NCBI RefSeq assembly: GCF_001984155.1 | Contig: NZ_MTQO01000053.1 | Span: 682,001-746,000 of the forward strand | Length of the DNA stretch: 64,000 bases | DNA from: Actinosynnema sp. ALI-1.44 | GTDB lineage: Bacteria; Actinomycetota; Actinomycetes; Mycobacteriales; Pseudonocardiaceae | Direction of reading: 5' to 3' | Shown: positions 1-64,000 of the stretch, in pieces | Position numbering within the stretch: the stretch's first letter is position 1 | Layout of the letters: the number at the start of each line of letters is the position of its first letter | Notes under the pieces: generated by a model | Told to the model about the DNA's origin: nothing | What the model saw: the letters and a program-made list of their open reading frames with translations, nothing else | Databases searched by the model: none | Position numbers and translations under genes: made by a program

Positions 1-2
1 CG

Positions 3-1052
3 CAACCGGCGCCGAACGGTGACATCTCCGCGTCGGTGGCCTACGCGCGCCAGGTGGCCAAGCAGTGCTTCGAGCACCACGGCCAGGTGATGCCGCACAT
101 CACCACCGCCAACACCGCGCGGGACATGGACCGGATCCGGGTCGCACTGGGAGAACGGAAAATCTCCTACTTCGGCGTTTCGTACGGCACGTACCTCGGC
201 GCGGTCTACGCCACGATGTTCCCGCGCCACACGGATCGGGTTGTGCTGGACAGCGTCGTCGGCCCGAAGGGGGTCTGGCGGGGCATGCTCAACTCGTGGG
301 GGCCGGCTACGGAAGAGAGCTTCACGGACTTCGCGGGCTGGGCGGCGCAGCGGGACACCACGTACCACCTCGGCAACACACCGGACGAGGTCCGCTCCAC
401 CCACCTGGCGCTGGCCCGGCGTCTGGATGCCCGACCTCTGGGGCACTACAACGGGAACGTCCTGCGTGGCACGACCAGGTACATGCTGTACCAGGAAAGC
501 ACCTACCCGGAACTGGCGGCGACGTTGCAGTCGATCGGGAACGGCACCTTCACACCGCCACCACCGCTGAAGTTCAGCTCGTCCTTCGCCTCGACCTTCT
601 GGGGAATCACGTGCAACGAAGCGCGCTGGCCGCGCAGCACCGCCCAGTACCAGTGGGACGTCATGGTGGCCCGGCAGCAGTACCCGGTCACGAACGGCAT
701 GCCGTACAACGTCTCGCCGTGTGCGTTCTGGCCGTCACCGGCCCAACCGGCTGTGCCGATCGTCGACCACGGACCGAACGTGCTGTTGGTGCAGAACCTG
801 CGTGACCCGGCGACGCCGGTCGGCGGGGCGCGCGAGATGCGCACGGTGCTGGGCGACCGGTCGCGCTTGATCACCGCTGACAACGCGGGACACGGCGTCC
901 TGCGAGCCACGACGGATTCGTGTGTGCTCCAGCCGGTTATGGGTTTCCTGCTTGGTGGACCCATGCCGGGCAACGACATCGCCTGCGGGAAGTCACTTCA
1001 GGACGCCAAGGGTCTTGCGCAGCGGCCAGACGGCGGGCGCGTAGGCCAGTAG
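3..1052 (+). CDS. Secreted alpha/beta hydrolase, tripeptidyl aminopeptidase (TAP/SlpD-like), 5' end cut by the window
   Basis: Reading frame 3 is open from the window edge, so the N-terminus and any signal peptide lie outside. The visible 349 residues carry the nucleophile elbow GVSYGTYLG. A TAP-type C-terminal part follows, with an Asp-containing stretch (NLRDPATPVGGA) and a late His (NAGHGVL), giving a complete Ser-Asp-His set. Family members are exported actinobacterial peptidases that release N-terminal tripeptides or hydrolyse small peptides and esters. The 3' end overlaps the convergent flippase gene by 60 bases, so the last 20 or so residues are probably not conserved. Substrate is inferred only at family level. 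Confidence 0.85.
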   Translation, partial: QPAPNGDISASVAYARQVAKQCFEHHGQVMPHITTANTARDMDRIRVALGERKISYFGVSYGTYLGAVYATMFPRHTDRVVLDSVVGPKGVWRGMLNSWGPATEESFTDFAGWAAQRDTTYHLGNTPDEVRSTHLALARRLDARPLGHYNGNVLRGTTRYMLYQESTYPELAATLQSIGNGTFTPPPPLKFSSSFASTFWGITCNEARWPRSTAQYQWDVMVARQQYPVTNGMPYNVSPCAFWPSPAQPAVPIVDHGPNVLLVQNLRDPATPVGGAREMRTVLGDRSRLITADNAGHGVLRATTDSCVLQPVMGFLLGGPMPGNDIACGKSLQDAKGLAQRPDGGRVGQ

Positions 1053-2402
1053 CCCCAGAACACCACCCAGCAGCAACTGGAGCAGGGACGGTTCGGTGAA
1101 CCAGCGCACCACCAGGATCACCGCGACCATGCAGACGGTCCCGAGCACTGGCCGTACCAGGGGGGCGGCCAGCGCCCGGATCGAGATCCCTGTTCTCGCG
1201 ACGGCCGTCGCGTACGCCGGGAGCACCAGCACGACAGCGACCCCGGCGTGCGCGATGCCGACGCCTTCGATCCCGCCGAACATCGCCCCGACGGGCAGGA
1301 ACACCAGCAGCGCCACGAGCCAGCCCGCCTGCAACCACAGCGTGGTCCGGGATCGGCCGAGCGCCACCAGGAAGTCGTAGGCCAGCTCCGAGGCGACCCG
1401 GACCACCCCGAGCAACGCCAGGAACTGCAATGCCACCGCCGAGCCCGCCCACGGATATCCGTACAAAGTGGTCACAACGGGCAAAGCGAGCAGACCGAGG
1501 ACCGTGCAGACCGGCAGCGTCGGGATCGCCAGCAACATCGTCATCTTGGCGAACACGGCCTGCCGTTCGCCCGGGTCCTCCTGCACACGAGCGAACGCCG
1601 CCAGCGACACCCGCCGGACCACCAACGAGAACACGTTGACCGGCCAGGAAGCCAGGTTGAACGCCTGCAGGTAGAGACCAAGGGCGACCGCGCCGAGCAG
1701 CGGCCCGGTGAAGACCTTGTCGACGTTCCACATCGCGACCATCAGCAGGCTCGCCCCGGCCAGCGGCAACCCGAACGACACCAGCTCGCGGGCGAGTTTC
1801 CGGTCGAAGCCCAGCCGCGGCCACTTGCGGCTCAACCCGAACAGCACCAACGAGGAAACGGCGTTGCCGGTGATCTGGCCCCACGCCAGGCTCCACGCGC
1901 CGTGGCCGGTGGCCGCGAGTGACACCGTCACACCGGTCGTCACCAGCAGGTTCGACAGGTCGACGAACAGCCGCAGGCCCTGCCTGAACTCGCGGTTCAT
2001 CAGCTGGGCCACCGGCGCGCTCAACCCGTCGATCAAGGCGCCGACGCACAACACCCGCACGACACCAGTGGCTTCCGGGACTTCCATGGCGTCGGCGAAC
2101 ACCGGCGCGCCGAACCAGCACAGCGCGTAGACGAGCACGCTGGTGGCCACCGAGATCGTGGTGACCGTCGGCCTGATCCGCTCGGGATCGCCCGGCCAGC
2201 GCACGATCGCCAGGCTCACCCCGAGCTCGTTGAGCGACAGCAGTGCGATCAACGCGACGAACGCGATCGCGTAGACACCGAAATCGTGCGGTGTCAGCAG
2301 CCTGGCGAGCACGATGCCCGTCGCGAACGTGCCGAGCTTGCCCACGACGGTGTTGAGCAGGCTCATCCGCAACGCCCTGCGGATCGGGCTCCGGGTGGTC
2401 AT
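993..2402 (-). CDS. Polysaccharide flippase, Wzx/MATE-like (MOP superfamily)
   Basis: A 469-residue polytopic membrane protein with about 12 to 14 hydrophobic segments. It begins with a short basic N-terminus (MTTRSPIRRALRMSLLNTVV) and the early motif VLARLLTPHDFGVYA, which is typical of oligosaccharide flippases of the Wzx/lipopolysaccharide biosynthesis type. The expected role is to flip lipid-linked repeat units across the cytoplasmic membrane. The start is the ATG at 2402, whose ATGA overlaps the stop of the upstream glycosyltransferase, so the two are translationally coupled. It is the last gene of a four-gene leftward unit (Wzz-like, Wzy-like, GT39-like, Wzx-like). Confidence 0.88.
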   Translation of the reverse strand: MTTRSPIRRALRMSLLNTVVGKLGTFATGIVLARLLTPHDFGVYAIAFVALIALLSLNELGVSLAIVRWPGDPERIRPTVTTISVATSVLVYALCWFGAPVFADAMEVPEATGVVRVLCVGALIDGLSAPVAQLMNREFRQGLRLFVDLSNLLVTTGVTVSLAATGHGAWSLAWGQITGNAVSSLVLFGLSRKWPRLGFDRKLARELVSFGLPLAGASLLMVAMWNVDKVFTGPLLGAVALGLYLQAFNLASWPVNVFSLVVRRVSLAAFARVQEDPGERQAVFAKMTMLLAIPTLPVCTVLGLLALPVVTTLYGYPWAGSAVALQFLALLGVVRVASELAYDFLVALGRSRTTLWLQAGWLVALLVFLPVGAMFGGIEGVGIAHAGVAVVLVLPAYATAVARTGISIRALAAPLVRPVLGTVCMVAVILVVRWFTEPSLLQLLLGGVLGLLAYAPAVWPLRKTLGVLK

Positions 2403-3616
2403 GCCGTGCGCCGCCTGTCCCACCAGACGGCCACAGTGGACGCCGCGAGAACGATCGTCAGCTCGTCCAGCGGCACCCGGAACCGGATCCTGGTGAAGAA
2501 CACCGCCAGCAGCAGCACGTTCAGCACGATCGCCCACAGGCACAGCTTGTCGACCCGGTGCAGCGGGAACCTCTTGGACAGCATCACCCGCAGCAGCGCC
2601 AGCGCCAGCAGGGGGTAGTAGCTCAACGCCGCCAGCAGGTCGGACGCGCCCTGGCCCTCGGTTTTGAGCGTGTCGCTGTAGGCGAAGTTGTGCGCGACCT
2701 TGGCGGCGTACAGGCCCGCTGCCTGCGCCGGGTTCGCCGTGATCCAGTCGACGGCCTGGTCGCTGTAGAACTCGTCGATCCCGACTTCGTCCAGCTTGAG
2801 TTCCTTGGCGCGTTGCTCGTACGCCGACACGTCGACGCTCGTGCCGCTGCTACCCGTGGCGTCGGGGTTGTTGCCAAGCAACAGGTTCACACCGTTGTTC
2901 GTGGACACCGGGATGAACGAACCCATCACAACGGCGTTTCGGGCGCACCACAGGACAGGGATGACGGCCGCCGCGACGAGGAGGATCGCGATCGCCTTGC
3001 GTGCCCGCCAGCCGATGAACAGCGCGAGCAACACCAGCGTCGGCGCGAACGACGGCACGGTGATCGTCAGGAACCCCGCGGCGAGCCCGCTCGGGATCGC
3101 CCACACCCACCGGTCCTTGGCCCGCAGGCCGAACTCGAACATCACCAGCAGCAGCAACAACGCCGGGATCTGCGGGTACAGCGCGGTCGCCGTGTACACG
3201 AACAGCGGGTACACCGCGGTGACGGCGGCGACGAGTGCCCCGGCGACCGAGGAGATCCGCCGGGCCAGCAGGTAGCCGAACCACACCGCGCCGGCCAGGC
3301 ACAGCACGCCCAGCAACCGCATCACGAACACGTTGCCGCCGCTGACCAGGTGCAACGGCAGCAAGAGGAACGGGTAGCCGGGCGGCCGGTACGCGGTCGC
3401 GTCAGTGCCGAACGCGAAGCCCCGGCCGTCGGCCAGCGACTGGGTCAACTCCAGGTAGACGTGCTCGTCCGAGTACCGCAACTCGTTGCCGAGCACGATC
3501 GCGTACACACCCGCCACCAGCAGGCTGAGCCCGACCGCGGCCACAGCGATGTGCCTGCTGCGGGCGCTGAGCCAGTCGAACGCGAGTGTCGACCGGGGCA
3601 TGGCTAACTCTGTCAT
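2399..3616 (-). CDS. Membrane glycosyltransferase, GT39/ArnT-like
   Basis: A 405-residue protein with about 10 membrane segments. The first extracytoplasmic loop contains an acidic pair in LRYSDEHVYLEL, the position where ArnT/PMT-type enzymes carry their metal-binding acidic catalytic residues. A later loop has RPPGYPFLLLPLHL, the usual second landmark of the GT39 fold. Such enzymes move a sugar from a polyprenyl-phosphate donor onto a glycan, lipid or protein outside the membrane. The start at 3616 is chosen because its ATG forms ATGA with the stop of the polymerase gene. A second ATG lies five codons inside. Acceptor unknown, probably the glycan made by this locus. Confidence 0.82.
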   Translation of the reverse strand: MTELAMPRSTLAFDWLSARSRHIAVAAVGLSLLVAGVYAIVLGNELRYSDEHVYLELTQSLADGRGFAFGTDATAYRPPGYPFLLLPLHLVSGGNVFVMRLLGVLCLAGAVWFGYLLARRISSVAGALVAAVTAVYPLFVYTATALYPQIPALLLLLVMFEFGLRAKDRWVWAIPSGLAAGFLTITVPSFAPTLVLLALFIGWRARKAIAILLVAAAVIPVLWCARNAVVMGSFIPVSTNNGVNLLLGNNPDATGSSGTSVDVSAYEQRAKELKLDEVGIDEFYSDQAVDWITANPAQAAGLYAAKVAHNFAYSDTLKTEGQGASDLLAALSYYPLLALALLRVMLSKRFPLHRVDKLCLWAIVLNVLLLAVFFTRIRFRVPLDELTIVLAASTVAVWWDRRRTA

Positions 3617-4935
3617 CTGACTGCTTCCCACATCGGCGGAAGGGCAGGGTTGTTGTTCTGTGCTTTGACCACGCGCAGCAGCGCACCGCTCGCGCCGACC
3701 AGGACGAACGTCAGGCCGGTCGCGGTGGAGAACCACAGCAGGTCGAACGTCGCGGCCCCGAGCGCGACGATCGCCTGCGCGGCGATCAGCGACAGCGCCA
3801 GGTCGCGCACGACCGGGTCGGCGCTGATCTCACGGACCTTGGCGGCCGAGTACATCCCGGCGAGGAAGAGGAAAACCAGGAGAATCAGTCCGATGTAGCC
3901 GTTCTGCACGAGGGTGCCGAGGTACTGGTTGTCCAGCGGACCGTACTTCTCGGACAGGTAAGTGCCGTTGCCCCGGCCGAGCAGGTAGTGCTTGGCGATC
4001 TGCTTGCCCGCGGACTCGTAGTCGTCCGTGCGGCCCTCGATGCTCGGGTCGCTGCCGATGTTGTCGAACAGGCTGTACAACGTGCCGATCAGACCGGGCA
4101 CGACCACCTTGAGCACGGCGAGGAACCCGGCCGCCGCGATCAGCGCCTGCACCCGCCGTTTGGCCGACCAGCCGATCAGCAGGACGACACCGCCGAGGCA
4201 CATGCCGAGGATCGCCGAGCGGGACAACGAGACCACGGCACCGGCGGCGATGATGGCCAGACACAGCCACCACTTGCCCGCTTTCAGCCCGGCTTCCTTC
4301 GTGCGGTACGCGTAGTGCGCCGCGAGCGGGACGCCGATCGCGCACACCACCCCGAACTCGATCGGGTGGCCGGTGGTGCCCGCCGGTCGGCGGAAAGTCG
4401 ACCGTTCCAACACGAAACCGTCGTCGGTGACCGGCCGCAGACCGGGCACGGCGAGGTACTTGGTGACGTCGAAGCCCGACGCGAACTGCAGGAACCCGAT
4501 GAACGCGACCACGCCGATCAGCACGGTCATGCACTTGAGCACCATGTCGAGGCGCGCGAGGTTCTTCACCCCGTCGACCACCGCGATGCCGACGAAGATC
4601 GTGCCGAACACGACGACGATGGTCCGGTCCGCGCCCTCCAACTCGTCCATCGGCAGGTAGTTGCGGGTGGCGTAGCCGTACGTCGCCAGCTGCGAGATGG
4701 CGTACAGGAACAGCGCGGTCCGCGCGAGGGTGCGGCCCTTGGCCACCCCGAGCGTGGTCACCAGCTGGCAGCAGAACCAGATCACACCCAGCGCGATGCC
4801 GGTCAGCGTGGCCGGGGTGATGGACATCGGGATGCCGCTGATCACCAGCCGGGCCGGGACCATCAACAGCATCAACAGGAAGACGCAGACCAGCGTGGCG
4901 CCGTCGGCGCGCTGGACGTCCGTGGACGCGGCCAC
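3613..4935 (-). CDS. O-antigen polymerase/ligase family membrane protein (Wzy-like)
   Basis: 440 residues with about 11 to 12 hydrophobic helices. One large extracytoplasmic loop lies between residues 170 and 200 and holds the Arg-rich stretch ERSTFRRPAGTTGHPIEFG. The later motif LGRGNGTYLSEKYGPLDNQYL matches the second periplasmic loop of the O-antigen ligase/polymerase family (DNQYL is a common signature there). The expected role is to polymerise lipid-linked repeat units at the outer face of the membrane. The GTG at 4935 starts 3 bases after the stop of the Wzz-like gene, and the 3' end overlaps the GT39 gene (ATGA). Confidence 0.85.
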   Translation of the reverse strand: MAASTDVQRADGATLVCVFLLMLLMVPARLVISGIPMSITPATLTGIALGVIWFCCQLVTTLGVAKGRTLARTALFLYAISQLATYGYATRNYLPMDELEGADRTIVVVFGTIFVGIAVVDGVKNLARLDMVLKCMTVLIGVVAFIGFLQFASGFDVTKYLAVPGLRPVTDDGFVLERSTFRRPAGTTGHPIEFGVVCAIGVPLAAHYAYRTKEAGLKAGKWWLCLAIIAAGAVVSLSRSAILGMCLGGVVLLIGWSAKRRVQALIAAAGFLAVLKVVVPGLIGTLYSLFDNIGSDPSIEGRTDDYESAGKQIAKHYLLGRGNGTYLSEKYGPLDNQYLGTLVQNGYIGLILLVFLFLAGMYSAAKVREISADPVVRDLALSLIAAQAIVALGAATFDLLWFSTATGLTFVLVGASGALLRVVKAQNNNPALPPMWEAVR

Positions 4936-4938
4936 CGG

Positions 4939-5679
4939 TTAGCCGGGCTTCTGCGTGACAGGGTGCATCCGCGCCGTCTCGCCCGAGGATCCGTTCTGCT
5001 CCAAGGAGCCTTGGTGCTGCCATTCCTGCTGCGCGCGTTCCCGGCTGCGCTTCTTCTTGCGCGACTGGGTGAAGCTCTCCATCGCGTACGCCGACGACAG
5101 GCTCGCGATCAGGCCGAGTGCCAGTGCGACGGCGGCGAACCGGACCTTGCCGCCGGTTTTCGGCTCCGCGTTGGTCGGCGCGATGATGTCGACGGGTGTG
5201 ATGAACGTGGAAGCCGGGGCCTTGAGGGCCTCCTGGCTCTGCTTGAGCTCGGCACGGGCCTTGTCGAGCACCTTGGCGACGGTGTTCTTGGCGTCGTCCG
5301 GGGTGCGCGCCAGCGAGACCACCACGATGAACGGCCCGGTCAGCTGGCCGTTGCCGATCTCGTACCCGATCTGCTTGTTGCCGCCGACCAACTGCTCCTG
5401 CACCGTCGGGTCCTGCAGCTTCTGGATGATGATCGTCGCGGACGTGTTCAAGCTCGCATCGAACGCGAGGAACGGGTTCACCCGATCGGCCGGTCCGCTC
5501 TGCTCGGCGGCCACCCGCGGCCCGTCCGTCGGGGAGGTGAGCACGATGGTGCCGCTCGACTCGTACTCGGTGTCCACCGTCATGTACACACCGGCCGCGA
5601 GACCTATGGAGACGGCGAAGACCGGCACCGCGACGCGCCAACGGCGCAGCAGCACCTTGATCGTCTTCCAGAAGTCCAT
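4939..5679 (-). CDS. Chain-length determinant / polysaccharide co-polymerase (Wzz/YveK-like)
   Basis: 246 residues. It starts MDFWKTIKVLLRRWRVAV, has one membrane helix at about 18-40, an extracytoplasmic alpha/beta region, and a second helix near 195-215. A basic cytoplasmic tail rich in Lys, Arg and Gln follows. This two-helix layout is that of Wzz/YveK-type co-polymerases, which set glycan chain length with the Wzy polymerase. No Walker motifs of a fused BY-kinase are present. The ATG at 5679 is preceded by GGGGACGAG. It is the first gene of the leftward unit, and its promoter must lie in the 173-base gap shared with the divergent MFS gene. Confidence 0.83.
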   Translation of the reverse strand: MDFWKTIKVLLRRWRVAVPVFAVSIGLAAGVYMTVDTEYESSGTIVLTSPTDGPRVAAEQSGPADRVNPFLAFDASLNTSATIIIQKLQDPTVQEQLVGGNKQIGYEIGNGQLTGPFIVVVSLARTPDDAKNTVAKVLDKARAELKQSQEALKAPASTFITPVDIIAPTNAEPKTGGKVRFAAVALALGLIASLSSAYAMESFTQSRKKKRSRERAQQEWQHQGSLEQNGSSGETARMHPVTQKPG

Positions 5680-5852
5680 CTCGTCCCCGATCGGCGGCAG
5701 CCCGTGTGCTTCTCTTCTCGAGCAATCTGCGTGACCGGGTCTCGCGTTACGCGCCGCAATCCCCCTCACAGGCACAGTTCACTGGCTAACGGGCTGTGGT
5801 CGTCCGGCGATGTCGTTGGCAGTGACCGGCCCTGGCTGAGAGGTGGCGAGCC

Positions 5853-7067
5853 GTGTACGTCGCCTCGACGCGCAGTCCAGGTAGGACACCGAAGGTTTCC
5901 GGCCGGTTGCCCGGAACCGTTTTCGCGCTGGGCGCGGTCAGTCTGCTCACCGACATCTCCGCCGAGATGGTCACCGCGTTCCTGCCCGTTTACCTGATCT
6001 ACACGTTGCAGATGAGTTACGTGCAGTTCGGGTTGCTCGACGGGTTGTACACCGGTGCGACGGCGGTTCTCCGGCTCGTCGGCGGTTTCGTCTCCGACCG
6101 GACCAGTCGGCCCAAGCTCGTTGCGCTGTTCGGATACGGCCTTTCTGCCGTCACCAAACTGGTTTTCCCGGTGGTCGGGGCATCCGCTTTCGGGATCGGC
6201 GGAGTACTCGCCACTGACCGCGCGGGCAAAGGGATCCGGACCGCTCCCAGGGACGCGCTGATCTCACTGGCCACCCCGCCGGATCAGCTCGGTGCCGCGT
6301 TCGGCGTGCACCGGGCGATGGACACAGTCGGTGCGCTCTGTGGTCCGTTGCTTACTTTCCTGATCCTGAGCCAGATCGGTACCGCGGCCGGACCGGTGTT
6401 CGTGGTCAGCTTCGTGTTCGCCGCGATCGGTGTGGTGGTGCTGCTGACTTTCGTGCGCGAGCGGCGGTCGAAGGTCAACCGGTCGAGGGTCTCGCTGAAG
6501 GCGGGCGTGCGGTTGTTACGGGACGCGCGGTTCCGGCGCGCCACGATCGCCGCCGCGCTGCTCGGGCTCGTCACGATCAGCGACGCGTTCGTCTTCGTTG
6601 TGCTGCAGAAGGTTTCGGACATTCCGGTCGGGTTCCTGCCATTGCTGCCCTTGGGGACCGCCGCTGTCTTCCTGCTCGGCGCCGCGCCGATAGGCCGAAT
6701 GGCCGATCGGTTCGGTCGTTGGAAAGTGTTCTTCGCCGGGCACGTGCTGCTGCTTGTCACATATGCGATGTTGCTCGTCCCGGATGGTGGATTCCTCGCT
6801 GTGGGGATCGCGTTGGCCGCGCACGGTCTGTTCTACGCCTGTACGGACGGTGTGCTGTCCGCGTACGCCAGTGGGTTCGTGCCAGCCGACCTGCGGGCGA
6901 CCGGGCTGGCGACCATCCAAACCGGACAGGCCCTGACGCGGATGCTGTCATCGGTGGTGTTCGGGGTGATGCTCGCCGGGATGGCCATGTCGAGCGTTGT
7001 CATCGCGTTGGTGGCCGTGCTGATCGCGGCCCTGGTCGCGGTCGCGTTGCTTGTGAGGTCCGCTTGA
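5853..7067 (+). CDS. MFS transporter
   Basis: 404 residues, 12 predicted helices. It has the MFS loop 2-3 motif GGFVSDRTSRPKLVALFGYG and the repeated RMADRFGRWK in the second half. The motif DRAGKGIRTAPRDALIS after helix 4 is characteristic of a subset of MFS proteins annotated as YxlH/tetracycline-like exporters. The gene opens the rightward half of the polysaccharide locus, divergent from the Wzz-like gene. The start is GTG at 5853 with a weak AGGTGG upstream. Substrate cannot be told from sequence. Its position suggests a role in surface-glycan physiology, but a general drug or metabolite exporter is equally possible. Confidence 0.8.
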   Translation: MYVASTRSPGRTPKVSGRLPGTVFALGAVSLLTDISAEMVTAFLPVYLIYTLQMSYVQFGLLDGLYTGATAVLRLVGGFVSDRTSRPKLVALFGYGLSAVTKLVFPVVGASAFGIGGVLATDRAGKGIRTAPRDALISLATPPDQLGAAFGVHRAMDTVGALCGPLLTFLILSQIGTAAGPVFVVSFVFAAIGVVVLLTFVRERRSKVNRSRVSLKAGVRLLRDARFRRATIAAALLGLVTISDAFVFVVLQKVSDIPVGFLPLLPLGTAAVFLLGAAPIGRMADRFGRWKVFFAGHVLLLVTYAMLLVPDGGFLAVGIALAAHGLFYACTDGVLSAYASGFVPADLRATGLATIQTGQALTRMLSSVVFGVMLAGMAMSSVVIALVAVLIAALVAVALLVRSA

Positions 7068-8035
7068 AGGCTTGGGTGTCCGGGCACCGGGTGCTGGTCG
7101 GTGTCATCGCGATCGTGCTCCTCGTACTGGGTGGTGGCGGGTATGTCGCCTATATCGCGGTGCGGCAGCCGGCGGCGAGCGAGGCCGCGCCCGCACCGAA
7201 GATCGGCGACGTCGTGTACATCGACCTCGACGGCGGGCAGGACCGGGTGACCACCCTGAGACCCGATGGGCAGCGGATCGCCAGCGGCCTGCGCTGCCAG
7301 CGGTTCCACCGCGCGGGCGGGACGTCGGTGTGCCTGCGGCTCGCCGGGCCGGGGCCCACCTATGAGGCCGCCGTCCTCAACGCCGATAACAGTGTTGTCA
7401 AAACCGTTCCGCTGCCCGGAATCCCGAGCCGGGCTCGAGTGTCGGCGTCCGGCAATATCGTGGCGTGGACCTCCTTCGTCACGGGCGACTCGTACACCGT
7501 GCCCGGTGGGTTCTCGACCCGAGCAGGCTTTCTCGACCTGCGCACGGGTGCGGTCACCGATTCGATCGAGCACTTCGACGCCACGGTCAACAACCGGCCG
7601 CTGAAGGCCGCGGATGTCAACTACTGGGGCATCACGGTCGCCGCCGACGACAACACGTTCTACGCCACGTTGGCGTCCGGCGGCCTGAACTGGCTGGTCA
7701 AGGGGGACTTGACGGCGAAGACCGCGCGGAGTGTCCGGCAGAACGCCGAATGCCCGTCGCTCTCGCCCGACGGCACCCGCGTCGCGTACAAGAAGCGCCC
7801 GACACCGCTGGACAAGTGGAGCCTCGTCGTGCTTGACCTGCGCACGAACAAGGAGATCACGTTGCCGGAGACGTCCGGTATCGACGACCAGGCCGTCTGG
7901 CTCGACGAGAGCACCCTGGCGTTCGGCGCGGTCAAGGGTGAGCCCCGGACCGCGGTCTATTTCGTGCCCGCGGACGGGTCGGCTCCGGCCAAGGCCGAGA
8001 TTCATAACGCCGCTTCACCGGTATCGGTGAAATAG
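7064..8035 (+). CDS. Membrane-anchored beta-propeller (TolB/WD40-like) protein
   Basis: 323 residues. A single N-terminal membrane helix (about residues 8-30, VLVGVIAIVLLVLGGGGYVA) anchors an extracytoplasmic domain. Blades carry repeats of the TolB kind, such as CPSLSPDGTRVAYKK and a VVLDLRTNKEITL strand pattern. The likely start is the TTG at 7064, which overlaps the MFS stop (TTGA) and follows GAGG at a spacing of five. A GTG at 7076 is the alternative. It sits between a transporter and a glycosyltransferase and overlaps the next gene by one base, so it probably belongs to the same transcript. A binding or scaffold role at the cell surface is inferred. Confidence 0.7.
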   Translation: MKAWVSGHRVLVGVIAIVLLVLGGGGYVAYIAVRQPAASEAAPAPKIGDVVYIDLDGGQDRVTTLRPDGQRIASGLRCQRFHRAGGTSVCLRLAGPGPTYEAAVLNADNSVVKTVPLPGIPSRARVSASGNIVAWTSFVTGDSYTVPGGFSTRAGFLDLRTGAVTDSIEHFDATVNNRPLKAADVNYWGITVAADDNTFYATLASGGLNWLVKGDLTAKTARSVRQNAECPSLSPDGTRVAYKKRPTPLDKWSLVVLDLRTNKEITLPETSGIDDQAVWLDESTLAFGAVKGEPRTAVYFVPADGSAPAKAEIHNAASPVSVK

Positions 8036-8880
8036 TGGAGGCTGTGGGCGAACCTGTGGTCAGTGTCGTGATCGCGGCACACGACGAGGAAGCAGTGATC
8101 GCGCGGTGTCTGCGGTCGCTGACCAGTGGGGCGAAGCCGGGCGAGTTGGACATCATCGTGGTGGCCAACGCGTGCGGGGACCGGACCGCGCAGATCGCCA
8201 GAGCCGAGCGGGCCCGCGTGGTGGAGACACCGGTCGCGGGCAAGGCGCACGCGCTCGGCCTCGGTGACGCGGAGTGCAGGGTCTTTCCGCGGCTCTACCT
8301 GGACGCGGACGTCGACATCGACATGGTTTCGTTGCGCCGCATGCTGACCGCCATCGAACGCGGCGCACTGGCGTGCTCACCCGTGCCCGTGTACGACCTG
8401 AACGGTGTTTCCGGTGTCGCGTCCCGTTTCCACCGGGTGTTCGACCGGCTGCTCGCCGGGCGGCGTGGACTGTCCGGCGCCGGGGCGTACATGCTCAGCA
8501 AAGAAGGACACGGCCGGGTGTTCCCGTTGCCGGTCGTGATGTCCGATGACGGCTGGGTGCACCGTTCGTTCTCGGCCAGCGAGCGCCAGTCGGTCGAGGG
8601 CGCGCGGTCCGTGGTCCGCCCCGCCCGCACGGTCGGCGCGGTGATCCGCAGGCGCGCCAGGGTCCGGCTGGGCAACCGTGAGCTGGATCGCCTGGGGCGC
8701 AAAGCCGAGGAGGCGCCGATCGGAATGGGCCAGTTGGCAACGCTGGTTCGGCAGCGACAGGTCCGCGTACTGGATTCCTTGTGTTTCCTCGGGGTTCTGC
8801 TGGCCGACAAAGTCGTGGCGCGGTGGCGCAGGATCCGTCGCACCGATGCCGCGTGGTCGGCCGATCGCAGTTCTCGTTAG
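8035..8880 (+). CDS. Glycosyltransferase family 2
   Basis: 281 residues. The GT-A core is clear: VSVVIAAHDEEAVIARCLRSL at the N-terminus, VVANACGDRTAQIA for the nucleotide-binding turn, and the metal-binding acidic motif in RLYLDADVDID. A later SDDGWVHRSF gives the catalytic-base region. It uses a nucleotide-sugar donor on the cytoplasmic side. No strongly hydrophobic C-terminal helices are seen, so it is soluble or peripheral. The GTG start shares its G with the stop of the beta-propeller gene. Part of the rightward glycan block; donor and acceptor unknown. Confidence 0.85.
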   Translation: MEAVGEPVVSVVIAAHDEEAVIARCLRSLTSGAKPGELDIIVVANACGDRTAQIARAERARVVETPVAGKAHALGLGDAECRVFPRLYLDADVDIDMVSLRRMLTAIERGALACSPVPVYDLNGVSGVASRFHRVFDRLLAGRRGLSGAGAYMLSKEGHGRVFPLPVVMSDDGWVHRSFSASERQSVEGARSVVRPARTVGAVIRRRARVRLGNRELDRLGRKAEEAPIGMGQLATLVRQRQVRVLDSLCFLGVLLADKVVARWRRIRRTDAAWSADRSSR

Positions 8881-9049
8881 GCCATTCTGCCTATCCCGCA
8901 AAGGTAATTAACAGTTTCCCGCCGGCGAGGGTGAGTCGCTTACTTGCCCGAACGGACGCATTTGCTGTTGTTTCGCCAAAGCGGTAACCCCGGCCCTCTC
9001 CGCGACGACATGAGGAATGTCGGCCAGAACTGAGGAAGAGGACACCAAG

Positions 9050-10291
9050 GTGAACCGTGGGCATGTGCTGATCATCGTCCAGAACCTGCCGGTGCCCTTG
9101 GACCGCAGGGTCTGGCTGGAATGCCAGGCGCTCACCGCGGCCGGTTTCGACGTATCGGTGATCTGTCCAAAAGGGCCGAACGATCCCGGGTACCAGGAGC
9201 TGGCCGGAGTCCACATCTACAAGTACGCGCCGCCGCCGCAGGCCAAGGGCGCGCTCGGCTACCTGCTCGAATTCGTCTACTGCTGGCTGCGCACCGCGCG
9301 GCTGACGGTGAAAGCCTGGCGCAGGCAGCCTTTCACCGTGATGCAGGCCTGCAACCCGCCGGACACGTACTGGGCGCTCGCCCGGTTGTGGCGCGCCCGT
9401 GGCGTCAAGTTCGTGTTCGACCACCACGACCTCAACCCCGAGGTGTTCCGCTCGCGGTTCGGCGAGCCGAAGGGGCTGGCCGCCCGCGTCCAGCTCGCCG
9501 GGCTGTACTGGCTGGAACGCAGGACCTTCCACACCGCGGACCGGGTGATCTCGACCAACCAGTCCTACCAGCGGATCGCGTGGGAACGCGGTGGTGTACC
9601 ACCGGAGCACACGACCGTGGTCCGGTCCGGCCCGGACACCTCCACGATGAAGCCGGGCGAGCCGAAGCCGGAGCTGCGCAACGGTCGCGAGCACCTGGTG
9701 GCGTGGCTCGGGATCATGGGCCCGCAGGACGGGGTCGACGGTGTGCTCGAAATCGCCCACAAAGTGGTCAAGGAGCACGGCCGCGAGGACGTCCAGTTCG
9801 CGTTGATGGGGTTCGGCGACTGCCTCGAGGACCTCAAGAAGCAGTGCACCGAACTAGGCCTGGACGACTACGTCACGTTCACCGGACGCGTCGGGCCGAA
9901 GGAGATCGCCGACTACCTGTCCACCGCGTCGCTCGGGCTCTCGGCCGACCCGCTCAGCCCGCTCAACGACGTGTCCACAATGAACAAGACGATGGAGTAC
10001 ATGGCGTACGCGCTGCCCGTCGTGGCCTACCGTCTCACCGAGACGGTCGTGTCGGGCGGCGACTGCGCGGTGTACCTGGAACCCGGCGACGTCGACGGGT
10101 TCGCCAAGGCGGTCGTCGACGTGCTCGACGACCCGGCCAGGCGCAAGGAACTCGGCGGGGCGGGACGTGCGCGAGCCGAGCAGGTGCTCGACTGGCGGCC
10201 GCAGGCCGAGGCGTACGTCGGGGTCTACGAATCGCTGTCCGGCCTTGCCCCGGAACTCTCCGTGCCGCCGTCACGGCCGGCCGTTGTCTGA
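9050..10291 (+). CDS. Glycosyltransferase family 4
   Basis: 413 residues with a GT-B fold. The N-terminal part has VLIIVQNLPVPLDRRVWLECQALTAAG-type residues (positions 6-32) found in WcaI/GumH-like enzymes. The C-terminal donor-binding domain has the E-x7-E-like region around MEYMAYALPVVAYRLTET. The expected reaction is transfer of a sugar from a nucleotide donor to a lipid-linked intermediate. The GTG at 9050 is preferred because GAGGAAGAGG lies 8 bases upstream. An in-frame ATG at 9017 has no usable spacing. An uncoding gap of 169 bases separates it from the GT2 gene, and ugd follows 10 bases downstream. Confidence 0.87.
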   Translation: MNRGHVLIIVQNLPVPLDRRVWLECQALTAAGFDVSVICPKGPNDPGYQELAGVHIYKYAPPPQAKGALGYLLEFVYCWLRTARLTVKAWRRQPFTVMQACNPPDTYWALARLWRARGVKFVFDHHDLNPEVFRSRFGEPKGLAARVQLAGLYWLERRTFHTADRVISTNQSYQRIAWERGGVPPEHTTVVRSGPDTSTMKPGEPKPELRNGREHLVAWLGIMGPQDGVDGVLEIAHKVVKEHGREDVQFALMGFGDCLEDLKKQCTELGLDDYVTFTGRVGPKEIADYLSTASLGLSADPLSPLNDVSTMNKTMEYMAYALPVVAYRLTETVVSGGDCAVYLEPGDVDGFAKAVVDVLDDPARRKELGGAGRARAEQVLDWRPQAEAYVGVYESLSGLAPELSVPPSRPAVV

Positions 10292-10301
10292 AAGGCAGCA
10301 C

Positions 10302-11615
10302 ATGTTCGCCAGACGCATCGCGGTGGTCGGTACCGGCTACGTCGGCCTGACCACCGGTGCCTGCCTCGCGTCACTGGGCCACCGGGTGGTCTGCGGTGAC
10401 GTGGATCCGCAGAAGATCGAACGGCTGAGACGGGCCGAGGTGGACATCCTCGAACCCGGGCTGGCCGAGCTGGTCGCCGAGGGGCTGGCAGCGGGCAGGC
10501 TGTCCTTCGTGGTCGGTGCCAAGACCGCGATCACCGAACACGAGGACGGCGCCGAGATCGTCTACCTCTGCGTGCCGACGCCGATGGGCGTCGGCGGTGT
10601 GGCGGACCTGGCAATAGTCGAGTCGGTGATCGACGAGGTCCGCGGTCTGCTCAAGCCGGGAACGGTGATCGTCAACAAGTCGACCGTCCCGGTGGGTACC
10701 TCGCAGCGGACCATCGAGCTGCTCAACCGCTCGGACGTGTCGGTGGTCAGCAACCCCGAGTTCCTCCGCGAGGGCACGGCGGTCGAGGACTTCCTGAACC
10801 CCGACCGGGTCGTGGTGGGCTCCGACGAGCAGGACGCCGCCGAGCGCGTGTCCGCTTTGTACGCCCGCCTCGGCGCGCCGACGGTGCTGACCGACGCGGC
10901 CAGCGCGGAACTGGTGAAGTACGCGGCCAACTGCTTCCTGGCGATGAAACTGTCCTATGTGAACGCGATGGCCGAGCTATGTGAACGCCTTGGCGCCAAC
11001 ATCGCGGACGTCACCGAGGGCATGGGGTACGACCGCCGGATCGGCCAGGCGTTCCTGTCACCCGGCCCCGGCTGGGGTGGTTCCTGCCTGCCGAAGGACA
11101 CTTCGGCGATGCTGCAGGTCGCCGACGCGGCCGACTTCGAGTTCCGGCTGCTGCGGGCCACGATCGACACCAACGAACGGCAGCGCCAGCGGATCGTCGA
11201 GAAGATCCGGTTCGCGGTGACCGGCAAGCGCGGCGGCTCGTTGTCACACGTGCGCCTCGGCATCTACGGTTTGACGTTCAAGGCCAACACCGACGACCTG
11301 CGTGACTCCCCGGCGTTGGCTGTCGCGGCCTTGCTGCGTCAGGCAGGTGCCGAGCTCGTCGCGTACGACCCCGCTGTGCGGTCGGACAATCTCCGCCCGG
11401 AGATCAGCTCGGTGACCGTGGTCGACGACCCGTACCTGGCAGGCAAGGAAGCGGACGCGCTCGTGATCCTGACCGAGTGGCCGGAGTTCCGCACGCTCGA
11501 CTGGTCCGAGCTGGCGTCGGCGGTCCGCAGTCCGATCGTGGTCGACACCCGCAACCTGCTGGACAAGGACACCCTGCGCCGCGCCGGTTTCACCTGGACC
11601 GGCCTAGGCCGTTAA
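10302..11615 (+). CDS. ugd: UDP-glucose 6-dehydrogenase
   Basis: 437 residues, the usual length for the UDP-glucose/GDP-mannose dehydrogenase family. The N-terminal Rossmann motif is VVGTGYVGLTTG. The catalytic Cys lies in GWGGSCLPKD, with the conserved Lys in ELVKYAANCFLAMK. The NAD-dependent four-electron oxidation makes UDP-glucuronate, supplying a uronic acid for the glycan of this locus. The preceding GT4 gene ends 10 bases upstream and both are probably one transcript. The gene ends against a convergent acyltransferase gene, with a short AACCC/GGGTT stem at about 11615-11631 between them. GDP-mannose as substrate is less likely from the motifs. Confidence 0.9.
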   Translation: MFARRIAVVGTGYVGLTTGACLASLGHRVVCGDVDPQKIERLRRAEVDILEPGLAELVAEGLAAGRLSFVVGAKTAITEHEDGAEIVYLCVPTPMGVGGVADLAIVESVIDEVRGLLKPGTVIVNKSTVPVGTSQRTIELLNRSDVSVVSNPEFLREGTAVEDFLNPDRVVVGSDEQDAAERVSALYARLGAPTVLTDAASAELVKYAANCFLAMKLSYVNAMAELCERLGANIADVTEGMGYDRRIGQAFLSPGPGWGGSCLPKDTSAMLQVADAADFEFRLLRATIDTNERQRQRIVEKIRFAVTGKRGGSLSHVRLGIYGLTFKANTDDLRDSPALAVAALLRQAGAELVAYDPAVRSDNLRPEISSVTVVDDPYLAGKEADALVILTEWPEFRTLDWSELASAVRSPIVVDTRNLLDKDTLRRAGFTWTGLGR

Positions 11616-11631
11616 CCCTCTCACGGGGTTT

Positions 11632-12630
11632 TCAGCGGAACTTGCGGAGGACTGCTTTGAGTTGGGGGGCGATCGGCGACGACTTCGCGGCGTCGACGGC
11701 GGCTCGGCGCAACCGCCGGGCCGAGGTGCCCAGCCCCGACGTGATCGCCCCGATGCACACAGTGGACGAACCGGTCATCGCGCGCCGCTTGTACTCGTCC
11801 TCACCGCGGCCGAGGTCGATCCGGGTGATGCCGAGTTGGGGCGCGGCCCGCACGACTTCGCGCAGCAGGACCCACCCGGGCGAGTACGAGCCGAACTTCC
11901 GCTCGAACACCGGGAACCACCAGTGCAGCACACCGTCGGCGCGGATCCCGAAGTGCGCGGCGAGCAGGTGCGGCCCCGCGTACACAGTGGACAGCAGGCC
12001 CAAGTCCGATGCCATCAGCCGGTGCAGCAGTTCGCGGTTGGCCGGATCGGCGAAGTGGTCCTTCGCGCCCGTGGACGCGTACTGCTCGCGTTTCAACGCG
12101 ATGACCTGGTCGAGCCCCACGTCGGTCTGGACGGTCGAGCGGACCTCGCCGAGTTCGCGGTTGGCCTTGTTGGTCAGCCTGCGCGCCTCGGACATCTTGT
12201 CCCGGCCGCTTTTGTCCACCCGCTTGAGGTAGCCGTCCAGTCCACCGGAGATGTCCATGAACGGCGAGACCCGCCGTTGCTCGATCCACGGCTCCAGGTC
12301 CCGGTACCCGTCCAGCAGGTGGTCGAACGCGATCGACCGGACACCGGCCGCGGCGAGCACCGCCTTGGGCGAGAACCGGACGCCCGGTTCGACGACCGGT
12401 CCTTGGAAGTCCGCGCCGGGTGACCCGGCCGGACGCGCCGAGCTGCCGGTCTTGTGCAGCGGCCACAGGAATCCGTCACCGACGAGTACGTCGACCGGCC
12501 GTCCGGCGTTGACGGCGCCGACGTACTCCGGGGTGAAGTACGGACTGTCCCACCGGGAATCACTGGCCCTGATCGATCGCCATGTCGCGAAGTCGTCACC
12601 GGTCAGTGCGCCGAACGGCACGAGTCTCAT
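11632..12630 (-). CDS. CelD/BcsL-like acyltransferase (GNAT/FemAB fold)
   Basis: 332 residues without signal peptide. The C-terminal half has the GNAT-type elements seen in the Acetyltransf_6 (CelD/BcsL) family: REQYASTGAKDHF, then GLLSTVYAGPHLLAAHFGI and ITRIDLGRGEDEYKRR. Members are found in extracellular polysaccharide loci and are thought to acylate sugars or aminoacylate glycans. The start at 12630 gives an ATGA overlap with the upstream GT2 gene, supporting coupling in a three-gene leftward unit (deacetylase, GT2, this gene). Exact acyl donor unknown. Confidence 0.75.
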   Translation of the reverse strand: MRLVPFGALTGDDFATWRSIRASDSRWDSPYFTPEYVGAVNAGRPVDVLVGDGFLWPLHKTGSSARPAGSPGADFQGPVVEPGVRFSPKAVLAAAGVRSIAFDHLLDGYRDLEPWIEQRRVSPFMDISGGLDGYLKRVDKSGRDKMSEARRLTNKANRELGEVRSTVQTDVGLDQVIALKREQYASTGAKDHFADPANRELLHRLMASDLGLLSTVYAGPHLLAAHFGIRADGVLHWWFPVFERKFGSYSPGWVLLREVVRAAPQLGITRIDLGRGEDEYKRRAMTGSSTVCIGAITSGLGTSARRLRRAAVDAAKSSPIAPQLKAVLRKFR

Positions 12631-13529
12631 TGCGGCAGAACCCTCCGCCGTCGCGACGGGTTCAGCAACGCCGTCAACGCGGCCTTGGCGGTCGGCCTGC
12701 CTGCCAGCGCCCGGATTGCCTCGCCGACCACGACAGCCGCGAAGTACCCGGCCCACGCGAGGAAACCGTAGTGCCGCCGGACCACCGTGGTCCGGTTGAC
12801 GGTCAGCAACGCCCACAGCATCGGGTTGGTCCCGGACTCGCCGCCGTCGTGCTCGAAGACGGCGTCCGGCGTGTACCACGTCATCAGGCCCAGCCGACCG
12901 GCCCGCAACGCGAAGTCCGTTTCCTCGCCGTACAACAGGAAAGTCTCGTCCCACTTGCCTGCCTGGCGGACCGCTTCGGCGGACAGCATCAGCACGCCAC
13001 CCGTTGCCCACGCCGCAGGGCCGGGAACGTCGTACCGGCGCGGATCGGTGATCAGCTCACCGAGAGTTCCCCACCGGCCCGCGCGAGTGCCGCCGATCAC
13101 GGCCTCGGCCCACGCGCGCCGCACAGTCGGCGGACGTCGCAGTGACGGCTGCAGGCTGCCGTCCGGGTTTTCCAGTCTGGGGGCGGCGATCCCGACGCCC
13201 GGACGGTCGAAGGCCTTGGCCAGCCTGGCGGCCGCGCCGGGCCGGACGCGGACGTCCGGGTTGATCACGAGAACGGCGTCGTACGTGCCCAGTGCACCGA
13301 TCCCGGCGTTGACCCCGGCCGCATACCCCGCGTTGCGGCCGATGTCCACCACGCGGACTGGAAGTTCGGTGAAGTTCTTGGCGATTTCGCACGTCGAATC
13401 ACGGGAAGCGTTGTCAGCGACGACGATCTCGGTCACCTCGACCCCGTCGAGCCCCGCGGGCAAGGAGGCGAGACAGGTACCGAGAGCGTCCGCGCTGTTG
13501 TACGTCACAATGACGACGGCGACTCTCAC
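12627..13529 (-). CDS. Glycosyltransferase family 2, rhamnosyltransferase-like
   Basis: 300 residues. GT2 hallmarks are VAVVIVTYNSADALGTCLASL, VVADNASRDST, the GRNAGYAAGVNAGI motif of WbbL-type rhamnosyltransferases, and VLVINPDVRVRPGA as the metal-binding region. LLYGEETDFALRA supplies the ED catalytic-base motif. The predicted start is GTG 13529, placed after GAGGTGGGC; GTG 13535 is an alternative. It lies 7 bases after the deacetylase stop. Likely adds a deoxyhexose to the surface glycan; rhamnose is inferred from motif resemblance only. Confidence 0.83.
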   Translation of the reverse strand: MRVAVVIVTYNSADALGTCLASLPAGLDGVEVTEIVVADNASRDSTCEIAKNFTELPVRVVDIGRNAGYAAGVNAGIGALGTYDAVLVINPDVRVRPGAAARLAKAFDRPGVGIAAPRLENPDGSLQPSLRRPPTVRRAWAEAVIGGTRAGRWGTLGELITDPRRYDVPGPAAWATGGVLMLSAEAVRQAGKWDETFLLYGEETDFALRAGRLGLMTWYTPDAVFEHDGGESGTNPMLWALLTVNRTTVVRRHYGFLAWAGYFAAVVVGEAIRALAGRPTAKAALTALLNPSRRRRVLPQ

Positions 13530-13536
13530 GCCCACC

Positions 13537-14214
13537 TCATCGCCCCGGGCCACGAGTGCGTTTCACCATGCCCGCGGCCAATCGCCGCGCCGCCCGGCGC
13601 ACCCCTGGCTGCCCGGCGAGCACGTCGGCTGTCCACGATGGATCGATGTCGTGCCGCAGGCTGGTCCTGGCCTGCACCCACGAATCCGGCGCCGCGGCGC
13701 CGCCGTCACTCGTGTAGACCAGATCGGCGCCCGCATGGCGCAACCGGTTCAGCACCAGTCGGTCGTACGAACCGAACGGCACGGCGACCCTGGTGACCGG
13801 GTGACCCGTGATCGAGGCGAGGACTTGGGGCGCTGTCACCATTTCCTCGACCGCTTCGTCGAAGCCGACCCGCCGCCAGTCCCGGTGCGACCAGCCGTGC
13901 GACCCGATCCGCATCCCGGCGGCCAGCAGTTCGCGGACGTCGGCCCGGTCGAGTCTGCCCGGTTCGCCGAGCAGACCGGCGAGGACGAAGAACTCGGCGG
14001 TCAGGCCGCGTTCCCGCAAGCGGGGCAAGGCGATCTCGACGTCTGAGCTGTTGCCGTCGTCGAACGTGATGCGCACGTCCGGCCGGTCCACGACGGCATC
14101 CACGACCTGCTCGAACTGTTCGACGGTCACCCATGTGCCGTCCTCGCCGGGATCCAGGTCCCTCGACGGTTTCCCGATGCCGTGCACGGTGAGGTTGATG
14201 ACCTTTGCTGGCAT
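13537..14214 (-). CDS. Polysaccharide deacetylase (NodB homology, CE4)
   Basis: 225 residues, no signal peptide. The NodB domain has the catalytic Asp pair in VRITFDDGNSSD and the metal-binding His pair in RIGSHGWSHRDW. A later VAVPFGSYDRLVL corresponds to the family RPP/Y region. CE4 enzymes remove N- or O-acetyl groups from polysaccharides. The lack of a secretion signal and the company of glycosyltransferases suggest action on a cytoplasmic glycan precursor. The ATG at 14214 follows GAGAAGGG. It is the first gene of the leftward unit and diverges from the chitinase gene. Confidence 0.85.
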   Translation of the reverse strand: MPAKVINLTVHGIGKPSRDLDPGEDGTWVTVEQFEQVVDAVVDRPDVRITFDDGNSSDVEIALPRLRERGLTAEFFVLAGLLGEPGRLDRADVRELLAAGMRIGSHGWSHRDWRRVGFDEAVEEMVTAPQVLASITGHPVTRVAVPFGSYDRLVLNRLRHAGADLVYTSDGGAAAPDSWVQARTSLRHDIDPSWTADVLAGQPGVRRAARRLAAGMVKRTRGPGR

Positions 14215-14290
14215 CGGGTGCCCTTCTCGCGGCGAGCTGTCCACTCGGGTATCGGATCGGGGAGCCGGGTATTACCCCTTGACAGCCGCT

Positions 14291-14306
14291 ATTGGTCTAG
14301 TCCACC
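14291..14306. promoter_or_regulatory. Probable DasR-responsive element (dre) in the chitinase promoter
   Basis: The sequence ATTGGTCTAGTCCACC is near-palindromic and matches the known actinobacterial dre consensus (A-S-TGGTCTAGACCA-S-T) in its core TGGTCTAG-CCA. A TTGACA -35-like hexamer lies at 14279-14284, so the site falls between -35 and the expected -10 of the GH18 gene. In Streptomyces, DasR (GntR family) represses chitinase genes through such sites and is relieved by glucosamine-6-phosphate. That the same logic applies here is inference. Confidence 0.7.
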
Positions 14307-14404
14307 GTCAATGGTGCCGACCGTAGTCGGTCGCTTCCGGTCCGTTGACTGCCGCCAGAGACGCCCGGGAGCGGACTCCGCACACCCTGCTTGCTGGAGG
14401 ACAA

Positions 14405-15352
14405 ATGAAAATCATGCGGCGAATCCTGGTCGCCGCCACGGCCGTGAGCATGGCCGTCGGCCTGGCACCACCCTCGTCCGGCGCGGCGAACGCCGCGGTG
14501 AACCCGATCCTGGCCTCGCCCTACCTGTACCAGTGGAGCAGCCCGCCCAACCCGGTGACAGTGATGCAGCAGACCGGGATCAAGGCCTTCACGCTGGCGT
14601 TCATCCTGTCCAACCGCACCTGCAACCCGATGTGGGACGGCAACAGGCCCCTCACCGGCGCGGACATCACCAGGGTCAACCAGATCCGGGCGGCGGGCGG
14701 CGACGCCCTCCCGTCGATCGGCGGCTGGTCGGGCAACAAGCTGGGCACCTACTGCTCGACGGCGCAGGCGCTGGCAGGCGCCTACGTGAAGGTGATCGAC
14801 GCGGGCAAGTTCACCGCGATCGACCTGGACATCGAGAACACCGACGAGTTCCAGAACGCGGCCGTGCAGGACAAGATCCTGAACGCGCTGAAGATCGTCC
14901 GCGAGCAGCGGCCGTCGGTGAAGATCGTGATCACGATCCCCGCACTGGTCAGCGGCCTCGACACCTGGGGCAACCGGCTGGTGCAGCGGGCCAAGGACCT
15001 CTCGGCCCCCGTCGACGTGTGGACGGTGATGCCGTTCAACTTCAGCTCGGGCGGCGACATGGTCGCGATGACCAAGTCCTCGGTGACCGGACTGAAGGAC
15101 AAGGTGAAGTCGGTCTACGGCCTGACGGACGACGCGGCGTGGCGCCGGTCCGGCCTGTCGTCGATGAACGGCCGCACCGACACGGGAGAGATCGTGACCG
15201 CGGCCAACTTCCGCTCGATCGTCAGCTGGGCCAACTCGGTCCACCTGGCCAGGGTCTCCTTCTGGGCGCTGAACCGCGACTGCAACAACTGCGGCGGGAT
15301 CCCGCAGGGCCAGTGGGAGTTCACCAAGGCCAACGCGACGGTGACCGGCTGA
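14405..15352 (+). CDS. Secreted glycoside hydrolase family 18 chitinase-like protein
   Basis: 315 residues with an N-terminal signal peptide (basic MKIMRR, hydrophobic core, AxA-type site near SGAANAA). The GH18 barrel strand 4 reads FTAIDLDIENTDEF. The acid/base Glu and the two Asp before it are present, but the first Asp of the classic DxxDxDxE motif is Thr. Strand 6 has VWTVMPFNFSSGG, and a late Trp (SFWALNRD) matches the substrate floor. Expected to cut chitin or related beta-1,4-GlcNAc polymers outside the cell. The ATG at 14405 follows GGAGGA. No carbohydrate-binding module. Regulated by the dre site just upstream, if that call is right. Confidence 0.87.
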   Translation: MKIMRRILVAATAVSMAVGLAPPSSGAANAAVNPILASPYLYQWSSPPNPVTVMQQTGIKAFTLAFILSNRTCNPMWDGNRPLTGADITRVNQIRAAGGDALPSIGGWSGNKLGTYCSTAQALAGAYVKVIDAGKFTAIDLDIENTDEFQNAAVQDKILNALKIVREQRPSVKIVITIPALVSGLDTWGNRLVQRAKDLSAPVDVWTVMPFNFSSGGDMVAMTKSSVTGLKDKVKSVYGLTDDAAWRRSGLSSMNGRTDTGEIVTAANFRSIVSWANSVHLARVSFWALNRDCNNCGGIPQGQWEFTKANATVTG

Positions 15353-15477
15353 GCCCGCCGCACCCGTCCTGAGGACCGGCCGTCGCCAGGATCGCCGAGC
15401 ACGACCGGGACTCGCGAGTCGGCGGGGAAGTGGTCCACCTCGGCCGCCTGGACCCGGTCATGCCCGTGCTCGACGGA

Positions 15478-15505
15478 GAACGGCGCTGCCCTCGCAGCGC
15501 CGTTC
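15478..15505. terminator. Bidirectional hairpin terminator between chitinase and DMT transporter genes
   Basis: A perfect 12-bp stem, GAACGGCGCTGC and its complement, closes a 4-base loop (CCTC). It lies between two convergent genes, 125 bases after the chitinase stop and 12 bases after the transporter stop. No clear T-tract follows, as is common for high-GC actinobacterial terminators. Confidence 0.8.
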
Positions 15506-15517
15506 CCGCGAGGCGCG

Positions 15518-16420
15518 TCAGCTCTCCGAATACTGGGCCGCGTGTGAGCGGGCGGCCGACTTGTCAGCGGCCTTCCTGCGCATCTTCGGAAGCATCAGGA
15601 TGCCGAGCGCGGCGAGCAGGAAGCACACGCCCTCGGCCAGCGTCGCGACCGTCGACGTCTTCGCGCCTTCGCCGAGCACGACGTAGCCGATGCCGATGGC
15701 GACGATCGGGTCGGCCAGGGTCAGCGCGGCCACCACGAGGTCCGGCGGGCCGCTGGCGTGCGCCTGCTGGATGAACCACACGGCGACCGGGATGGACAGG
15801 ACGGCGCCGATCAGCGAGCCGGTCGGGAAGTCGGCCGGGTTGCCGTGCTCGAGGCTCAGCGCGGCGAGCCGGATCACGACCGACGCGAACCCGAACACGA
15901 CCCCTCCACCCGCGGCGAACGCCAAGCAGCGGACCAGCCCGTGCCCGATGCTGCCGACGAGGCCGAGCACCATCAGCAGCAGGCCGACGATCATGGCGAT
16001 CAGGACGGCTGTTTCGTCGGACACCCGCGTGACCTGCGCGTTCGACGCGGCCAACGACGTGAAGCCGCCGACGCCGAACACGATCGCGGCCAGCGACAGC
16101 CAGGTGCCGATCGACGGGTTCACGCGGTCGCGCCGAGCGGTGGCGACCGTGGTCACCGCGATGCCGAGCACCCCGATCGGCTGGATGACCGTGACCGGTG
16201 CGAAGGCCAGCGCGCCGAAGTGCAGTGCGCTGCCGATCACGACGGCCAACTGACCCAACAGCCAGCGGCGGTTGCGCAGCAGGTCCAGCAACGAGGCGAG
16301 GCTGACGAGCTTGCCGTTCTGCTTGTCACGGACAGCGGTGTTCTGCCACAACGCCCCGAGCCCGTTGAACACCGCACCGGCGACCGCCAGAGCGAGCGCC
16401 AGCCATAGCAGACTTCCCAC
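15518..16420 (-). CDS. DMT/EamA-like membrane transporter
   Basis: 300 residues with nine to ten hydrophobic helices and a basic tail. The pattern of paired helices (LHFGALAFAPVTVIQPIGVL, and DPIVAIGIGYVVLGEG in the second half) is that of the drug/metabolite transporter superfamily and is also reminiscent of NIPA-type magnesium transporters. The GTG at 16420 has no Shine-Dalgarno but is preceded, 6 bases away, by TAGGCT on the coding strand (16427-16432), so the mRNA is probably leaderless. It stands alone between a terminator and a long non-coding stretch. Substrate unknown. Confidence 0.75.
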   Translation of the reverse strand: MGSLLWLALALAVAGAVFNGLGALWQNTAVRDKQNGKLVSLASLLDLLRNRRWLLGQLAVVIGSALHFGALAFAPVTVIQPIGVLGIAVTTVATARRDRVNPSIGTWLSLAAIVFGVGGFTSLAASNAQVTRVSDETAVLIAMIVGLLLMVLGLVGSIGHGLVRCLAFAAGGGVVFGFASVVIRLAALSLEHGNPADFPTGSLIGAVLSIPVAVWFIQQAHASGPPDLVVAALTLADPIVAIGIGYVVLGEGAKTSTVATLAEGVCFLLAALGILMLPKMRRKAADKSAARSHAAQYSES

Positions 16421-17026
16421 AAAGTCAGCCTATGGTGCACAGACCGCTCACACCGGACGATATTTGTGCTTCCTAGGTCACAAACAGAACTCGGACACCT
16501 GCTGCGCGCGCTGCTCAACGGGCCAGACCATCGCTACAGACGCGCTGGCGGCGCGTGGCGTGACCTACCAGCAGGAGCCTCGTGACGGCTACGGCCGCAG
16601 TTTTCGCTGGTCAAATCGTTGTCAATGCGGGTGCATCCGATCAGGGGTAGTCAACGTACCCTCAGAAGCTGTAGAAAACAGTGCGCCGGATGGCGTAACC
16701 GCTTCGACCTGTCGGTCGCCGCGCATCCATCCGGCGCACCAGCGTGTCGCCTCGGGTTCCATCACACCCGATCGACACTCTGGCCGCTCGTCCTGCGAGT
16801 GGTTGGCACAGCCCCTCGTTGTGCCAGCCAAGGCGAAGCAGCCAGTGGGGGAGCCCCGGAGCCGCGGGGGCATCGCGGCACCGGGGCCCAGGTCCCGACC
16901 TGACCGGGCGCGGTCGGCAGGTCGGGTGGCTCTGGGAACGTTCACAACAACGCGACGGATACCCGGAGACATACCTCGCCCCTGTGAGACGAACTCAGGG
17001 CAGAGTTATGCCGCGAAAACGTGAAA
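16421..17026. other. 606-base intergenic stretch rich in inverted repeats, no convincing gene
   Basis: Open frames here have poor codon character and no start signals, so I call none. Besides the DMT promoter at the left edge, it holds several potential hairpins: 16681-16693 with 16727-16739 (13 bp), GGTTGGCACA with TGTGCCAGCC (16801-16829, one wobble), and CCCGACCTG with CAGGTCGGG (16894-16926). It could encode a structured RNA on either strand or be a degraded region. It does not match the tmRNA, RNase P or ydaO landmarks I know. Confidence 0.5.
16681..16739. repeat. 13-bp perfect inverted repeat
   Basis: GTGCGCCGGATGG at 16681-16693 is exactly complementary to CCATCCGGCGCAC at 16727-16739, separated by 33 bases. 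It is non-coding and about 260 bases upstream of the DMT gene start. No gene or short target duplication is seen between or around the arms. Confidence 0.85.
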
Positions 17027-18007
17027 TCAGTCAGGCGGGGTCGCTGGCAGCCCGGCGGACCGGCTGACCTCGGCGAACGCCTCATCCCGATGCGGCAGGC
17101 CCGCCTGCGGCGCAACCAGCGGGGTGTGCGGAGTGAGCACCGCGAGCGCGGACCGGCCGTCCGAACCGCCGTTGCCGCCTGCCGACGCGGTCGGGGCGGG
17201 CGCGGCCGGAGGGATCGGAGCCGACGGGCCCGGCCGAGGGCCGGGCGTGTTGTCACCGGGCGCGACCATGTGCGCGACGGCGACCGGTTTGGTCTGCGGA
17301 ACGGGCGCGGCGGACAGCTGCGTCGTCCGGCGAGCTTCCTGTCGCAGGCGCGGGTGCTCGGTCACTGGAGCGTCGACCGCAGGTGCCGTCGGCGCGGCAG
17401 CCGGTTCGGCTGCGGGCGCGACGGCCACGGCGGGAGTCTCGACAGCGGCGTGGGCGGCGGTGTCCTTGGGTTGCTGACTCGGCGCCTTCTGCTTGAGCAG
17501 GTCCTTGACCTTGTCGGGCAGGGGGTCACCGGTGTCACCGTCGTCGGACGGCTGGGGCGTCAGGATCTCCGACGGGATCTGCGCCACGCCCCCGACGACC
17601 GTGGTGACCGTCTTCACGACGCCGTCGACGGTCGTGACAACCGTCTTGGTCACGGTGTCGACCGTGCTGGTCACTGTCGTGGTGACGGTGACGAGGGTGT
17701 TGTCGACCGTCGAAGTCACCTGGCTGAGCAGGCCGTCGACCAGGCCGCCCGTGCCGGACTTGCCGCTCTTCTTCGCGGGTGCCCTGGCCGGTTTCTGGTG
17801 CTGGGATTGGTCCGCTGTGATGCCGGGGATCTTGAGCAGGCCGGTCGGATCGGCCGACGCCGTGCCGCTGGTGAGCAGCGTGGTGGCCAGCCAGCCCACT
17901 GCGGTGAACCCGGCCAGCATGACGAAGCGCACGACGAGGCGACGCAGCGTCGTGCCGGCGCCACGCGCCTGACCCGAGCCGGTCACCAGGACCACCACCG
18001 TTTCCAC
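17027..18007 (-). CDS. Secreted or membrane-anchored Thr/Val-rich, Pro/Ala-rich protein of unknown function
   Basis: 326 residues. An N-terminal hydrophobic segment (about 22-45, RLVVRFVMLAGFTAVGWLA) ends in TSGTASADP, a plausible signal-peptidase site. Next comes a repetitive amphipathic region (about 75-125) made of alternating Thr and Val with Asp/Lys every few residues. The C-terminal half is a low-complexity Ala/Pro-rich tail. No catalytic motif is seen. The layout (export signal, repeat, disordered tail) suggests a surface or wall-associated protein. The start is uncertain; GTG 18007 is chosen as the first start close to the signal sequence. Monocistronic. Confidence 0.6.
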   Translation of the reverse strand: METVVVLVTGSGQARGAGTTLRRLVVRFVMLAGFTAVGWLATTLLTSGTASADPTGLLKIPGITADQSQHQKPARAPAKKSGKSGTGGLVDGLLSQVTSTVDNTLVTVTTTVTSTVDTVTKTVVTTVDGVVKTVTTVVGGVAQIPSEILTPQPSDDGDTGDPLPDKVKDLLKQKAPSQQPKDTAAHAAVETPAVAVAPAAEPAAAPTAPAVDAPVTEHPRLRQEARRTTQLSAAPVPQTKPVAVAHMVAPGDNTPGPRPGPSAPIPPAAPAPTASAGGNGGSDGRSALAVLTPHTPLVAPQAGLPHRDEAFAEVSRSAGLPATPPD

Positions 18008-18216
18008 TGACTCAAAACACCCTGACGCGGATCGCCGAACGCGCCCCGCAGTCACATCGCCGGATGAAACCCTAGCTTCGCGGACGCCGCCCGGAAAGGC
18101 GGATCTCATTGTGCGGCCCCGGTGTGTCCATTCGGCGACGATCACGGTGCGTCGCATTCACCGAACTGGGTGATCCTTCTAGTGCGACTGGGCGAGTGCG
18201 CCGATATCCGGCCACT

Positions 18217-19350
18217 GTGTCCTTCGTGGACACTCAACGTGCGATGCGGCTGTCCGAATGGGTGAGCCGATGGCAATGGCGCATGCCGGACCTGGTCTTG
18301 CACGATCCAGACGGGCCGAGGGAATGCCTTGTCCGTGCGGGGCAATTGGTTGTCGGACCGGACGCGGTCCAACCGGTCTCCGACGAACTGCGCCGGTGGG
18401 TCGACCGTATTGACCCAAGCGGACGCATCATCCTCCGCGACGAATTGCGCGACCGCCCCGTCGAAGTCGCCGCGGACATCACCGACCGCTGGCCCGCGGC
18501 CCCCAACCACGTGCACATCGGTACCCCGATCATGCTCGGCACCCCGACGTGGATCGGCGGACCGGAGATCCTCGACATCCCGGGGCCCCGGCCACCCGAA
18601 CCGGAAACCTGGGACCCACCGGTCACCGTCGCGGTGCTCGACACCGGCCTCGACCCACACCCGTGGTTCGCCGCGCGCCCGTGGCTCACCGAATGGGGCC
18701 TGCACCCCGAAGTACTCGACCACGACATCGACGGCACCCCCGACTGGCAGGCCGGACACGGCACCTTCGTGGCGGGCGTCCTGATCAGCAACGCCCCCGG
18801 CGTGACAATCCGCCACCACAGAGTCCTGTCCTCCATGGGCCTCACCGACGACACGACGGTGGCCGCGGCGATCCGGGCAACCCGCGCCCGAGGCCACATC
18901 GACATCACCTTGATCACCTCAGGCTGCTACACCGCCGACAACCGCTGCCCGCCCACCCTCGAACACGAACTCACCCAAGGCGACACGGTGGTAGTCGCCG
19001 CCGCGGGCAACGGCGGCAGCAGCAGGCCATTCTGGCCCGCCGCCCTCGACACGGCTGTAGCCGTCGCAGCCACCGACGAAACCGGCACAATCGCGGCATT
19101 CTCCAACCGGGGACCCTGGGTGAACGCCACGGCGCCCGGCGTCGACGTCACATCCAGTCACGTACGCCTGAAAACGGGCACGGAAGGTGTCGCCCCCGGC
19201 ACCGAAGCCCGCGAATACGGCGTGGCCCGCTGGAGCGGAACCTCCTTCGCAGCCCCAAAAATAGCCGCCGACCTGGCAAACCTCATGCGCGAAGGACACA
19301 CCCCAGACCAAGCCCTCGCAACTCATTCACTCGGACAGCCAACATTGTGA
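18217..19350 (+). CDS. Cytoplasmic subtilisin-like serine protease (S8 family)
   Basis: About 377 residues. The S8 triad is complete: Asp in VAVLDTGLD, His in AGHGTFVAG and Ser in SGTSFAAPK, with the oxyanion Asn in AAAGNGG. No signal peptide or propeptide-like inhibitor I9 domain is visible. Instead a 100-residue N-terminal region (starting near RLSEWVSRWQWRMPDL) precedes the protease domain. The GTG at 18217 is preceded 6 bases away by TATCCG; an ATG at 18244 is the alternative. The gene lies directly upstream of the hairpin-rich gap and the sigma-CHAT pair. An intracellular S8 protease next to another protease suggests a regulated-proteolysis locus, but this is inference. Confidence 0.82.
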   Translation: MSFVDTQRAMRLSEWVSRWQWRMPDLVLHDPDGPRECLVRAGQLVVGPDAVQPVSDELRRWVDRIDPSGRIILRDELRDRPVEVAADITDRWPAAPNHVHIGTPIMLGTPTWIGGPEILDIPGPRPPEPETWDPPVTVAVLDTGLDPHPWFAARPWLTEWGLHPEVLDHDIDGTPDWQAGHGTFVAGVLISNAPGVTIRHHRVLSSMGLTDDTTVAAAIRATRARGHIDITLITSGCYTADNRCPPTLEHELTQGDTVVVAAAGNGGSSRPFWPAALDTAVAVAATDETGTIAAFSNRGPWVNATAPGVDVTSSHVRLKTGTEGVAPGTEAREYGVARWSGTSFAAPKIAADLANLMREGHTPDQALATHSLGQPTL

Positions 19351-19435
19351 ACGCGATTTAGCAACGACCACTGGCACGCACAGTCGCGGACGCGCTACTC
19401 TATGGAGGCTCGCCCCCTCCCCCTCGGCGAGCCAA

Positions 19436-19480
19436 ACGTCCCCGCTCCCCGGGACCCCCAGCCGGGTCGAGCGGGGACGT
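19436..19480. repeat. Long hairpin, 12-bp outer stem plus inner stem
   Basis: ACGTCCCCGCTC (19436-19447) pairs perfectly with GAGCGGGGACGT (19469-19480). Inside, CCCGG pairs with CCGGG around a 9-base loop. It lies 86 bases after the subtilase stop and could terminate that gene. Confidence 0.85.
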
Positions 19481-19545
19481 CCTATCGCTCCAGAGCCTTG
19501 GTCGCTCGCTTCCCTCGCTTCCCTCGGCTCTGGACTTCTCCTTTG

Positions 19546-19566
19546 TTGGGGGGCCGAGCCCCCCAA
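19546..19566. terminator. GC hairpin, terminator-like
   Basis: TTGGGGGG and CCCCCCAA form an 8-bp perfect stem around a 5-base loop (CCGAG). Its six consecutive G-C pairs make it the most stable compact hairpin of this gap. It may be a terminator or a repeated extragenic element. Confidence 0.65.
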
Positions 19567-19626
19567 ACCCCCCACGGTGCGAGCTCCTTCCGATCCAGCG
19601 CTGGGTACTTTCCGCTTGGACCAGCG

Positions 19627-19678
19627 GGGCGGCTTCGCCGCCCTTGCAGGCGCCTGCGCAGGGCAGGCGGCCCTGCGC
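19627..19678. repeat. Three consecutive perfect inverted repeats
   Basis: Nearly end to end lie GGGCGGC/GCCGCCC (19627-19643, 3-base loop), the 12-base palindrome GCAGGCGCCTGC (19646-19657), and GCGCAGGGC/GCCCTGCGC (19656-19678, 5-base loop). Confidence 0.8.
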
Positions 19679-19707
19679 GCAAGCGCAGAGATGGGCTTCG
19701 GGGGTGT

Positions 19708-19839
19708 CTCCTGCCCGTCGGCCTGGGCGAAGCCAACCACGGGCTGTCAAGAGGTCGGCCTACCCGAAGAGCCCCAGCGACAGCCATACCGATCCTCTTG
19801 ACAGTCCGTGGTTCCCTGGGGCAGGTCGACGGGCAGGAG
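19708..19839. repeat. 132-base nested inverted repeat
   Basis: Outer arms CTCCTGCCCGTCG (19708-19720) and CGACGGGCAGGAG (19827-19839) pair over 13 bp. Inner arms of 20 bases (19735-19754 and 19794-19813) pair at 19 of 20 positions around a 39-base loop. A CCTG/CAGG pair also fits in the intervening segment. The whole would fold as one long interrupted stem. Confidence 0.85.
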
Positions 19840-20178
19840 GCGCCCGCGCCTCACAACCCCGGGTCATAAAAGCATGCGCTGGGAAGAACGCGGCGCGAAG
19901 ACCTCCTGCCCAGAGGTCTGCCACCCGGCGAGGGACCCTCTTTTGTCTTGAGGGAACAAAACCCCGACCTCAACCCGACAAGCGCAGCCCAGAAACCCCC
20001 ACGCCTTTCTTGAACCAAGATATTCATGCCCGGATTGAGCCGGGATGTGTCAAATCGAGGACGCCAGGACGAATGCCGTCAAGACGAGCGAAATTAGCTG
20101 TCCGTAACCGGGTTCACTCTAGTGGGTGGGATTGGAAAATTTTGGAGCGTGTTGCCGGTCGGGGGCGTCTGAGCTGGC

Positions 20179-20994
20179 ATGGAGGCGCTTGATGAACAGG
20201 GTTGGCGGGAGCTTGTCGTTGCGCATGGGCCTACCGTTTGGGCTGTTGCACGGGCTTTTCGGCTCAGTGCTGCCGATGCCGATGATGTTTTTCAGACCGT
20301 TTGGCTCAATCTCGCCGAGCACCTCGGGGACATTCGGGATGCTGGGAAGGTTTCGGCTTGGTTGGCCACCGCTGCCAAGTGGGAATGCCTTCGAGTTCTG
20401 ACCGTCCGGCGGCCTTTGCCTGTTCGGTGGTTGCCGGACGTCGCGCAGGACGGGATTGAGCACCGCGTCATCGCCGAGGAGCGGGATCGGCAGCTGTGGG
20501 CCGCTTTCGAGGCGTTGCCCGAGCGGTGCCGGCGGCTTCTTCGGCTGTTCGTCCACGTTCCCGAATTCACCTATGCGCAACTCGCCGATGCGGTCGGTCT
20601 CCCGGTCGGCAGCGTCGGGCAGACCAAGACCCGGTGCTTGCGGTCGCTGCGGGTCAAGCTGGACAGGTCTCTTTTCGGCCGGGTCGATCCCATGCCGGAC
20701 GTGATCGCCGTGCCTCGGGCGCACCCCGTCCCGAGGCTGCGGACCCAGACCGCGGTGCTGACCAGGAACGAGCCGTCCACGTTGCGGTTCGCCGATCACC
20801 GGTACACCGTTCACGTGGAGATCGGGACCGCGTTGACCGGGATCGTGCTGCCTCGCGTGGATGTCCAGGTGTGGTGGCCCGACGGGATGATCAGCGTCGA
20901 CGTCGACCGCAACGGGCTGTTCAAGGCCGACGTGCCGCAAGGACCGGTCCGGTTGTCGGTCGACGGAGTGGTCACGGACTGGTTCGTCCGATGA
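20179..20994 (+). CDS. ECF-type sigma factor with a fused beta-rich C-terminal domain
   Basis: 271 residues. Residues about 8-75 form sigma region 2 (AFRLSAADADDVFQTVWLNL, with the usual Asp-rich core-binding helix). Residues about 100-160 form sigma region 4 with the helix-turn-helix FTYAQLADAVGLPVGSVGQTKTR. The remaining 110 residues are not sigma. They form a predicted beta-rich domain with the pattern VHVEIGTALTG, VQVWWPDGMISVDVDRNGLF and GPVRLSVDG. I recall this domain as a separate small protein encoded between an ECF sigma gene and a CHAT gene in other actinobacteria; here it is fused. The stop overlaps the CHAT start (ATGA). No anti-sigma gene is adjacent. Confidence 0.83.
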   Translation: MEALDEQGWRELVVAHGPTVWAVARAFRLSAADADDVFQTVWLNLAEHLGDIRDAGKVSAWLATAAKWECLRVLTVRRPLPVRWLPDVAQDGIEHRVIAEERDRQLWAAFEALPERCRRLLRLFVHVPEFTYAQLADAVGLPVGSVGQTKTRCLRSLRVKLDRSLFGRVDPMPDVIAVPRAHPVPRLRTQTAVLTRNEPSTLRFADHRYTVHVEIGTALTGIVLPRVDVQVWWPDGMISVDVDRNGLFKADVPQGPVRLSVDGVVTDWFVR

Positions 20995-23117
20995 GCCACG
21001 CCCAGGCGCTCGAAGCGGTCGAGCGCGGTGACTTCGTCCGGGCGCTGGCCGAGGCCCGCACCGCGCTCGCCCGGCCTGGCGCCGATTTCGGGCAGGTCCA
21101 CCTGACGATCGCGTGGATCGAGCTGGAACGGGGCAACGCCCGCGCCTGTGCCAGTGAGCTGCGCAGGGCGGCGGAAAACGGTGCCGCGTCGGGCCGGGTG
21201 CGATGCCTTGACGGTCTGCGGCTCTGCGCGATCGGCGCTTATGAGCGAGCCGTGGCGGAACTGTCGGTGGCCATGGAAGCTCTGCGTGAGGATCCGCGAT
21301 GGTTGGCGAACGCGTTGACCGGCCGGGGAATCGCGCGCGGCTATCTGTTCAGGCTCGCGGCGGCCGATCGTGATTTCGCCGCCGCGGCGCGGGTTCTGGG
21401 TCAGTTGGACGAGCACGAGCGGGTGGCGACGTGTGTTCACAACCGTGGTTTCGTCGCACTCCAGGCCGGAAACCTGCCGAAAGCGTTGGAATTGTTCGAG
21501 CAGGCGAGCAGTGGACTGCGGTGCGGCCGTGCCGAGGCGTTGATCGACCACGCGTCGGCGTTGCTCGCGGCGGGGATGACCCGTGACGCGAGTGCCCTTC
21601 TCGCCCAGGCGGAACCTTTGCTGGTTGGGCGGGAGAGCCGCCTGGCGGAAGCTGTGCTGGCAGCTGGGTACTGCGCGTTGCGAGCGGGCGATGTCGATCA
21701 CGCGGCCAGCGAAGCCAAACGGGCGCAGGACCTTTTCCGGACCCAGCGCAGGCCCGCCTGGACGGCGGCAGCGGACGCGTTGGCGTTGCGGACAGACGTG
21801 ATCGACGTGGCCGCGGCGAAACGTGTGGCGAACCGGTGCGTGCGCTGGGGAAAACGGACGGAAGCGGCGGAGTTGTTGCTGGCGGCCGGGAAACAGGCGC
21901 CCGAGTTGCTGGTCGAGCTCCAGGCCGAGCGCACCGCCAACACCGCGCGGTTGCGTGCGATCGGCTGGCTGGCCAGAGCGAAGTCGGCCACCACGAACCA
22001 GGCGCGCATCGCCGCCTGTCACGCGGGCATGCGTGTGGTCACCGGGTACGCGACGGTGATGGGCGCGGGTGCGCGGGAACTGGCGGCCGAACTGGCATCG
22101 GTGGCCATCAGGCACACCCGTCGTGCGCGGACGGTGTTCGCCTGGATCGAACGGCAGAGGATAACGGTGTTGCCGTTGGTGGACACGGCCGATCTGGTCC
22201 AGCTCAGGGCCGCCGAGGCGCAGGGTGACGTGACCAAGGCCGTTCGTCTGGAAGACCGGATTCGCCGCCGCGCTCGGGTCACGCGCCACGAGTACGGGTT
22301 GGCGGCGCTCACCGAAACGCTCGGTGACCGGATGCTCGTCAGCTACTCGTCGCACAACAACGAACTGCTCGCATGCACGGTCGCCGACGGGCGGATGCGG
22401 GTTCACCATCTCGGTCCGCTCGACCCGGTTGCCATGAGGTTTTCCGCGCAGTTGGGCGATCAGTTGGACAACCAGATCATCGCGCCTCTGCGCGTCGGTG
22501 ACCGTTCGCTCGTTGTCATTCCGGCCGAGGGTATGTCCGGGATGGTGTGGGGAGCGCTGCCGTCGTGTGCCGGGCGTCCGATGTCGTTGGCGTCGTCGGT
22601 CGCGGCTTGGGTACGGGCCAGCCGATCCCGGCCAGGGCAAGGGGTGTTCGCCGCTGCCGGGCCCGGATTGGCCCATGCCACTCGTGAGGTCGCCGCCATC
22701 GGGTTCACCCGGGTCGAGTCCGAAGTGGATGCCGTGCTCGGTGCGATGGACGGTGCTGATGTCGTGCACATCGCCGCGCACGGGAAGTTCCGGCACGACG
22801 CGCCGATGTTCTCGTGCCTACGGCTGTCCGACGGGCCGCTCTACGGCTACGACCTCGCCCGGCTCACCCGTGCACCCAGGGTCCTCGTCCTGTCCGCGTG
22901 CGAGGTGGCCAGGGCGGAGGTCTTCGCCGATGTCCTGCTCGACCGCGGCGGTCAGGTGCTGATCGCGAGCACCGTCGCGGTTCCCGACGAGGCCGCCGCC
23001 GACCTCATGACCGGGTTCCACCGGCTGCTCGACGCCGGTGCGGCGCCCGCCGACGCGTTGGCGGGCGCGCAGCGCCGGTACGGGCACCTCGGGTTCAGCT
23101 GCTGGGGTTCGGGTTGA
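20991..23117 (+). CDS. TPR-CHAT protein, caspase-like cysteine protease
   Basis: 708 residues. The first 430 or so are alpha-helical with tetratricopeptide-like repeats (GNLPKALELFEQASS, RGNARACASELRRAAEN). The C-terminal 265 residues are a CHAT domain, with the His of DVVHIAAHGKF at about residue 597 and the Cys of VLVLSACEV at about 637 as the expected dyad. No signal peptide or membrane helix, so it is cytoplasmic. CHAT domains are clan CD proteases often switched on by a sensor through their TPR region. It is translationally coupled to the sigma factor, making that protein the first candidate substrate (inference). The 3' end overlaps the convergent aminotransferase gene by 23 bases. Confidence 0.88.
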   Translation: MSHAQALEAVERGDFVRALAEARTALARPGADFGQVHLTIAWIELERGNARACASELRRAAENGAASGRVRCLDGLRLCAIGAYERAVAELSVAMEALREDPRWLANALTGRGIARGYLFRLAAADRDFAAAARVLGQLDEHERVATCVHNRGFVALQAGNLPKALELFEQASSGLRCGRAEALIDHASALLAAGMTRDASALLAQAEPLLVGRESRLAEAVLAAGYCALRAGDVDHAASEAKRAQDLFRTQRRPAWTAAADALALRTDVIDVAAAKRVANRCVRWGKRTEAAELLLAAGKQAPELLVELQAERTANTARLRAIGWLARAKSATTNQARIAACHAGMRVVTGYATVMGAGARELAAELASVAIRHTRRARTVFAWIERQRITVLPLVDTADLVQLRAAEAQGDVTKAVRLEDRIRRRARVTRHEYGLAALTETLGDRMLVSYSSHNNELLACTVADGRMRVHHLGPLDPVAMRFSAQLGDQLDNQIIAPLRVGDRSLVVIPAEGMSGMVWGALPSCAGRPMSLASSVAAWVRASRSRPGQGVFAAAGPGLAHATREVAAIGFTRVESEVDAVLGAMDGADVVHIAAHGKFRHDAPMFSCLRLSDGPLYGYDLARLTRAPRVLVLSACEVARAEVFADVLLDRGGQVLIASTVAVPDEAAADLMTGFHRLLDAGAAPADALAGAQRRYGHLGFSCWGSG

Positions 23118-24276
23118 GCTTGTGCAGCCGGGCCACGGCCTCGTCGAGCACCTCGTCCTTCTTGCAGAAGGCGAACCGCACCACGTGCTGCCAGTTCTCC
23201 GGCGTGTCGGTGAAGACCTGCACGGGCACACCCGCCACGCCGATGCGTTCGGGCAGCTCACGGCACAGCTGCAAGCCGTCGGTGAACCCGAGCGGCCGCA
23301 CGTCCGCGCACACGAAGTAGGTGCCCTGGCTCGGGCGTACGCCGAAACCGGCGTCGGTCAGCCCGGCGACCAGGCGATCGCGCTTGGATTGCAGCTGGGT
23401 CCGCAGGCCCGAGACCCACGCGGCCTCGTGGCGCAGCGCGTGCGCCACAGCGGGCTGGAACGGCGCGCCGCCGACGAAGGTCAGGAACTGCTTGGCCGCC
23501 TTCGCCGCCGCCACCAGCTCCGCCGGTCCGCACATCCAGCCGATCTTCCAGCCGGTGCAGTTGAACATCTTGCCCGCGCTGGAGATCGTCAGCGTCCGCT
23601 CGGCCATTCCGGGCAACGAGCCCAACGGCACGTGCTCGAGGCCGTCGAAGACCAGGTCCTCGTACACCTCGTCGGTCACGGCGATCAGGTCGTGCTCGAC
23701 GCACAGCTCGGCGATCGCGGTCAGCTCTTCGCGGGTGAACACCGTGCCGGTCGGGTTGTGCGGGGAGTTGATCAGGATCAGCCGGGTGTTCGGCGTGATC
23801 GCCGCGCGCATGGCGTCGACGTCGGGGGCGAACCGGCCGGTTTCCCGGTCCTCGGCCAGCGGGACGACCCGGCGGGTAGCGCCGGACAACGCCACGCAGG
23901 CCGCGTACGAGTCGTAGTAGGGCTCGATCAGCAGCACCTCGTCACCGGGACTGACCAGGCCGAGCAGTGCGGACGCGACCGCCTCGGTCGCGCCCACTGT
24001 GACGAGGACCTCGGTGTCCGGGTCGAAGCGGGTCCCGTAGCGGGTCCGCTGCTCCACGATGGCCTGTCGCAGCTCGGGGCGGCCGAGGCCCGGCGGGTAC
24101 TGGTTGATGCCGGAGCCGATCGCTTTCTGCGCCTCGGCCAGCATCGACGCGGGCCCGTCGGTGTCCGGGAAGCCCTGGCCGAGGTTCACCGCACCGGCTC
24201 TGGTGGCCAGTGCGGTCATCTCGGCGAAGATGGTCGATGTGAACGGCTGAAGCCGTGGAGTCAAGGCAGCACGCAC
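23095..24276 (-). CDS. PLP-dependent aminotransferase class I/II (DapC-like)
   Basis: 393 residues, fold type I. The PLP Lys is in TISSAGKMFNCTGWKIGW, and the cofactor Asn/Asp/Tyr region is INSPHNPTGTVF followed by VTDEVYEDLVFDG. The N-terminal VNLGQGFPDTDGP and the overall length match the actinobacterial N-succinyldiaminopimelate aminotransferase group (lysine and peptidoglycan precursor pathway). Methionine or kynurenine aminotransferases of the same subgroup look alike. The GTG start is at 24276. Convergent with the CHAT gene (23-base overlap) and divergent from the DUF445 gene 29 bases away. Confidence 0.83.
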   Translation of the reverse strand: MRAALTPRLQPFTSTIFAEMTALATRAGAVNLGQGFPDTDGPASMLAEAQKAIGSGINQYPPGLGRPELRQAIVEQRTRYGTRFDPDTEVLVTVGATEAVASALLGLVSPGDEVLLIEPYYDSYAACVALSGATRRVVPLAEDRETGRFAPDVDAMRAAITPNTRLILINSPHNPTGTVFTREELTAIAELCVEHDLIAVTDEVYEDLVFDGLEHVPLGSLPGMAERTLTISSAGKMFNCTGWKIGWMCGPAELVAAAKAAKQFLTFVGGAPFQPAVAHALRHEAAWVSGLRTQLQSKRDRLVAGLTDAGFGVRPSQGTYFVCADVRPLGFTDGLQLCRELPERIGVAGVPVQVFTDTPENWQHVVRFAFCKKDEVLDEAVARLHKLNPNPSS

Positions 24277-24305
24277 GTTGAGTCATCCTCACGGACAATG
24301 GACCC

Positions 24306-25571
24306 GTGGAGCAACTGGGTCCCGTCCCCGGCGCAGCCGAGAAGCAGCGCGCCCTGCGCAGGATGAAGCTGGTGGCGCTCGCATTCCTCGCTGGTGCGAC
24401 CGTCGTTTTCGCCGTCGCGTGGGCGTGGGAGGCCAACGGCGGTCCGGCGTGGGTCGGGTACGTGCGGGCAGCGGCGGAGGCGGGCATGGTCGGCGCGTTG
24501 GCGGACTGGTTCGCCGTCACCGCGCTGTTCCGCTACCCGCTGGGTATCAAGATCCCGCACACCGCGATCATCCCCAACCGCAAAGATGTCCTGGGCGACA
24601 GCCTCGGCGAGTTCGTCGGCGTCAACTTCCTGTCCGAGCAGGTCGTGCGCGAGCGGCTGGCCAGGGTGGACGTGACCAAGCGGCTCGGCGAGTGGCTCAG
24701 CCAGCCGGACAACGCCGAACGGGTCACGTCCGAGCTGGCCACGGTCGTGCGCGGGATGGTCACGGTACTGCGCGACGAGGACGTCCAGGCGGTGTTCGAG
24801 CAGGCGGTGACCAAGCGGATCATGGCGGTGCCGTGGGGTCCGCCGATCGGGAAGCTGATGGAACGCGTCCTCGAGGACGGCACGCACAGGCAGCTCGTGG
24901 ACCTGCTCTGCGACCGCGCGTACGACTGGGTCAAGGAGAACCACGACAAGTTCGTCAGCATCGTCACCGAGCGCGCGCCGTCGTGGTCGCCGAAGTTCGT
25001 CGACTCGATCGTGGCCGACCGGATCTACGGCGAGGTGATGTCGTTCGCGTGGGCGTTGAAGACGGATCCGAGCCACCCGATGCGCGGCTCCATCGACGGG
25101 TTCCTGATCGGTTTCGCGGCCGACATGCAGCACGACCCGGAGATGATGGACAAGGCCGAGCGGGTCAAACACCAGGTGCTCGAGCACCGCGAGGTGCAGA
25201 ACGTGATCGGCTCGGCGTGGTCCAACGTCAAGAAGCTGCTGCTGGACGCGGCCGAGGACCCGTCGTCGGAGCTGCGCAAACGCGTGCGCGAGGGGCTGAT
25301 CAGCCTGGGCAAGCGGCTGACCGGCGAGGACGCGCTGCGGACCAAGGTCGACACGTGGGTGCAGGACGCGGCGGCGTACATAGTGCTGAACTACCGCGAC
25401 GAGATCACCACGCTGATCACCGACACGATCGACCGCTGGGACGCCAAGGAGACCTCACGCAAGATCGAGCTCCAGGTGGGGCGTGACCTGCAGTTCATCC
25501 GCATCAACGGGACCGTGGTCGGCGCGCTGGCCGGGCTGGCGATCTACACCATCGCGCACCTGTTCACGTAG
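24306..25571 (+). CDS. DUF445 membrane-associated protein
   Basis: 421 residues. One membrane helix near residues 20-42 (KLVALAFLAGATVVFAVAWA) and one at the C-terminus (GTVVGALAGLAIYTIAHLF) flank a long helical region. The family signature ALADWFAVTALFRYPLGIKIPHTAIIPNRK-like stretch sits at about 65-95 and marks DUF445/YheB. Members are thought to act at the membrane; no biochemical role is established. The GTG is preceded by GACAAT with a 6-base gap, suggesting a leaderless mRNA. The divergent aminotransferase start is 29 bases upstream. Confidence 0.85.
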   Translation: MEQLGPVPGAAEKQRALRRMKLVALAFLAGATVVFAVAWAWEANGGPAWVGYVRAAAEAGMVGALADWFAVTALFRYPLGIKIPHTAIIPNRKDVLGDSLGEFVGVNFLSEQVVRERLARVDVTKRLGEWLSQPDNAERVTSELATVVRGMVTVLRDEDVQAVFEQAVTKRIMAVPWGPPIGKLMERVLEDGTHRQLVDLLCDRAYDWVKENHDKFVSIVTERAPSWSPKFVDSIVADRIYGEVMSFAWALKTDPSHPMRGSIDGFLIGFAADMQHDPEMMDKAERVKHQVLEHREVQNVIGSAWSNVKKLLLDAAEDPSSELRKRVREGLISLGKRLTGEDALRTKVDTWVQDAAAYIVLNYRDEITTLITDTIDRWDAKETSRKIELQVGRDLQFIRINGTVVGALAGLAIYTIAHLFT

Positions 25572-25581
25572 CGGAAGAGCG

Positions 25582-25600
25582 TATACACCGTGTGTATAGT
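25582..25600 (+). promoter_or_regulatory. Operator and leaderless promoter of the padR-ABC operon
   Basis: TATACAC-CGT-GTGTATA (25582-25598) is a perfect 7-3-7 palindrome. It overlaps a TATAGT -10 box (25595-25600) that lies 6 bases before the ATG of the PadR gene. An AT-rich palindrome sitting on its own promoter fits PadR autorepression, and the spacing implies a leaderless transcript beginning at the ATG. Confidence 0.8.
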
Positions 25601-25606
25601 CGTTCC

Positions 25607-26131
25607 ATGACGATCAGCAACACGTTGCTGGGCCTGCTCGAGGCAGGGCCGCGGCACGGGTACGACCTGAAGCGCGCGTACGACGACCGCTTCGGTCAGG
25701 ACCGGCCGCTGCACTACGGGCAGGTGTATTCGACGTTGTCGCGGTTACTGCGCAACGGGATGGTCGAGGAGAACGGCGTCGAGGCGGGCGGCGGCCCGGA
25801 GCGCAAGAGCTACGCGATCACCGAAGCCGGTGTGACGAACCTGGAGACGTGGCTGACCTCCCCGGAGGACCCGGCGCCGTACCTGCAGAACACGCTGTAC
25901 ACCAAGGTCGTGCTGGCACTGCTGTCCGGCCGCAGCGCGACGGACATCCTCGACCACCAGCGAGCGGCGCACCTGCAGTCCATGCGTGAGCTGACCAGGC
26001 GCAAGACCACAGGAGACCTGGCGGACCAGCTGATCTGCGACCACGCCCTGTTCCACCTCGAAGCCGACCTGCGCTGGCTCGAACTCACCGCGGCCAGGCT
26101 CGACGAGCTGCGCGAGCAGGTGTCCACGTGA
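25607..26131 (+). CDS. PadR family transcriptional regulator
   Basis: 174 residues. The winged-helix domain occupies about residues 3-80 (NTLLGLLEAGPRHGYDLKRAY, then YGQVYSTLSRLLRNGMVEE for the recognition helix, and GGGPERKSYAITEAG for the wing). The C-terminal Vir_Act_alpha_C-like helical dimerisation part follows. PadR proteins repress adjacent transporter genes and release on ligand binding. The ATG at 25607 has no Shine-Dalgarno but a -10 box 6 bases away. The GTGA overlap with the downstream ABC ATPase shows co-translation. Confidence 0.9.
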   Translation: MTISNTLLGLLEAGPRHGYDLKRAYDDRFGQDRPLHYGQVYSTLSRLLRNGMVEENGVEAGGGPERKSYAITEAGVTNLETWLTSPEDPAPYLQNTLYTKVVLALLSGRSATDILDHQRAAHLQSMRELTRRKTTGDLADQLICDHALFHLEADLRWLELTAARLDELREQVST

Positions 26132-26808
26132 GCCCGTTGCTGTCGGCGACCGATCTGACGAAGTCGTTCGGCCAGACGAAAGCGCTCGACGGCGCCTCGA
26201 TGACCGTCAACGCCGGTGAGGTCGTCGCGGTGATGGGCCCGTCGGGGTCGGGCAAGTCGACGCTGCTGCACTGCCTCGCCGGGATCATCAGACCGGACGG
26301 AGGCACAGTCGTGTTCGACGGCAAGTCCCTCTCCGGCATGCCCGACGGCCCACGAAGTGCCCTGCGCCGCAGCGAGTTCGGGTTCGTCTTCCAGTTCGGG
26401 CAGCTCGTCGCCGAGCTGACGTGCCTGGAGAACGTGGCGCTGCCGCTGCGCCTCGGCGGCGTGAAACGCAAGACAGCCGAGCAGCGGGCCCGTGAGTGGC
26501 TCGAACGCCTGCAGGTCGCCGACGTCGCGGGCAAACGCCCAGGAGAAGCCTCCGGCGGCCAGGGCCAACGGGTCGCGGTCGCCCGTGCGATGGTCACCGG
26601 GCCCCGCGTGCTGTTCGCCGACGAACCCACCGGCGCACTCGACTCCCTCAACGGCGAGCGGGTGATGCGACTGCTGGTCAGCACGGCCAGAGAGCAGGGG
26701 ACCGCGGTCGTGTTGGTGACCCACGAGGCACGGGTCGCGGCGTACTCGGACCGTGAGGTGACCGTCCGCGACGGCAGGACCACCGAGATCGTCGCGGCGA
26801 ACTTATGA
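26128..26808 (+). CDS. ABC transporter ATP-binding protein (MacB/LolD type), permease partner missing
   Basis: 226 residues with all NBD motifs: Walker A GPSGSGKST, Q-loop VFQFGQLV, signature SGGQGQRVAVARA, Walker B VLFADEPTGALD and H-loop VTHEA. The sequence class normally pairs with an FtsX-like permease encoded immediately downstream. Here the stop overlaps an ATG (ATGA at 26805-26808), as if coupled to a next gene, but that frame ends after five codons. The next real gene is on the other strand. The ATPase is therefore an orphan unless it borrows a permease from elsewhere. Confidence 0.9.
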   Translation: MSPLLSATDLTKSFGQTKALDGASMTVNAGEVVAVMGPSGSGKSTLLHCLAGIIRPDGGTVVFDGKSLSGMPDGPRSALRRSEFGFVFQFGQLVAELTCLENVALPLRLGGVKRKTAEQRAREWLERLQVADVAGKRPGEASGGQGQRVAVARAMVTGPRVLFADEPTGALDSLNGERVMRLLVSTAREQGTAVVLVTHEARVAAYSDREVTVRDGRTTEIVAANL

Positions 26809-27366
26809 CTACAGGGTCTTGATGACGCGGCACGGGTTGCCCGCGGCGAACACCTTCTCCGGCAGGTCCCGGGTGACCACGCTGCCCGCGCCGACGACGG
26901 TGTTCGAGCCGATGGTCACGCCTGGGCAGACGATGACGCCGCCGCCCATCCACACGTTGTCCCCGATGGTGATCGGGGCGGCGGTCTCCCAGCGTTGGCG
27001 GCGGGCCTCGTGGTCTTCCATCGGGTGCAACGCGGTCAGCAGTTGCGCCCGTGGCCCGATGGACACGTCGTTGCCGATGGTCACCGGGGCGCAGTCCATC
27101 ACGATCGCGTCGTAGTTGAGGAAACTGTTGCTGCCCATCCGGATCAGGTAGCCGTAGTCGCACTGGAACCGCGGCATGATCCACGATCCGTCGCCGATCC
27201 CGCCGAGCAGCTTGGCCAGTATCCGCTGCCGCAACACGTGGTCGCCCGACTTCGACGCGTTGAAGTCGTCCAGCAGCGCCTGGCAGTCGCGCCGTTCCGC
27301 GATCAGGACCGGGTCGCTGTCCTTGTACCGCTCACCGCGCAACATCCGCTCTTTTTGATCACTCAC
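26809..27366 (-). CDS. Maltose/galactoside O-acetyltransferase-like protein
   Basis: 185 residues, the usual length for the Maa/LacA family. The N-terminal MAC domain begins near KERMLRGERYKDSDPVLIAERR. Left-handed beta-helix hexapeptide repeats follow (APVTIGNDVSIGPRAQLLT, APITIGDNVWMGGGVIV, VTIGSNTVVGAGSVVT), with the active-site His in LLTALHPMED. It acetylates sugars with acetyl-CoA, a possible detoxification step. The GTG at 27366 is preceded by TAGCGT with a 6-base gap, so probably leaderless. It abuts the ABC ATPase gene with no spacer. Confidence 0.87.
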   Translation of the reverse strand: MSDQKERMLRGERYKDSDPVLIAERRDCQALLDDFNASKSGDHVLRQRILAKLLGGIGDGSWIMPRFQCDYGYLIRMGSNSFLNYDAIVMDCAPVTIGNDVSIGPRAQLLTALHPMEDHEARRQRWETAAPITIGDNVWMGGGVIVCPGVTIGSNTVVGAGSVVTRDLPEKVFAAGNPCRVIKTL

Positions 27367-27375
27367 CAGGTCACG

Positions 27376-28107
27376 CTACAGCAGCAAATAGGCCGCGTTG
27401 CCCAGCCTGCGCACGGTTTCAGCCGACGGCAACGGATCGAAGCCCAGTGTCGGCCCGCTGTTTCGCCGGTGGAACGCGATCAGCACCGCGTGCCTCGGCT
27501 CGGTCGAGTCGTTGCGGGTGCCCGAATGCCACAGGTGGCTGTTGAACAGCCAGCAGGTGCCCGGCGGCCCGGTCAGCAGCACTTCGTCGGGGTGCGGCCG
27601 GTGGCCTGACGGTGCTTTGAAGTGATGGTTCATATGCGACCCCGGCACCACGCGGGTCGCGCCGTTCGTGCTCGTGAACGCCGTCAGCGCCACGATCGCC
27701 GTGCACACCCGCCAGGTTCCCGGGCCTGCCTTGTCGGTGGCGTCCACGTGCAGCGCTTGGCCGCCGTGGCCCGGTTTTCCCGCTCGGTAGTGCATTTCCC
27801 TGACCTGGAAGTCCGGGCCGAGCAGGTGGGTGACCGCGGCGAGCAGTGCGGGCCGCAGCCACAGTTCGTCGAACATGCCGCCCTGGTCGAGCAGGCCTTT
27901 CAGGTGCAGCGTGCCGCCCTGGCGGCTGCCTTCGAGCAGCCTGGTGATCTCGGTGACCATCCGGTCGGCGGTGTGCGCGTCGATGTAGCCGTCGAGCCGG
28001 CAGAACCCCACCTCGTCCAGCTCCACCCGGTTCCGAGGAGCGAGCGCCTCAGGTGAGACCCCCAACTCGTCCAGTACCTCCCGCATGTCTTCAGGCTGGC
28101 TGCTCAC
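27376..28107 (-). CDS. Phytanoyl-CoA dioxygenase family protein (Fe(II)/2-oxoglutarate)
   Basis: 243 residues. The double-stranded beta-helix core carries the HxD metal motif in ALHVDATDKAG and the distal His followed by the 2-oxoglutarate-binding Arg in LWHSGTRNDSTEPRH. The N-terminus (SSQPEDMREVLDELGVSP) is helical. Family members hydroxylate small molecules or lipids; the substrate cannot be read from sequence. The start is GTG 28107 with GCGAGG upstream. The stop lies 9 bases before the acetyltransferase start, so the two may share a transcript. That acetyltransferase also has its own leaderless promoter. Confidence 0.8.
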   Translation of the reverse strand: MSSQPEDMREVLDELGVSPEALAPRNRVELDEVGFCRLDGYIDAHTADRMVTEITRLLEGSRQGGTLHLKGLLDQGGMFDELWLRPALLAAVTHLLGPDFQVREMHYRAGKPGHGGQALHVDATDKAGPGTWRVCTAIVALTAFTSTNGATRVVPGSHMNHHFKAPSGHRPHPDEVLLTGPPGTCWLFNSHLWHSGTRNDSTEPRHAVLIAFHRRNSGPTLGFDPLPSAETVRRLGNAAYLLL

Positions 28108-28197
28108 CGCGCGCCTCGCTAGACATGTCACCTGATCAGGCCTGTTGTCGCCGGTGGTGCCAGCCGCCGGAGGCCTGCGTCGAGAAACTTCCGGATT

Positions 28198-28216
28198 CCT
28201 GACAGGAAGTGTCAGG
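28198..28216. promoter_or_regulatory. 7-5-7 palindrome upstream of the DUF3224 gene
   Basis: CCTGACA-GGAAG-TGTCAGG is perfectly palindromic and ends 22 bases before the DUF3224 ATG, in the divergent gap with the dioxygenase gene. Position and symmetry fit an operator for a dimeric repressor. Its regulator is not identifiable here. Confidence 0.55.
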
Positions 28217-28238
28217 TACACGCGTCATGCTCGGTGCC

Positions 28239-28616
28239 ATGAACAAGTTCGAATGCACCGCATGGGACGAGAGCGTGTACGCCGGAGCCGAGGGCGGAGC
28301 CAGGATCGGCGACGCGAGGATGACGTTCCGGTACTCCGGAATCCTCGATGGGGAAAGCAAATCCGCCGGGCTGCTGGCGTACACCACGGGCAACACGGGC
28401 ACGTCGACCGGTGCCGAGGTGTTCACCGGGACGATCGACGGCAAGGCGGGCACGGTCATCCTGCGGACCACCACCACGTTCGACGAGGAAAAGGTCTCGG
28501 GGACGTTCGAGGTCGTGCCGGGCACGGGAACGGGTGACCTGGCCGACGCCAAGGGACACGGCGGTTACGAACTGGCGATGGGCTCGATGTCGACCGAGTA
28601 CACCTTCACGAGCTGA
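28239..28616 (+). CDS. DUF3224 family protein
   Basis: 125 residues forming a single lipocalin-like/AOC-barrel domain, with the pattern GDARMTFRYSGILDGES, LLAYTTGNTGTSTGAEVFTG and GTFEVVPGTGTGDLADAKG that is typical of DUF3224. Members are small cytosolic beta-barrels of unknown function, often near regulators. The ATG at 28239 is favoured over an in-frame ATG at 28227 because the domain starts there; neither has a good Shine-Dalgarno. Its 3' end overlaps the convergent PucR gene by 11 bases. Confidence 0.8.
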   Translation: MNKFECTAWDESVYAGAEGGARIGDARMTFRYSGILDGESKSAGLLAYTTGNTGTSTGAEVFTGTIDGKAGTVILRTTTTFDEEKVSGTFEVVPGTGTGDLADAKGHGGYELAMGSMSTEYTFTS

Positions 28617-30405
28617 TCGTGAGCACCCGCAGGGCGAGCTGGATCTCCAAGGCCCGATCGGGCGCGTTCCAGTCCGGCCCGAGCAGGGCGGCGATCCGGT
28701 CAAGCCGCTGCACGACTGTGTTGACGTGCACGTGCAGCAGGTCCTTGGTCTCGGTCAGGCTTGCGCCACAGGAGAAGTAGGTGCGCAGCGTACGGATGAG
28801 CTCGGTGCCGCGGCGTTCGTCGTAGTCCAGCACCGGGCCCAACGTGCGGTGCGCGAACCCGGCGACGTCGGCGCGGTCACCGAGCAGAACACCGACGAAA
28901 CCCAAGCCGGACAAGGAGGCCCCGGTTCCGTCCCGGCCGAGCGCACGCAGCGCGCGCAGACAACGCCCCGCTTCGGCGTACGCAGCCGCCAGGTCGACCG
29001 GTCCGGTCGCGGGCCCGGCGGCGCCGACAGTCACCGGGTAGCCGACAGCCGCGGTCAGCGCGTGCGACAGCCTGCCCGGATCGGCTTCCGCGGCGAGCAG
29101 GACGACCTCCTCGGCGTGCACACCGACCAGCGCGGCGTGTCCGGCCGCGGCGGCCGCGAGCCGTCCACGAGACACGCCGTCAGCGTGCGCGATCAGCACA
29201 CTGTGGGGAGCGGCGAGGTTCACGCCGAGCCGCTGCCCCCGCGCGATCAACGCACCCGGGTTCCGGCCGGGCGCGGTCAGCAGGTCCGTGAGCAGCTCAC
29301 CGCGGACCTGCTCCTCCGCTTGCGCGACGGATCGGCGCAACAGCAGCAACAGCGCCGTCACGAGACCGGCCCGTTCGAACAATCTCCTGTCCTCGTCGGA
29401 CAACGCGGGCCTGCCGGTCAGCACCAGGCTGCCGAGCAGTTCGGGCCCGGCCAGCACCGCGCACACCCAGATGTCCCCGTCGGCCACGGCCCGGCCACCG
29501 GCCTGCGCACGGGCCACCGCGTCGGCGGGCGCCGCGACGGACGGCCCCAGGCACGCGAGTTCGACGCCGCCCGCGTCGTGCAACACGATCCCGCCGTCGA
29601 GCACCTGGGCGACCGCGGCGACAACCGACTGGAAGTCCGCGCCACGCAGGACCAACGCGGTCAGCCGGTCGTGCACTTCCTCCGCACGCCGGATCGACGA
29701 GTTCGCCCGGCGCGTCTCCGCCAGCAGTTGCGCGTTGTCGATCGAGATCGACGCGTGGGCGGCCAGCGAGGACAGCAACGCGACTTCCTCGGGTGAGAAC
29801 GTCCGCAACGCGCGGTCGGCCGCGTACAGCACGCCGATCACGCGGCGCCCCAACGTGAGCGGTACACCGATGATCGACACCAGGCCTTCGTCGCGGACAG
29901 CCGTGTCGATCGCGCGTGTGTGCTTGAACCGGCTGTCCGCGAAGTAGTCCGGTGTCGCGTACGGCCGCGCGGTCTGCGCGACCAAGCCGCCAAGGCCTTC
30001 GCCGATTCCCAGCGAGAGCTGCTGGAACAGCGCCGACACCGAGCCCTCGGTGACCCGCATGAACGTCTGCCCGCCTGCCAGGTCGTTCAGGCTCAGGTAG
30101 GACACGTCCACGCCGAGCAGCATCCGTACCCGGTGCACGATCTGCTGTAGCACGGCTTCCGGGTCACGCAGCCTGGCCAGGTCGTTGGCCGTGTCCACGA
30201 GCGCGGACAACTCGGCCTCACGCCGCTGGTGCTCGACGAGCGTGCGCCGGACCCGCAGCGCGGCCTCGGTCGCCGCCTCCCAGTGCTCGGCCTCGTCCGG
30301 CGGCAGGCCGGCGGCGCGGGCGGCGGCGAGTTTGGCCAACTCGGTGCCATCCGCGCCGTCGGCCAGCAGTTCAAGCAACTCCCGGTACGCTCGCACGCAC
30401 ATCAT
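28606..30405 (-). CDS. GAF-domain PucR-type transcriptional regulator
   Basis: 599 residues. A GAF domain lies around residues 75-215 (LLGVDVSYLSLNDLAGGQTFM, with VGVPL-like IIGVPLTLGRRVIGVLYAADR). A central GGDEF-like CdaR region follows. The C-terminal PucR helix-turn-helix contains LRTYFSCGASLTETKDLLHVHVNTVVQRLDRI. PucR proteins activate or repress adjacent catabolic genes in response to small metabolites. It ends the unit bdh-MHS transporter-pucR and overlaps the transporter gene by 35 bases. It is likely the local regulator of 3-hydroxybutyrate use (inference). Confidence 0.87.
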   Translation of the reverse strand: MMCVRAYRELLELLADGADGTELAKLAAARAAGLPPDEAEHWEAATEAALRVRRTLVEHQRREAELSALVDTANDLARLRDPEAVLQQIVHRVRMLLGVDVSYLSLNDLAGGQTFMRVTEGSVSALFQQLSLGIGEGLGGLVAQTARPYATPDYFADSRFKHTRAIDTAVRDEGLVSIIGVPLTLGRRVIGVLYAADRALRTFSPEEVALLSSLAAHASISIDNAQLLAETRRANSSIRRAEEVHDRLTALVLRGADFQSVVAAVAQVLDGGIVLHDAGGVELACLGPSVAAPADAVARAQAGGRAVADGDIWVCAVLAGPELLGSLVLTGRPALSDEDRRLFERAGLVTALLLLLRRSVAQAEEQVRGELLTDLLTAPGRNPGALIARGQRLGVNLAAPHSVLIAHADGVSRGRLAAAAAGHAALVGVHAEEVVLLAAEADPGRLSHALTAAVGYPVTVGAAGPATGPVDLAAAYAEAGRCLRALRALGRDGTGASLSGLGFVGVLLGDRADVAGFAHRTLGPVLDYDERRGTELIRTLRTYFSCGASLTETKDLLHVHVNTVVQRLDRIAALLGPDWNAPDRALEIQLALRVLTISS

Positions 30406-31693
30406 CCTGTCCCAGGTGCGTCCCGCGCGTCTCCCGGGCGAGGGCGACCGCGACCACCGTGATCAGGCACATCGCGGCGACGTAGATCGACACGGCGAAC
30501 GCGGAGCCGGTCCCCTTGAGCAGCGCGGTCGCGATCAGCGGTGCCACCGCGCCCGCGCCGAGCGACGCCAACTGGTATCCGATGGACGCGCCCGAGTACC
30601 GCACACGCGTGCCGAACAGTTCGGAGAAGAACGCCGCCTGCGGCCCGTACATCGCGCCGTGCAGCACCAGGCCTACGCTGACCGCGAGCGTGATCAGCCA
30701 GAACGACCTGGTGTCCAGCATGGCGAAGAACAGGAACACCCACACGCCAAGGCCGATCGTGCCGAACAGGTACACTGCGCGGCGCCCGATCCGGTCGGAC
30801 AGCGCGCCCCACAGCGGAATCACGGCCAGGTGCACGGCCGAACCGATCACCACTGCGTTGAGGCCGACCGACCGGGACACCCCGACGTCCTGGGTCAGGT
30901 ACACCAGCAGGAATCCGGTGATGATGTAGTACGAACCGTTCTCTGCGACCCTCGCGCCCATCGCGACAAGGACCTCACGCCAGTTGTGCCTGATCACCCG
31001 CACGATCGGCGCCTGCTCGGGCTTGTCGCCCGCCTTCGCCTGTGCTTCGAGGAAGATCGGCGACTCGGAGATGGTGAGCCTGACCCACAGCCCGATCAGC
31101 ACGAGCACCGCCGACAGCAGGAACGCGATCCGCCAGCCCCACGACACGAAAGCCGCTTCGGACTGGACCGCAGCCAGCACTGCGAGGACAGCGGTCGCCA
31201 GCAGGTTGCCCGCGGGAACACCTGCTTGTGGCCATGACGTCCAGAAGCCGCGCCGATCGGGTGACCCGTGTTCGGACACGATCAGCACGGCGCCACCCCA
31301 CTCGCCGCCGATCGCGAACCCCTGGACCAGGCGCAGGACGGTCAGCAGGATCGGTGCGGCCACGCCGATCGTCGCGTAGCCGGGCAACAAGCCGATCAGG
31401 AAGGTCGAGATCCCCATCATCAGCAGGCTGACGACCAGCAGCTTCTTGCGGCCCAGCTTGTCGCCGTAGTGCCCGAAGACCAGCCCGCCCAGCGGCCGCG
31501 CGACGAAGCCGAGCGCGTACGTGCCCAGCGAGAGCAGAGTGCCGTTGAGCGGGTCGGACGTCGGGAAGAAGACCTTGTTGAACACCAGGGTCGCGGCCGA
31601 GGTGTAGAGGAAGAAGTCGTACCACTCAACGGTGGTGCCCACCATGCTCGCGCCGATGATCTTGCGTAACGAGCCCTGGCTGGTGGTCGTCAT
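30371..31693 (-). CDS. MFS metabolite:H+ symporter (MHS/ShiA-like)
   Basis: 440 residues, 12 helices. The N-terminus GASMVGTTVEWYDFFLYTSAA is the MHS-subfamily signature. The MFS motif GHYGDKLGRKKLLV sits between helices 2 and 3, and RLVQGFAIGGEWGGAVLIVSEH in helix 4 is also MHS-specific. These symporters import organic acids such as shikimate, citrate or 2-oxoglutarate. Set between a 3-hydroxybutyrate dehydrogenase and a PucR regulator, uptake of 3-hydroxybutyrate or a related acid is likely. The start is ATG 31693, 28 bases after the dehydrogenase stop. Confidence 0.87.
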   Translation of the reverse strand: MTTTSQGSLRKIIGASMVGTTVEWYDFFLYTSAATLVFNKVFFPTSDPLNGTLLSLGTYALGFVARPLGGLVFGHYGDKLGRKKLLVVSLLMMGISTFLIGLLPGYATIGVAAPILLTVLRLVQGFAIGGEWGGAVLIVSEHGSPDRRGFWTSWPQAGVPAGNLLATAVLAVLAAVQSEAAFVSWGWRIAFLLSAVLVLIGLWVRLTISESPIFLEAQAKAGDKPEQAPIVRVIRHNWREVLVAMGARVAENGSYYIITGFLLVYLTQDVGVSRSVGLNAVVIGSAVHLAVIPLWGALSDRIGRRAVYLFGTIGLGVWVFLFFAMLDTRSFWLITLAVSVGLVLHGAMYGPQAAFFSELFGTRVRYSGASIGYQLASLGAGAVAPLIATALLKGTGSAFAVSIYVAAMCLITVVAVALARETRGTHLGQDDVRASVPGVA

Positions 31694-31721
31694 TGGCCCC
31701 ACATCCTTCTCGACTGGCTTC

Positions 31722-32474
31722 TCAACTGGCGGTCCAGCCGCCGTCCATCGCGATCGACGTGCCGGTGACGTGGCCGGAGTGCGGACCGCACAGCCAGAGC
31801 ACGACGTCGGCGACGTCATCCGGGTCGATCAGGCGCTTGACCGCCGAGCGGTCGAGCAGGATCCGCTCGACCACCTCGTCGGTGCTGATGCCGTGCGCCT
31901 GGGCCTGCGCCGCGACCTGGTCTTCGACCAGCCGGGTGCGGACATAGCCGGGGTTGACGCAGTTGCTGGTCACGCCGTGCGGCGCGCCCTCGAGAGCGGC
32001 GACCTTGCTCAGGCCTTCGAGCGCGTGCTTGGCGGCGACGTAACCGGACTTGAACGCACTGGCCCGCAGCCCGTGCGCGCTGGAAATGTTCACGATCCGG
32101 CCCCAGCCCCGGCTGTACATGTGCGGCAGGGAGCGCCTGATCAGCAGGAACGGCGCGGTGACCATGACTTGCTGCAGCCGGGCGAACAGTTGCGGCGGGA
32201 ACTCGTGGATCGGTGCGACGTGCTGCAGGCCCGCGTTGTTGACGAGGATGTCGATGTTCGCGGGTAGACCGTCGACCAGGCCATCGGCCAGATCGACCTC
32301 GTGCGCCACCCCGCCGATCTCGTCGGCGACCGCCTTGGCCTCGTCGCCGTCCAGATCGGCGACGTGCACCTCCGCGCCGCTGCCCGCGAGGGCCCGAGCA
32401 CAGGCCAAACCGATGCCGCGCGCGCCGCCGGTGACGAGAGCGACCCGGCCGGTGTGAGGTACGCCACTGCTCAT
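31722..32474 (-). CDS. 3-hydroxybutyrate dehydrogenase (SDR family)
   Basis: 250 residues. The SDR cofactor motif is VTGGARGIGLACA, followed by NNAGLQH, the catalytic Ser in VNISSAHGLRAS, and Tyr/Lys in GYVAAKHAL. The segments LQHVAPIHEFP and FKSGYVAAKHALEG, and the C-terminal residues, match D-3-hydroxybutyrate dehydrogenases, which oxidise the substrate to acetoacetate with NAD+. First gene of the bdh-transporter-pucR unit. The ATG at 32474 is preceded by TAGCGT 8 bases away on the coding strand, suggesting a very short or absent leader. Confidence 0.85.
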   Translation of the reverse strand: MSSGVPHTGRVALVTGGARGIGLACARALAGSGAEVHVADLDGDEAKAVADEIGGVAHEVDLADGLVDGLPANIDILVNNAGLQHVAPIHEFPPQLFARLQQVMVTAPFLLIRRSLPHMYSRGWGRIVNISSAHGLRASAFKSGYVAAKHALEGLSKVAALEGAPHGVTSNCVNPGYVRTRLVEDQVAAQAQAHGISTDEVVERILLDRSAVKRLIDPDDVADVVLWLCGPHSGHVTGTSIAMDGGWTAS

Positions 32475-32600
32475 GCCCGTTCACGCTAGGTGCGTTTCGC
32501 CGGTAGGGCTATGTGTGCGAACCACACACTATGAGTCATTCGAGTGGCGATTCGGCCCAGGTGTGAGCATGCGGCTTCGACCATAAGTAGTCTGGGCTGT

Positions 32601-32990
32601 GTGATTTGCCCGAAGTGTCAGAACATGATGCAGACCGTCGATCGTGGTGGCGTCCACATCGACCAGTGCCAGGGCTGCCGGGGGATCTTCCTCGACCGCG
32701 GTGAGCTGGAGCAGATAGCGAACGCGGAGCAGCGTTACCAGCAGCAGTACGCTCCGCCGCCGATGGCTCCGCCGGCCATGTACCGCGGTGACTCGGCTCC
32801 GCCCTACCGCGGCGGCCACAAGGACTCGGCGCCCCCGTACCGCGGCGGTCACGGCGGCTACAAGGACTCGGCCCCGCCCTATGGCGGCGGTTACGGCCAC
32901 CGCGGCGACTCGCCCCCGCCGTACGGCGGTCACGGCGGCTACGGCCACAAGCGCAAGCGGAAGAGCTTCCTGGAAGAGCTGTTCGACTGA
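32601..32990 (+). CDS. TFIIB-type zinc-ribbon protein with PPY-rich repeats
   Basis: 129 residues. The N-terminal zf-TFIIB domain has two CxxC knuckles, ICPKCQNMM and IDQCQGCRGIFLDRGELE, the standard signature. The rest is low complexity, built from repeats of the type DSAPPYRGG and GGYGH that occur four to five times, ending in a basic patch and FLEELFD. Such proteins are small and cytosolic with unknown function. The GTG at 32601 has TAGTCT 7 bases upstream and no Shine-Dalgarno, so leaderless. The P-loop kinase gene follows 11 bases later and is probably cotranscribed. Confidence 0.82.
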   Translation: MICPKCQNMMQTVDRGGVHIDQCQGCRGIFLDRGELEQIANAEQRYQQQYAPPPMAPPAMYRGDSAPPYRGGHKDSAPPYRGGHGGYKDSAPPYGGGYGHRGDSPPPYGGHGGYGHKRKRKSFLEELFD

Positions 32991-33001
32991 TCAAGGCGCC
33001 A

Positions 33002-33646
33002 GTGGACCTGAAAATCTGCATGGGCTGCGGTACGCGCATGGACGCGCCCGTGGCCCTGGCGGAAGAACCTGTGCTGGTCTGCGAGGAGTGTGGCCATCGG
33101 CAGCCGTTCCTGCGGCTGCCGATGTTCGCGCTGACCGGGCCGAGCGGAACAGGGAAATCGACCGTGAGCAGGCTGCTGACCAGCATGCTCGGCGACCAGG
33201 TGGTCGTGCTGGAGCAGGACGTGCTGTGGACGGCGGGCCTGCGCGACCCGCACAACGACTTCCAGTTGTTCCGGTCGACCTGGCTGCGGATGGTGGGCAT
33301 GATCCACCAGAGCGGCAGGCCGGTGGTGCTCTGCGGAACAGTGGTGCCCGTGCAGTTCGAGGAGATCCCCGAACGGCCGTTGATCGGCGACATCCACTAC
33401 CTGGCGCTGACCTGTGACCGCATGGTGATGCGCGAACGCCTACGAGCCCGACCGGCGTGGCGGGAATGGGACGAGCCCCGCATCGACGAGATGCTGGAGT
33501 TCAACGACTGGGTCAGGCGGGACGCGGCAAGCATGAAGCCCCCGATGCGGTTGCTCGACACCACCCACCAGCCGGTTGAGCAGACCGCCCGTGAAGTGGC
33601 CGATTGGGTTCTCGCGGGTCTCGCCGCGACAAAACTGCCCGCCTGA
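33002..33646 (+). CDS. P-loop nucleoside/small-molecule kinase-like protein with N-terminal zinc ribbon
   Basis: 214 residues. The first 35 hold a zinc ribbon (ICMGCGTRM and VCEECGHRQ). Then comes a Walker A GPSGTGKST, an aspartate-containing strand (VVLEQDVLW) in the position of the kinase base, and a Walker B-like RPVVLCGTVVP. A lid region has Arg-rich MVMRERLRARPAWREWDE. The fold resembles nucleoside kinases of the AAA_33 type. Substrate unknown. The GTG start lies 11 bases after the zinc-ribbon gene; both proteins carrying zinc ribbons hints at a joint role. Confidence 0.75.
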   Translation: MDLKICMGCGTRMDAPVALAEEPVLVCEECGHRQPFLRLPMFALTGPSGTGKSTVSRLLTSMLGDQVVVLEQDVLWTAGLRDPHNDFQLFRSTWLRMVGMIHQSGRPVVLCGTVVPVQFEEIPERPLIGDIHYLALTCDRMVMRERLRARPAWREWDEPRIDEMLEFNDWVRRDAASMKPPMRLLDTTHQPVEQTAREVADWVLAGLAATKLPA

Positions 33647-33871
33647 GACCGCTCGGGGTTGTCAAGCCTCGCCCACCTGGTCGCTGCGAGTTGTCCACAG
33701 CAGGCGAGTTGTCCACAGCGCGCGCGAGGTAAACCCTGCCACGGCTTCTGCCCCGATAGGCTGGAGCAGGGCCGCCCCCCGGGTTGGGTGGGGGACTGTT
33801 CGTGGGGATGGGACGTCGTTCAGGGGTCTTCAGGATTCTGGCCTGGGTGGCAACCGCTCTTGTGCATGCGA

Positions 33872-33900
33872 AAAGCCCCGGCTGGTGTGGCCGGGGCTTT
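33872..33900. terminator. Strong hairpin terminator downstream of hbhA
   Basis: AAAGCCCCGGC and GCCGGGGCTTT form an 11-bp perfect stem with a 7-base loop. On the minus strand it begins 15 bases after the hbhA-like stop and ends in TTTT, a textbook intrinsic terminator. It can also serve the plus strand. Confidence 0.9.
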
Positions 33901-33915
33901 CGGTTTCGCTGGTGC

Positions 33916-34584
33916 TTACTTCTGGGTGGTCTTGTTGGTGGCCGCCGTCGGCTTCGTGGTGCTGCCGGTGGTGGTGGTGGTGGTCGTCGTCGTGCGGGCG
34001 GTCGCGGGCTTGCGGGCCGGGGCCGTCTTGTTCGCGACCTTGCGGGTGGTGCTGCGGACCTCGTGGGCGACGTCGTCACCCAGGTCCTCCACTGCCTCCG
34101 CCGTCTCGTCCGCCAGCTTCTGGGCCGCGCGTGCGGTCTTCTCGCCGACCGATCGGGTCTTGCGGGTCACCTTCGACAGCACGTCCTCCGCCAGTTCGCG
34201 GGCGTCGTCCGCCACGTCTCCCGCGCGGGCCTGCACCTGGGCGATGGCGTCTTCCAGCTGGTCGACGACCTTCTTGACCTCCGGCCGGGAGGTGAACTTC
34301 GCGACTGCTTCCTCGCCCTGCTCGGCGAGCTTCTTGTACAGCTTCACCGCGGCTTCGGTGTATTCGTCGACCGCCTTGCGCAGCTCGGCCGGGTCCAGCT
34401 TCTCGCGCAGCGAGGTCACGTCGGTCGGCAGGCTCTGGGCCGACTTCTCCGCGCCTTCCTTGGCCTTGCTCACCGCATCAAGCACTGTCTTGGCGACCAG
34501 GTCGCCTGCTCCTACCGCTGCCAGCAATGAGGTGCGGACGGGTTCGACAGCCTTGCGGACGTCCTCGGCGTTCGGGCGGGTCAT
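33916..34584 (-). CDS. Heparin-binding hemagglutinin (HBHA)-like protein
   Basis: 222 residues, almost entirely alpha-helical coiled coil (LREKLDPAELRKAVDEYTEAAVK and following). It ends in a Lys/Pro/Ala/Thr-rich tail (KTAPARKPATART, then a run of nine Thr and TTKPTAATNK). HBHA of mycobacteria has the same coiled-coil body and basic tail that binds heparan sulfate and lipids; here the tail is Thr-rich and less Lys-rich. In a non-pathogen it is more likely a lipid- or envelope-associated protein. The ATG at 34584 has GAGGAG 8 bases upstream. The HTH gene just upstream matches the Rv0474-Rv0475 order. Confidence 0.83.
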   Translation of the reverse strand: MTRPNAEDVRKAVEPVRTSLLAAVGAGDLVAKTVLDAVSKAKEGAEKSAQSLPTDVTSLREKLDPAELRKAVDEYTEAAVKLYKKLAEQGEEAVAKFTSRPEVKKVVDQLEDAIAQVQARAGDVADDARELAEDVLSKVTRKTRSVGEKTARAAQKLADETAEAVEDLGDDVAHEVRSTTRKVANKTAPARKPATARTTTTTTTTTGSTTKPTAATNKTTQK

Positions 34585-34589
34585 GTGAA

Positions 34590-35039
34590 TCACTCCTCAG
34601 TGGGTCGCTTGTGGTCCACATCGGACTTATCCACTGTGGACTGTGGTGCTGCTGTTGTCGTTGACCGCAGTGCCGCGTTCTCCTTGCGGAAGGACTCGTA
34701 CACGTCCAGCAGCACCTGTTTCTGGCGCTCGTTGAGCTCGTCGTCGGCGCGGATCGCGTCGGCGACCGCGCCGCCGGTCGGCAGGTCGAGGATTCCGGCC
34801 TGTACGTACAACGCTTCTGCTGAGATCCGCAGGCCTTTGGCGATCTGCTGCAGGATCTCCGCGCTCGGCTTGCGTAGGCCGCGCTCGATCTGGCTCAGGT
34901 ACGGGTTGGACACGCCCGCGAGCTTCGACAGCTGGCGCAAGGAGATCTTCGCCGTGTTGCGCTGCTGGCGGATGTACTCGCCGATGTCCCTGCCGAGATC
35001 GGCGACCTTGTCCATCGGCGACTGGTGTTCGTCGGTCAC
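34590..35039 (-). CDS. XRE-family helix-turn-helix regulator (Rv0474-like)
   Basis: 149 residues. An HTH_3 domain covers about residues 20-75 (IRQQRNTAKISLRQLSKLAGVSNPYLSQIERGLRKPS). A helical C-terminal part follows (DELNERQKQVLLDVYESFRKEN). The GTG at 35039 is chosen because GAGGAGG stands 8 bases before it; a GTG at 35048 sits on the Shine-Dalgarno itself. The stop is 5 bases before the hbhA-like start, so the two are one operon. Mycobacterial Rv0474 has the same position. Regulation of the envelope protein gene is inferred. Confidence 0.87.
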   Translation of the reverse strand: MTDEHQSPMDKVADLGRDIGEYIRQQRNTAKISLRQLSKLAGVSNPYLSQIERGLRKPSAEILQQIAKGLRISAEALYVQAGILDLPTGGAVADAIRADDELNERQKQVLLDVYESFRKENAALRSTTTAAPQSTVDKSDVDHKRPTEE

Positions 35040-35152
35040 CGTGGTCACCTCCTCTCGACGCTTTCCACGGTAGGCCGGAGTGCTAGCAATTGCAAGCGGG
35101 GTGCTTGCGGGTAGTCGGTGGGGTGGGTCACACCCCGCTACAGTGAGGGGTG

Positions 35153-36295
35153 ATGAGCGTGAAGGCGGGCGTGGAGGGCACCGCGGCACGACTGCGGAGC
35201 CGGCTCGTCCGCGCCCTCGTCCGCAACGGCACCCTCACCGACCCCGCCTGGCGGGACGCCTTCCTCGCGGTCCCGAGGCACGCCTTCCTGCCCCGCTACT
35301 TCCGGCAGCGCTCAGGCCGGTGGGAAGCCGTGGACACCGGCGACGAGGACTGGTTGGCCCAAATCTACGCCGACCGCGTCCTGGTCACCCAGCTCGACGG
35401 CGACAGCGGCAAATGGCAGGCCGCGCGCGACGGCGGCCCGGTCGTCGGCGCGCCGACCTGCTCGTCGAGCATGCCGACCATCATGGCGGTGATGCTAGAA
35501 GCGTTACAGGTCAAGGACGATCACCGGATCCTCGAGGTCGGTACCGGCACCGGCTACAACGCCGCGCTGCTGTGCGTCCGGGTCGGCGACCGGCTCGTGT
35601 CCACAATAGACATCGACGAGTCGCTCGCCGGTCCGGCCGAGCGGCACCTGGCCGACTGCGGCCTGCGGCCGACCTGCGTGGTGGCCGACGGTGTCGACGG
35701 CCTGCCCCAGGCCGAGCTGTACGACCGCGTGCTGTGCACGTGCGCCGTACCGCGGATTCCGGTGGCCTGGCTTGAGCAGACCCGCCCCGGCGGCCTCGTG
35801 GTCACCACGCTCAGCCGCCCGCTCGGCGCGGGTCTCGTCCGCATCACGGCGGGCGAAGGCGGCACGGGCACCGGCGAAGTGCTTGCCGACGACGGCCGCT
35901 TCATGCCGCTGCGCGCGCCGCGTACTCGTTCGATCACCTGGCCGGAGCCGGACGCCCCCGGCAGCACCCGGCCGACCACGCTCGCGTCGTCGGTGATCAG
36001 CCCGACCAGCCCCTTCGAGTTCTTCGCCGGACTGGAACTGCCGGACGTGCACGCCGCCGGTGCCGCGAACTACGCCGTGCTGACCCACCCCGACGGTTCG
36101 TGGGCGCGGCACGAGAGCGACGTCGTCGTGCAGGCCGGTCCCCGGCGGCTCTGGGACGAGATGGAGGTCGCCTACGACCGCTGGCAGCGGCTCGGCCAAC
36201 CGCGCCGCGCCCGGTTCGGGGTCACGATCGACGGTGAGGACCAGCGACTCTGGCTCGACGCACCCACCGGCCCGAACCGCTGGCCCCTGGCGTGA
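35153..36295 (+). CDS. PCMT-like methyltransferase of the graspetide (ATP-grasp peptide) maturation type, orphan
   Basis: 380 residues. The N-terminal region (LTDPAWRDAFLAVPRHAFLPRYF) and SAM motif ILEVGTGTGYNAALLC are those of protein-L-isoaspartate methyltransferases. The further landmarks VTQLDGDSGKWQ, GAPTCSSSMPTIMAVML and RPTCVVADGVDGLPQAELYDRVLCTCAVPRIP (in pieces) and the 150-residue C-terminal extension match methyltransferases that modify graspetides. No precursor peptide or ATP-grasp gene lies nearby. The start is ATG 35153; GTG 35159 has better spacing from GAGGGG. It could act on aged proteins instead. Confidence 0.8.
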   Translation: MSVKAGVEGTAARLRSRLVRALVRNGTLTDPAWRDAFLAVPRHAFLPRYFRQRSGRWEAVDTGDEDWLAQIYADRVLVTQLDGDSGKWQAARDGGPVVGAPTCSSSMPTIMAVMLEALQVKDDHRILEVGTGTGYNAALLCVRVGDRLVSTIDIDESLAGPAERHLADCGLRPTCVVADGVDGLPQAELYDRVLCTCAVPRIPVAWLEQTRPGGLVVTTLSRPLGAGLVRITAGEGGTGTGEVLADDGRFMPLRAPRTRSITWPEPDAPGSTRPTTLASSVISPTSPFEFFAGLELPDVHAAGAANYAVLTHPDGSWARHESDVVVQAGPRRLWDEMEVAYDRWQRLGQPRRARFGVTIDGEDQRLWLDAPTGPNRWPLA

Positions 36296-36398
36296 CCTGC
36301 GCGAACACCGGGCGTTTTGGCACGTCGGAACGCGGCGGCGACTTTGCCGGGTCTTGACCATGTGGTCACAGTGTCTCGAGGCAACGTAGTCTGAGGGT

Positions 36399-36692
36399 GT
36401 GCCGTCGCTCGCCATAATCATCGTGCGGATCATCGACTGGGCCGCGATCCCAGTCGCTGTGTTCGCGTTCGTGCACGCCTTGCTCCAGCGTGCGGACGCG
36501 TTCACCGCGATCGACCGGATGACCAAACCGGCGTGGCTCGGTGTCACCGGAGGTGGCGCCGCGGCGGTCGCGCTGTTCCGGTTCTACGACTTCACCATGA
36601 TGTTCTGGATCGCCGGCCTGGTCGCGGTGCTCGTCTACATCGTGGACGTGCGGCCCCGCCTGATCGAGGTCCAGCGCGGCAACCGGTGGTGA
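36399..36692 (+). CDS. DUF2516 membrane protein
   Basis: 97 residues with three hydrophobic segments (IIIVRIIDWAAIPVAVFAFV, WLGVTGGGAAAVALF, FWIAGLVAVLVYIVDVRP), the DUF2516 layout. Function unknown. Its homologue in M. tuberculosis (Rv0476) also follows the HTH-hbhA pair. The GTG at 36399 lies 6 bases after TAGTCT with no Shine-Dalgarno, suggesting a leaderless mRNA. It is coupled by GTGA overlap to the hydrolase that follows. Confidence 0.87.
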   Translation: MPSLAIIIVRIIDWAAIPVAVFAFVHALLQRADAFTAIDRMTKPAWLGVTGGGAAAVALFRFYDFTMMFWIAGLVAVLVYIVDVRPRLIEVQRGNRW

Positions 36693-37393
36693 GCTGGCAG
36701 GCGTACGGCTCAGGCGCCCCGGTCACGATCGTCGTCCCAGGCCTCGGCGCCACGCCGGGCGAAGCGCGGATCCCCGCGTCCGGCCTGCCGGGAACACGGA
36801 TCGTGCTCACCCTGCCGTCACACGGTGACGAGCCGGACGCGCCCGAGGGCTATTGGAACTACCGGACCATCGCCGACGACGTGCTGAAAGCCGCCGACGA
36901 GGTGAAAGCGCAGAAGGCCATCGGCGTCTCACTCGGTGCGGGCGCGCTGACCAGGATCGCGGCCGAGCACCCGGACCGGTTCGACCGGATCGCGCTGCTG
37001 CTGCCCGCCGTCCTCGACCAGCCGCGGTCGGCCGAGGTGCGATCGGTGCTGCGCGAGCAGACCAGCGAGGACGAGATCGCCAGGACGTTGCCGGACGGCT
37101 ACGCGCTCGGCGACTACGTGCAAGCACGGGCGCGGGCGTTGCGCAGGCTCACCACCGCCATCGACCGGCTGTCCGCCGAGTTCCCCGTCGCCGATCGGGA
37201 AGCGTTGCGGCACGTCACAGCGCCGACACTGGTGATCGGCGCGGTCGGGGACCCGCTGCACCCCGCGGAGATCGCCGAGGCCACCGCGGCCGCGTTCGGC
37301 AAGGGCGAACTCGAGCTGTTCGACTCGCCCGCGCCCATGATCACTCACCGGGCTCAGCTGCGTGAACTGCTGCAAGTAGCCTGGCGGACGTGA
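36689..37393 (+). CDS. Alpha/beta hydrolase
   Basis: 234 residues. The fold is recognised from VTIVVPGLGATPGEARIPASG (oxyanion region), the nucleophile elbow GVSLGAGALTRIAAEHPDRF, a late Asp in VIGAVGDPLHPAEIAE and a weak His position near MITHRAQ. A small cytosolic esterase or related enzyme; substrate unknown. The GTG overlaps the DUF2516 stop, and its own stop overlaps the YbaK gene (GTGA), so the three form a tight operon. Confidence 0.78.
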   Translation: MSWQAYGSGAPVTIVVPGLGATPGEARIPASGLPGTRIVLTLPSHGDEPDAPEGYWNYRTIADDVLKAADEVKAQKAIGVSLGAGALTRIAAEHPDRFDRIALLLPAVLDQPRSAEVRSVLREQTSEDEIARTLPDGYALGDYVQARARALRRLTTAIDRLSAEFPVADREALRHVTAPTLVIGAVGDPLHPAEIAEATAAAFGKGELELFDSPAPMITHRAQLRELLQVAWRT

Positions 37394-37938
37394 CTTGGAC
37401 AATCGCAGGCTCACTGCAGGTGTCCCCAGCGACTGACCGGACCGACCTGCTGGCCGTGCCCGTCGCCACCGCACTGGCCGCACTGGACCCGAGCGACGCG
37501 AGCCGCGTCGGGGTCGCTCAGATCGACCCGGACCTGGCCGACACCGCCCAGTTCTGCGAGGCGTACGGCTCGCCGCTGGACGCCTCGGCCAACTGCGTCG
37601 TCGTCTCGGGAAAACGCGCTGGTGAAGAGCGTTTCGCCGCCTGCATGGTGCTCGCGACGACCCGCGCGGACGTCAACGGCGTGGTCCGCCGCAGGCTGGA
37701 CGTGCGCAAAGCGTCGTTCGCGCCGATGGACACCGCCGTCGACCTGACCGGCATGGAGTACGGCGGCATCACCCCGCTCGGCCTGCCGGACGGCTGGCCG
37801 TTGCTGATCGACCAGGCCGTGGCGGTCGCGCCGGAGCTGGTGATCGGCAGCGGGATCAGGGGCAGCAAGATCCTCATCCCCGGCGAGGTGCTGGTGAAGT
37901 TCCCCGGCGCCGAGGTGATCGAGGGCCTAGGCCGCTGA
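37390..37938 (+). CDS. YbaK/EbsC family protein (aminoacyl-tRNA deacylase-like)
   Basis: 182 residues. The YbaK/ProX-type fold is seen from SANCVVVSGKRAGEERFAACMVLATTRADVNGVVRRRLDVRKASFA (in pieces), containing the conserved Lys, and from GMEYGGITPLGLP, the GGxxPxG loop. The end has VIGSGIRGSKILIPGEVLVKF. Family members hydrolyse mischarged tRNAs such as Cys-tRNA(Pro). The last gene of the DUF2516-hydrolase-YbaK operon; its 3' end overlaps the convergent LOG-family gene by 12 bases. Confidence 0.83.
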   Translation: MTWTIAGSLQVSPATDRTDLLAVPVATALAALDPSDASRVGVAQIDPDLADTAQFCEAYGSPLDASANCVVVSGKRAGEERFAACMVLATTRADVNGVVRRRLDVRKASFAPMDTAVDLTGMEYGGITPLGLPDGWPLLIDQAVAVAPELVIGSGIRGSKILIPGEVLVKFPGAEVIEGLGR

Positions 37939-39027
37939 GTACTTGCGCAGCAGGGCCACGGCTTCTTCGACGTCGTCGGTGACGAGGATCCATTCCTCCG
38001 CCGCGCGCCCGCGTGCCAGTTGCTGGACCAGCGGCGCGGCGGGCACGTCGGTCGTCCAGAAGTCCTTGCCGAGGAACACCATCGGCGCGGCCGGGCCGAT
38101 CGACGTGTAGTGGTTCTGCGTGTAGTCCTGGAAGACTTCCTGCACGGTGCCCGCGCTCCCCGGCGTGTACACCACGCCACCGGTCGCCACGGTGAGCAAC
38201 CCGTCCTTACGCACCGAGTTCGCGAAGTACTTGGCGTGCCGGTGGCATGCGGGGTTGGGCGGCTCGTGGCCGTAGAACCACGTGGGGATCCCGATCGTGA
38301 GCGGCTCGGTGGCCGGCAGGTCGGGCGCCAGCCCGGTGGCCAGCCATTCGCCGATCCCGGTTGCGTCCGAGCCGAACCGCGGTGCCCTGCCCAGCTCGGC
38401 GTGCAGTTCGTCGATGTGGTCGGGCATCCGGACGCCGTACGGGACCGCTTCCATCGCGCCGGGCCCGCCGCCGGTCAGCACGGTGAAACCCGCACGTCCC
38501 AGCGCCGCGCCGAGCCGCATCGCGGCCTTGTAGCCGGACGAGTCACGGGTCAGCGCGTGCCCGCCCATCACGGCCACCGGTGGCTGGGTGCAGGCGGCCA
38601 GCGCTTCGTCGAGCGCGCTGGTGATCGAGTGGTCGTGCAGGCGTTCGGCCAAGGCGTGCAACGGATCCGGCGTGCGGCCCTGTGCTTTGCTGTGCGCGTG
38701 GATCCGGGCGTCCAGAGTGTCCGCATAGGACTCCGGGCGGGCCGGGTCGAAGCCGTCGAACAGCTCGGCCGGGGTGTACAGCGCGGTCCGGTAGACGTGG
38801 TACGGCAAAGCGGGGATGTCCGGGAACAGCAACGCCCCCGCCGCCTCGGCCTTCCGCCTGGACTTGCCCGACAGCTCGCAGCCCAGCAGGACCGCCCCGT
38901 CCAGTGCGGTGCGGAGCAGGTCGTCCTCGCCGGTCAGGTCGAGCCCGATGAGCACCGCGTCGCGTAGGTCGCGTCCGGCCGCGCGATGTTCGCGCAGTGC
39001 CTCAACGGTTGTGATCTCGGTCCGCAC
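37927..39027 (-). CDS. LOG family Rossmann-fold nucleotide-binding protein
   Basis: 366 residues, longer than short LOG proteins because of a 150-residue N-terminal extension. The core has VLTGGGPGAMEAV and a PGSAGTVQEVFQDY variant of the family PGGxGTxxE motif. The residues between (IGIPTWFYGHEPPNP) match large bacterial members that act as nucleotide 5'-monophosphate nucleosidases. Likely cleaves a nucleotide to base plus ribose phosphate. The GTG at 39027 is preceded by TAGGCT with a 6-base gap on the coding strand (39034-39039), so leaderless. Divergent from the FAH gene. Confidence 0.82.
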   Translation of the reverse strand: MRTEITTVEALREHRAAGRDLRDAVLIGLDLTGEDDLLRTALDGAVLLGCELSGKSRRKAEAAGALLFPDIPALPYHVYRTALYTPAELFDGFDPARPESYADTLDARIHAHSKAQGRTPDPLHALAERLHDHSITSALDEALAACTQPPVAVMGGHALTRDSSGYKAAMRLGAALGRAGFTVLTGGGPGAMEAVPYGVRMPDHIDELHAELGRAPRFGSDATGIGEWLATGLAPDLPATEPLTIGIPTWFYGHEPPNPACHRHAKYFANSVRKDGLLTVATGGVVYTPGSAGTVQEVFQDYTQNHYTSIGPAAPMVFLGKDFWTTDVPAAPLVQQLARGRAAEEWILVTDDVEEAVALLRKYSAA

Positions 39028-39073
39028 CAGCGCAGCCTACTGTGCGGGGAAAGCCTGACGTTAGGCTCGCGCG

Positions 39074-39955
39074 GTGGAGAACATTCGCACCCGCGTGGTC
39101 AGGTTCGCCGACCAGGACGGTCACGTCCACATCGGAGTCACCGAGGGCGAGTCGATCAGACGGCTGCCGACCGGGTGGCGGATCGCTGACCTGCTGCGTG
39201 TGCCGGTCGACGACATGCGCGAGTTGTTGACCCGACCGGGCGAGGTGGTCCCGGTCGACAGCGTCCGGCTGCTCGCTCCGATGGACGGCCTGATGGAGTT
39301 GTGGGCGGCGGGCGTGACGTACGAGCGCTCCCGCGACGCGCGGGTCGAGGAAACCTCGGAGCCGACCGTCTACGACCGGATCTACCAGGCCGAACGGCCC
39401 GAGCTGTTCTTCAAGTCCCCGGCGTGGCGGGTGGTGACCGACAACGAGCCGATCGCGGTCCGCGAGGACTCGGCGGTCAACGTGCCCGAACCGGAACTGG
39501 GGGCCGTGATCAACGCGTTCGGCGAGATCGCCGGGTACGTCGTGGTCAACGACGTGAGCTCGCGGTCGATCGAGGGTGACAACCCGCTCTACCTGCCGCA
39601 GGCCAAGATCTACGCGGGCAGCAGCGCGGTGTCGGCGGGGTTCGTGCCTGCCTGGCTGACCGGCATCGACGACCTGGAGATCGCGATGTGGGTACACCGC
39701 CGCGGCTCGGTGGTGTACGAAGGCCGCACGTCGACGGCCTCCTTCCACCGCCCGGTGGCCGGGCTGGTGCCCTACCTGACGACCCACATGCGGTTCCCCG
39801 ACGGGGTCGTGCTGTCCACCGGCACGGGGATCGTGCCGGAGCTGGACTTCGACCTCAAACCGGGCGACACGGTGGAGATCCGGATCGCGAACGTGGGCAG
39901 CCTGACGAACACGGTGCTGCACACCCGCGAATGGCTGGACATCGTGGGGCCTTGA
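39074..39955 (+). CDS. Fumarylacetoacetate hydrolase (FAH) family protein
   Basis: 293 residues. The FAH fold is seen from LFFKSPAWRVV, the metal-binding acidic region EPELGAVINAFGEIAGYVVVNDVSSRSIE (in pieces; E-x-E...D) and the late LSTGTGIVPELDFDLKPGDTVEI. Members cleave C-C bonds of beta-diketo acids or hydrate 2-oxo-diene acids. The N-terminal segment is short, so a bifunctional form is excluded. Substrate unknown; no aromatic-degradation genes adjoin. The GTG is preceded by TAGGCT with a 6-base gap, a leaderless arrangement. Convergent with purU. Confidence 0.83.
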   Translation: MENIRTRVVRFADQDGHVHIGVTEGESIRRLPTGWRIADLLRVPVDDMRELLTRPGEVVPVDSVRLLAPMDGLMELWAAGVTYERSRDARVEETSEPTVYDRIYQAERPELFFKSPAWRVVTDNEPIAVREDSAVNVPEPELGAVINAFGEIAGYVVVNDVSSRSIEGDNPLYLPQAKIYAGSSAVSAGFVPAWLTGIDDLEIAMWVHRRGSVVYEGRTSTASFHRPVAGLVPYLTTHMRFPDGVVLSTGTGIVPELDFDLKPGDTVEIRIANVGSLTNTVLHTREWLDIVGP

Positions 39956-39978
39956 TCGCTCGTGAGGTGGTCGCCGCT

Positions 39979-40866
39979 CTAGAACACGACCGTCTTGTTG
40001 CCGTGCACCAGGATCCGGTTCTCCAGGTGCCAGCGCAGGCCGCGCGCCAACACGACCTTCTCGATGTCCCTTCCCTTGCGGACCATGTCCTGGACGCGGT
40101 CGGCGTGACCGACGCGGATCACGTCCTGGTCCACGATCGGCCCGGCGTCGAGATCGGCGGTGACGTAGTGGCAGGTCGCGCCGACCAGCTTGACGCCGCG
40201 CTGGTGCGCCTGGTGGTACGGCTTCGCGCCGACGAAGGACGGCAGGAAGCTGTGGTGGATGTTCAACGCCCGGCCGGCCCACTCCGCGCACAACTCGGCA
40301 GGCAGGATCTGCATGAACCTGGCCAGCACGACCGCGTGCGGATCGTGCTGCGCCACCAGGTCGCGGACCTTCGCGAACGCCGCTTCCTTGTCGTCGCGCG
40401 GGAACGGCACGTGGTGGAACGGGATTCCGTGCGCCTCGGTGATGTCCGCCAGGTCGCCGTGGTTGCCGATCACCGCGGGGATGTCCACGTCCAGTTCGCC
40501 GGAGGCCACCCGGCCGAGCAGGTCGTACAGGCAGTGCCCTTCCTTCGACACCAGGATCACGGCCCGGCGGCGCTCCCCAGTGTCCGTCACCGTCCACGAG
40601 CCGCCCAGTTCCGCGGCTACTTCGGCGAACTGCTTGCGCAGGACGTCCATGCCGAACGGCAGCGAGTCCGCCAGCACTTCCTGGCGGGTGAAGAACCAGC
40701 CGGTGTCCTGGTCCGTGTGGTACGCGGCTTCCACTATCCAGCCGCCCGCGTGGGCCAGGAACTGGGAGATCCGGGCGACGATCCCGGTCCGGTCGGGGCA
40801 GCCGAAGGTGATCACGTACCGGCGTTCGGGCTGGTTCCTGCCCGCGGACTGCGCCTCAGCCGCCAT
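39979..40866 (-). CDS. purU: Formyltetrahydrofolate deformylase
   Basis: 295 residues, the standard length. An N-terminal ACT domain (about 15-90, starting ITFGCPDRTGIVARISQFLA) is followed by the formyltransferase-fold catalytic part. That part has the Asn-His pair in NIHHSFLPSF and the Asp in DAGPIVDQDVIRV. It hydrolyses 10-formyl-THF to formate and THF, balancing one-carbon units and supplying formate for purine synthesis. The ACT domain senses methionine or glycine in known enzymes. The ATG start overlaps by 11 bases with the upstream mycothiol-type gene, so the two are cotranscribed. Confidence 0.92.
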   Translation of the reverse strand: MAAEAQSAGRNQPERRYVITFGCPDRTGIVARISQFLAHAGGWIVEAAYHTDQDTGWFFTRQEVLADSLPFGMDVLRKQFAEVAAELGGSWTVTDTGERRRAVILVSKEGHCLYDLLGRVASGELDVDIPAVIGNHGDLADITEAHGIPFHHVPFPRDDKEAAFAKVRDLVAQHDPHAVVLARFMQILPAELCAEWAGRALNIHHSFLPSFVGAKPYHQAHQRGVKLVGATCHYVTADLDAGPIVDQDVIRVGHADRVQDMVRKGRDIEKVVLARGLRWHLENRILVHGNKTVVF

Positions 40867-41593
40867 TGACTGCCTGCAACATCTCTTCGCGGCCGGTCAC
40901 GATCGCGTGGCTCGGGCGTTTCCAGACCGCCCGGTACACCGCGTCCGCCGTTCCGGCCAGTGTCGCGTCGGCGTCCGTCGCGGCGTCCTCGATCGGGCCC
41001 GCTTTCACGGCCCCGCCTTCGACGTGCACCATCCACGCTCGTCCGGCGTCCGCCGCGTGCACCAGGATGGTTCCCTCGACCGTCACCTCCGGGCGTTTCA
41101 CGTACGCCCGGAACGGCGACAGCGTGCCGAGCACCTCGTCGACGCCGTCGGCAGCCAGTTGCGGGTCGAACAGCAGGGTCGGGATGTCGTCGCCACGCGC
41201 GTGCTCGGCGTCCAGCCGGTGGATCGCCGTCTCGTGGGCCTGGCGGCGCGCCCACCAGGCGACGGTGCCCATCCCCGTGATGAAGCTCCATGCCTGCCTC
41301 GACGGGTCGCCCTCGCCGAGCCGCATCACCATCTCCGTGCGTTTCGTGTCCCACCAGGCGATCAGGTCGGCCCAGTCAGCGGGGAGCTCGGCCAGGGGTG
41401 GGCGGCTGTCGCCCGTGCCGAGCGCCAGCCCCGCGTGCACCATGTTGTGCACCTGTGCGATGTGCTCGACCAGTTCTCGTACTGTCCACTCGGGACAAGT
41501 GGGGACCTGTGCCGACGGGCCCGCCGCGAGTGCGGCGGCCTTCAGTGCCTCGGACTGCTCAACGATGTGCGCCAAGTACGTCTCGTGATCCAC
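40856..41593 (-). CDS. Maleylpyruvate isomerase family, mycothiol-dependent (DinB-like)
   Basis: 245 residues. The N-terminal four-helix DinB_2/MDMPI domain shows VPTCPEWTVRELVEHIAQVH, with the metal His, and ARRQAHETAIHRLDAEH with further ligands. The C-terminal part resembles the MDMPI C-terminal SCP2-like domain. Such proteins are the actinobacterial thiol-S-transferase type that use mycothiol as cofactor; individual substrates are mostly unknown. The GTG at 41593 is preceded by TAGTGT 7 bases upstream on the coding strand. It fits the mshA gene found 4.5 kb away. Confidence 0.8.
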   Translation of the reverse strand: MDHETYLAHIVEQSEALKAAALAAGPSAQVPTCPEWTVRELVEHIAQVHNMVHAGLALGTGDSRPPLAELPADWADLIAWWDTKRTEMVMRLGEGDPSRQAWSFITGMGTVAWWARRQAHETAIHRLDAEHARGDDIPTLLFDPQLAADGVDEVLGTLSPFRAYVKRPEVTVEGTILVHAADAGRAWMVHVEGGAVKAGPIEDAATDADATLAGTADAVYRAVWKRPSHAIVTGREEMLQAVNGG

Positions 41594-41603
41594 TCACCTG
41601 ACA

Positions 41604-42413
41604 CTAGCGGAACATCGACCACGACAGCGTGAGTTCGCCCAATCGCCAGCGCTTCCGGGTGTCCAGGACCGGCCAGTCGTCGGCGGCCAGCCGCCGGACC
41701 GCCTCGACCCAGCGCGCCCGGGGCCCGTACGGGCTCAGCGGCGCGGCCGCCGCCCAGTGCGCGTCGAGCGCGGTGAGCAGATCGTGGATTCGTTCACCGG
41801 GAATGTTCCTGTGTATCAACGATTTCGGCAGTCGTTCGGCCAAATCGGACGGTTGGTCGATGTCGCCGGGCATGCACGCCAACGTGAACGCGAACGGCCC
41901 GTCCGCTGACAGCGTTACCCAACAGCACCGCCTGCCGATCTCGTCGCACGTGCCCTCGACGAGCAGCCCACCGGGGGCGAGCCGGGACAGCATCGTCTGC
42001 CACGCCGCCGCCGCGTCGGGCTCCGTGTACTGCCGCAACACGTTGAACGCCCGCAGCAGCACCGGGCGGGCACCGGCCAGTTCGAAACCGCCGCGCCGGA
42101 AGTCGAGCGACGGCGGATCGGCCGACGGCTTGGCGGCCTCGACGCGGTCCGGGTCCAGTTCCAGCCCGAGCACCCGCACATCCGGCCGGAGCGCGCGCAG
42201 CCGGGACGCGAGTTCGACGGTGGTCACCGGCGACGAGCCGTAGCCGAGGTCGACGACGAGCGGATCGGGCACGGCGTACAGCACTGAGGCGACCCACGGC
42301 GTACCGGTCATCCACCGGTCCACTTTGCGCAGCCGGTTCGGGTTCGTCGTACCGCGCGTCGGGACACCGAGCGCGCGTGCCCGGCCCGCCGCTAGCCGCG
42401 GTGTGCGAGCCAT
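41604..42413 (-). CDS. Class I SAM-dependent methyltransferase
   Basis: 269 residues. The SAM-binding motif I region is PLVVDLGYGSSPVTTVELAS, followed by VLGLELDPDRVEAAK as motif with the acidic ribose ligand. LLRAFNVLRQYTEPDA and LAPGGLLVEGTCDEIGRR are later strands. Members of this actinobacterial group are about 270 residues with an extra C-terminal domain; substrate unknown. The ATG at 42413 overlaps the DUF2505 gene by 22 bases, so they are cotranscribed, with this gene second. Confidence 0.78.
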   Translation of the reverse strand: MARTPRLAAGRARALGVPTRGTTNPNRLRKVDRWMTGTPWVASVLYAVPDPLVVDLGYGSSPVTTVELASRLRALRPDVRVLGLELDPDRVEAAKPSADPPSLDFRRGGFELAGARPVLLRAFNVLRQYTEPDAAAAWQTMLSRLAPGGLLVEGTCDEIGRRCCWVTLSADGPFAFTLACMPGDIDQPSDLAERLPKSLIHRNIPGERIHDLLTALDAHWAAAAPLSPYGPRARWVEAVRRLAADDWPVLDTRKRWRLGELTLSWSMFR

Positions 42414-42883
42414 TTCTCGGTGAACACGGCCTCGTTGGCCAGCAGTTTCGTCACCTGTTCGCCGATCGACTTCTCGATCTTGCCGCCGATCAGCGGGATC
42501 GAGACGCGCACTTCGAGTGAGGTCACCCACTCGCTGCCGCCCTCGGTGTCCGACAGCCGCATGGTGCCGTTGATCTCGCCGGGGACGCCCTGCACCGAGG
42601 CCTTGACCGTGCCGGTTTTGTCCGTGCGCCAGGTCTCAGTCCGGTCAACGACGAGGTCACCCTTGAGCAGGGACCGGACCGCTGAGGGAAGATGTTCCGC
42701 GGCAAGCCCCTGGCGTACCCGGAACGTCGTGGCCTGTGCCGACTCCGTGCGGTCGACGACGGAGGCGTTGGTGCCGCCGAGAGCTTCGAGCCGGTCGGTC
42801 AGGAACGCCGGGTCGACGACCGCGGCGTACACGGAATCGGCAGGGGCGGCGAACCTCGCCCGGTGCTCCATACGGCTAGGCAT
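42392..42883 (-). CDS. DUF2505 family protein (SRPBCC-like)
   Basis: 163 residues starting MPSRMEHRARFAAPADSVYAAVVDPAFLTDRL (in part), the usual start of DUF2505. It is a START/SRPBCC-type helix-grip fold that binds hydrophobic ligands in related families. Its position next to murB matches mycobacterial Rv0481c/Rv0482 as I remember them. No Shine-Dalgarno; TAACCT lies 7 bases upstream on the coding strand (42891-42896), so leaderless. Its promoter region overlaps that of the divergent murB gene within about 25 bases. Confidence 0.82.
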   Translation of the reverse strand: MPSRMEHRARFAAPADSVYAAVVDPAFLTDRLEALGGTNASVVDRTESAQATTFRVRQGLAAEHLPSAVRSLLKGDLVVDRTETWRTDKTGTVKASVQGVPGEINGTMRLSDTEGGSEWVTSLEVRVSIPLIGGKIEKSIGEQVTKLLANEAVFTEKWLAHRG

Positions 42884-42908
42884 GAACCGGAGGTTACCGT
42901 TGACGCCT

Positions 42909-43997
42909 GTGACGACCTCGCGTCCCGGCACTGACGTCCGCCCATCGATACCGCTGAGCGGCTACACGACGCTGCGCCTCGGCGGTCCGGCGACCAGGTT
43001 CGTCGAAGCGAGAAGCGCTCGCGAGGCGGTCGACGCGGTGCGGGAGGCCGACTCGGCCGGTGAGCCCGTGCTGGTGCTGGGCGGCGGCTCGAACGTGCTC
43101 GTGGCCGACGAGGGCTTCGACGGCACCGTGGTGCACATCGCCAGCAAGGGCGTCACCGAGGACTGCACGACCCCCGGCCTGGTCCAGTTGACCGCCGAGG
43201 CGGGTGAGAACTGGGACGACGTCGTCGCCAAGACGGTCGCGGCGGGTCTCGGCGGGCTGGAGTGCCTGTCGGGCATCCCGGGCCTCGTCGGCGCCACACC
43301 GGTGCAGAACGTGGGCGCGTACGGCGTCGAAGTCGCCGAGGTGCTCGTCTCGGTGGACCTGCTCGACCGTGCCAGCGGCGAGGTGCGCACGCTGACCGCG
43401 GACCAGCTCGGCTTGGCCTACCGCACGAGTGTGCTGAAGGGCACAGATCGCGCGGTCGTGCTGCGCGTGCGGTTCGAACTGGCGGACACGGGCATGTCCG
43501 CACCGATCCGGTACGCCGAACTGGCCAACACCCTCGGTGTCGCCCCCGGTGAGCGCGTGCCCGTCGACCGGGTCCGGCAGTCCGTGCTGGACCTGCGTCG
43601 CGGCAAGGGGATGGTGCTCGACGAGGACGACCACGACACGTGGAGCGCGGGCTCGTTCTTCACCAACCCGGTGCTGCCGCACGGCGAACTCGAGGACGCG
43701 CTGGCCCGGATCGCCGCGCACGTCGGCCCGGACGTGCGGATCCCGCAGTACCCCGCCGACGGTGGTGGGAAGTTGTCGGCCGCGTGGCTGATCGAACGCG
43801 CGGGTTTCGCGAAGGGGTACCCGGGTCCTGGAGGCCGGGTGTCCCTGTCGCACAGTCACACGCTGGCGCTGACCAACCGGGGTGAGGGCACCGCGGCCGA
43901 CCTGGTGGCATTGGCCAGGGAGGTCCGCGACGGGGTACACAAGGTGTTCGGGGTGTGGCTCGACGCCGAGCCCGTCTTGGTCGGCGTCACACTGTGA
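42909..43997 (+). CDS. murB: UDP-N-acetylenolpyruvoylglucosamine reductase
   Basis: 362 residues. FAD-binding residues lie in LVLGGGSNVLVADEGF and GLECLSGIPGLVGATPVQNVGAYG (in part). The catalytic Ser is in WSAGSFFTNPV. The final lines LIERAGFAKGYPGPGGRVSLSHSHTLALTNRG (in part) mark the type I enzyme C-terminal domain. It reduces UDP-GlcNAc-enolpyruvate to UDP-MurNAc with NADPH, an essential step of peptidoglycan synthesis. Start GTG 42909; a TTG at 42900 is an alternative. The L,D-transpeptidase gene follows. Confidence 0.93.
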   Translation: MTTSRPGTDVRPSIPLSGYTTLRLGGPATRFVEARSAREAVDAVREADSAGEPVLVLGGGSNVLVADEGFDGTVVHIASKGVTEDCTTPGLVQLTAEAGENWDDVVAKTVAAGLGGLECLSGIPGLVGATPVQNVGAYGVEVAEVLVSVDLLDRASGEVRTLTADQLGLAYRTSVLKGTDRAVVLRVRFELADTGMSAPIRYAELANTLGVAPGERVPVDRVRQSVLDLRRGKGMVLDEDDHDTWSAGSFFTNPVLPHGELEDALARIAAHVGPDVRIPQYPADGGGKLSAAWLIERAGFAKGYPGPGGRVSLSHSHTLALTNRGEGTAADLVALAREVRDGVHKVFGVWLDAEPVLVGVTL

Positions 43998-44075
43998 CGC
44001 AGGTCACTTTCGACACACCGGATGCGCTTTGGCGCGTCTTTACGAGTAGATGGACGAACACAAACGGAGGTTGAC

Positions 44076-45251
44076 GTGCGGACAGGACGAAGAACGGTCA
44101 TCAGCGCGTTCCTGTTGTCCGCCGCGCTCGTCGTAGCCGGCTGCTCGTCGAGCGAGACCGGCAACCCCAACGCCGCGGGTGAGGCTCCCAAGGAAGGCGA
44201 GACCGCCGCGAAGGCCAAGATCGTCGCAGACCCGGCTCCGGACGCCAAGGAGGTCGAGGTCCTCAAGCCGATCAAGATCTCGGTCACCGACGGCTCGCTC
44301 ACCGAGGCCAAGCTGACCAACCAGGAAGGCAAAGAGGTCAAGGGCGAGATCGCCGCCGACAAGCTCAGCTGGACCGCCACCGAGAGCCTCGGGTACGGCA
44401 AGACGTACACGTACGCCGCGAAGGCCAAGGGCTCGGACAACAAGGACGTCGAGCTCAAGGGCAGCTTCAGCACCATGACCCCCGCCAAGCAGGTCAGGGC
44501 GACGCTCAACCCGGTCGACAACGCCACGGTCGGCGTCGGCATGCCGGTCAGCGTCAAGTTCGACACCGCGCCCAAGGACAAGGCGGCGGCGGAGAAGGCG
44601 CTGAAGGTGGAGACCTCGCCGGGCAAGGTCGAGGGGTCGTGGGCGTGGCTGTCGGCCACCCAGGTCGACTGGCGGCCCAAGGAGTACTGGCCCGCGGGCA
44701 CGCAGGTCACCGTCACGGCGAAGCTCTTCGGTGTGAACTACGGCAACGGTTACGGCCGCGCCGACGTGAGCAGCAAGTTCAAGATCGGCAAGAACCAGGT
44801 GTGGAAGGTGAACACCCCCGACCACAGCCTCAAGCTCTACAAGGACGGCGCGCAGGCCGCGTCGTACCCGTCGAGCAACGGCAAGGACGCCGACCCGAAC
44901 CTGAACACGCCGAACGGCACGGTCATCGTGATGGCCAAGGAAGCGGTCGGCGACTTCTCCAACCCGCGCTACGGCTACACCAACGTCAAGAAGAAGTGGG
45001 CCGTGCGGATCTCCAACCACGGCGAGTTCATCCACGAGAACGAGGAGAACCGCGCCAACATCGGCAAGGCCAACACCTCGCACGGTTGCGTGAACCTCTT
45101 CGAGGCCGACGCCAAGGCGGTCTTCGACGTGGCGCAGATCGGTGACCCTGTCGAGGTCACCGGATCCAAGGCATCCTTCCCCACGACATCGGACGTCAAC
45201 GATTGGCTGTTCTCGTGGGACAAGTGGAAGAGCATGTCGGCCGTGAAGTAG
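44076..45251 (+). CDS. L,D-transpeptidase lipoprotein (LprQ/LdtMt type)
   Basis: 391 residues. The signal peptide ends in the lipobox VVAGC, so the Cys is lipidated. An Ig-like pair follows (KPIKISVTDGSLTEAKLTNQ and RATLNPVDNATVGVGMPVSVKF). The C-terminal YkuD domain carries the His of EFIHENEENRANIGKANTSHGCVNL and the catalytic Cys of HGCVN. It makes 3-3 cross-links in peptidoglycan outside the membrane. The GTG at 44076 follows ACGGAGG at spacing 5. The matching mycobacterial gene (Rv0483, lprQ) also follows murB. Confidence 0.92.
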   Translation: MRTGRRTVISAFLLSAALVVAGCSSSETGNPNAAGEAPKEGETAAKAKIVADPAPDAKEVEVLKPIKISVTDGSLTEAKLTNQEGKEVKGEIAADKLSWTATESLGYGKTYTYAAKAKGSDNKDVELKGSFSTMTPAKQVRATLNPVDNATVGVGMPVSVKFDTAPKDKAAAEKALKVETSPGKVEGSWAWLSATQVDWRPKEYWPAGTQVTVTAKLFGVNYGNGYGRADVSSKFKIGKNQVWKVNTPDHSLKLYKDGAQAASYPSSNGKDADPNLNTPNGTVIVMAKEAVGDFSNPRYGYTNVKKKWAVRISNHGEFIHENEENRANIGKANTSHGCVNLFEADAKAVFDVAQIGDPVEVTGSKASFPTTSDVNDWLFSWDKWKSMSAVK

Positions 45252-46093
45252 GTTCCGGCGCAGTAACCCTGCACCAGGTCACCGGGGGCAACGGGGTCAG
45301 GCTGGCCGTTCGCACGGCCGGGCCGCCCGGTGCCCCTTCGATCGTTCTGCTGCACGGGTGGGCCCAGTCCGGCGCCGCGTTCGCCGCGCAGCTCGCCGAC
45401 CCGACGCTGACCGCCGAGTACCGCTTGGCCGCGCCGGACCTGCGCGGACATGGCTACTCGGACGTGCCGGACCCGGACGGCGGCTACAGCGACCCGGAGG
45501 CGTGGGCCGACGACGTCGCGGCCGTGATCGACCTCGTCGGCAAGCCCGTCGTACTCGTCGGCTGGTCGTACGGCGGCGCCGTGATCACCGACTACCTGCG
45601 GGTGTTCGGCGAGGACGACCTGGCCGGGATCGTGTTCGCGTCGGCCGCGGTCGAGGTCGGCAGGGACCGGCCGGGCGCGGGCCCCGGCACCGCCATGCGG
45701 TCCGTCGTCCCCTACGTCAACCTCGAGGACCTCGACGCGGCGACCCGCGGGTTCACGGAGTTCGTGCGCGGGATGGCCGAGGGGCACCTGCCGGGTGAGC
45801 TCAGCCAGCGGATCGTCGGTGACGCGCTGCGGGTGCCGTGGCAGGTCCGGCGTGCGATGTTCCGCCGTGACTTCGACTCCTCCGGCGTGTTGCAGCGGAT
45901 CACAGTGCCGACGCTCGTCGCGCACGGCGAACTGGACGCCGTTGTCGACCCCAGTGTGGCGCAGTACACAGTCGGGAAGATTCCGGGCGCGCGGCTGCGT
46001 TGGTTCCCAAAGACGGGACATATGCCTTTCGCCGAACGCACCGAGGAGTTCGACGCGATGTTGCTTGAGTTCGCCGGCCAGGTGCTGGAGTGA
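45224..46093 (+). CDS. Alpha/beta hydrolase
   Basis: 289 residues. Oxyanion region [11 protein letters not shown], nucleophile [10 protein letters not shown], and Asp and His near the end in [21 protein letters not shown]. Sequence style is that of non-haem chloroperoxidase/epoxide-hydrolase-like enzymes. No ATG is available in the frame; the GTG at 45224 is the best start and lies inside the transpeptidase gene by 28 bases. Its stop overlaps mshA (GTGA), so transpeptidase, hydrolase, mshA and the YbjN gene appear to form one operon. Substrate unknown. Confidence 0.75.
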
Positions 46094-47361
46094 CCCGCTG
46101 GCTTCGGCCGCCGCGCCGTGTCGCGTTGCTGTCGGTGCACACGTCGCCGTTGGAGCAGCCGGGCACGGGTGACGCGGGCGGGATGAACGTGTACATCGCC
46201 CAGACCGCGACGAAGATGGCCGAACGCGGGATCGCGGTCGAGGTCTTCACGCGGGCTACCTCATCCGAGTTGCCACCGGTGGCTGAGATGGTGCCCGGTG
46301 TTCTGGTGCGGCACGTGCACGCGGGCCCGTACGAGGTGCTCGACCGCAACGAGTTGCCCGCGCAGCTGTGTGCCTTCACCGCCGCCGTGTTGCGGACCGA
46401 GGCGCACAACGAGCCCGGCTTCTACGACCTCGTGCATTCGCACTACTGGCTGTCCGGGCAGGTCGGATGGTTGGCGCGGGACCGCTGGGGTGTGCCGCTC
46501 GTGCACACCGCGCACACCCTGGCCAGGGTGAAGAACGCGGCGCTCGCCGACGGCGACACGCCGGAGCCCAGGACGCGGGAGATCGGTGAGCAGCAGGTCG
46601 TCGACCAGGCCGACAGCCTGGTGGCCAACACCGAGATGGAGGCCGACGACCTGATCCGCTGCTACGACGCGGACCCGGCGAAGGTCACCACGGTCTCGCC
46701 CGGGGTGGACCTCGAGCAGTTCACCCCCGGTTCGCAGCAGGCCGCACGGCGCGCGCTGGGGATCGCGCCGGACGCGACGGTGTTCGCGTTCGTCGGCCGG
46801 ATCCAGCCGTTGAAGGCGCCGGACGTGCTGCTGCACGCCGCCGCGCAACTGCTGGCGAGCGGCAAGGCCGACCGGTCGAGGCTCGTGGTGCTGGTGGTCG
46901 GTGGCCCGTCGGGGACCGGGCTGGAGCAGCCCCGCGCGTTGCAGGACCTGGCCGCGCGGCTGGAGATCGCCGACGTGGTGCGGTTCCTGCCGCCGCTGCC
47001 GGGACCGGAGCTGGCACAGGTGTACCGCGCCGCGGACGCGGTCGCCGTGCCCAGCCACAACGAGTCGTTCGGGCTCGTCGCCCTGGAGGCGCAGGCCTGC
47101 GGCACGCCGGTCGTCGCCACGGACGTCGGCGGCCTGCGCGTCGCGGTGGACCACGGGGTCTCCGGCCTGCTGGTGCCGGGGCACTCCGCGATCGAATGGG
47201 CGAACGCCTTGGCGCGCTTGAGTTTCTCGGGACTGCGCGAACAGCTGGCCGTCGGGGCGACGGAACACGCGCGTGCGTTCTCGTGGGATCGCACCACGGA
47301 CGACCTGATCGGTGCCTACACGCGTGCTGCGGTAGCGTTCCGGCAGGAGGTGGTCGCGTGA
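46090..47361 (+). CDS. mshA: D-inositol-3-phosphate glycosyltransferase
   Basis: 423 residues. GT-B fold with the MshA-specific N-terminus [27 protein letters not shown] (in part). Later come [32 protein letters not shown] and, in the donor site, [31 protein letters not shown] (in pieces). It joins UDP-GlcNAc to inositol-3-phosphate, the first step of mycothiol synthesis, the main thiol of actinobacteria. Coupled to the upstream hydrolase and downstream YbjN gene by GTGA overlaps. Confidence 0.94.
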
Positions 47362-47867
47362 CCGATGTGGACGCGGTGATCAAGTCCACTTTGGAGGAAC
47401 GGGAGATCGCCTTCGAGCGCCCCGAGCCCGGCAAGTACTTCGTGACCCTGCCGGGCACGAAGAAGCTGCGCACCAACTGCTGGCTCATCGCAGGCGCGCA
47501 CGCGCTCGTGGTCGAGGCGTTCGTCTGCCGCCGCCCGGACGAGGCGCACGAGCAGGTCTACCGGTTCCTGTTGCGCCGCAACGCCAAGCTCTACGGCGTG
47601 CACTACACGATCGACGACGTCGGCGACATCTACCTGCTGGGCCGGATCGGCCTGCACGCGGTCACCCCGGACGAGCTGGACCGACTGCTCGGGCAGGTGC
47701 TCGAAGCGGCGGACGGCGATTTCAACGTCCTGCTCGAGATCGGGTTCGCCTCGTCGATCAGGCGCGAGTGGGAGTGGCGGACCTCGCGGGGCGAGTCGCT
47801 GGCCAACCTCAAGGCGTTCGAACACCTGACGAAGCCGGACAGTGATCGACGGGTGTCCGACTCGTAA
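47358..47867 (+). CDS. YbjN domain-containing protein
   Basis: 169 residues, a single YbjN/type III chaperone-like alpha+beta domain ([24 protein letters not shown], then [29 protein letters not shown] in part). Function unsettled; E. coli YbjN affects stress and motility. In mycobacteria the homologue (Rv0487) also follows mshA. Start GTG 47358 within a GTGA overlap. No membrane segment. Confidence 0.87.
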
Positions 47868-47913
47868 TCACTTTCCGGACAACTCGCCTGGTGGGTGCTT
47901 CCGTCTGTGGTGC

Positions 47914-48819
47914 ATGAGCAGACGAAAGAGTGGCTTGGTCATCTCTGCCGGGGTGGCACTGCTTCTGGGGTTGGCGGCGTGCTCGGAAAGCAGCAGCGGG
48001 GGCCTCAGCGGCAGCAGCGCTCAGGAGGGCGTCGCGCGGCCCGCCCAGCCGAACAACGTCGGGGGTGGGGCTGGGGGCGGCGCGGGCAAGCAGCAGGCAC
48101 CGACGCAGGCAGGGCAGCCGCAGGAGCAGGCGCCGGTGCAGGAACGCAAGCTCGTGCAGACAGCGCGGGTCGACATGACCGTGAAGGACACCTTCAAGGC
48201 AGTGTCCGACGCCCGATCGATCGCCACCGCCAACCAGGGATTCACCGGGCAGGAGGAATCCAGTGGTGACAGGGCCTCCATCACGCTGCGTGTGCCCGCC
48301 GACAAGTTCGACACCGCACTGCGCCAACTGGCGGACATCGGCACCATCCGCTCGCAGCACAAGCAGGCCGACGACGTCACCGAGCAGGTCGTCGACCTCG
48401 AGTCGCGGCTGAACACGCAGCGTCAGAGCGTGACGCGGATGCAGGCGCTGCTCGCCCGTGCGACGAGCGTCGCCGAGATCGCGCAGATCGAGGGCGAGCT
48501 GACCCGCCGTCAGGCCGATCTGGAGTCGTTGCAGGGCAGGCGGGACGCGCTCGGTGGCAAGGTGGCACTGTCCACAGTGACACTCACGCTCGGCAGGGAG
48601 GCCGCGCCACCGGCACCGGTGCGGGCCGAGAGCGGCGGCGGGTTCTTCGACGGGCTGACCGACGGCTGGGACGCCTTCGGCACCTTCTTCACCGGCCTGA
48701 CCCGCGTACTCGGCGCGGTGCTGCCATTCCTGGTGGCACTCGGCATACCGGCCGGTCTGGTGCTCTACTTCCGACGCAGGCGTAGGAAGCCCGCCGTGCC
48801 GGTGACGGAAAGTACGTGA
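47914..48819 (+). CDS. DUF4349 lipoprotein
   Basis: 301 residues. Lipobox LLLGLAAC after a basic start, then a Gly/Gln-rich linker (NNVGGGAGGGAGKQQ). The DUF4349 domain (VQTARVDMTVKDTFKAVSDAR...) includes a coiled coil (QVVDLESRLNTQRQSVTRMQALL, in part). Finally a membrane helix and basic tail (AVLPFLVALGIPAGLVLYF, RRRRRK). DUF4349 proteins are envelope proteins of unknown function. Start ATG 47914 with no strong Shine-Dalgarno. A terminator-like hairpin lies immediately downstream. Confidence 0.85.
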   Translation: MSRRKSGLVISAGVALLLGLAACSESSSGGLSGSSAQEGVARPAQPNNVGGGAGGGAGKQQAPTQAGQPQEQAPVQERKLVQTARVDMTVKDTFKAVSDARSIATANQGFTGQEESSGDRASITLRVPADKFDTALRQLADIGTIRSQHKQADDVTEQVVDLESRLNTQRQSVTRMQALLARATSVAEIAQIEGELTRRQADLESLQGRRDALGGKVALSTVTLTLGREAAPPAPVRAESGGGFFDGLTDGWDAFGTFFTGLTRVLGAVLPFLVALGIPAGLVLYFRRRRRKPAVPVTEST

Positions 48820-48828
48820 GGTCAAGGA

Positions 48829-48887
48829 GTGTTACACAGGACGGCTCGAGCGAGGGGGAGTCGCGTTCCCGAGCCGCCCTGTGACAC
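48829..48887 (+). terminator. Imperfect long hairpin after the DUF4349 gene
   Basis: GTGTTACACAGGACGGCTCG (48829-48848) pairs with CGAGCCGCCCTGTGACAC (48870-48887) apart from a two-base bulge and one mismatch, around a 21-base loop. It begins 10 bases after the stop codon. No T-tract. Most likely the terminator of the operon. Confidence 0.7.
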
Positions 48888-48992
48888 TTCTCCCGCGCCG
48901 TACGCGTGGGGCGGGGGGCACCCCAGCGTTCCAGCGGGGTGCGGCTCGACAGGGGAGACGAGCCGCGGGCTGCGTCCCGCCGGCTGGGGAGT

Positions 48993-49042
48993 GCGTGGGA
49001 GCCAACCAGTGGGAGCTTTGCCAACTTGGCAGAGTCCCACGC
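48993..49042 (+). promoter_or_regulatory. Mutually exclusive hairpins in the gpmA leader region
   Basis: TCCCACGC (49035-49042) can pair with GCGTGGGA (48993-49000). Alternatively TCCCAC pairs with GTGGGA (49009-49014), which adds CT/AG and TGCCA/TGGCA to give a long stem at 49009-49040. Neighbouring stems are GCACCCC/GGGGTGC and GCGGCTCG/CGAGCCGC between about 48917 and 48966. This fills the 393-base gap before gpmA, which otherwise shows no gene. An attenuator or structured RNA is possible. Confidence 0.5.
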
Positions 49043-49212
49043 CGAGAGCAAGCCTGCCGCTTACCCCATTCGGGTTTTAACCCTGAAAACGAGTCACAGT
49101 TCTATTTCGGACTCCGGCCGGGTGACAACCGGCTGTGTGCCGGTGCGCCGAAAGGCCTTGTCCGAGCGCACCTGTTCGGGTGAAGCCCGCGTCGATCTGG
49201 CAGGCTCGCGGT

Positions 49213-49953
49213 ATGGCAGTCGGAACCCTGGTCCTGCTCCGCCACGGCGAGAGCGTGTGGAACGCACAGAACCTGTTCACCGGATGGGTGGACGTCCCCC
49301 TGTCCGACAAGGGCGTGGAGGAGGCGCGGCGCGGCGGGCAGTTGCTGCGTGACGCGGGCATCCTGCCTGACGTCGTGCACACCTCGTTGCTGCGGCGCGC
49401 GATCTCCACCGCCAACATCGCGCTCGACGGAGCCGACCGGCACTGGATCCCGGTGCGCAGGGACTGGCGGCTCAACGAACGCCACTACGGTGCGTTGCAG
49501 GGCAAGAACAAGAAGCAGACCCTGGCGGAGTTCGGCGAGGAGCAGTTCATGCTCTGGCGCCGCAGCTACGACACGCCGCCACCGCCGATCGAACTGGGCA
49601 CCGAGTTCAGCCAGGACAGTGATCCGCGTTACACCGGCATCGACGTCCCGCGCACCGAGTGCCTCAAGGACGTCGTCGCCCGCATGCTGCCGTACTGGGA
49701 CGAGGCGGTCGTGCCGGACCTGCGGGCGGGCAGGACCGTTCTGCTCGCCGCGCACGGCAACTCGTTGCGCGCCTTGGTCAAACACCTCGACGGCGTCAGC
49801 GAGGACGCGATCGCCGGGCTGAACATCCCGACCGGCATCCCGCTGCGCTACGACCTGGACGACGAGTTGAAGCCGACCAACCCGGGCGGGACCTACCTGG
49901 ACCCGGACGCGGCGGCCGACGCGATCAAAGCGGTAGCCAACCAGGGTCGTTGA
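49213..49953 (+). CDS. gpmA: 2,3-bisphosphoglycerate-dependent phosphoglycerate mutase
   Basis: 246 residues, the normal length. The active-site His is in [10 protein letters not shown], followed by [15 protein letters not shown], the Glu of [15 protein letters not shown], and the second His of [18 protein letters not shown]. It interconverts 3- and 2-phosphoglycerate in glycolysis and gluconeogenesis. The ATG at 49213 has a CAGGCT element 6 bases upstream and no Shine-Dalgarno, again a leaderless pattern. In mycobacteria the homologue (gpm1) lies just before senX3; here two extra genes intervene. Confidence 0.93.
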
Positions 49954-49999
49954 CAGGTACGGTCCGCGCAGACGCCCACAAGGTGAGGAGGTGAGGGCC

Positions 50000-50053
50000 G
50001 TGTTCGTTTCGATTTCGACTGTCATGCGCTCCCACCTCGTTCCGGCGTTCTGA
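50000..50053 (+). CDS. Possible 17-residue leader peptide upstream of the GNAT gene
   Basis: A GTG at 50000 opens a 17-codon frame reading MFVSISTVMRSHLVPAF. It is preceded by a strong AGGAGG (49986-49991) at spacing 8, a far better signal than most genes in the window have. The peptide ends 3 bases before a 6-bp hairpin (CCGGGA/TCCCGG, 50056-50078). That hairpin lies directly against the GGAAGGA that serves the GNAT gene. This layout suggests translation-dependent control. Unproven; it could be chance. Confidence 0.35.
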   Translation: MFVSISTVMRSHLVPAF

Positions 50054-50092
50054 GACCGGGAGCGCGCAGCTTTCCCGGAAGGACCCATACCT

Positions 50093-50998
50093 GTGACCGA
50101 TCTGGTCATCCGCGCCCTCACGCAGGGCGAAGAACACCTTTTCACCGGCTACGAGCGGCCCGACGTCGTCGGGTTCGCCTTCTTCGGCCGGACCTACGGC
50201 GATTTCCTGGCGAAGAACGAGTACCGCCCCGAGTGGACGTGGGTGGCGCTGCGCGGCGACCGTGTCGTCGCGCGCGCCGCCTGGTGGGGCGGCCCCGACG
50301 ACTCCGAGCCGATGACCCTCGACTGGTTCGACTTCGACGACCCCGAAGCGGGCGAGGCGCTGCTGCGCGCGGCGCCGTTCCGCGTCGAGTACTGCCTGGC
50401 CCTCCCGGCGAATTGGCGGGACGACCCGGCGACCAGCGAGGCGGCGCGGTCCAGGATCGACGTCGCTGTCAAGGCGGGGATGAAGCCGGTCGTGGAACGG
50501 CTGCGCTACACCTGGACCCCGGCCGACGGCCTGCCGCCGCGGCCGCGGCGGCTGGAGTTCCGCGAGGAGCCGGACGACGAGGCGATCGTGTCCGTCCTCG
50601 CCGCCGTGCAGCGCGGCAGCCTGGACGCGCACAAGGTCGCCGACCTGCGCACGATGACCCCCGAGCAGGCCGCGCGCTCCGAACTGGAGGACCTGAAGTG
50701 GTTCCCCGGCCCGCGCGAGTGGTGGAAGCTGGCGTACACACCGGACGGTGAACTCGTCGGCATCACCATCCCGACGAAGAACTTCACCGGCCCGGTCGTC
50801 GGGTTCATCGGCGTCGTGCCCGAACAGCGGGGGCACGGCTACGCCTACGACCTGCTCGTCGAATGCACCCACCTGCTGGTCGAGGCGGGGGCGACGCGGA
50901 TCGCGGCGGACACGGACATGACCAACCACCCGATGGCCGCGAACTTCCGGCGCGCCGGGTATCCGATAACCCAGGAACGCGTCTTCCTCGACTGGTAA
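50093..50998 (+). CDS. GNAT family N-acetyltransferase
   Basis: 301 residues. The C-terminal GNAT domain has VVGFIGVVPEQRGHGYAYDLLVECTHLLVEAGATRIAADTDMTNHPMAANFRRAGY in pieces, including the Q/RxxGxG/A acetyl-CoA motif EQRGHGYA and the late Asn. The N-terminal 150 residues are a divergent half with WTWVALRGDRVVARAAWW. A two-domain GNAT of unknown acceptor. The GTG at 50093 follows GGAAGGA. The leader region carries a candidate short peptide and hairpin. Convergent with the LuxR-type regulator. Confidence 0.82.
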   Translation: MTDLVIRALTQGEEHLFTGYERPDVVGFAFFGRTYGDFLAKNEYRPEWTWVALRGDRVVARAAWWGGPDDSEPMTLDWFDFDDPEAGEALLRAAPFRVEYCLALPANWRDDPATSEAARSRIDVAVKAGMKPVVERLRYTWTPADGLPPRPRRLEFREEPDDEAIVSVLAAVQRGSLDAHKVADLRTMTPEQAARSELEDLKWFPGPREWWKLAYTPDGELVGITIPTKNFTGPVVGFIGVVPEQRGHGYAYDLLVECTHLLVEAGATRIAADTDMTNHPMAANFRRAGYPITQERVFLDW

Positions 50999-51002
50999 AC
51001 CC

Positions 51003-51614
51003 TCAGATGAGGCCCAGCTCCCGGGCCCTGGCTCCGGCCTGGAACCGGGAGTTGGCACCCAGGGTCGCCAGCAGGTCGTCCACCCGGCGGCGGTAGGTCC
51101 GTAACGAGATGCCCATCGCGCGTGCCGCTCCGTCGTCCGGCGCGCCGGAGCCGAGCAGCTCCAGGATGCGTGGCGCGACCTCCCACAGTTCGCTGTAGGT
51201 GCGCTCGTAGTCCTCGAGACTCGTCGCCTCGCCCCACACCTGGTTGAAGAGCGTGAGCACGCCCTGCACCACGCCGGGGATCCAGACGACGGTGAACGTC
51301 CGGTCACCGCCCGCGATGATCGCCACCCGCCGGTCGACGATGACCGCCTCGTTCAGGTCACGGGTGGTGATCCGCACCTCGGCGCCCGTCGCGGCCACGT
51401 GCCGTGCGTGCTGGGCGCTGGTCGGGTCGAGCAGCACGCCCGGCCGGTAGAGCTTGCGGATCCTGCCCTGCATCGGCGGCTGGTTGTGCGAGGCCCACGT
51501 GCGCACGTCGCAGGCGGCGAACGTGACTTCGCGGGCCTTGTCGAAGAGGTGCCACGTGCGCTGATACAGCTCGCGGTGCCCGCGTAGCACGACGACTCCA
51601 GCACGTGTCTCCAT
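51003..51614 (-). CDS. LuxR-type helix-turn-helix regulator with PLD-like sensor region
   Basis: 203 residues. The N-terminal 140 residues (LRGHRELYQRTWHLFDKAREVTFAACDVRTWA, in part) resemble the phospholipase-D-like sensor part of TrmB/LuxR-type actinobacterial regulators. The C-terminal HTH is ILELLGSGAPDDGAARAMGISLRTYRRRVDDLLATLGANSRFQAGARARELGLI (in pieces). It binds DNA through the C-terminal helix. Ligand unknown. ATG at 51614 with no close partner gene; divergent from senX3. Confidence 0.8.
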   Translation of the reverse strand: METRAGVVVLRGHRELYQRTWHLFDKAREVTFAACDVRTWASHNQPPMQGRIRKLYRPGVLLDPTSAQHARHVAATGAEVRITTRDLNEAVIVDRRVAIIAGGDRTFTVVWIPGVVQGVLTLFNQVWGEATSLEDYERTYSELWEVAPRILELLGSGAPDDGAARAMGISLRTYRRRVDDLLATLGANSRFQAGARARELGLI

Positions 51615-51789
51615 GAGGCTTCTGAGTCTTGTCTCGCCGACCCCACTCCGTCAACGGCCGGTCTTTTGGACACGATTGGGTGAACTGGGATCGACCTGTA
51701 GGCGAACAACGCCCAGAACGGTGTCGTGGGGATCACGGAAGGCACTTCGGACTAGTACAACCGGCCCTCTGCCTGCTTACCATTCGGCT

Positions 51790-52968
51790 GTGACCGCACC
51801 GGCCTACCTGGCCTTGTCGATCTGCGCACTGCTGATCGGCGGCATCGTCGGTTACCTCCTCGGACGGGCTCGCAGCCGCAAAACGGCGCGCAAGCCGTCC
51901 GGGCCGACGGTGGCCGACCTCATCCAGCGCCTTGTCCACGACTCCCACAACGGCGTAGCCGTCGTGAACCCGTTCGGCGGAGTCGTCCTCTTCAACCCGC
52001 GAGCCGACGCGCTCGGTGTCGTGTCGAACAACAGACTCGACGACCGGGCCCGCCTGGCGGCGGAGGGGGTGGCCGAGAGCGGCGAGGCCGTCGAGATCGA
52101 CCTGATGCCGCTGGAGACGCGAGGCAGGCAACCATCGGCCGTCCGCGCCGAGATCCGGCCGCTGGTCGACGGCTTCACCGTGGTCGACGCCTCCGACGAG
52201 TCCGAGTCCGTCCGGCTGGAGGCGACCAGGCGCGACTTCGTGGCCAACGTCAGCCACGAGCTCAAGACCCCGGTCGGCGCGATGGCCCTGCTGGCGGAGG
52301 CCCTGCTGGACGCGACCGACGACGTCGAACAGGTCCGCAGCTTCGGCAGCAAGATCCTGCGCGAGGCGACCAGGCTGGGCACGCTCGTCACCGAACTGAT
52401 CGCGTTGTCGCGGCTGACCGGCGCGGAGAAGCTGCCCGAGCTCAACTCGGTCGACGTGGACGGGGTCGTCCAGGAGGCGCTCGGCCGGACCACGCTCACC
52501 CTTGAGCACAGCGGTGTGGAGATCGCCACGGACGAACCGAGCGGCCTGCTCGTCGACGGCGACCGCACGCTGCTGGTCACCGCGTTGAGCAACCTGCTGG
52601 AGAACGCCGTGGCGTACTCGTCGCCCGGCAGTCCGGTGTCGATCAGCAGGCGGATGCACGACGGGTATGTCGAGATCGCCGTGACCGACCGCGGCATCGG
52701 CATCGCCGAAGACCACCAGCAGCGCGTGTTCGAACGGTTCTACCGGGTGGACAAGGCCCGCTCGCGCGTCACCGGCGGGACGGGCCTGGGCCTCGCGATC
52801 GTCAAGCACGTGGCCGCCAACCACGGCGGTGAGGTCAAGCTGTGGAGCAAGCCGGGGACGGGCTCCACGTTCACCCTGCGGATCCCGGCACGACGGGTCA
52901 ACGGGGACAAGGTTCTCGCGCGGGTACCCGCGCCGAGTGCGGAAATCGGAACTGGAGGAGCGCTGTGA
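51790..52968 (+). CDS. senX3: Two-component sensor histidine kinase SenX3
   Basis: 392 residues. One N-terminal membrane helix (LALSICALLIGGIVGYLLG) precedes a PAS-type sensor (about 45-140). The dimerisation/phosphoacceptor domain has His at about 156 in NVSHELKTPVGAM. The HATPase has N-box LLENAVAYS and G-boxes DRGIGIAEDHQQRVFERFYR and GGTGLGLAIVKH. In mycobacteria SenX3 with RegX3 answers phosphate limitation. The GTG lies 6 bases after TACCAT (51778-51783), a leaderless layout. regX3 overlaps by GTGA. Confidence 0.93.
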   Translation: MTAPAYLALSICALLIGGIVGYLLGRARSRKTARKPSGPTVADLIQRLVHDSHNGVAVVNPFGGVVLFNPRADALGVVSNNRLDDRARLAAEGVAESGEAVEIDLMPLETRGRQPSAVRAEIRPLVDGFTVVDASDESESVRLEATRRDFVANVSHELKTPVGAMALLAEALLDATDDVEQVRSFGSKILREATRLGTLVTELIALSRLTGAEKLPELNSVDVDGVVQEALGRTTLTLEHSGVEIATDEPSGLLVDGDRTLLVTALSNLLENAVAYSSPGSPVSISRRMHDGYVEIAVTDRGIGIAEDHQQRVFERFYRVDKARSRVTGGTGLGLAIVKHVAANHGGEVKLWSKPGTGSTFTLRIPARRVNGDKVLARVPAPSAEIGTGGAL

Positions 52969-53654
52969 CGAGGGTTCTCATTGTCGAGGACGAGGAGTCC
53001 TTCGCCGACCCCCTTGCCTTCCTGCTGCGCAAGGAGGGCTTCACCGCGGCCGTGGCGGGCACGGGCCAGCAGGCGCTCGAGGAGTTCGACCGCAACGGGG
53101 CGGACATCGTGCTGCTCGACCTGATGCTGCCGGGCATGAGCGGCACGGACGTGTGCAAGGCGCTGCGCCAACGCTCCGCCGTCCCCGTGATCATGGTCAC
53201 GGCCCGCGACAGTGAGATCGACAAGGTCGTCGGCCTCGAACTGGGCGCCGACGACTACGTCACCAAGCCCTACTCGGCCCGTGAGCTGATCGCGCGCGTG
53301 CGCGCCGTGCTGAGGCGTGGCGGCGAGGGCGGCGCCGAGGGCGAGCTGCTGCCGCAGGTCCTGGCGGCAGGCCCGGTCCGGATGGACGTCGAGCGGCACG
53401 TGGTGACTGTGGACGGCGCCGAGGTGTCGTTGCCGCTCAAGGAGTTCGACCTGCTCGAGTACCTGCTGCGCAACGTCGGCCGGGTGCTGACCCGCGGCCA
53501 GCTGATCGACCGGGTGTGGGGAGCCGACTACGTCGGTGACACCAAGACGCTCGACGTGCACGTCAAGCGGTTGCGCTCGAAGATCGAACCGGACCCGTCG
53601 TCCCCGCGGCACCTGGTCACTGTCCGAGGGCTCGGGTACAAGTTCGAGTCCTGA
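52965..53654 (+). CDS. regX3: Two-component response regulator RegX3 (OmpR/PhoB type)
   Basis: 229 residues. Receiver domain with acidic pocket VEDEE, phospho-acceptor Asp at about 52 in VLLDLMLPG, Thr in MVTARDS and Lys in YVTKPYS. Winged-helix effector with [29 protein letters not shown] and [18 protein letters not shown] (in pieces). The GTG overlaps the senX3 stop and follows GGAGGAG. Regulates phosphate-responsive genes in relatives. Confidence 0.94.
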
Positions 53655-53704
53655 CGAGCATGTGCCAGGCGGGCCGTTCCCACCGCCAGGTAACGTTTCG
53701 GTTT

Positions 53705-54634
53705 ATGCGCCTTGGCGTACTGGATGTCGGTTCCAACACCGTCCACCTCCTCGTGGTGGACGCGCACCGTGGTGCCCACCCGCTCCCGGCGCGTTCCGAG
53801 AAGACGGTGTTGCGGCTGGCCGAGCGCATCACCAAGGCAGGCGACCTGTCGAAACACGGCGCAGACGAGCTGGTGCGCACCGTGGCGACGGCCAAGCGGT
53901 CGGCGGCCGAACTCGGCTGCGAGGACTTGATGGCGTTCGCCACATCCGCCGTCCGCGAGGCCGACAACGCTGTTGGCGTACTCGAACGTGTACGCAACGA
54001 GACCGGTGTGCACCTGCAGGTGCTGTCCGGTGAGGACGAGGCGAGGCTCACATTCCTCGCCGCCCGCCGGTGGTACGGCTGGTCCGCGGGCAGGCTGCTG
54101 GTGCTCGACATCGGTGGCGGCTCGCTGGAACTGGCGGTCGGCCGGGACGAGAATCCGGATCGAGCGATCTCCGTGCCGCTCGGCGCGGGCAGGCTGACCA
54201 GGACCCGGTTCCGCGGCGACCCGCCCACCCGCGACGAGATCGCCGAGACAGCGGGCTGGCTGGAAGATCAGCTTGCGCCGGTGGCCAAGAAGATGCTCAA
54301 GTACGGCGAACCCGATCGGGTGGTCGCGACGTCGAAGACCTTCCGGTCACTGGCGAGACTCACCGGTGCCGCGCCATCCTCGTCGGGACCACGGGTGCGC
54401 CGGGTGCTCACCGACGCCGGCTTGCGCCAGTTGCTCGCGTTCATCTCCAGGATGTCCGCGCACGACCTGGCCGAGCTGGAGGGCGTGAGCGCGAGCCGGG
54501 CGCACCAGTTGGTCGCGGGCGCGCTTGTGGCACAGGCCACGATGCGCGCGTTAGGACAGCCGGAACTGGAGATCTGCCCGTGGGCTTTGCGCGAAGGTGT
54601 CATCCTGCGGCGGTTGGACCAGGAGCCGAAATGA
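53705..54634 (+). CDS. Ppx/GppA family exopolyphosphatase
   Basis: 309 residues. The actin-like ATPase core shows [16 protein letters not shown] (phosphate 1), [18 protein letters not shown] with the catalytic Glu, and [12 protein letters not shown] (phosphate 2). The HD-like C-terminal extension of larger Ppx is absent, so it is the short actinobacterial type (Rv0496-like). It degrades polyphosphate or pppGpp. The ATG at 53705 sits 8 bases after TAACGT. Being next to senX3-regX3, it fits phosphate metabolism. Confidence 0.9.
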
Positions 54635-54683
54635 CAACGCGGAGCACTGGACTGTTGCGCCCGCATTGGGCACGGTGGAGGAG

Positions 54684-55994
54684 ATGACTCGAGGAGAGGA
54701 AGGCCCGGAGCGCAACCAGCGCACGGTGGCAGAGCTGCTCGCCAAGTACGGCGGCAGCTCCGAGGAGGCCGCGCCGCCGAGACGGCGCCGCCGCCGTGCC
54801 GATGACGCCGAGGAGACCGCTCCCCAGGCCATCATCGACCGGGTCATGTCCGACAGCGGCAACCTGCCGAGGATCCCGGCGGAGGAGCCACCCGCCCCGG
54901 CCGGCCGACGTCCGCCGCCGCCCGTGACCGGCCGGAGGCGGTCCGGTCCCGGCCACCAGTCGTCGGCGCAGCTGCCGCTGCCCAAGCCGCAACCGCAGGC
55001 GCCGTCGCCCGCGGCGCAGCCGACCCAGCGGCAGATGCCGCCGGTTCCGCCGCCGCCCGGCACAGCGGAGCGGCGTCAGCCGACCGAGCAACGCAGGCTG
55101 CCCCAGAACCCGGCCCAGGGCTCGGTGCAGAACTCGCAGTCGATACCGCGCCCGAAGCCGCAACCACCGGGCCCGCAGGGCCAACAGAGCGCGCAGTGGC
55201 CGACGCCACCGCCGATGGCCCCACCGCCGCCCGCTGCCGAGGCGGGTGGCCTCGCCGCGCGTCTCGACGGCCGTCAGGACAGCCGCGCGGACATGCGCCC
55301 GCCGGTCGATCAGCCGCCGATGCCCATGGAGGGCGTCACCGAGCAGATGCCCCGCATCCCGGACGAGCTGCCGCCGGGACCGTCAGGCGGTCCGGGTACC
55401 CGCACGGGCCAGCACCCCGCGCCGCACCGCGTCGCACGGACCCAGCGGTCCATGCCGATGCCCCAGCCGGGCTTCCCGCCTCAGGAGTTCCCGCCGCAGG
55501 AGTTCCCGCAGCACGAACCGGACGAGCAGGACAACTACCCGACCGAGTTCCACGGTTTCAAGCCGGTCGGCGGGGACCAGTCGACGCAGTTCGTCGAGGG
55601 CATCGAACGCGAGGAGGACGACGAGTACGACTCGCGTCCGTCGATGCCGTCGATCGAGCACGACGAGCCGCTCGTCGCGGACGACGACTTCGACGACCTC
55701 GACGAGGACGAAGCCGAGGACAAGCCCGAGTCGCCGGTCAAGGAATGGCTGTCCATGGCCGGGCAGCTCGCGATCGGCGTGGTCGGCGGTGCCGCGCTCT
55801 GGCTCGGCTTCAACTGGCTGTGGGGCAAGCTGCCCGCGGCCGCGCTGGTCGTCGCGCTGGTCGTGATCGTCGGTCTGGTCTGGGTGGTCCGCAAGATCCG
55901 GCGCGCCGACGACCTGCAGACCACGGTCCTGACAGTGCTCGTCGGCCTGGTCGTCACGGTCTCGCCCGCAGCCATGCTGCTGCTCAACAAGTAG
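54684..55994 (+). CDS. Proline-rich membrane protein (Rv0497-like)
   Basis: 436 residues. The N-terminus carries a conserved RTVAELLAKYGGSSEEAAPPRRRRRRADD-type segment (in pieces). A 230-residue Pro/Gln/Arg-rich disordered region is followed by an acidic stretch (near residues 310-355). Two or three C-terminal helices follow (LAIGVVGGAALWLGFNWLWG and AAALVVALVVIVGLVWVV, LVGLVVTVSPAAMLLL). No catalytic motif. Mycobacterial Rv0497 has the same layout and position. ATG 54684 with GGAGG close by; the sugar-isomerase gene starts inside its stop (TAGTG). Confidence 0.8.
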   Translation: MTRGEEGPERNQRTVAELLAKYGGSSEEAAPPRRRRRRADDAEETAPQAIIDRVMSDSGNLPRIPAEEPPAPAGRRPPPPVTGRRRSGPGHQSSAQLPLPKPQPQAPSPAAQPTQRQMPPVPPPPGTAERRQPTEQRRLPQNPAQGSVQNSQSIPRPKPQPPGPQGQQSAQWPTPPPMAPPPPAAEAGGLAARLDGRQDSRADMRPPVDQPPMPMEGVTEQMPRIPDELPPGPSGGPGTRTGQHPAPHRVARTQRSMPMPQPGFPPQEFPPQEFPQHEPDEQDNYPTEFHGFKPVGGDQSTQFVEGIEREEDDEYDSRPSMPSIEHDEPLVADDDFDDLDEDEAEDKPESPVKEWLSMAGQLAIGVVGGAALWLGFNWLWGKLPAAALVVALVVIVGLVWVVRKIRRADDLQTTVLTVLVGLVVTVSPAAMLLLNK

Positions 55995-56794
55995 TGGGCC
56001 GCATCCCGGTCGGGCTGTCGACGGCGTCGGTGTGGCCGCAGAACGCGGCCGCCGGGTTCCAGATCGCGGGCGCGCTCGGCTACGACGGCGTCGAGGTGAT
56101 GGTCTGGGCGGACGCGATCAGCCAGGACGTGGACGCGTTGCGGCGCTGCGCCCGCAACCACGGCGTGCCCGTGCTCGCGGTGCACGCGCCGTGTTTGCTG
56201 ATCACGCAACGGATCTGGTCGCCGGACCCGGAGGTGCGGCTGCGCCGTGCGGTGGAGGCGGCGACGGACCTGAACGCGCCGACCGTCGTCGTGCACCCGC
56301 CGTTCCGGTGGCAGCGTCGTTACGCCGACAAGTTCCCGGACCTGGTGGCGTCGCTGGAGGACGAATCGGGTGTGGCGATCGCGGTGGAGAACATGTTCCC
56401 GGTCAAACCGTTGGCCCGCGCGAGAAGCGTGTCGGCGTTCAAGCCGTCGATCGACCCGACCGAAGCCGGGCACCGGCACTACACACTGGACCTGTCGCAC
56501 ACAGCCGCCGCGCAGGAGGACGCGATGGCGTTGGCGAAGCGGATGGGCCGGGGACTCAGGCACGTGCACCTCGCGGACGGCACGGGCGCTCCGCGGGACG
56601 AGCACCTGATCCCCGGGCACGGCACCCAGCCGTGCGACCAGGTCTGTGAAACGTTGGCAGCAAACGGTTTCGACGGCCAAGTGGTACTGGAGATCAATAC
56701 CCGCAACGCGCGCAGCCCCGCCGAACGGGCCAAGGACCTCGCCGAATCGCTCCTTTTCGCACGTCTGCACCTGGACGCCGGCGAGAACCGTTAA
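55994..56794 (+). CDS. Sugar phosphate isomerase/epimerase-like TIM barrel (Rv0498-like)
   Basis: 266 residues of the AP endonuclease 2/xylose isomerase-like superfamily. Beta-strand residues are VGLSTASVWPQNAAAGF, VEVMVW, VLAVHAPC, VVVHPPFRW, AVENMFPV and TLDLSHTA, with RHVHLADGTG and VLEINT for metal ligands (Glu, Asp, His, Glu). Likely a metal-dependent isomerase or epimerase; substrate unknown. The GTG start shares a base with the stop of the previous gene. Matches Rv0498 in position. Confidence 0.83.
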   Translation: MGRIPVGLSTASVWPQNAAAGFQIAGALGYDGVEVMVWADAISQDVDALRRCARNHGVPVLAVHAPCLLITQRIWSPDPEVRLRRAVEAATDLNAPTVVVHPPFRWQRRYADKFPDLVASLEDESGVAIAVENMFPVKPLARARSVSAFKPSIDPTEAGHRHYTLDLSHTAAAQEDAMALAKRMGRGLRHVHLADGTGAPRDEHLIPGHGTQPCDQVCETLAANGFDGQVVLEINTRNARSPAERAKDLAESLLFARLHLDAGENR

Positions 56795-56896
56795 CTGTTC
56801 GCGCATTCGCCCGGATGCCTGATTGACACTGGATCACCTGCGTACAAAAGGGATACGGCCGAAAGTGATCTTGGTACGTGGTCGTAGAGTCTGTTC

Positions 56897-57814
56897 GTGC
56901 ACCCGCTGCGATCGCTGATCCTCGCGGCGGCCGGCAACGACGCGATCCGTCGTCTGGTGGCCACCGCTCCGGTCAGCCGAGAAGTCGTCCGGCGGTTCGT
57001 CGCGGGCGAGCGGACAGCCGACGCGATCCGCGTGACGCGGGAAATCGCCGCGTCCGGCCGTTGCGTCACGCTCGACCACCTCGGCGAGGACGTGGCCGAT
57101 GCGGCACAGGCCAACCGGAACGTGCGCGCCTACACGGATCTGCTGGACGCGCTGCACGCGGAAGGACTCACGGCCAGAGCCGAGGTGAGCGTGAAGCTCT
57201 CCGCCGTCGGCCAGAAACTCGACGAACGGCTCGCGCTGGACAATGCGTCGCGCGTATGTGCCGCCGCGGAACAATGCGGCACCACGGTCACGCTGGACAT
57301 GGAGGACCACACAACCACCGAATCGACTCTGCGTGTGCTGCGCGAGTTGCGCCGCAGCTGGCCGTCGACAGGCGCCGTGCTGCAGAGTTGCCTGCGGCGT
57401 GCGCTGGCTGACTGCGAGGCGCTCGCGGACAGCCGGGTCCGGCTGGTGAAGGGCGCTTACGCGGAACCGGAGTCAGTCGCGTTCGACGGTCACGAGGTGG
57501 ATCGGAACTACGTGCGTTGTGTGAACGCACTCCTTTCCGGCGATGGGTACCCGATGTTCGCAACCCACGATCCCCGTCTGGTGCGTATTGTCGCTGAACG
57601 GGCGCGTTGGTATGACCGGAAGCCGGGAACCTACGAGTACCAAATGCTTTTCGGAGTCCGGCAGGACGAACAGCGCCGGCTGGCCAGGGAGGGGGAGACA
57701 GTGCGGGTATACGTGCCCTATGGCTCTCAGTGGTACGGGTATTTGATGCGCCGATTGGCCGAAAGACCGGCCAACACAGCATTTTTCGCGCGTGCACTGG
57801 TCAGCCATTCGTGA
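56897..57814 (+). CDS. Proline dehydrogenase
   Basis: 305 residues, the compact PutB/ProDH type. The flavin and substrate site is shown by AEVSVKLSAVGQ, LDMEDHTTT, RLVKGAYAEPESVAF and the C-terminal YGSQWYGYLMRRLAERPAN. It oxidises proline to pyrroline-5-carboxylate. No P5C dehydrogenase gene is adjacent. It is a neighbour of proC, which runs the reverse reaction, with a thioesterase gene between. The GTG at 56897 lies 6 bases after TAGAGT, so leaderless. The last 3 bases overlap the GTGA of a possible thioesterase start. Confidence 0.9.
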   Translation: MHPLRSLILAAAGNDAIRRLVATAPVSREVVRRFVAGERTADAIRVTREIAASGRCVTLDHLGEDVADAAQANRNVRAYTDLLDALHAEGLTARAEVSVKLSAVGQKLDERLALDNASRVCAAAEQCGTTVTLDMEDHTTTESTLRVLRELRRSWPSTGAVLQSCLRRALADCEALADSRVRLVKGAYAEPESVAFDGHEVDRNYVRCVNALLSGDGYPMFATHDPRLVRIVAERARWYDRKPGTYEYQMLFGVRQDEQRRLAREGETVRVYVPYGSQWYGYLMRRLAERPANTAFFARALVSHS

Positions 57815-57831
57815 ACGGGCGTGGAAGCAAC

Positions 57832-58638
57832 GTGATCTCGTTCAGTACAGCCGCAGCCATCCGCCCACTGGGCGATGGCACATTCACCGCGGAATTGCCG
57901 GCCGAATGGACAGTCGGTGGCAAACCGCACGGTGGTTTCCTGCTCGCGCTGCTCGCCAAGACGGCGGTCGCGCTGCACACAGGCAACGGCACACCGCTCG
58001 TGGACCCGCTCGCGGTCAGTGCCCAGTTCCTGCACTCGCCCGGTGTCGGCCCGGCCCTGCTGCGCACCGAGGTGCGCAAGACAGGCAGGCAGGCGACCGT
58101 GGTCGCGGTCAATCTCGAGCAACGCGGCCGCAGCTGCGTCGAGGCCGTGATCACCACAGGCCGCCTGCCCCGTGACCGCGCGGCGTGGACGGACCTGCCC
58201 AACCAACCGGCCGAGCCGCCCGGCAACGCGATCGACATCTCGAACCTGCCGTCGGCGTCGATGTTCCGGCTGACCGAGGGCTGCGACGTCCGCCTGGACC
58301 CGTCCGGCGCGGGCTTCCTGCACGGGCACGTCGGCGACCCGCTGCGGCTGCGGCTGTGGGCCAGGCCACGCGGCGAGCACGCGGATCCGTTGTTCGCGCT
58401 CGTCGCCGGTGACATCTCGATGCCGGTCACGTTCAACCTCGGCCGCATGGGGTGGTCTCCCGCCGTGCAGCTGACCGCGTTGCTGCGGTCCAGGCCCGCG
58501 CCGGGCTGGCTGCGCATCCAGGTCGACTGCCGCGCCGTGCACGGCGCGTGGTTCGACTCGGACGCCACCGTGGTGGACTCGACCGGTCGCCTGGTGTGCC
58601 AGGCACGGCAGCTGGCCCTGACAGCGACAACGGGCTGA
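57832..58638 (+). CDS. Acyl-CoA thioesterase family protein (TesB-like)
   Basis: 268 residues made of two hotdog domains. The first has LPAEWTVGGKPHGGFLLALLAKTAV, where the family Asn/His-Gly-Gly motif is HGG. The second has MFRLTEGCDVRLDPSG and a C-terminal CRAVHGAWFDSDATVVDSTGRLVCQARQL (in pieces). Members hydrolyse acyl-CoA. The GTG at 57832 has a weak GGAAG before it; a GTG at 57811, overlapping the previous stop, is an alternative start. Sits between proline dehydrogenase and proC. Confidence 0.78.
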   Translation: MISFSTAAAIRPLGDGTFTAELPAEWTVGGKPHGGFLLALLAKTAVALHTGNGTPLVDPLAVSAQFLHSPGVGPALLRTEVRKTGRQATVVAVNLEQRGRSCVEAVITTGRLPRDRAAWTDLPNQPAEPPGNAIDISNLPSASMFRLTEGCDVRLDPSGAGFLHGHVGDPLRLRLWARPRGEHADPLFALVAGDISMPVTFNLGRMGWSPAVQLTALLRSRPAPGWLRIQVDCRAVHGAWFDSDATVVDSTGRLVCQARQLALTATTG

Positions 58639-58657
58639 TCTGGCACGCTAATGGGTC

Positions 58658-59467
58658 ATGACGACCATCGCTGTGCTGGGGGCTGGCAAGATCGGTGAGG
58701 CGCTGCTGTCCGGGTTGTTGTCCGGTGGGCGCAGCCCGGACGAGCTGCTGTTCACCGAGCGCTACGAGGAGCGCGCGGTGGCGCTGAGCAAGCAGTACGG
58801 CGTCCGGGCGGTGGACGTGCCGACCGCGGCGCTCGAGGCCGACGTGCTCGTGGTCGCCGTCAAGCCGCAGGACATCGACCCGGTGCTGGAGGAGCTCGCG
58901 CCGGTCGTGAGCGATCGCAACCTCGTCGTGTCGCTCTGTGCCGGCCTGCCCACGTCGTTGTACGAGCGCAAGCTGCCCGACAGCGTGCCGGTGGTGCGCG
59001 TGATGCCGAACACGCCGATGCTGGTCGGTCAGGCGATGAGCGTGATCTCCGCGGGCAAGCACGCCCAGCAGCGGCACCTCGAGCTGGTCGAGGAGCTGTT
59101 GTCCACGGTCGGCGAGGTGATCAGGGTGCCCGAGGCGCAGCAGGACGCGGTCACGGCACTGTCCGGTTCCGGCCCGGCCTACTTCTTCTACCTGGTCGAG
59201 GCCATGATCGACGCGGGCATCCTGCTCGGCATCCCGCGCAACGTCGCCGAGAAGCTGATCATCCAGTCGGCCGTCGGCGCGGCGACGATGATGGCCGAGA
59301 CGGGCACGCACCCGGTGATCCTGCGTGAGGCCGTCACGTCACCCGCGGGCACCACGATCATGGCCATCCGCGAGCTCGAGCGACACGGTGTGCGCGCCGC
59401 GTTGCTCGCCGCGATCGAGGCCGCGCGGGATCGTTCCCAGGAGCTGGGCAAGGCCCACGAGGGTTGA
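58658..59467 (+). CDS. proC: Pyrroline-5-carboxylate reductase
   Basis: 269 residues. NADPH-binding IAVLGAGKIGEALLSGLL, the strand VLVVAVKPQD, and MPNTPMLVGQAMSVIS. The family signature near the end is VTSPAGTTIMAIRELERHGVRAAL. It makes proline from pyrroline-5-carboxylate. ATG at 58658. Homologous to mycobacterial Rv0500. The helix-turn-helix gene follows after 150 bases. Confidence 0.94.
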   Translation: MTTIAVLGAGKIGEALLSGLLSGGRSPDELLFTERYEERAVALSKQYGVRAVDVPTAALEADVLVVAVKPQDIDPVLEELAPVVSDRNLVVSLCAGLPTSLYERKLPDSVPVVRVMPNTPMLVGQAMSVISAGKHAQQRHLELVEELLSTVGEVIRVPEAQQDAVTALSGSGPAYFFYLVEAMIDAGILLGIPRNVAEKLIIQSAVGAATMMAETGTHPVILREAVTSPAGTTIMAIRELERHGVRAALLAAIEAARDRSQELGKAHEG

Positions 59468-59618
59468 CTCGGCGTGTCTGCCCGCCGGTATGCACAAACG
59501 CGTTTGGCGGGTCGCATGTGTCACACGTGTCCCGCTACTCTCTGGAGAAGCACGTGCGTGTCGATACTGTCGATGGGGAAGATCGGCAGCGCGACGCGTG
59601 GCTAAGGACGCGTGAACC

Positions 59619-59834
59619 ATGCCGACCAACAACAGAAGTGAGCCGACTTCGATCACCCAGGTCCAGTTCCTGACGGTGGCCGAGGTCGCCAAGATGATGC
59701 GGGTCTCGAAGATGACCGTCTACCGGCTCGTGCACTCCGGCGAGCTGCCGGCCGTGCGGGTCGGGAAGTCGTTCCGGGTGCCGGAAAAAGCTGTCCACAC
59801 CTACCTCGAGAACGCCTACTTCGACGCTGGATGA
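59619..59834 (+). CDS. Helix-turn-helix (BldC/excisionase-like) DNA-binding protein
   Basis: 71 residues. MerR-like winged HTH: FLTVAEVAKMMRVSKMTVYRLVHSGELPAVRVGKSFRVPE (in pieces), the same pattern as BldC and Rv0500A. BldC controls development in Streptomyces by cooperative binding to direct repeats. Not an active excisionase; no integrase is near. TACTCT (59536-59541) may be its -10. ATG at 59619. Confidence 0.88.
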   Translation: MPTNNRSEPTSITQVQFLTVAEVAKMMRVSKMTVYRLVHSGELPAVRVGKSFRVPEKAVHTYLENAYFDAG

Positions 59835-59936
59835 GGGAGCTCGGTGACCGCCGGGTAAACTCGGCGGTCGCTGCGTGTGCCCTGATGTGGCCCTGCGCGG
59901 ATACGAACCAATCGACAGGTAAGGCGAGGACCCCGT

Positions 59937-60038
59937 ATGGGCTCGGTTATCAAGAAGCGCCGCAAGCGCATGTCCAAGAAGAAGCACCGCAAGCTGCTGC
60001 GCAAGACCAGGCACGCGCGTCGCAAGCAGGGCAAGTGA
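59937..60038 (+). CDS. Small basic protein of the bTHX/AURKAIP1-COX24 type
   Basis: 33 residues, [19 protein letters not shown] followed by [14 protein letters not shown]. It is almost all Lys and Arg, matching the 30S-associated actinobacterial protein (Rv0500B-like). A good Shine-Dalgarno (GAGGA, 59926-59930) precedes the ATG. Very short genes like this are often left out of annotations. Expected to bind rRNA in the ribosome head. Confidence 0.9.
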
Positions 60039-60042
60039 CCCC

Positions 60043-60054
60043 CGGTCTAGACCG
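60043..60054. promoter_or_regulatory. 12-bp palindrome with dre-like core
   Basis: CGGTCTAGACCG is perfectly palindromic and has the GGTCTAGACC core of DasR sites. It lies between the 33-residue basic protein gene and the epimerase gene, upstream of a TAGGCT -10-like box (60135-60140). It could be a second DasR site, or part of a terminator hairpin. Confidence 0.45.
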
Positions 60055-60174
60055 ATCGGGTGAGAATCGCAAAACCCTGTGTGACCTGCGTTAACACCTC
60101 GTATCTCCGGGCCGGTTCAGGCACCTGGGCCAGGTAGGCTACCGGCGGTCAGTTGCGCCTGTAGAGGGGATCGA

Positions 60175-61203
60175 ATGACGCCGAAGGTCGTCTTGGTCAC
60201 CGGAGCAGGCGGGTACGTCGGAGCACATCTGGCCGCACGCCTCGCCGCCAACCCGGATATCGAACGAGTTCTCGGAGTGGACACCGCTCCGCCCGCCAAG
60301 GATCTCCTGAAGACCATGGGGCGGGCGGAGTTCGTCCGCGCCGACATCCGCAACCCGCTGATCGCGAAGGTCATCTCCTCCGCCCGTGTCGACACGGTCG
60401 TGCACGCCGCGACCACGGCCAACCCACCGGGACCGGCCCGTCGCACGGCGATCAAAGAGATGAACGTGATCGGCACCATGCAGCTGCTCGCGGCGTGCCA
60501 GCGTTCGCCGCAGCTGCGCAAGCTCGTGGTGAAGTCCACCGCCGCTGTCTACGGCGCGGGCGCGCGTGTACCGGCCGTCTGCAGCGAGGACATGGCCCCG
60601 AAGGACATCTCCAGCGGAGGCTACGCCAAGGACGCGGTCGAAGTCGAAGGCTACGTGCGCGGTTTCACACGCCGCCGTCCTGACGTCCGTGTGACGACCA
60701 TGCGGCTGACGAACATGATCGGCCCGGGCATCGACACGGTGCTCACGCGGTACTTCGCGTTGCCCGTCGTGCCGACCGTACTCGGCTACGACGCGCGCGT
60801 TCAGCTGTTGCACCCCGAAGACGCGTTGGCCGTTCTCGAGCGCGCCACCACAACTGACCTCCCCGGCGTGTACAACGTAGGTGGGGACGGTGTGCTCACG
60901 TTGTCCCAGGCGATTCGCAGGGCCGGTCGCGTTGGTGTGCCGGTGCCGCGAGTCGCGATGCCCACTGCCGCGCGGGTGTTCCGCAACGCGCGGGTCGTGG
61001 ACTTCTCGGACGACCAGATCCAGTTCCTGAACTACGGCCGGGTTGTGGACACCACCAGGCTGAAGCAGGATTTCGGCTTCACACCGCGGTGGAGCACACG
61101 ACAGGCGTTCGATGACTACGTACACGGCCGGGGCCTGCGTCCGGTGCTCGATCCGGGCCGCCTCGCCGCACTGGAGAACAGGATCCGCCGAACCGATGGG
61201 TGA
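60175..61203 (+). CDS. NAD-dependent epimerase/dehydratase (GalE2-like)
   Basis: 342 residues, extended SDR. GxxGxxG is VLVTGAGGYVGAHLA, with ADIRNPLI and VVHAATTANPPG next. The usual YxxxK reads GGYAKDAVEVEGY, so Tyr and Lys are not at a normal YxxxK spacing. Mycobacterial Rv0501 (galE2) holds the same position. The reaction is uncertain because of that active-site change. ATG at 60175 follows GAGGGGA. Overlaps the acyltransferase gene by 8 bases. Confidence 0.85.
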   Translation: MTPKVVLVTGAGGYVGAHLAARLAANPDIERVLGVDTAPPAKDLLKTMGRAEFVRADIRNPLIAKVISSARVDTVVHAATTANPPGPARRTAIKEMNVIGTMQLLAACQRSPQLRKLVVKSTAAVYGAGARVPAVCSEDMAPKDISSGGYAKDAVEVEGYVRGFTRRRPDVRVTTMRLTNMIGPGIDTVLTRYFALPVVPTVLGYDARVQLLHPEDALAVLERATTTDLPGVYNVGGDGVLTLSQAIRRAGRVGVPVPRVAMPTAARVFRNARVVDFSDDQIQFLNYGRVVDTTRLKQDFGFTPRWSTRQAFDDYVHGRGLRPVLDPGRLAALENRIRRTDG

Positions 61204-62182
61204 AAGGGTCATGCAGGAAGCCCGAGTGATTCCGCTGCGCAGCCCCGGACAACGTCGTCGGATGAACCGATCTGTGCCGTCCCCGGTGGACAGTCGCCCA
61301 CCGGTCGACCCCACCCCGTTGCGTCCCGCACCGGAGCCGACCGGCGTGCAGCAGCAGCTCGCCAACGCCATCGGTTTCCTGCGCAAGCGGCTGACCGGGG
61401 ACTACGCGGTCGACGAGTTCGGATTCGACGAGCAGCTCACCGAGAACGTCATCCTGCCGCCGCTGCGGATGATCTACGAGAAGTGGTTCCGGGTCGAGGC
61501 GATCGGCACCGAGAACCTGCCCGCCGACGGCGGCGCGCTGATCGTGTCGAACCACTCCGGCACGTTGCCGCTGGACTCGGTGATGACCGGCATCGCCGTG
61601 CACGACAACACGTCGCCGAACCGCTACCTGCGGATGCTCGGCGCCGACCTGGTGTTCCAGGTGCCGGTGCTCGGCGCGCTGGCCCGCAAGACCGGCCAGA
61701 CGCTGGCGTGCGGCGCGGACGCGGAGCGGCTGCTCACGGCGGGTGAGCTGGTCGGCGTGTGGCCGGAGGGCTTCAAGGGCGTCGGCAAGTCGTTCAAGGA
61801 CCGGTACAAGCTGCAGCGGTTCGGCCGGGGCGGGTTCGTCTCGGCGGCGCTGCGCACGGGCGTGCCGATCATCCCGGTGTCGGTGGTGGGCGCCGAGGAG
61901 ATCTACCCGAAGATCGGGGACATCAAGCCGCTGGCGAGGCTGCTGGGGTTCCCGTACTTCCCGGTCACGCCGACGTTCCCGTTGCTCGGCCCGCTCGGCG
62001 CCGTGCCGCTGCCGTCGAAGTGGTACATCGAGTTCGGCGAGCCGATCAGGACCGACCGGCACGACCCGGCCGACGCCGACGACCCGATGATCGTGTTCAA
62101 CCTGTCCGACCAGGTGCGGGAGACCATCCAGCAGACGCTGTACCGGCGGCTCGGACAGCGGCCGGGCATCTTCAGGGGCTAA
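61196..62182 (+). CDS. Lysophospholipid/glycerol acyltransferase (PlsC family, Rv0502-like)
   Basis: 328 residues. The PlsC motif I is a variant: ALIVSNHSGTLPLDSV in place of HxxxxD (H-S-G-T-L-P-L-D has one more residue). Motif III is VWPEGFKGVGKSF in place of the FPEGTRS pattern. The Pro in motif IV lies in GVPIIPVSVVGAEEIYP. The group is actinobacterial and often with long N-termini. Transfers an acyl chain to a lipid or similar acceptor. The start is uncertain: ATG 61196, overlapping the epimerase stop, or ATG 61211. Confidence 0.82.
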   Translation: MGERVMQEARVIPLRSPGQRRRMNRSVPSPVDSRPPVDPTPLRPAPEPTGVQQQLANAIGFLRKRLTGDYAVDEFGFDEQLTENVILPPLRMIYEKWFRVEAIGTENLPADGGALIVSNHSGTLPLDSVMTGIAVHDNTSPNRYLRMLGADLVFQVPVLGALARKTGQTLACGADAERLLTAGELVGVWPEGFKGVGKSFKDRYKLQRFGRGGFVSAALRTGVPIIPVSVVGAEEIYPKIGDIKPLARLLGFPYFPVTPTFPLLGPLGAVPLPSKWYIEFGEPIRTDRHDPADADDPMIVFNLSDQVRETIQQTLYRRLGQRPGIFRG

Positions 62183-62232
62183 AAGGGATCCCGGACGCGT
62201 AACTGTCGGTCGTTCCGATTCGTTGTCCGGGT

Positions 62233-63273
62233 GTGGACAGCGGACCGAGTAGGGACCAGGCCGAGCGTTTCGCCCGTGCGCTGGAAGCCGACGCTGTCGA
62301 CCCCGAGTTCGCCGCCGAGCTCGCGATCGTCGCCGCACTGGAAAACCTCGACGTAGGCCCGGACGAGCAGGCCCGCGAGCGCATGCTCGCCAAGGCGACG
62401 CCGCCACCGGCCGGTTCACGCCGGAGCCGGTTTCTCGTCGCCGCGGCCGCGGCGCTGGTGTTGGTGTTCGCGCTGGCCGGGATGAGCCTGCTGTTGTCAC
62501 GTGACGCCCTGCCGGGCGACACGTTGTACGGCATCAAGCGGACGGCGGAGGCCGCGTCGCTGGGCCTGACGTTCGGTGACGCGTCGAGAGCGCTCAAGCA
62601 CCTGGAGTTCGCCAACGCCAGGGTCGACGAGGTGGAGACGCTGGCACAGCGCCACACTGATCCGGCGGAGGCGCCGGTCGGCGGGCATCTGACGGCGTTG
62701 ACCGACTTCGACGCCGACGCCTCGGAGGCGTCACGCCAGCTGATCGCGCTCGCGACACGCGGTGACGTGCAGCAACTCGATTCGCTGCGCACATGGGCAA
62801 CGCAGCAGAACACGCGGCTGGGCGCGGTCAACCCACGGCTGCCGGAACAGGTGCAGGCGCGGGTGGCGGCATCACGGCAGCTTCTCGACAGGATCACTGA
62901 CAGGTCGGCCACGCTGCTCGGGCGGGCGAACTGCTACCAGATCACCACGGGCAACTCGGACGACGTGGGCGCGCTGCCCGCCACCGGTGCCTGCCACCGC
63001 GACACCGCGAGCACCATCACATCGGGTGTTCCGACCGTGCCTCCGTCCACCGTGCCGCCGCGTGTGCGGGCCACGTACACGTCACCACCGCCCGTCGCGC
63101 CCGAGCCGACGCCGCCCGCCGCCACCGCACCGGCGTTGCCCCTGGTACCGCAGCCTCCGCTGCCCACACCGAGCACACAACGGCCGCCTTCGCCGACGCC
63201 TCCGCAGCTGCCCGTTCCGATCCTCGAACTTCCCCCACTGCTGCCCGGACTCCCGGCGATCCGCGTCGGGTAG
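62233..63273 (+). CDS. DUF5667 membrane-anchored protein
   Basis: 346 residues. A soluble helical N-terminus with ERFARALEADAVDPEFAAELAIV, a membrane helix (about 62-85, LVAAAAALVLVFALAGMSLLL), then the DUF5667 domain with PGDTLYGIKRTAEAASLGLT and helices. It ends in a Pro-rich tail. DUF5667 is found with anti-sigma/sigma and envelope genes. GTG at 62233. The HAD gene follows by 27 bases. Function unknown. Confidence 0.82.
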   Translation: MDSGPSRDQAERFARALEADAVDPEFAAELAIVAALENLDVGPDEQARERMLAKATPPPAGSRRSRFLVAAAAALVLVFALAGMSLLLSRDALPGDTLYGIKRTAEAASLGLTFGDASRALKHLEFANARVDEVETLAQRHTDPAEAPVGGHLTALTDFDADASEASRQLIALATRGDVQQLDSLRTWATQQNTRLGAVNPRLPEQVQARVAASRQLLDRITDRSATLLGRANCYQITTGNSDDVGALPATGACHRDTASTITSGVPTVPPSTVPPRVRATYTSPPPVAPEPTPPAATAPALPLVPQPPLPTPSTQRPPSPTPPQLPVPILELPPLLPGLPAIRVG

Positions 63274-63300
63274 CTGTGTCGCGGTCAGTACCCTGTGTCG

Positions 63301-64000
63301 ATGGGGGTAACTCGCGATTTTCCCGGAGGCTCGGTGGTGACCCGCAGGCGCGACAAGGAACAGCACCCGGAGCTCGAGCGGCTGGCCGCGCTCGCCGGTG
63401 CGGCCTCCGCCGAGGCCGCGGTCGCGATGGAGACCGAGGCACCGCCGGTGACCGGCCCGCCCGATCTGACGGCGGCGGCGTTCTTCGACGTGGACAACAC
63501 CATGATGATGGGCGCGTCGATCTTCCACTTCGCGCGGGGAATGGCGGCGAGGAAGTTCTTCACCACGGGTGACCTGGCGAAATTCGCGCTGGAACAGGCC
63601 AAATTCCGCCTGTTGGGCAGCGAGAGCAAAGAAGGCATCCGCAAGAGCAGGGAAACGGGTCTCGGCTTCATCGCCGGTCACGGCGTCGACGAGATGCGCG
63701 CCCACGGCGAGGAGATCTACGACGAGCTGATGGCCGACAAGATCTGGTCGGGCACGAGAGCGCTCGCCCAGATGCACATGGACGCGGGGCAGCGGGTCTG
63801 GCTGGTCACGGCGACCCCGGTGGACCTGGCGGTGATCATCGCGAAACGCCTGGGCCTGACCGGTGCGCTGGGAACGGTCCTCGGCAGCGAGAACGGCGTC
63901 TACACGGGCAAGCTCGTCGGCGACCTGCTGCACGGCCGCGCGAAAGCACACGCGGTCCGGGCACTGGCCGCACGGGAAGGCCTGGACCTGCGCCGCTGCA
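63301..64000 (+). CDS. HAD-IB family phosphatase (SerB1-like), 3' end cut by the window
   Basis: 233 or more residues; the frame stays open to the last base, so the gene runs on. HAD motif I is [13 protein letters not shown] (Asp-x-Asp); motif II is WLVTATPVD; motif III Lys is near [10 protein letters not shown] 55-residue N-terminal extension ([21 protein letters not shown]) precedes the domain. Matches the SerB1 family (Rv0505c-like). The ATG at 63301 lies 6 bases after TACCCT, a leaderless pattern; a GTG at 63337 after GGAGG is an alternative. Substrate could be phosphoserine or a lipid phosphate. Confidence 0.85.

Follow-up and report, generated by a model that had tools for sequence, protein, structure and literature searches.

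Proteolytic control of the ECF54 sigma factors has been proposed from neighbouring carboxypeptidase-domain proteins, subtilases and CHAT proteins, and the excerpted text of the review lists the group under proteolysis in its Table 2 (PMC8999054). In the same excerpt, the sigma factor IutY is described as having a fused anti-sigma part that is removed by proteolysis (PMC8999054). A protease of the TPR-CHAT type, Csx29, cuts Csx30, a blocker of an ECF-type sigma factor, as stated in the excerpt of the corresponding report (PMC10028731). According to the available part of a further report, the Craspase cut sites in Csx30 are not conserved (PMC11106740); conservation of the site is therefore not required of such proteases.

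We analysed a window of 64,000 nucleotides from Actinosynnema sp. ALI-1.44 (contig NZ_MTQO01000053.1, forward strand), which contains a gene for an ECF sigma factor with a C-terminal extension of 107 residues. The features of this gene are as follows (positions in the window).

20179..20994, + strand: ECF sigma factor fused to a C-terminal beta-type domain, 271 aa (ORF, Pfam)
20212..20400, + strand: sigma region 2, residues 12–74 (PF04542 Sigma70_r2, E 4e-10)
20503..20652, + strand: sigma region 4, residues 109–158 (PF04545 Sigma70_r4, E 1e-5)
20686..20697, + strand: DPMP, residues 170–173, the D-P-x-P motif closing the N-terminal segment of the small protein (family alignment)
20764..20766, + strand: linker residue Arg196 (T-R-N), a candidate site of processing or recognition (family alignment)
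20791..20991, + strand: C-terminal domain proper, residues about 205–271 (alignments, purifying selection)

A sequence-only reading had described a sigma factor with some 110 extra residues at its C-terminus, and the open reading frame and both region matches bear this out. In the family alignment, the three fixed columns of the D-P-x-P motif are occupied by D in 86%, P in 94% and P in 97%, and the alignments show G246, F248 and W268 of the C-terminal domain to be conserved family-wide. For five of the 21 possible pairs among seven fused orthologues, dN/dS was 0.17–0.28 for residues 205–271, 0.10–0.26 for the sigma part and 0.20–1.29 for the linker. The C-terminal part of the fused protein is thus under purifying selection. 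This, together with the presence of the orthologous locus in all eight Kibdelosporangium genomes, rules out a chance reading frame or an artefact. Family matches are the basis on which a beta character may be assigned to the domain: the profile of the small-protein family matches the solved surface-protein domain 7dm0 (E 1.3e-6), and Pfam CarboxypepD_reg (PF13620) matches eight of 27 family members, all weakly (best E 0.008). The window's own copy gave no match to PF13620 in the Pfam scan; it may yet correspond to the carboxypeptidase-domain neighbour of ECF54 named in the excerpted review.

The stop codon of the sigma gene (TGA) overlaps the start codon of the following gene by 4 nt (ATGA, 20991–20994). 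The encoded protein belongs to the TPR-CHAT type.

20991..23117, + strand: gene for the TPR-CHAT protease, 708 aa (ORF, Pfam)
22698..23081, + strand: CHAT domain, residues 570–697 (PF12770, E 5e-20)
22779..22781, + strand: His597 of the catalytic dyad (invariant, 17/17)
22899..22901, + strand: Cys637 of the catalytic dyad (invariant, 17/17)

The CHAT profile scores 72.7 bits against a curated cut-off of 24, and a TPR_12 match at residues 105–174 (E 3e-5) stays below its curated cut-off. The earlier description of overlapping genes, an intact dyad in a 708-residue protein and Cys637 as the catalytic cysteine proved correct, His597 and Cys637 being invariant in 17 aligned CHAT proteins including the window's own. 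The domain matches the Csx29 chain 7y9x (E 2e-7) and the chain 7x8a (E 2e-8), the aligned Cys of the latter lying at 627 as in the Scalindua TPR-CHAT protein, as far as the excerpted account goes.

Directly upstream of the sigma gene lies a gene for an S8 subtilase.

18244..19350, + strand: S8 subtilase, third partner of the putative module, 368 aa from ATG (PF00082, E 2e-23)

Where it starts is uncertain: a TTG at 18109 opens the frame, and 18205–19347 was the stretch taken for the family searches. The sequence-only reading had passed over this gene, although it is a regular partner (62 of 80 loci). A Pfam scan of 10 neighbouring proteins revealed neither an anti-sigma domain nor a Cas domain. 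Repeat analysis of the 10–34 kb part of the window yielded just two direct-repeat families (four overlapping 49-nt copies at 32780–32942 and one two-copy match) and no CRISPR-like array. Within these bounds, the statement that no CRISPR array or anti-sigma gene is near holds.

By predicted gene content, the window's gene set matches the ECF54 context as the excerpted review describes it: in both, an ECF sigma factor lacks a classical anti-sigma gene and is accompanied by a CHAT protein and a subtilase. In contrast to the window, the review's account of ECF54, in the excerpt, includes neither a fused regulatory domain nor a cut site (PMC8999054). The kind of system is therefore already known from the ECF54 proposal; new here are the fusion and a near-invariant linker Arg. 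The idea of a protease-gated sigma factor that stands alone, without CRISPR, is a fair reading, but it is not novel: such control has been proposed for ECF54 in the excerpted review (PMC8999054).

With type III-E CASP/Craspase, as far as described in the excerpts, the window shares the grouping of a TPR-CHAT protein with an ECF-type sigma factor and a protein that partners it. However, type III-E CASP needs a CRISPR array and Cas7-11, which were found neither in the 10–34 kb part nor among the 10 neighbouring proteins, respectively. The partners also differ in size, the family of the window comprising about 110–180 aa in comparison with more than 500 implied for Csx30 by the residue numbers in the excerpted report (PMC10028731). 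The linker Arg of the window family is conserved, unlike the Craspase cut sites in the available account. When the partner profile was compared with PDB sequences, no chain named Csx30 was among the three matched at E values up to 10; we presume that the PDB contains Csx30. ECF41, ECF42, ECF56 and IutY, as the excerpted review presents them, resemble the window in carrying a regulatory domain behind region 4. That domain is of the SnoaL, TPR or membrane anti-sigma type, whereas the extension in the window is Ig-like or CarboxypepD_reg-like, and in the window the sigma gene is overlapped by a protease gene. The systems combining an EACC2-caspase with an ECF sigma factor differ by their EACC2, DUF1822 architecture, and neither a subtilase nor a small beta-type partner is described for them in the excerpt (PMC8195603).

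Other actinobacteria encode the beta-rich domain as a separate gene, which in many loci stands between those for the sigma factor and CHAT; the profile search that had been suggested for this earlier statement bore it out. Among 69 matches to the C-terminal-domain family, 62 are separate genes and seven are fused, and a sigma gene adjoins in all 69. A sigma-profile search gave 80 named actinobacterial loci, with the small protein separate in 76, fused in one and missing in three; CHAT is present in 65, S8 in 62 and both in 58. The hold-out comprised 100 class-level loci retrieved by the small-protein profile alone; in 97 of them the neighbouring sigma gene is separate, and 82 have an intact CHAT gene. 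The three sets overlap in Kibdelosporangium only. Counts were taken from a six-frame profile search (a simple gene caller clipped gene starts), and presence of CHAT and S8 was scored within the fetched flanks of each locus. Of 394 genomes of the class, 130 contain a detectable member of the small-protein family.

Seven of eight Kibdelosporangium genomes carry the fusion, and among the loci examined it is confined to this genus, so that fusion elsewhere is rejected for the 69, 80 and 100 loci. One hold-out locus with a same-frame call (L331) was dismissed as a fusion: judged by eye, the residues after region 2 do not resemble sigma region 4, and the small protein starts from a separate ATG. On the sigma tree, one change accounts for the fusion, with modest support (61/72). 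The limited literature searched yielded no publication that describes a sigma factor fused to a CHAT partner. Directly observed are the gene set, the joining of sigma factor and small protein in Kibdelosporangium, and the near-invariant Arg in a linker that otherwise varies.

Genes that are fused in one lineage and separate elsewhere are a known sign of direct partnership. Because they are fused in Kibdelosporangium, sigma factor and small protein would be direct partners. The reading we put forward, tentatively and at not quite even chances, is that the sigma factor is kept in check by the small protein, that CHAT cuts beside the linker Arg, and that in Kibdelosporangium the check forms part of the sigma protein. 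As part of it, and with the same reserve, the locus may represent, in fused form, a four-part signalling module that is widespread in actinobacteria and consists of ECF sigma factor, small protein, TPR-CHAT protease and S8 subtilase. The small protein would comprise an N-terminal D-P-x-P segment, a linker and a C-terminal Ig-like or carboxypeptidase-regulatory-like domain, and would hold the sigma factor inactive. A signal sensed by the TPR part would control CHAT activity; the cut would fall on or next to the linker Arg (R196|N197 in the window) and separate the C-terminal domain from the sigma-bound part. The sigma factor, thus freed or enabled, would transcribe its targets, perhaps including its own module. 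In Kibdelosporangium the restraint would be carried in cis, and the sigma factor would therefore act like a zymogen.

The linker Arg was found in 61 of 66 alignment rows, one of which (L185:2231, counted as Arg) comes from an injection-system operon and does not truly belong to the family. It is present in all seven fused proteins and in 98 of 100 hold-out loci (94 by column, four shifted by one). A cut between residues 165 and 200 had been suggested earlier; the span itself was a guess, but the family singles out R196 within it. The pattern [VTM]R[GSN], picked after the data had been seen, occurs in 46 of 64 linkers in comparison with 5.8 expected, the largest count in 2000 shuffles being 14. 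The Arg is preceded by 20–39 residues and followed by 5–11 up to the next strand, and the position after it holds a G, A or S in 92 of 99 cases. Because of the excess of the pattern and the variable spacing, the Arg looks like a linear motif rather than a part of the fold.

In the first set of loci, Arg is kept in 41 of 41 non-redundant loci with an intact CHAT gene and in five of 10 without (Fisher p 1e-4; p 0.0023 before L210, where Arg is lost and a truncated CHAT has Asp in place of the catalytic His, was put into the ‘not intact’ class after sequence inspection). The losses amount to five on the tree, each without intact CHAT. Among 15 conserved columns tested, two are preferentially lost in first-set loci without intact CHAT, namely the linker Arg and a domain Asp (D243 in the window). 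Such losses are as compatible with an interface as with a cut site. Docking without cutting would have the C-terminal domain or the small protein tether the sigma factor to TPR-CHAT, with the linker Arg and D243 as contact residues and release or a shape change as the signal. It would also agree with the CHAT sequence: in separase, D2151 reads the P1 Arg, its counterpart in the Scalindua TPR-CHAT protein is K670 in the excerpted account, and this position aligns with Ala670 in the window. The separase-like Asp marker is hence not present, and an Arg-specific CHAT is not supported by it. We nevertheless regard docking as rather unlikely. Indels flank the linker Arg on either side and its distance from the fold varies, which would be uncommon in a rigid contact; the residue after it is usually small; and of the 90 first-set loci that have a CHAT gene, 89 retain the catalytic dyad. 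The domain Asp, moreover, is missing in four CHAT-intact loci of 104 small proteins, including two from Amycolatopsis (L162 and L179) that dereplication had hidden in the count, which weakens it as a second CHAT-linked residue.

Cutting by CHAT alone is not the only way to read the Arg. In the hold-out, its link to CHAT did not recur: all 18 loci without intact CHAT nearby keep it, and two loci with intact CHAT (L345, L346) lack the motif. Arg is also linked to S8: in the first set it is kept in 35 of 35 non-redundant loci with S8 and in 11 of 16 without (p 0.002), and, counting all loci, in 77 of 77 and 22 of 27 (p 0.0009). The hold-out result and the S8 link together weaken the view that Arg is kept only because of CHAT. 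The subtilase could therefore be the cutting enzyme, and we weight the CHAT cut lower. It might process or degrade the sigma factor or its partner, and CHAT might act on something else, perhaps on the subtilase; the effect of proteolysis may in that case be to hold the system off, in keeping with how the excerpted review words such control (PMC8999054). The excerpt names subtilases among the peptidases of proteolysis-regulated sigma factors (PMC8999054), and S8 is frequent among the named loci. We consider this unlikely, since CHAT loci without S8 in the flank keep Arg (7/7 non-redundant, 12/12 in all) and, among S8-less first-set loci, CHAT still accompanies it (7/7 with CHAT, 4/9 without, p 0.034). 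The CHAT and S8 links are not cleanly separated, because all five loci without Arg have neither gene intact nearby and CHAT-less loci with S8 keep Arg (1/1 non-redundant, 7/7 in all).

It appears very unlikely that the module is an anti-phage or suicide system, its sigma factor launching a programme of defence or cell death. TPR-CHAT proteases do serve CRISPR type III-E, as far as the excerpts show, and genes of a contractile injection system follow CHAT in seven of the 180 loci from the two sets (Catellatospora, Rhizocola, Allorhizocola). The PADLOC matches, however, are generic or weak (S8 protein to ‘subtilase’, E 5e-13, and to IetS, E 6e-5; CHAT to BovA, E 7e-5), with none for the sigma protein, and several genera share the same chromosomal neighbourhood with the same adjoining aminotransferase gene, unlike a changing island.

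Upstream of the sigma gene there is a palindromic element.

20114..20128, + strand: dyad TCACTCTAGTGGGTG, candidate shared regulatory site upstream of the sigma gene (conserved in Kibdelosporangium)

A similar dyad is found at 18158–18173, before the subtilase ATG. In 113 upstream regions, taken from partly closely related loci, the palindromic motif reached a log-likelihood of 166 compared with 18 for one simple shuffle run with fewer search starts. The genome contains 33 occurrences of the dyad pattern and five of a reversed control. A regulon derived from it was dropped: 14 of 30 sites inspected lie inside called genes, and the genes beside the others share no function that we could see.

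ECF54-type regulation has so far been a proposal from gene context in the excerpted review (PMC8999054). Through the fusion, a direct connection is made between the sigma factor and the small ‘carboxypeptidase-like’ protein, and mutation can be aimed at one residue, the conserved linker Arg. It is possible, though less likely than not, that a CRISPR-free caspase-family relay operates in much of Actinomycetota, in which TPR-CHAT would cut the protein that partners an ECF sigma factor at a conserved Arg; the Kibdelosporangium protein would then be a zymogen, freed by a single cut at R196. If CHAT does cut at the Arg, the relay of Csx29, Csx30 and sigma factor would be one particular instance of a more common mode, independent of CRISPR, in which proteases of the caspase family control transcription in bacteria.

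The host genome of the window (11.7 Mb) belongs to the genus Kibdelosporangium. The sequence-only reading had described a sigma factor with regions 2 and 4 and a C-terminal extension, its stop overlapping the start of the gene for a TPR-CHAT protein of 708 residues that has a catalytic dyad. This was confirmed, the dyad being His597/Cys637 and the sigma gene being:

20179–20994: fused ECF sigma ORF, 271 aa, regions 2 and 4 plus a further 107 residues

A partner absent from that reading is an S8 subtilase gene, located on the same strand about 0.8 kb upstream. Between subtilase and sigma gene, positions 19400–19960 are GC-rich and contain no called gene. Sigma factor, TPR-CHAT protease and subtilase form a module with a small protein, which is encoded separately in many relatives and is here fused to the sigma factor.

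Throughout the family the small protein begins with an N-terminal segment that closes with the motif D-P-x-P; a variable-length linker then leads to a domain in which G, D..G.F and W are conserved. The best Pfam name for this domain is CarboxypepD_reg (weak, 8 of 27 members), and the nearest solved structure by sequence profile (7dm0, E 1e-6) comes from a biofilm-associated surface protein. The domain is probably Ig-like and non-enzymatic. Selection on it in the fused proteins is purifying, as it is on the sigma part, judging by five of 21 pairs.

The orthologous locus, located via the sigma protein in eight Kibdelosporangium genomes, is fused in seven. The remaining genome has separate genes for sigma factor (177 aa), small protein (113 aa) and TPR-CHAT protein (656 aa) with 4-nt overlaps, adjoining the same aminotransferase gene as the fused loci. 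Searching 249 family genomes with a C-terminal-domain profile gave matches in 61 of them, at 69 places, all classed by profile search in six frames: the domain is separate at 62 and fused at seven, and a sigma gene is adjacent at all 69. Among the best 80 of at least 455 confirmed relatives found by the sigma profile (Lentzea, Actinokineospora, Saccharothrix, Saccharopolyspora, Amycolatopsis, Actinomadura, Dactylosporangium, Catellatospora, Micromonospora, Solirubrobacter and others), the small protein is separate in 76, fused in one (K. banguiense) and absent in three. These two surveys bear out the earlier claim that other actinobacteria encode the domain as a separate protein. A CHAT gene accompanies 65 of these 80 loci, an S8 gene 62, and both 58; by chance, a CHAT gene is expected within 7 kb of about 2% of places (14 CHAT matches in the window's own genome). 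With a small-protein profile, 130 of 394 class genomes gave a match. A single change within the genus suffices to explain the fusion on the sigma tree, support for this being modest (61/72; 65% of bootstrap trees). The fusion points to the small protein as a likely direct partner of the sigma factor.

At locus L331 the sigma frame is apparently shifted after region 2 and runs into that of the small protein, which appears to be a frameshift, a broken gene or a sequence error. In Actinophytocola algeriensis (L142:7492–7671) the small protein is truncated to 59 N-terminal residues; it lies beside a sigma gene, with no CHAT gene nearby. The window's own genome has five matches to the small-protein profile, the window's included. 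Six Kibdelosporangium loci (L047, L049, L050, L054, L055, L058) are paralogous sigma/small-protein pairs; no CHAT gene was found near them, and their linker still reads V-R-G.

An alignment of 59 non-redundant separate and seven fused proteins revealed one linker column with Arg in 61 of 66 rows, at varying spacing to the flanking elements. The pattern [VTM]R[GSN], picked post hoc from the data, occurs in 46 of 64 linkers (5.8 expected; maximum of 14 in 2000 shuffles), and reads T195-R196-N197 in the window protein. In a hold-out of 100 additional places taken from the class search, all of them below 70% identity to the first set, Arg is found in 94 by column and in 98 when four shifted by one column (V-R-S or V-R-G) are counted. 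This confirms that the linker Arg is near-universal. The two exceptions, L345 and L346, both have an intact CHAT gene.

In the first set (104 small proteins), Arg is present in 82/82 loci whose CHAT is catalytically intact and in 17/22 without such a CHAT, CHAT genes being scored in both sets within the fetched flanks, so that those farther out would be missed. After dereplication at 70%, with flanks of at least 3.5 kb required, the values are 41/41 and 5/10 (Fisher p 1.1e-4; 5.5e-4 excluding the truncated L142). When CHAT is scored as bare presence, p is 0.0023. The difference concerns Saccharothrix luteola (L210:7911–8804), whose CHAT protein lacks the TPR part; it was reassigned to the non-intact class because its length is only 297 aa and Asp replaces the catalytic His. 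Its small protein has lost the linker Arg. A tree of 49 sigma factors shows five Arg losses and ten CHAT losses, all five Arg losses lying in rows without intact CHAT. This link did not recur among the 100 hold-out loci, where Arg is present in 18/18 without intact CHAT nearby. The combined non-redundant table (99/99 with CHAT, 15/20 without; p 8.5e-5) owes its result to the first set; L345 and L346 dropped out of it at dereplication.

The subtilase might instead act on the linker. In the non-redundant first set, Arg is found in 35/35 loci with S8 and 11/16 without (p 0.002); S8 and CHAT overlap in presence and few loci separate them. Where S8 is lacking, Arg occurs in 7/7 loci with CHAT versus 4/9 without (p 0.034). 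Where CHAT is lacking, an S8 effect is not measurable (1/1 versus 4/9; among all 104, 7/7 versus 10/15, p 0.13). Since CHAT tracks Arg in S8-less loci and S8 has no measurable effect in CHAT-less ones, the Arg data lean towards CHAT as the protease. Against CHAT counts Ala670 of the window protein, aligned with separase D2151, which reads the P1 Arg; the counterpart in the Scalindua TPR-CHAT is K670 (accessible text of PMC9729208). The nearby invariant D666 is uninformative because all 19 aligned CHAT domains share it, including the other CHAT proteins of the genome. Craspases are described as cutting Csx30 at unconserved sites (accessible text of PMC11106740).

In its CHAT and subtilase genes the gene context matches that of group ECF54, of which the sigma factor is a candidate member; for this group the accessible text of PMC8999054 reports that regulation through proteolysis, with no anti-sigma factor involved, has already been proposed. 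Within the literature searched, two points are new: that the fusion indicates partnership, and that the small partner protein carries a conserved Arg. In type III-E CRISPR, Csx30 binds and blocks CASP-sigma until cleaved by Csx29 (accessible text of PMC10028731); by this analogy, restraint of the sigma factor is the likeliest among the possible roles of the small protein. A signal would then be sensed through the TPR part, cleavage would occur beside the linker Arg, and the sigma factor would be released. This chain as a whole is a tentative proposal, falling somewhat short of probable; the fusion and the gene module themselves are established.

Upstream regions of sigma and S8 genes in various relatives share a palindrome close to TCACCCGATCGGGTGA, its motif score being inflated by closely related loci. 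In the window it lies at:

20114–20128: palindrome upstream of the sigma gene
18158–18173: palindrome upstream of the S8 gene

Exact TCACYCNNNYGGGTG matches number 33 in the window's own genome, versus five for the reversed pattern.

At seven of the 180 loci of both sets (L172, L180, L182, L185, L187, L201 and L217, from Allorhizocola, Catellatospora and Rhizocola; L180 and L182 are look-alike contigs of C. tritici), CHAT heads a one-strand gene run, divergent from S8, sigma and small-protein genes, that continues into a contractile injection system (a 179–231 aa protein, tail sheath, tube). This arrangement suggests that the module controls the injection system at those loci.
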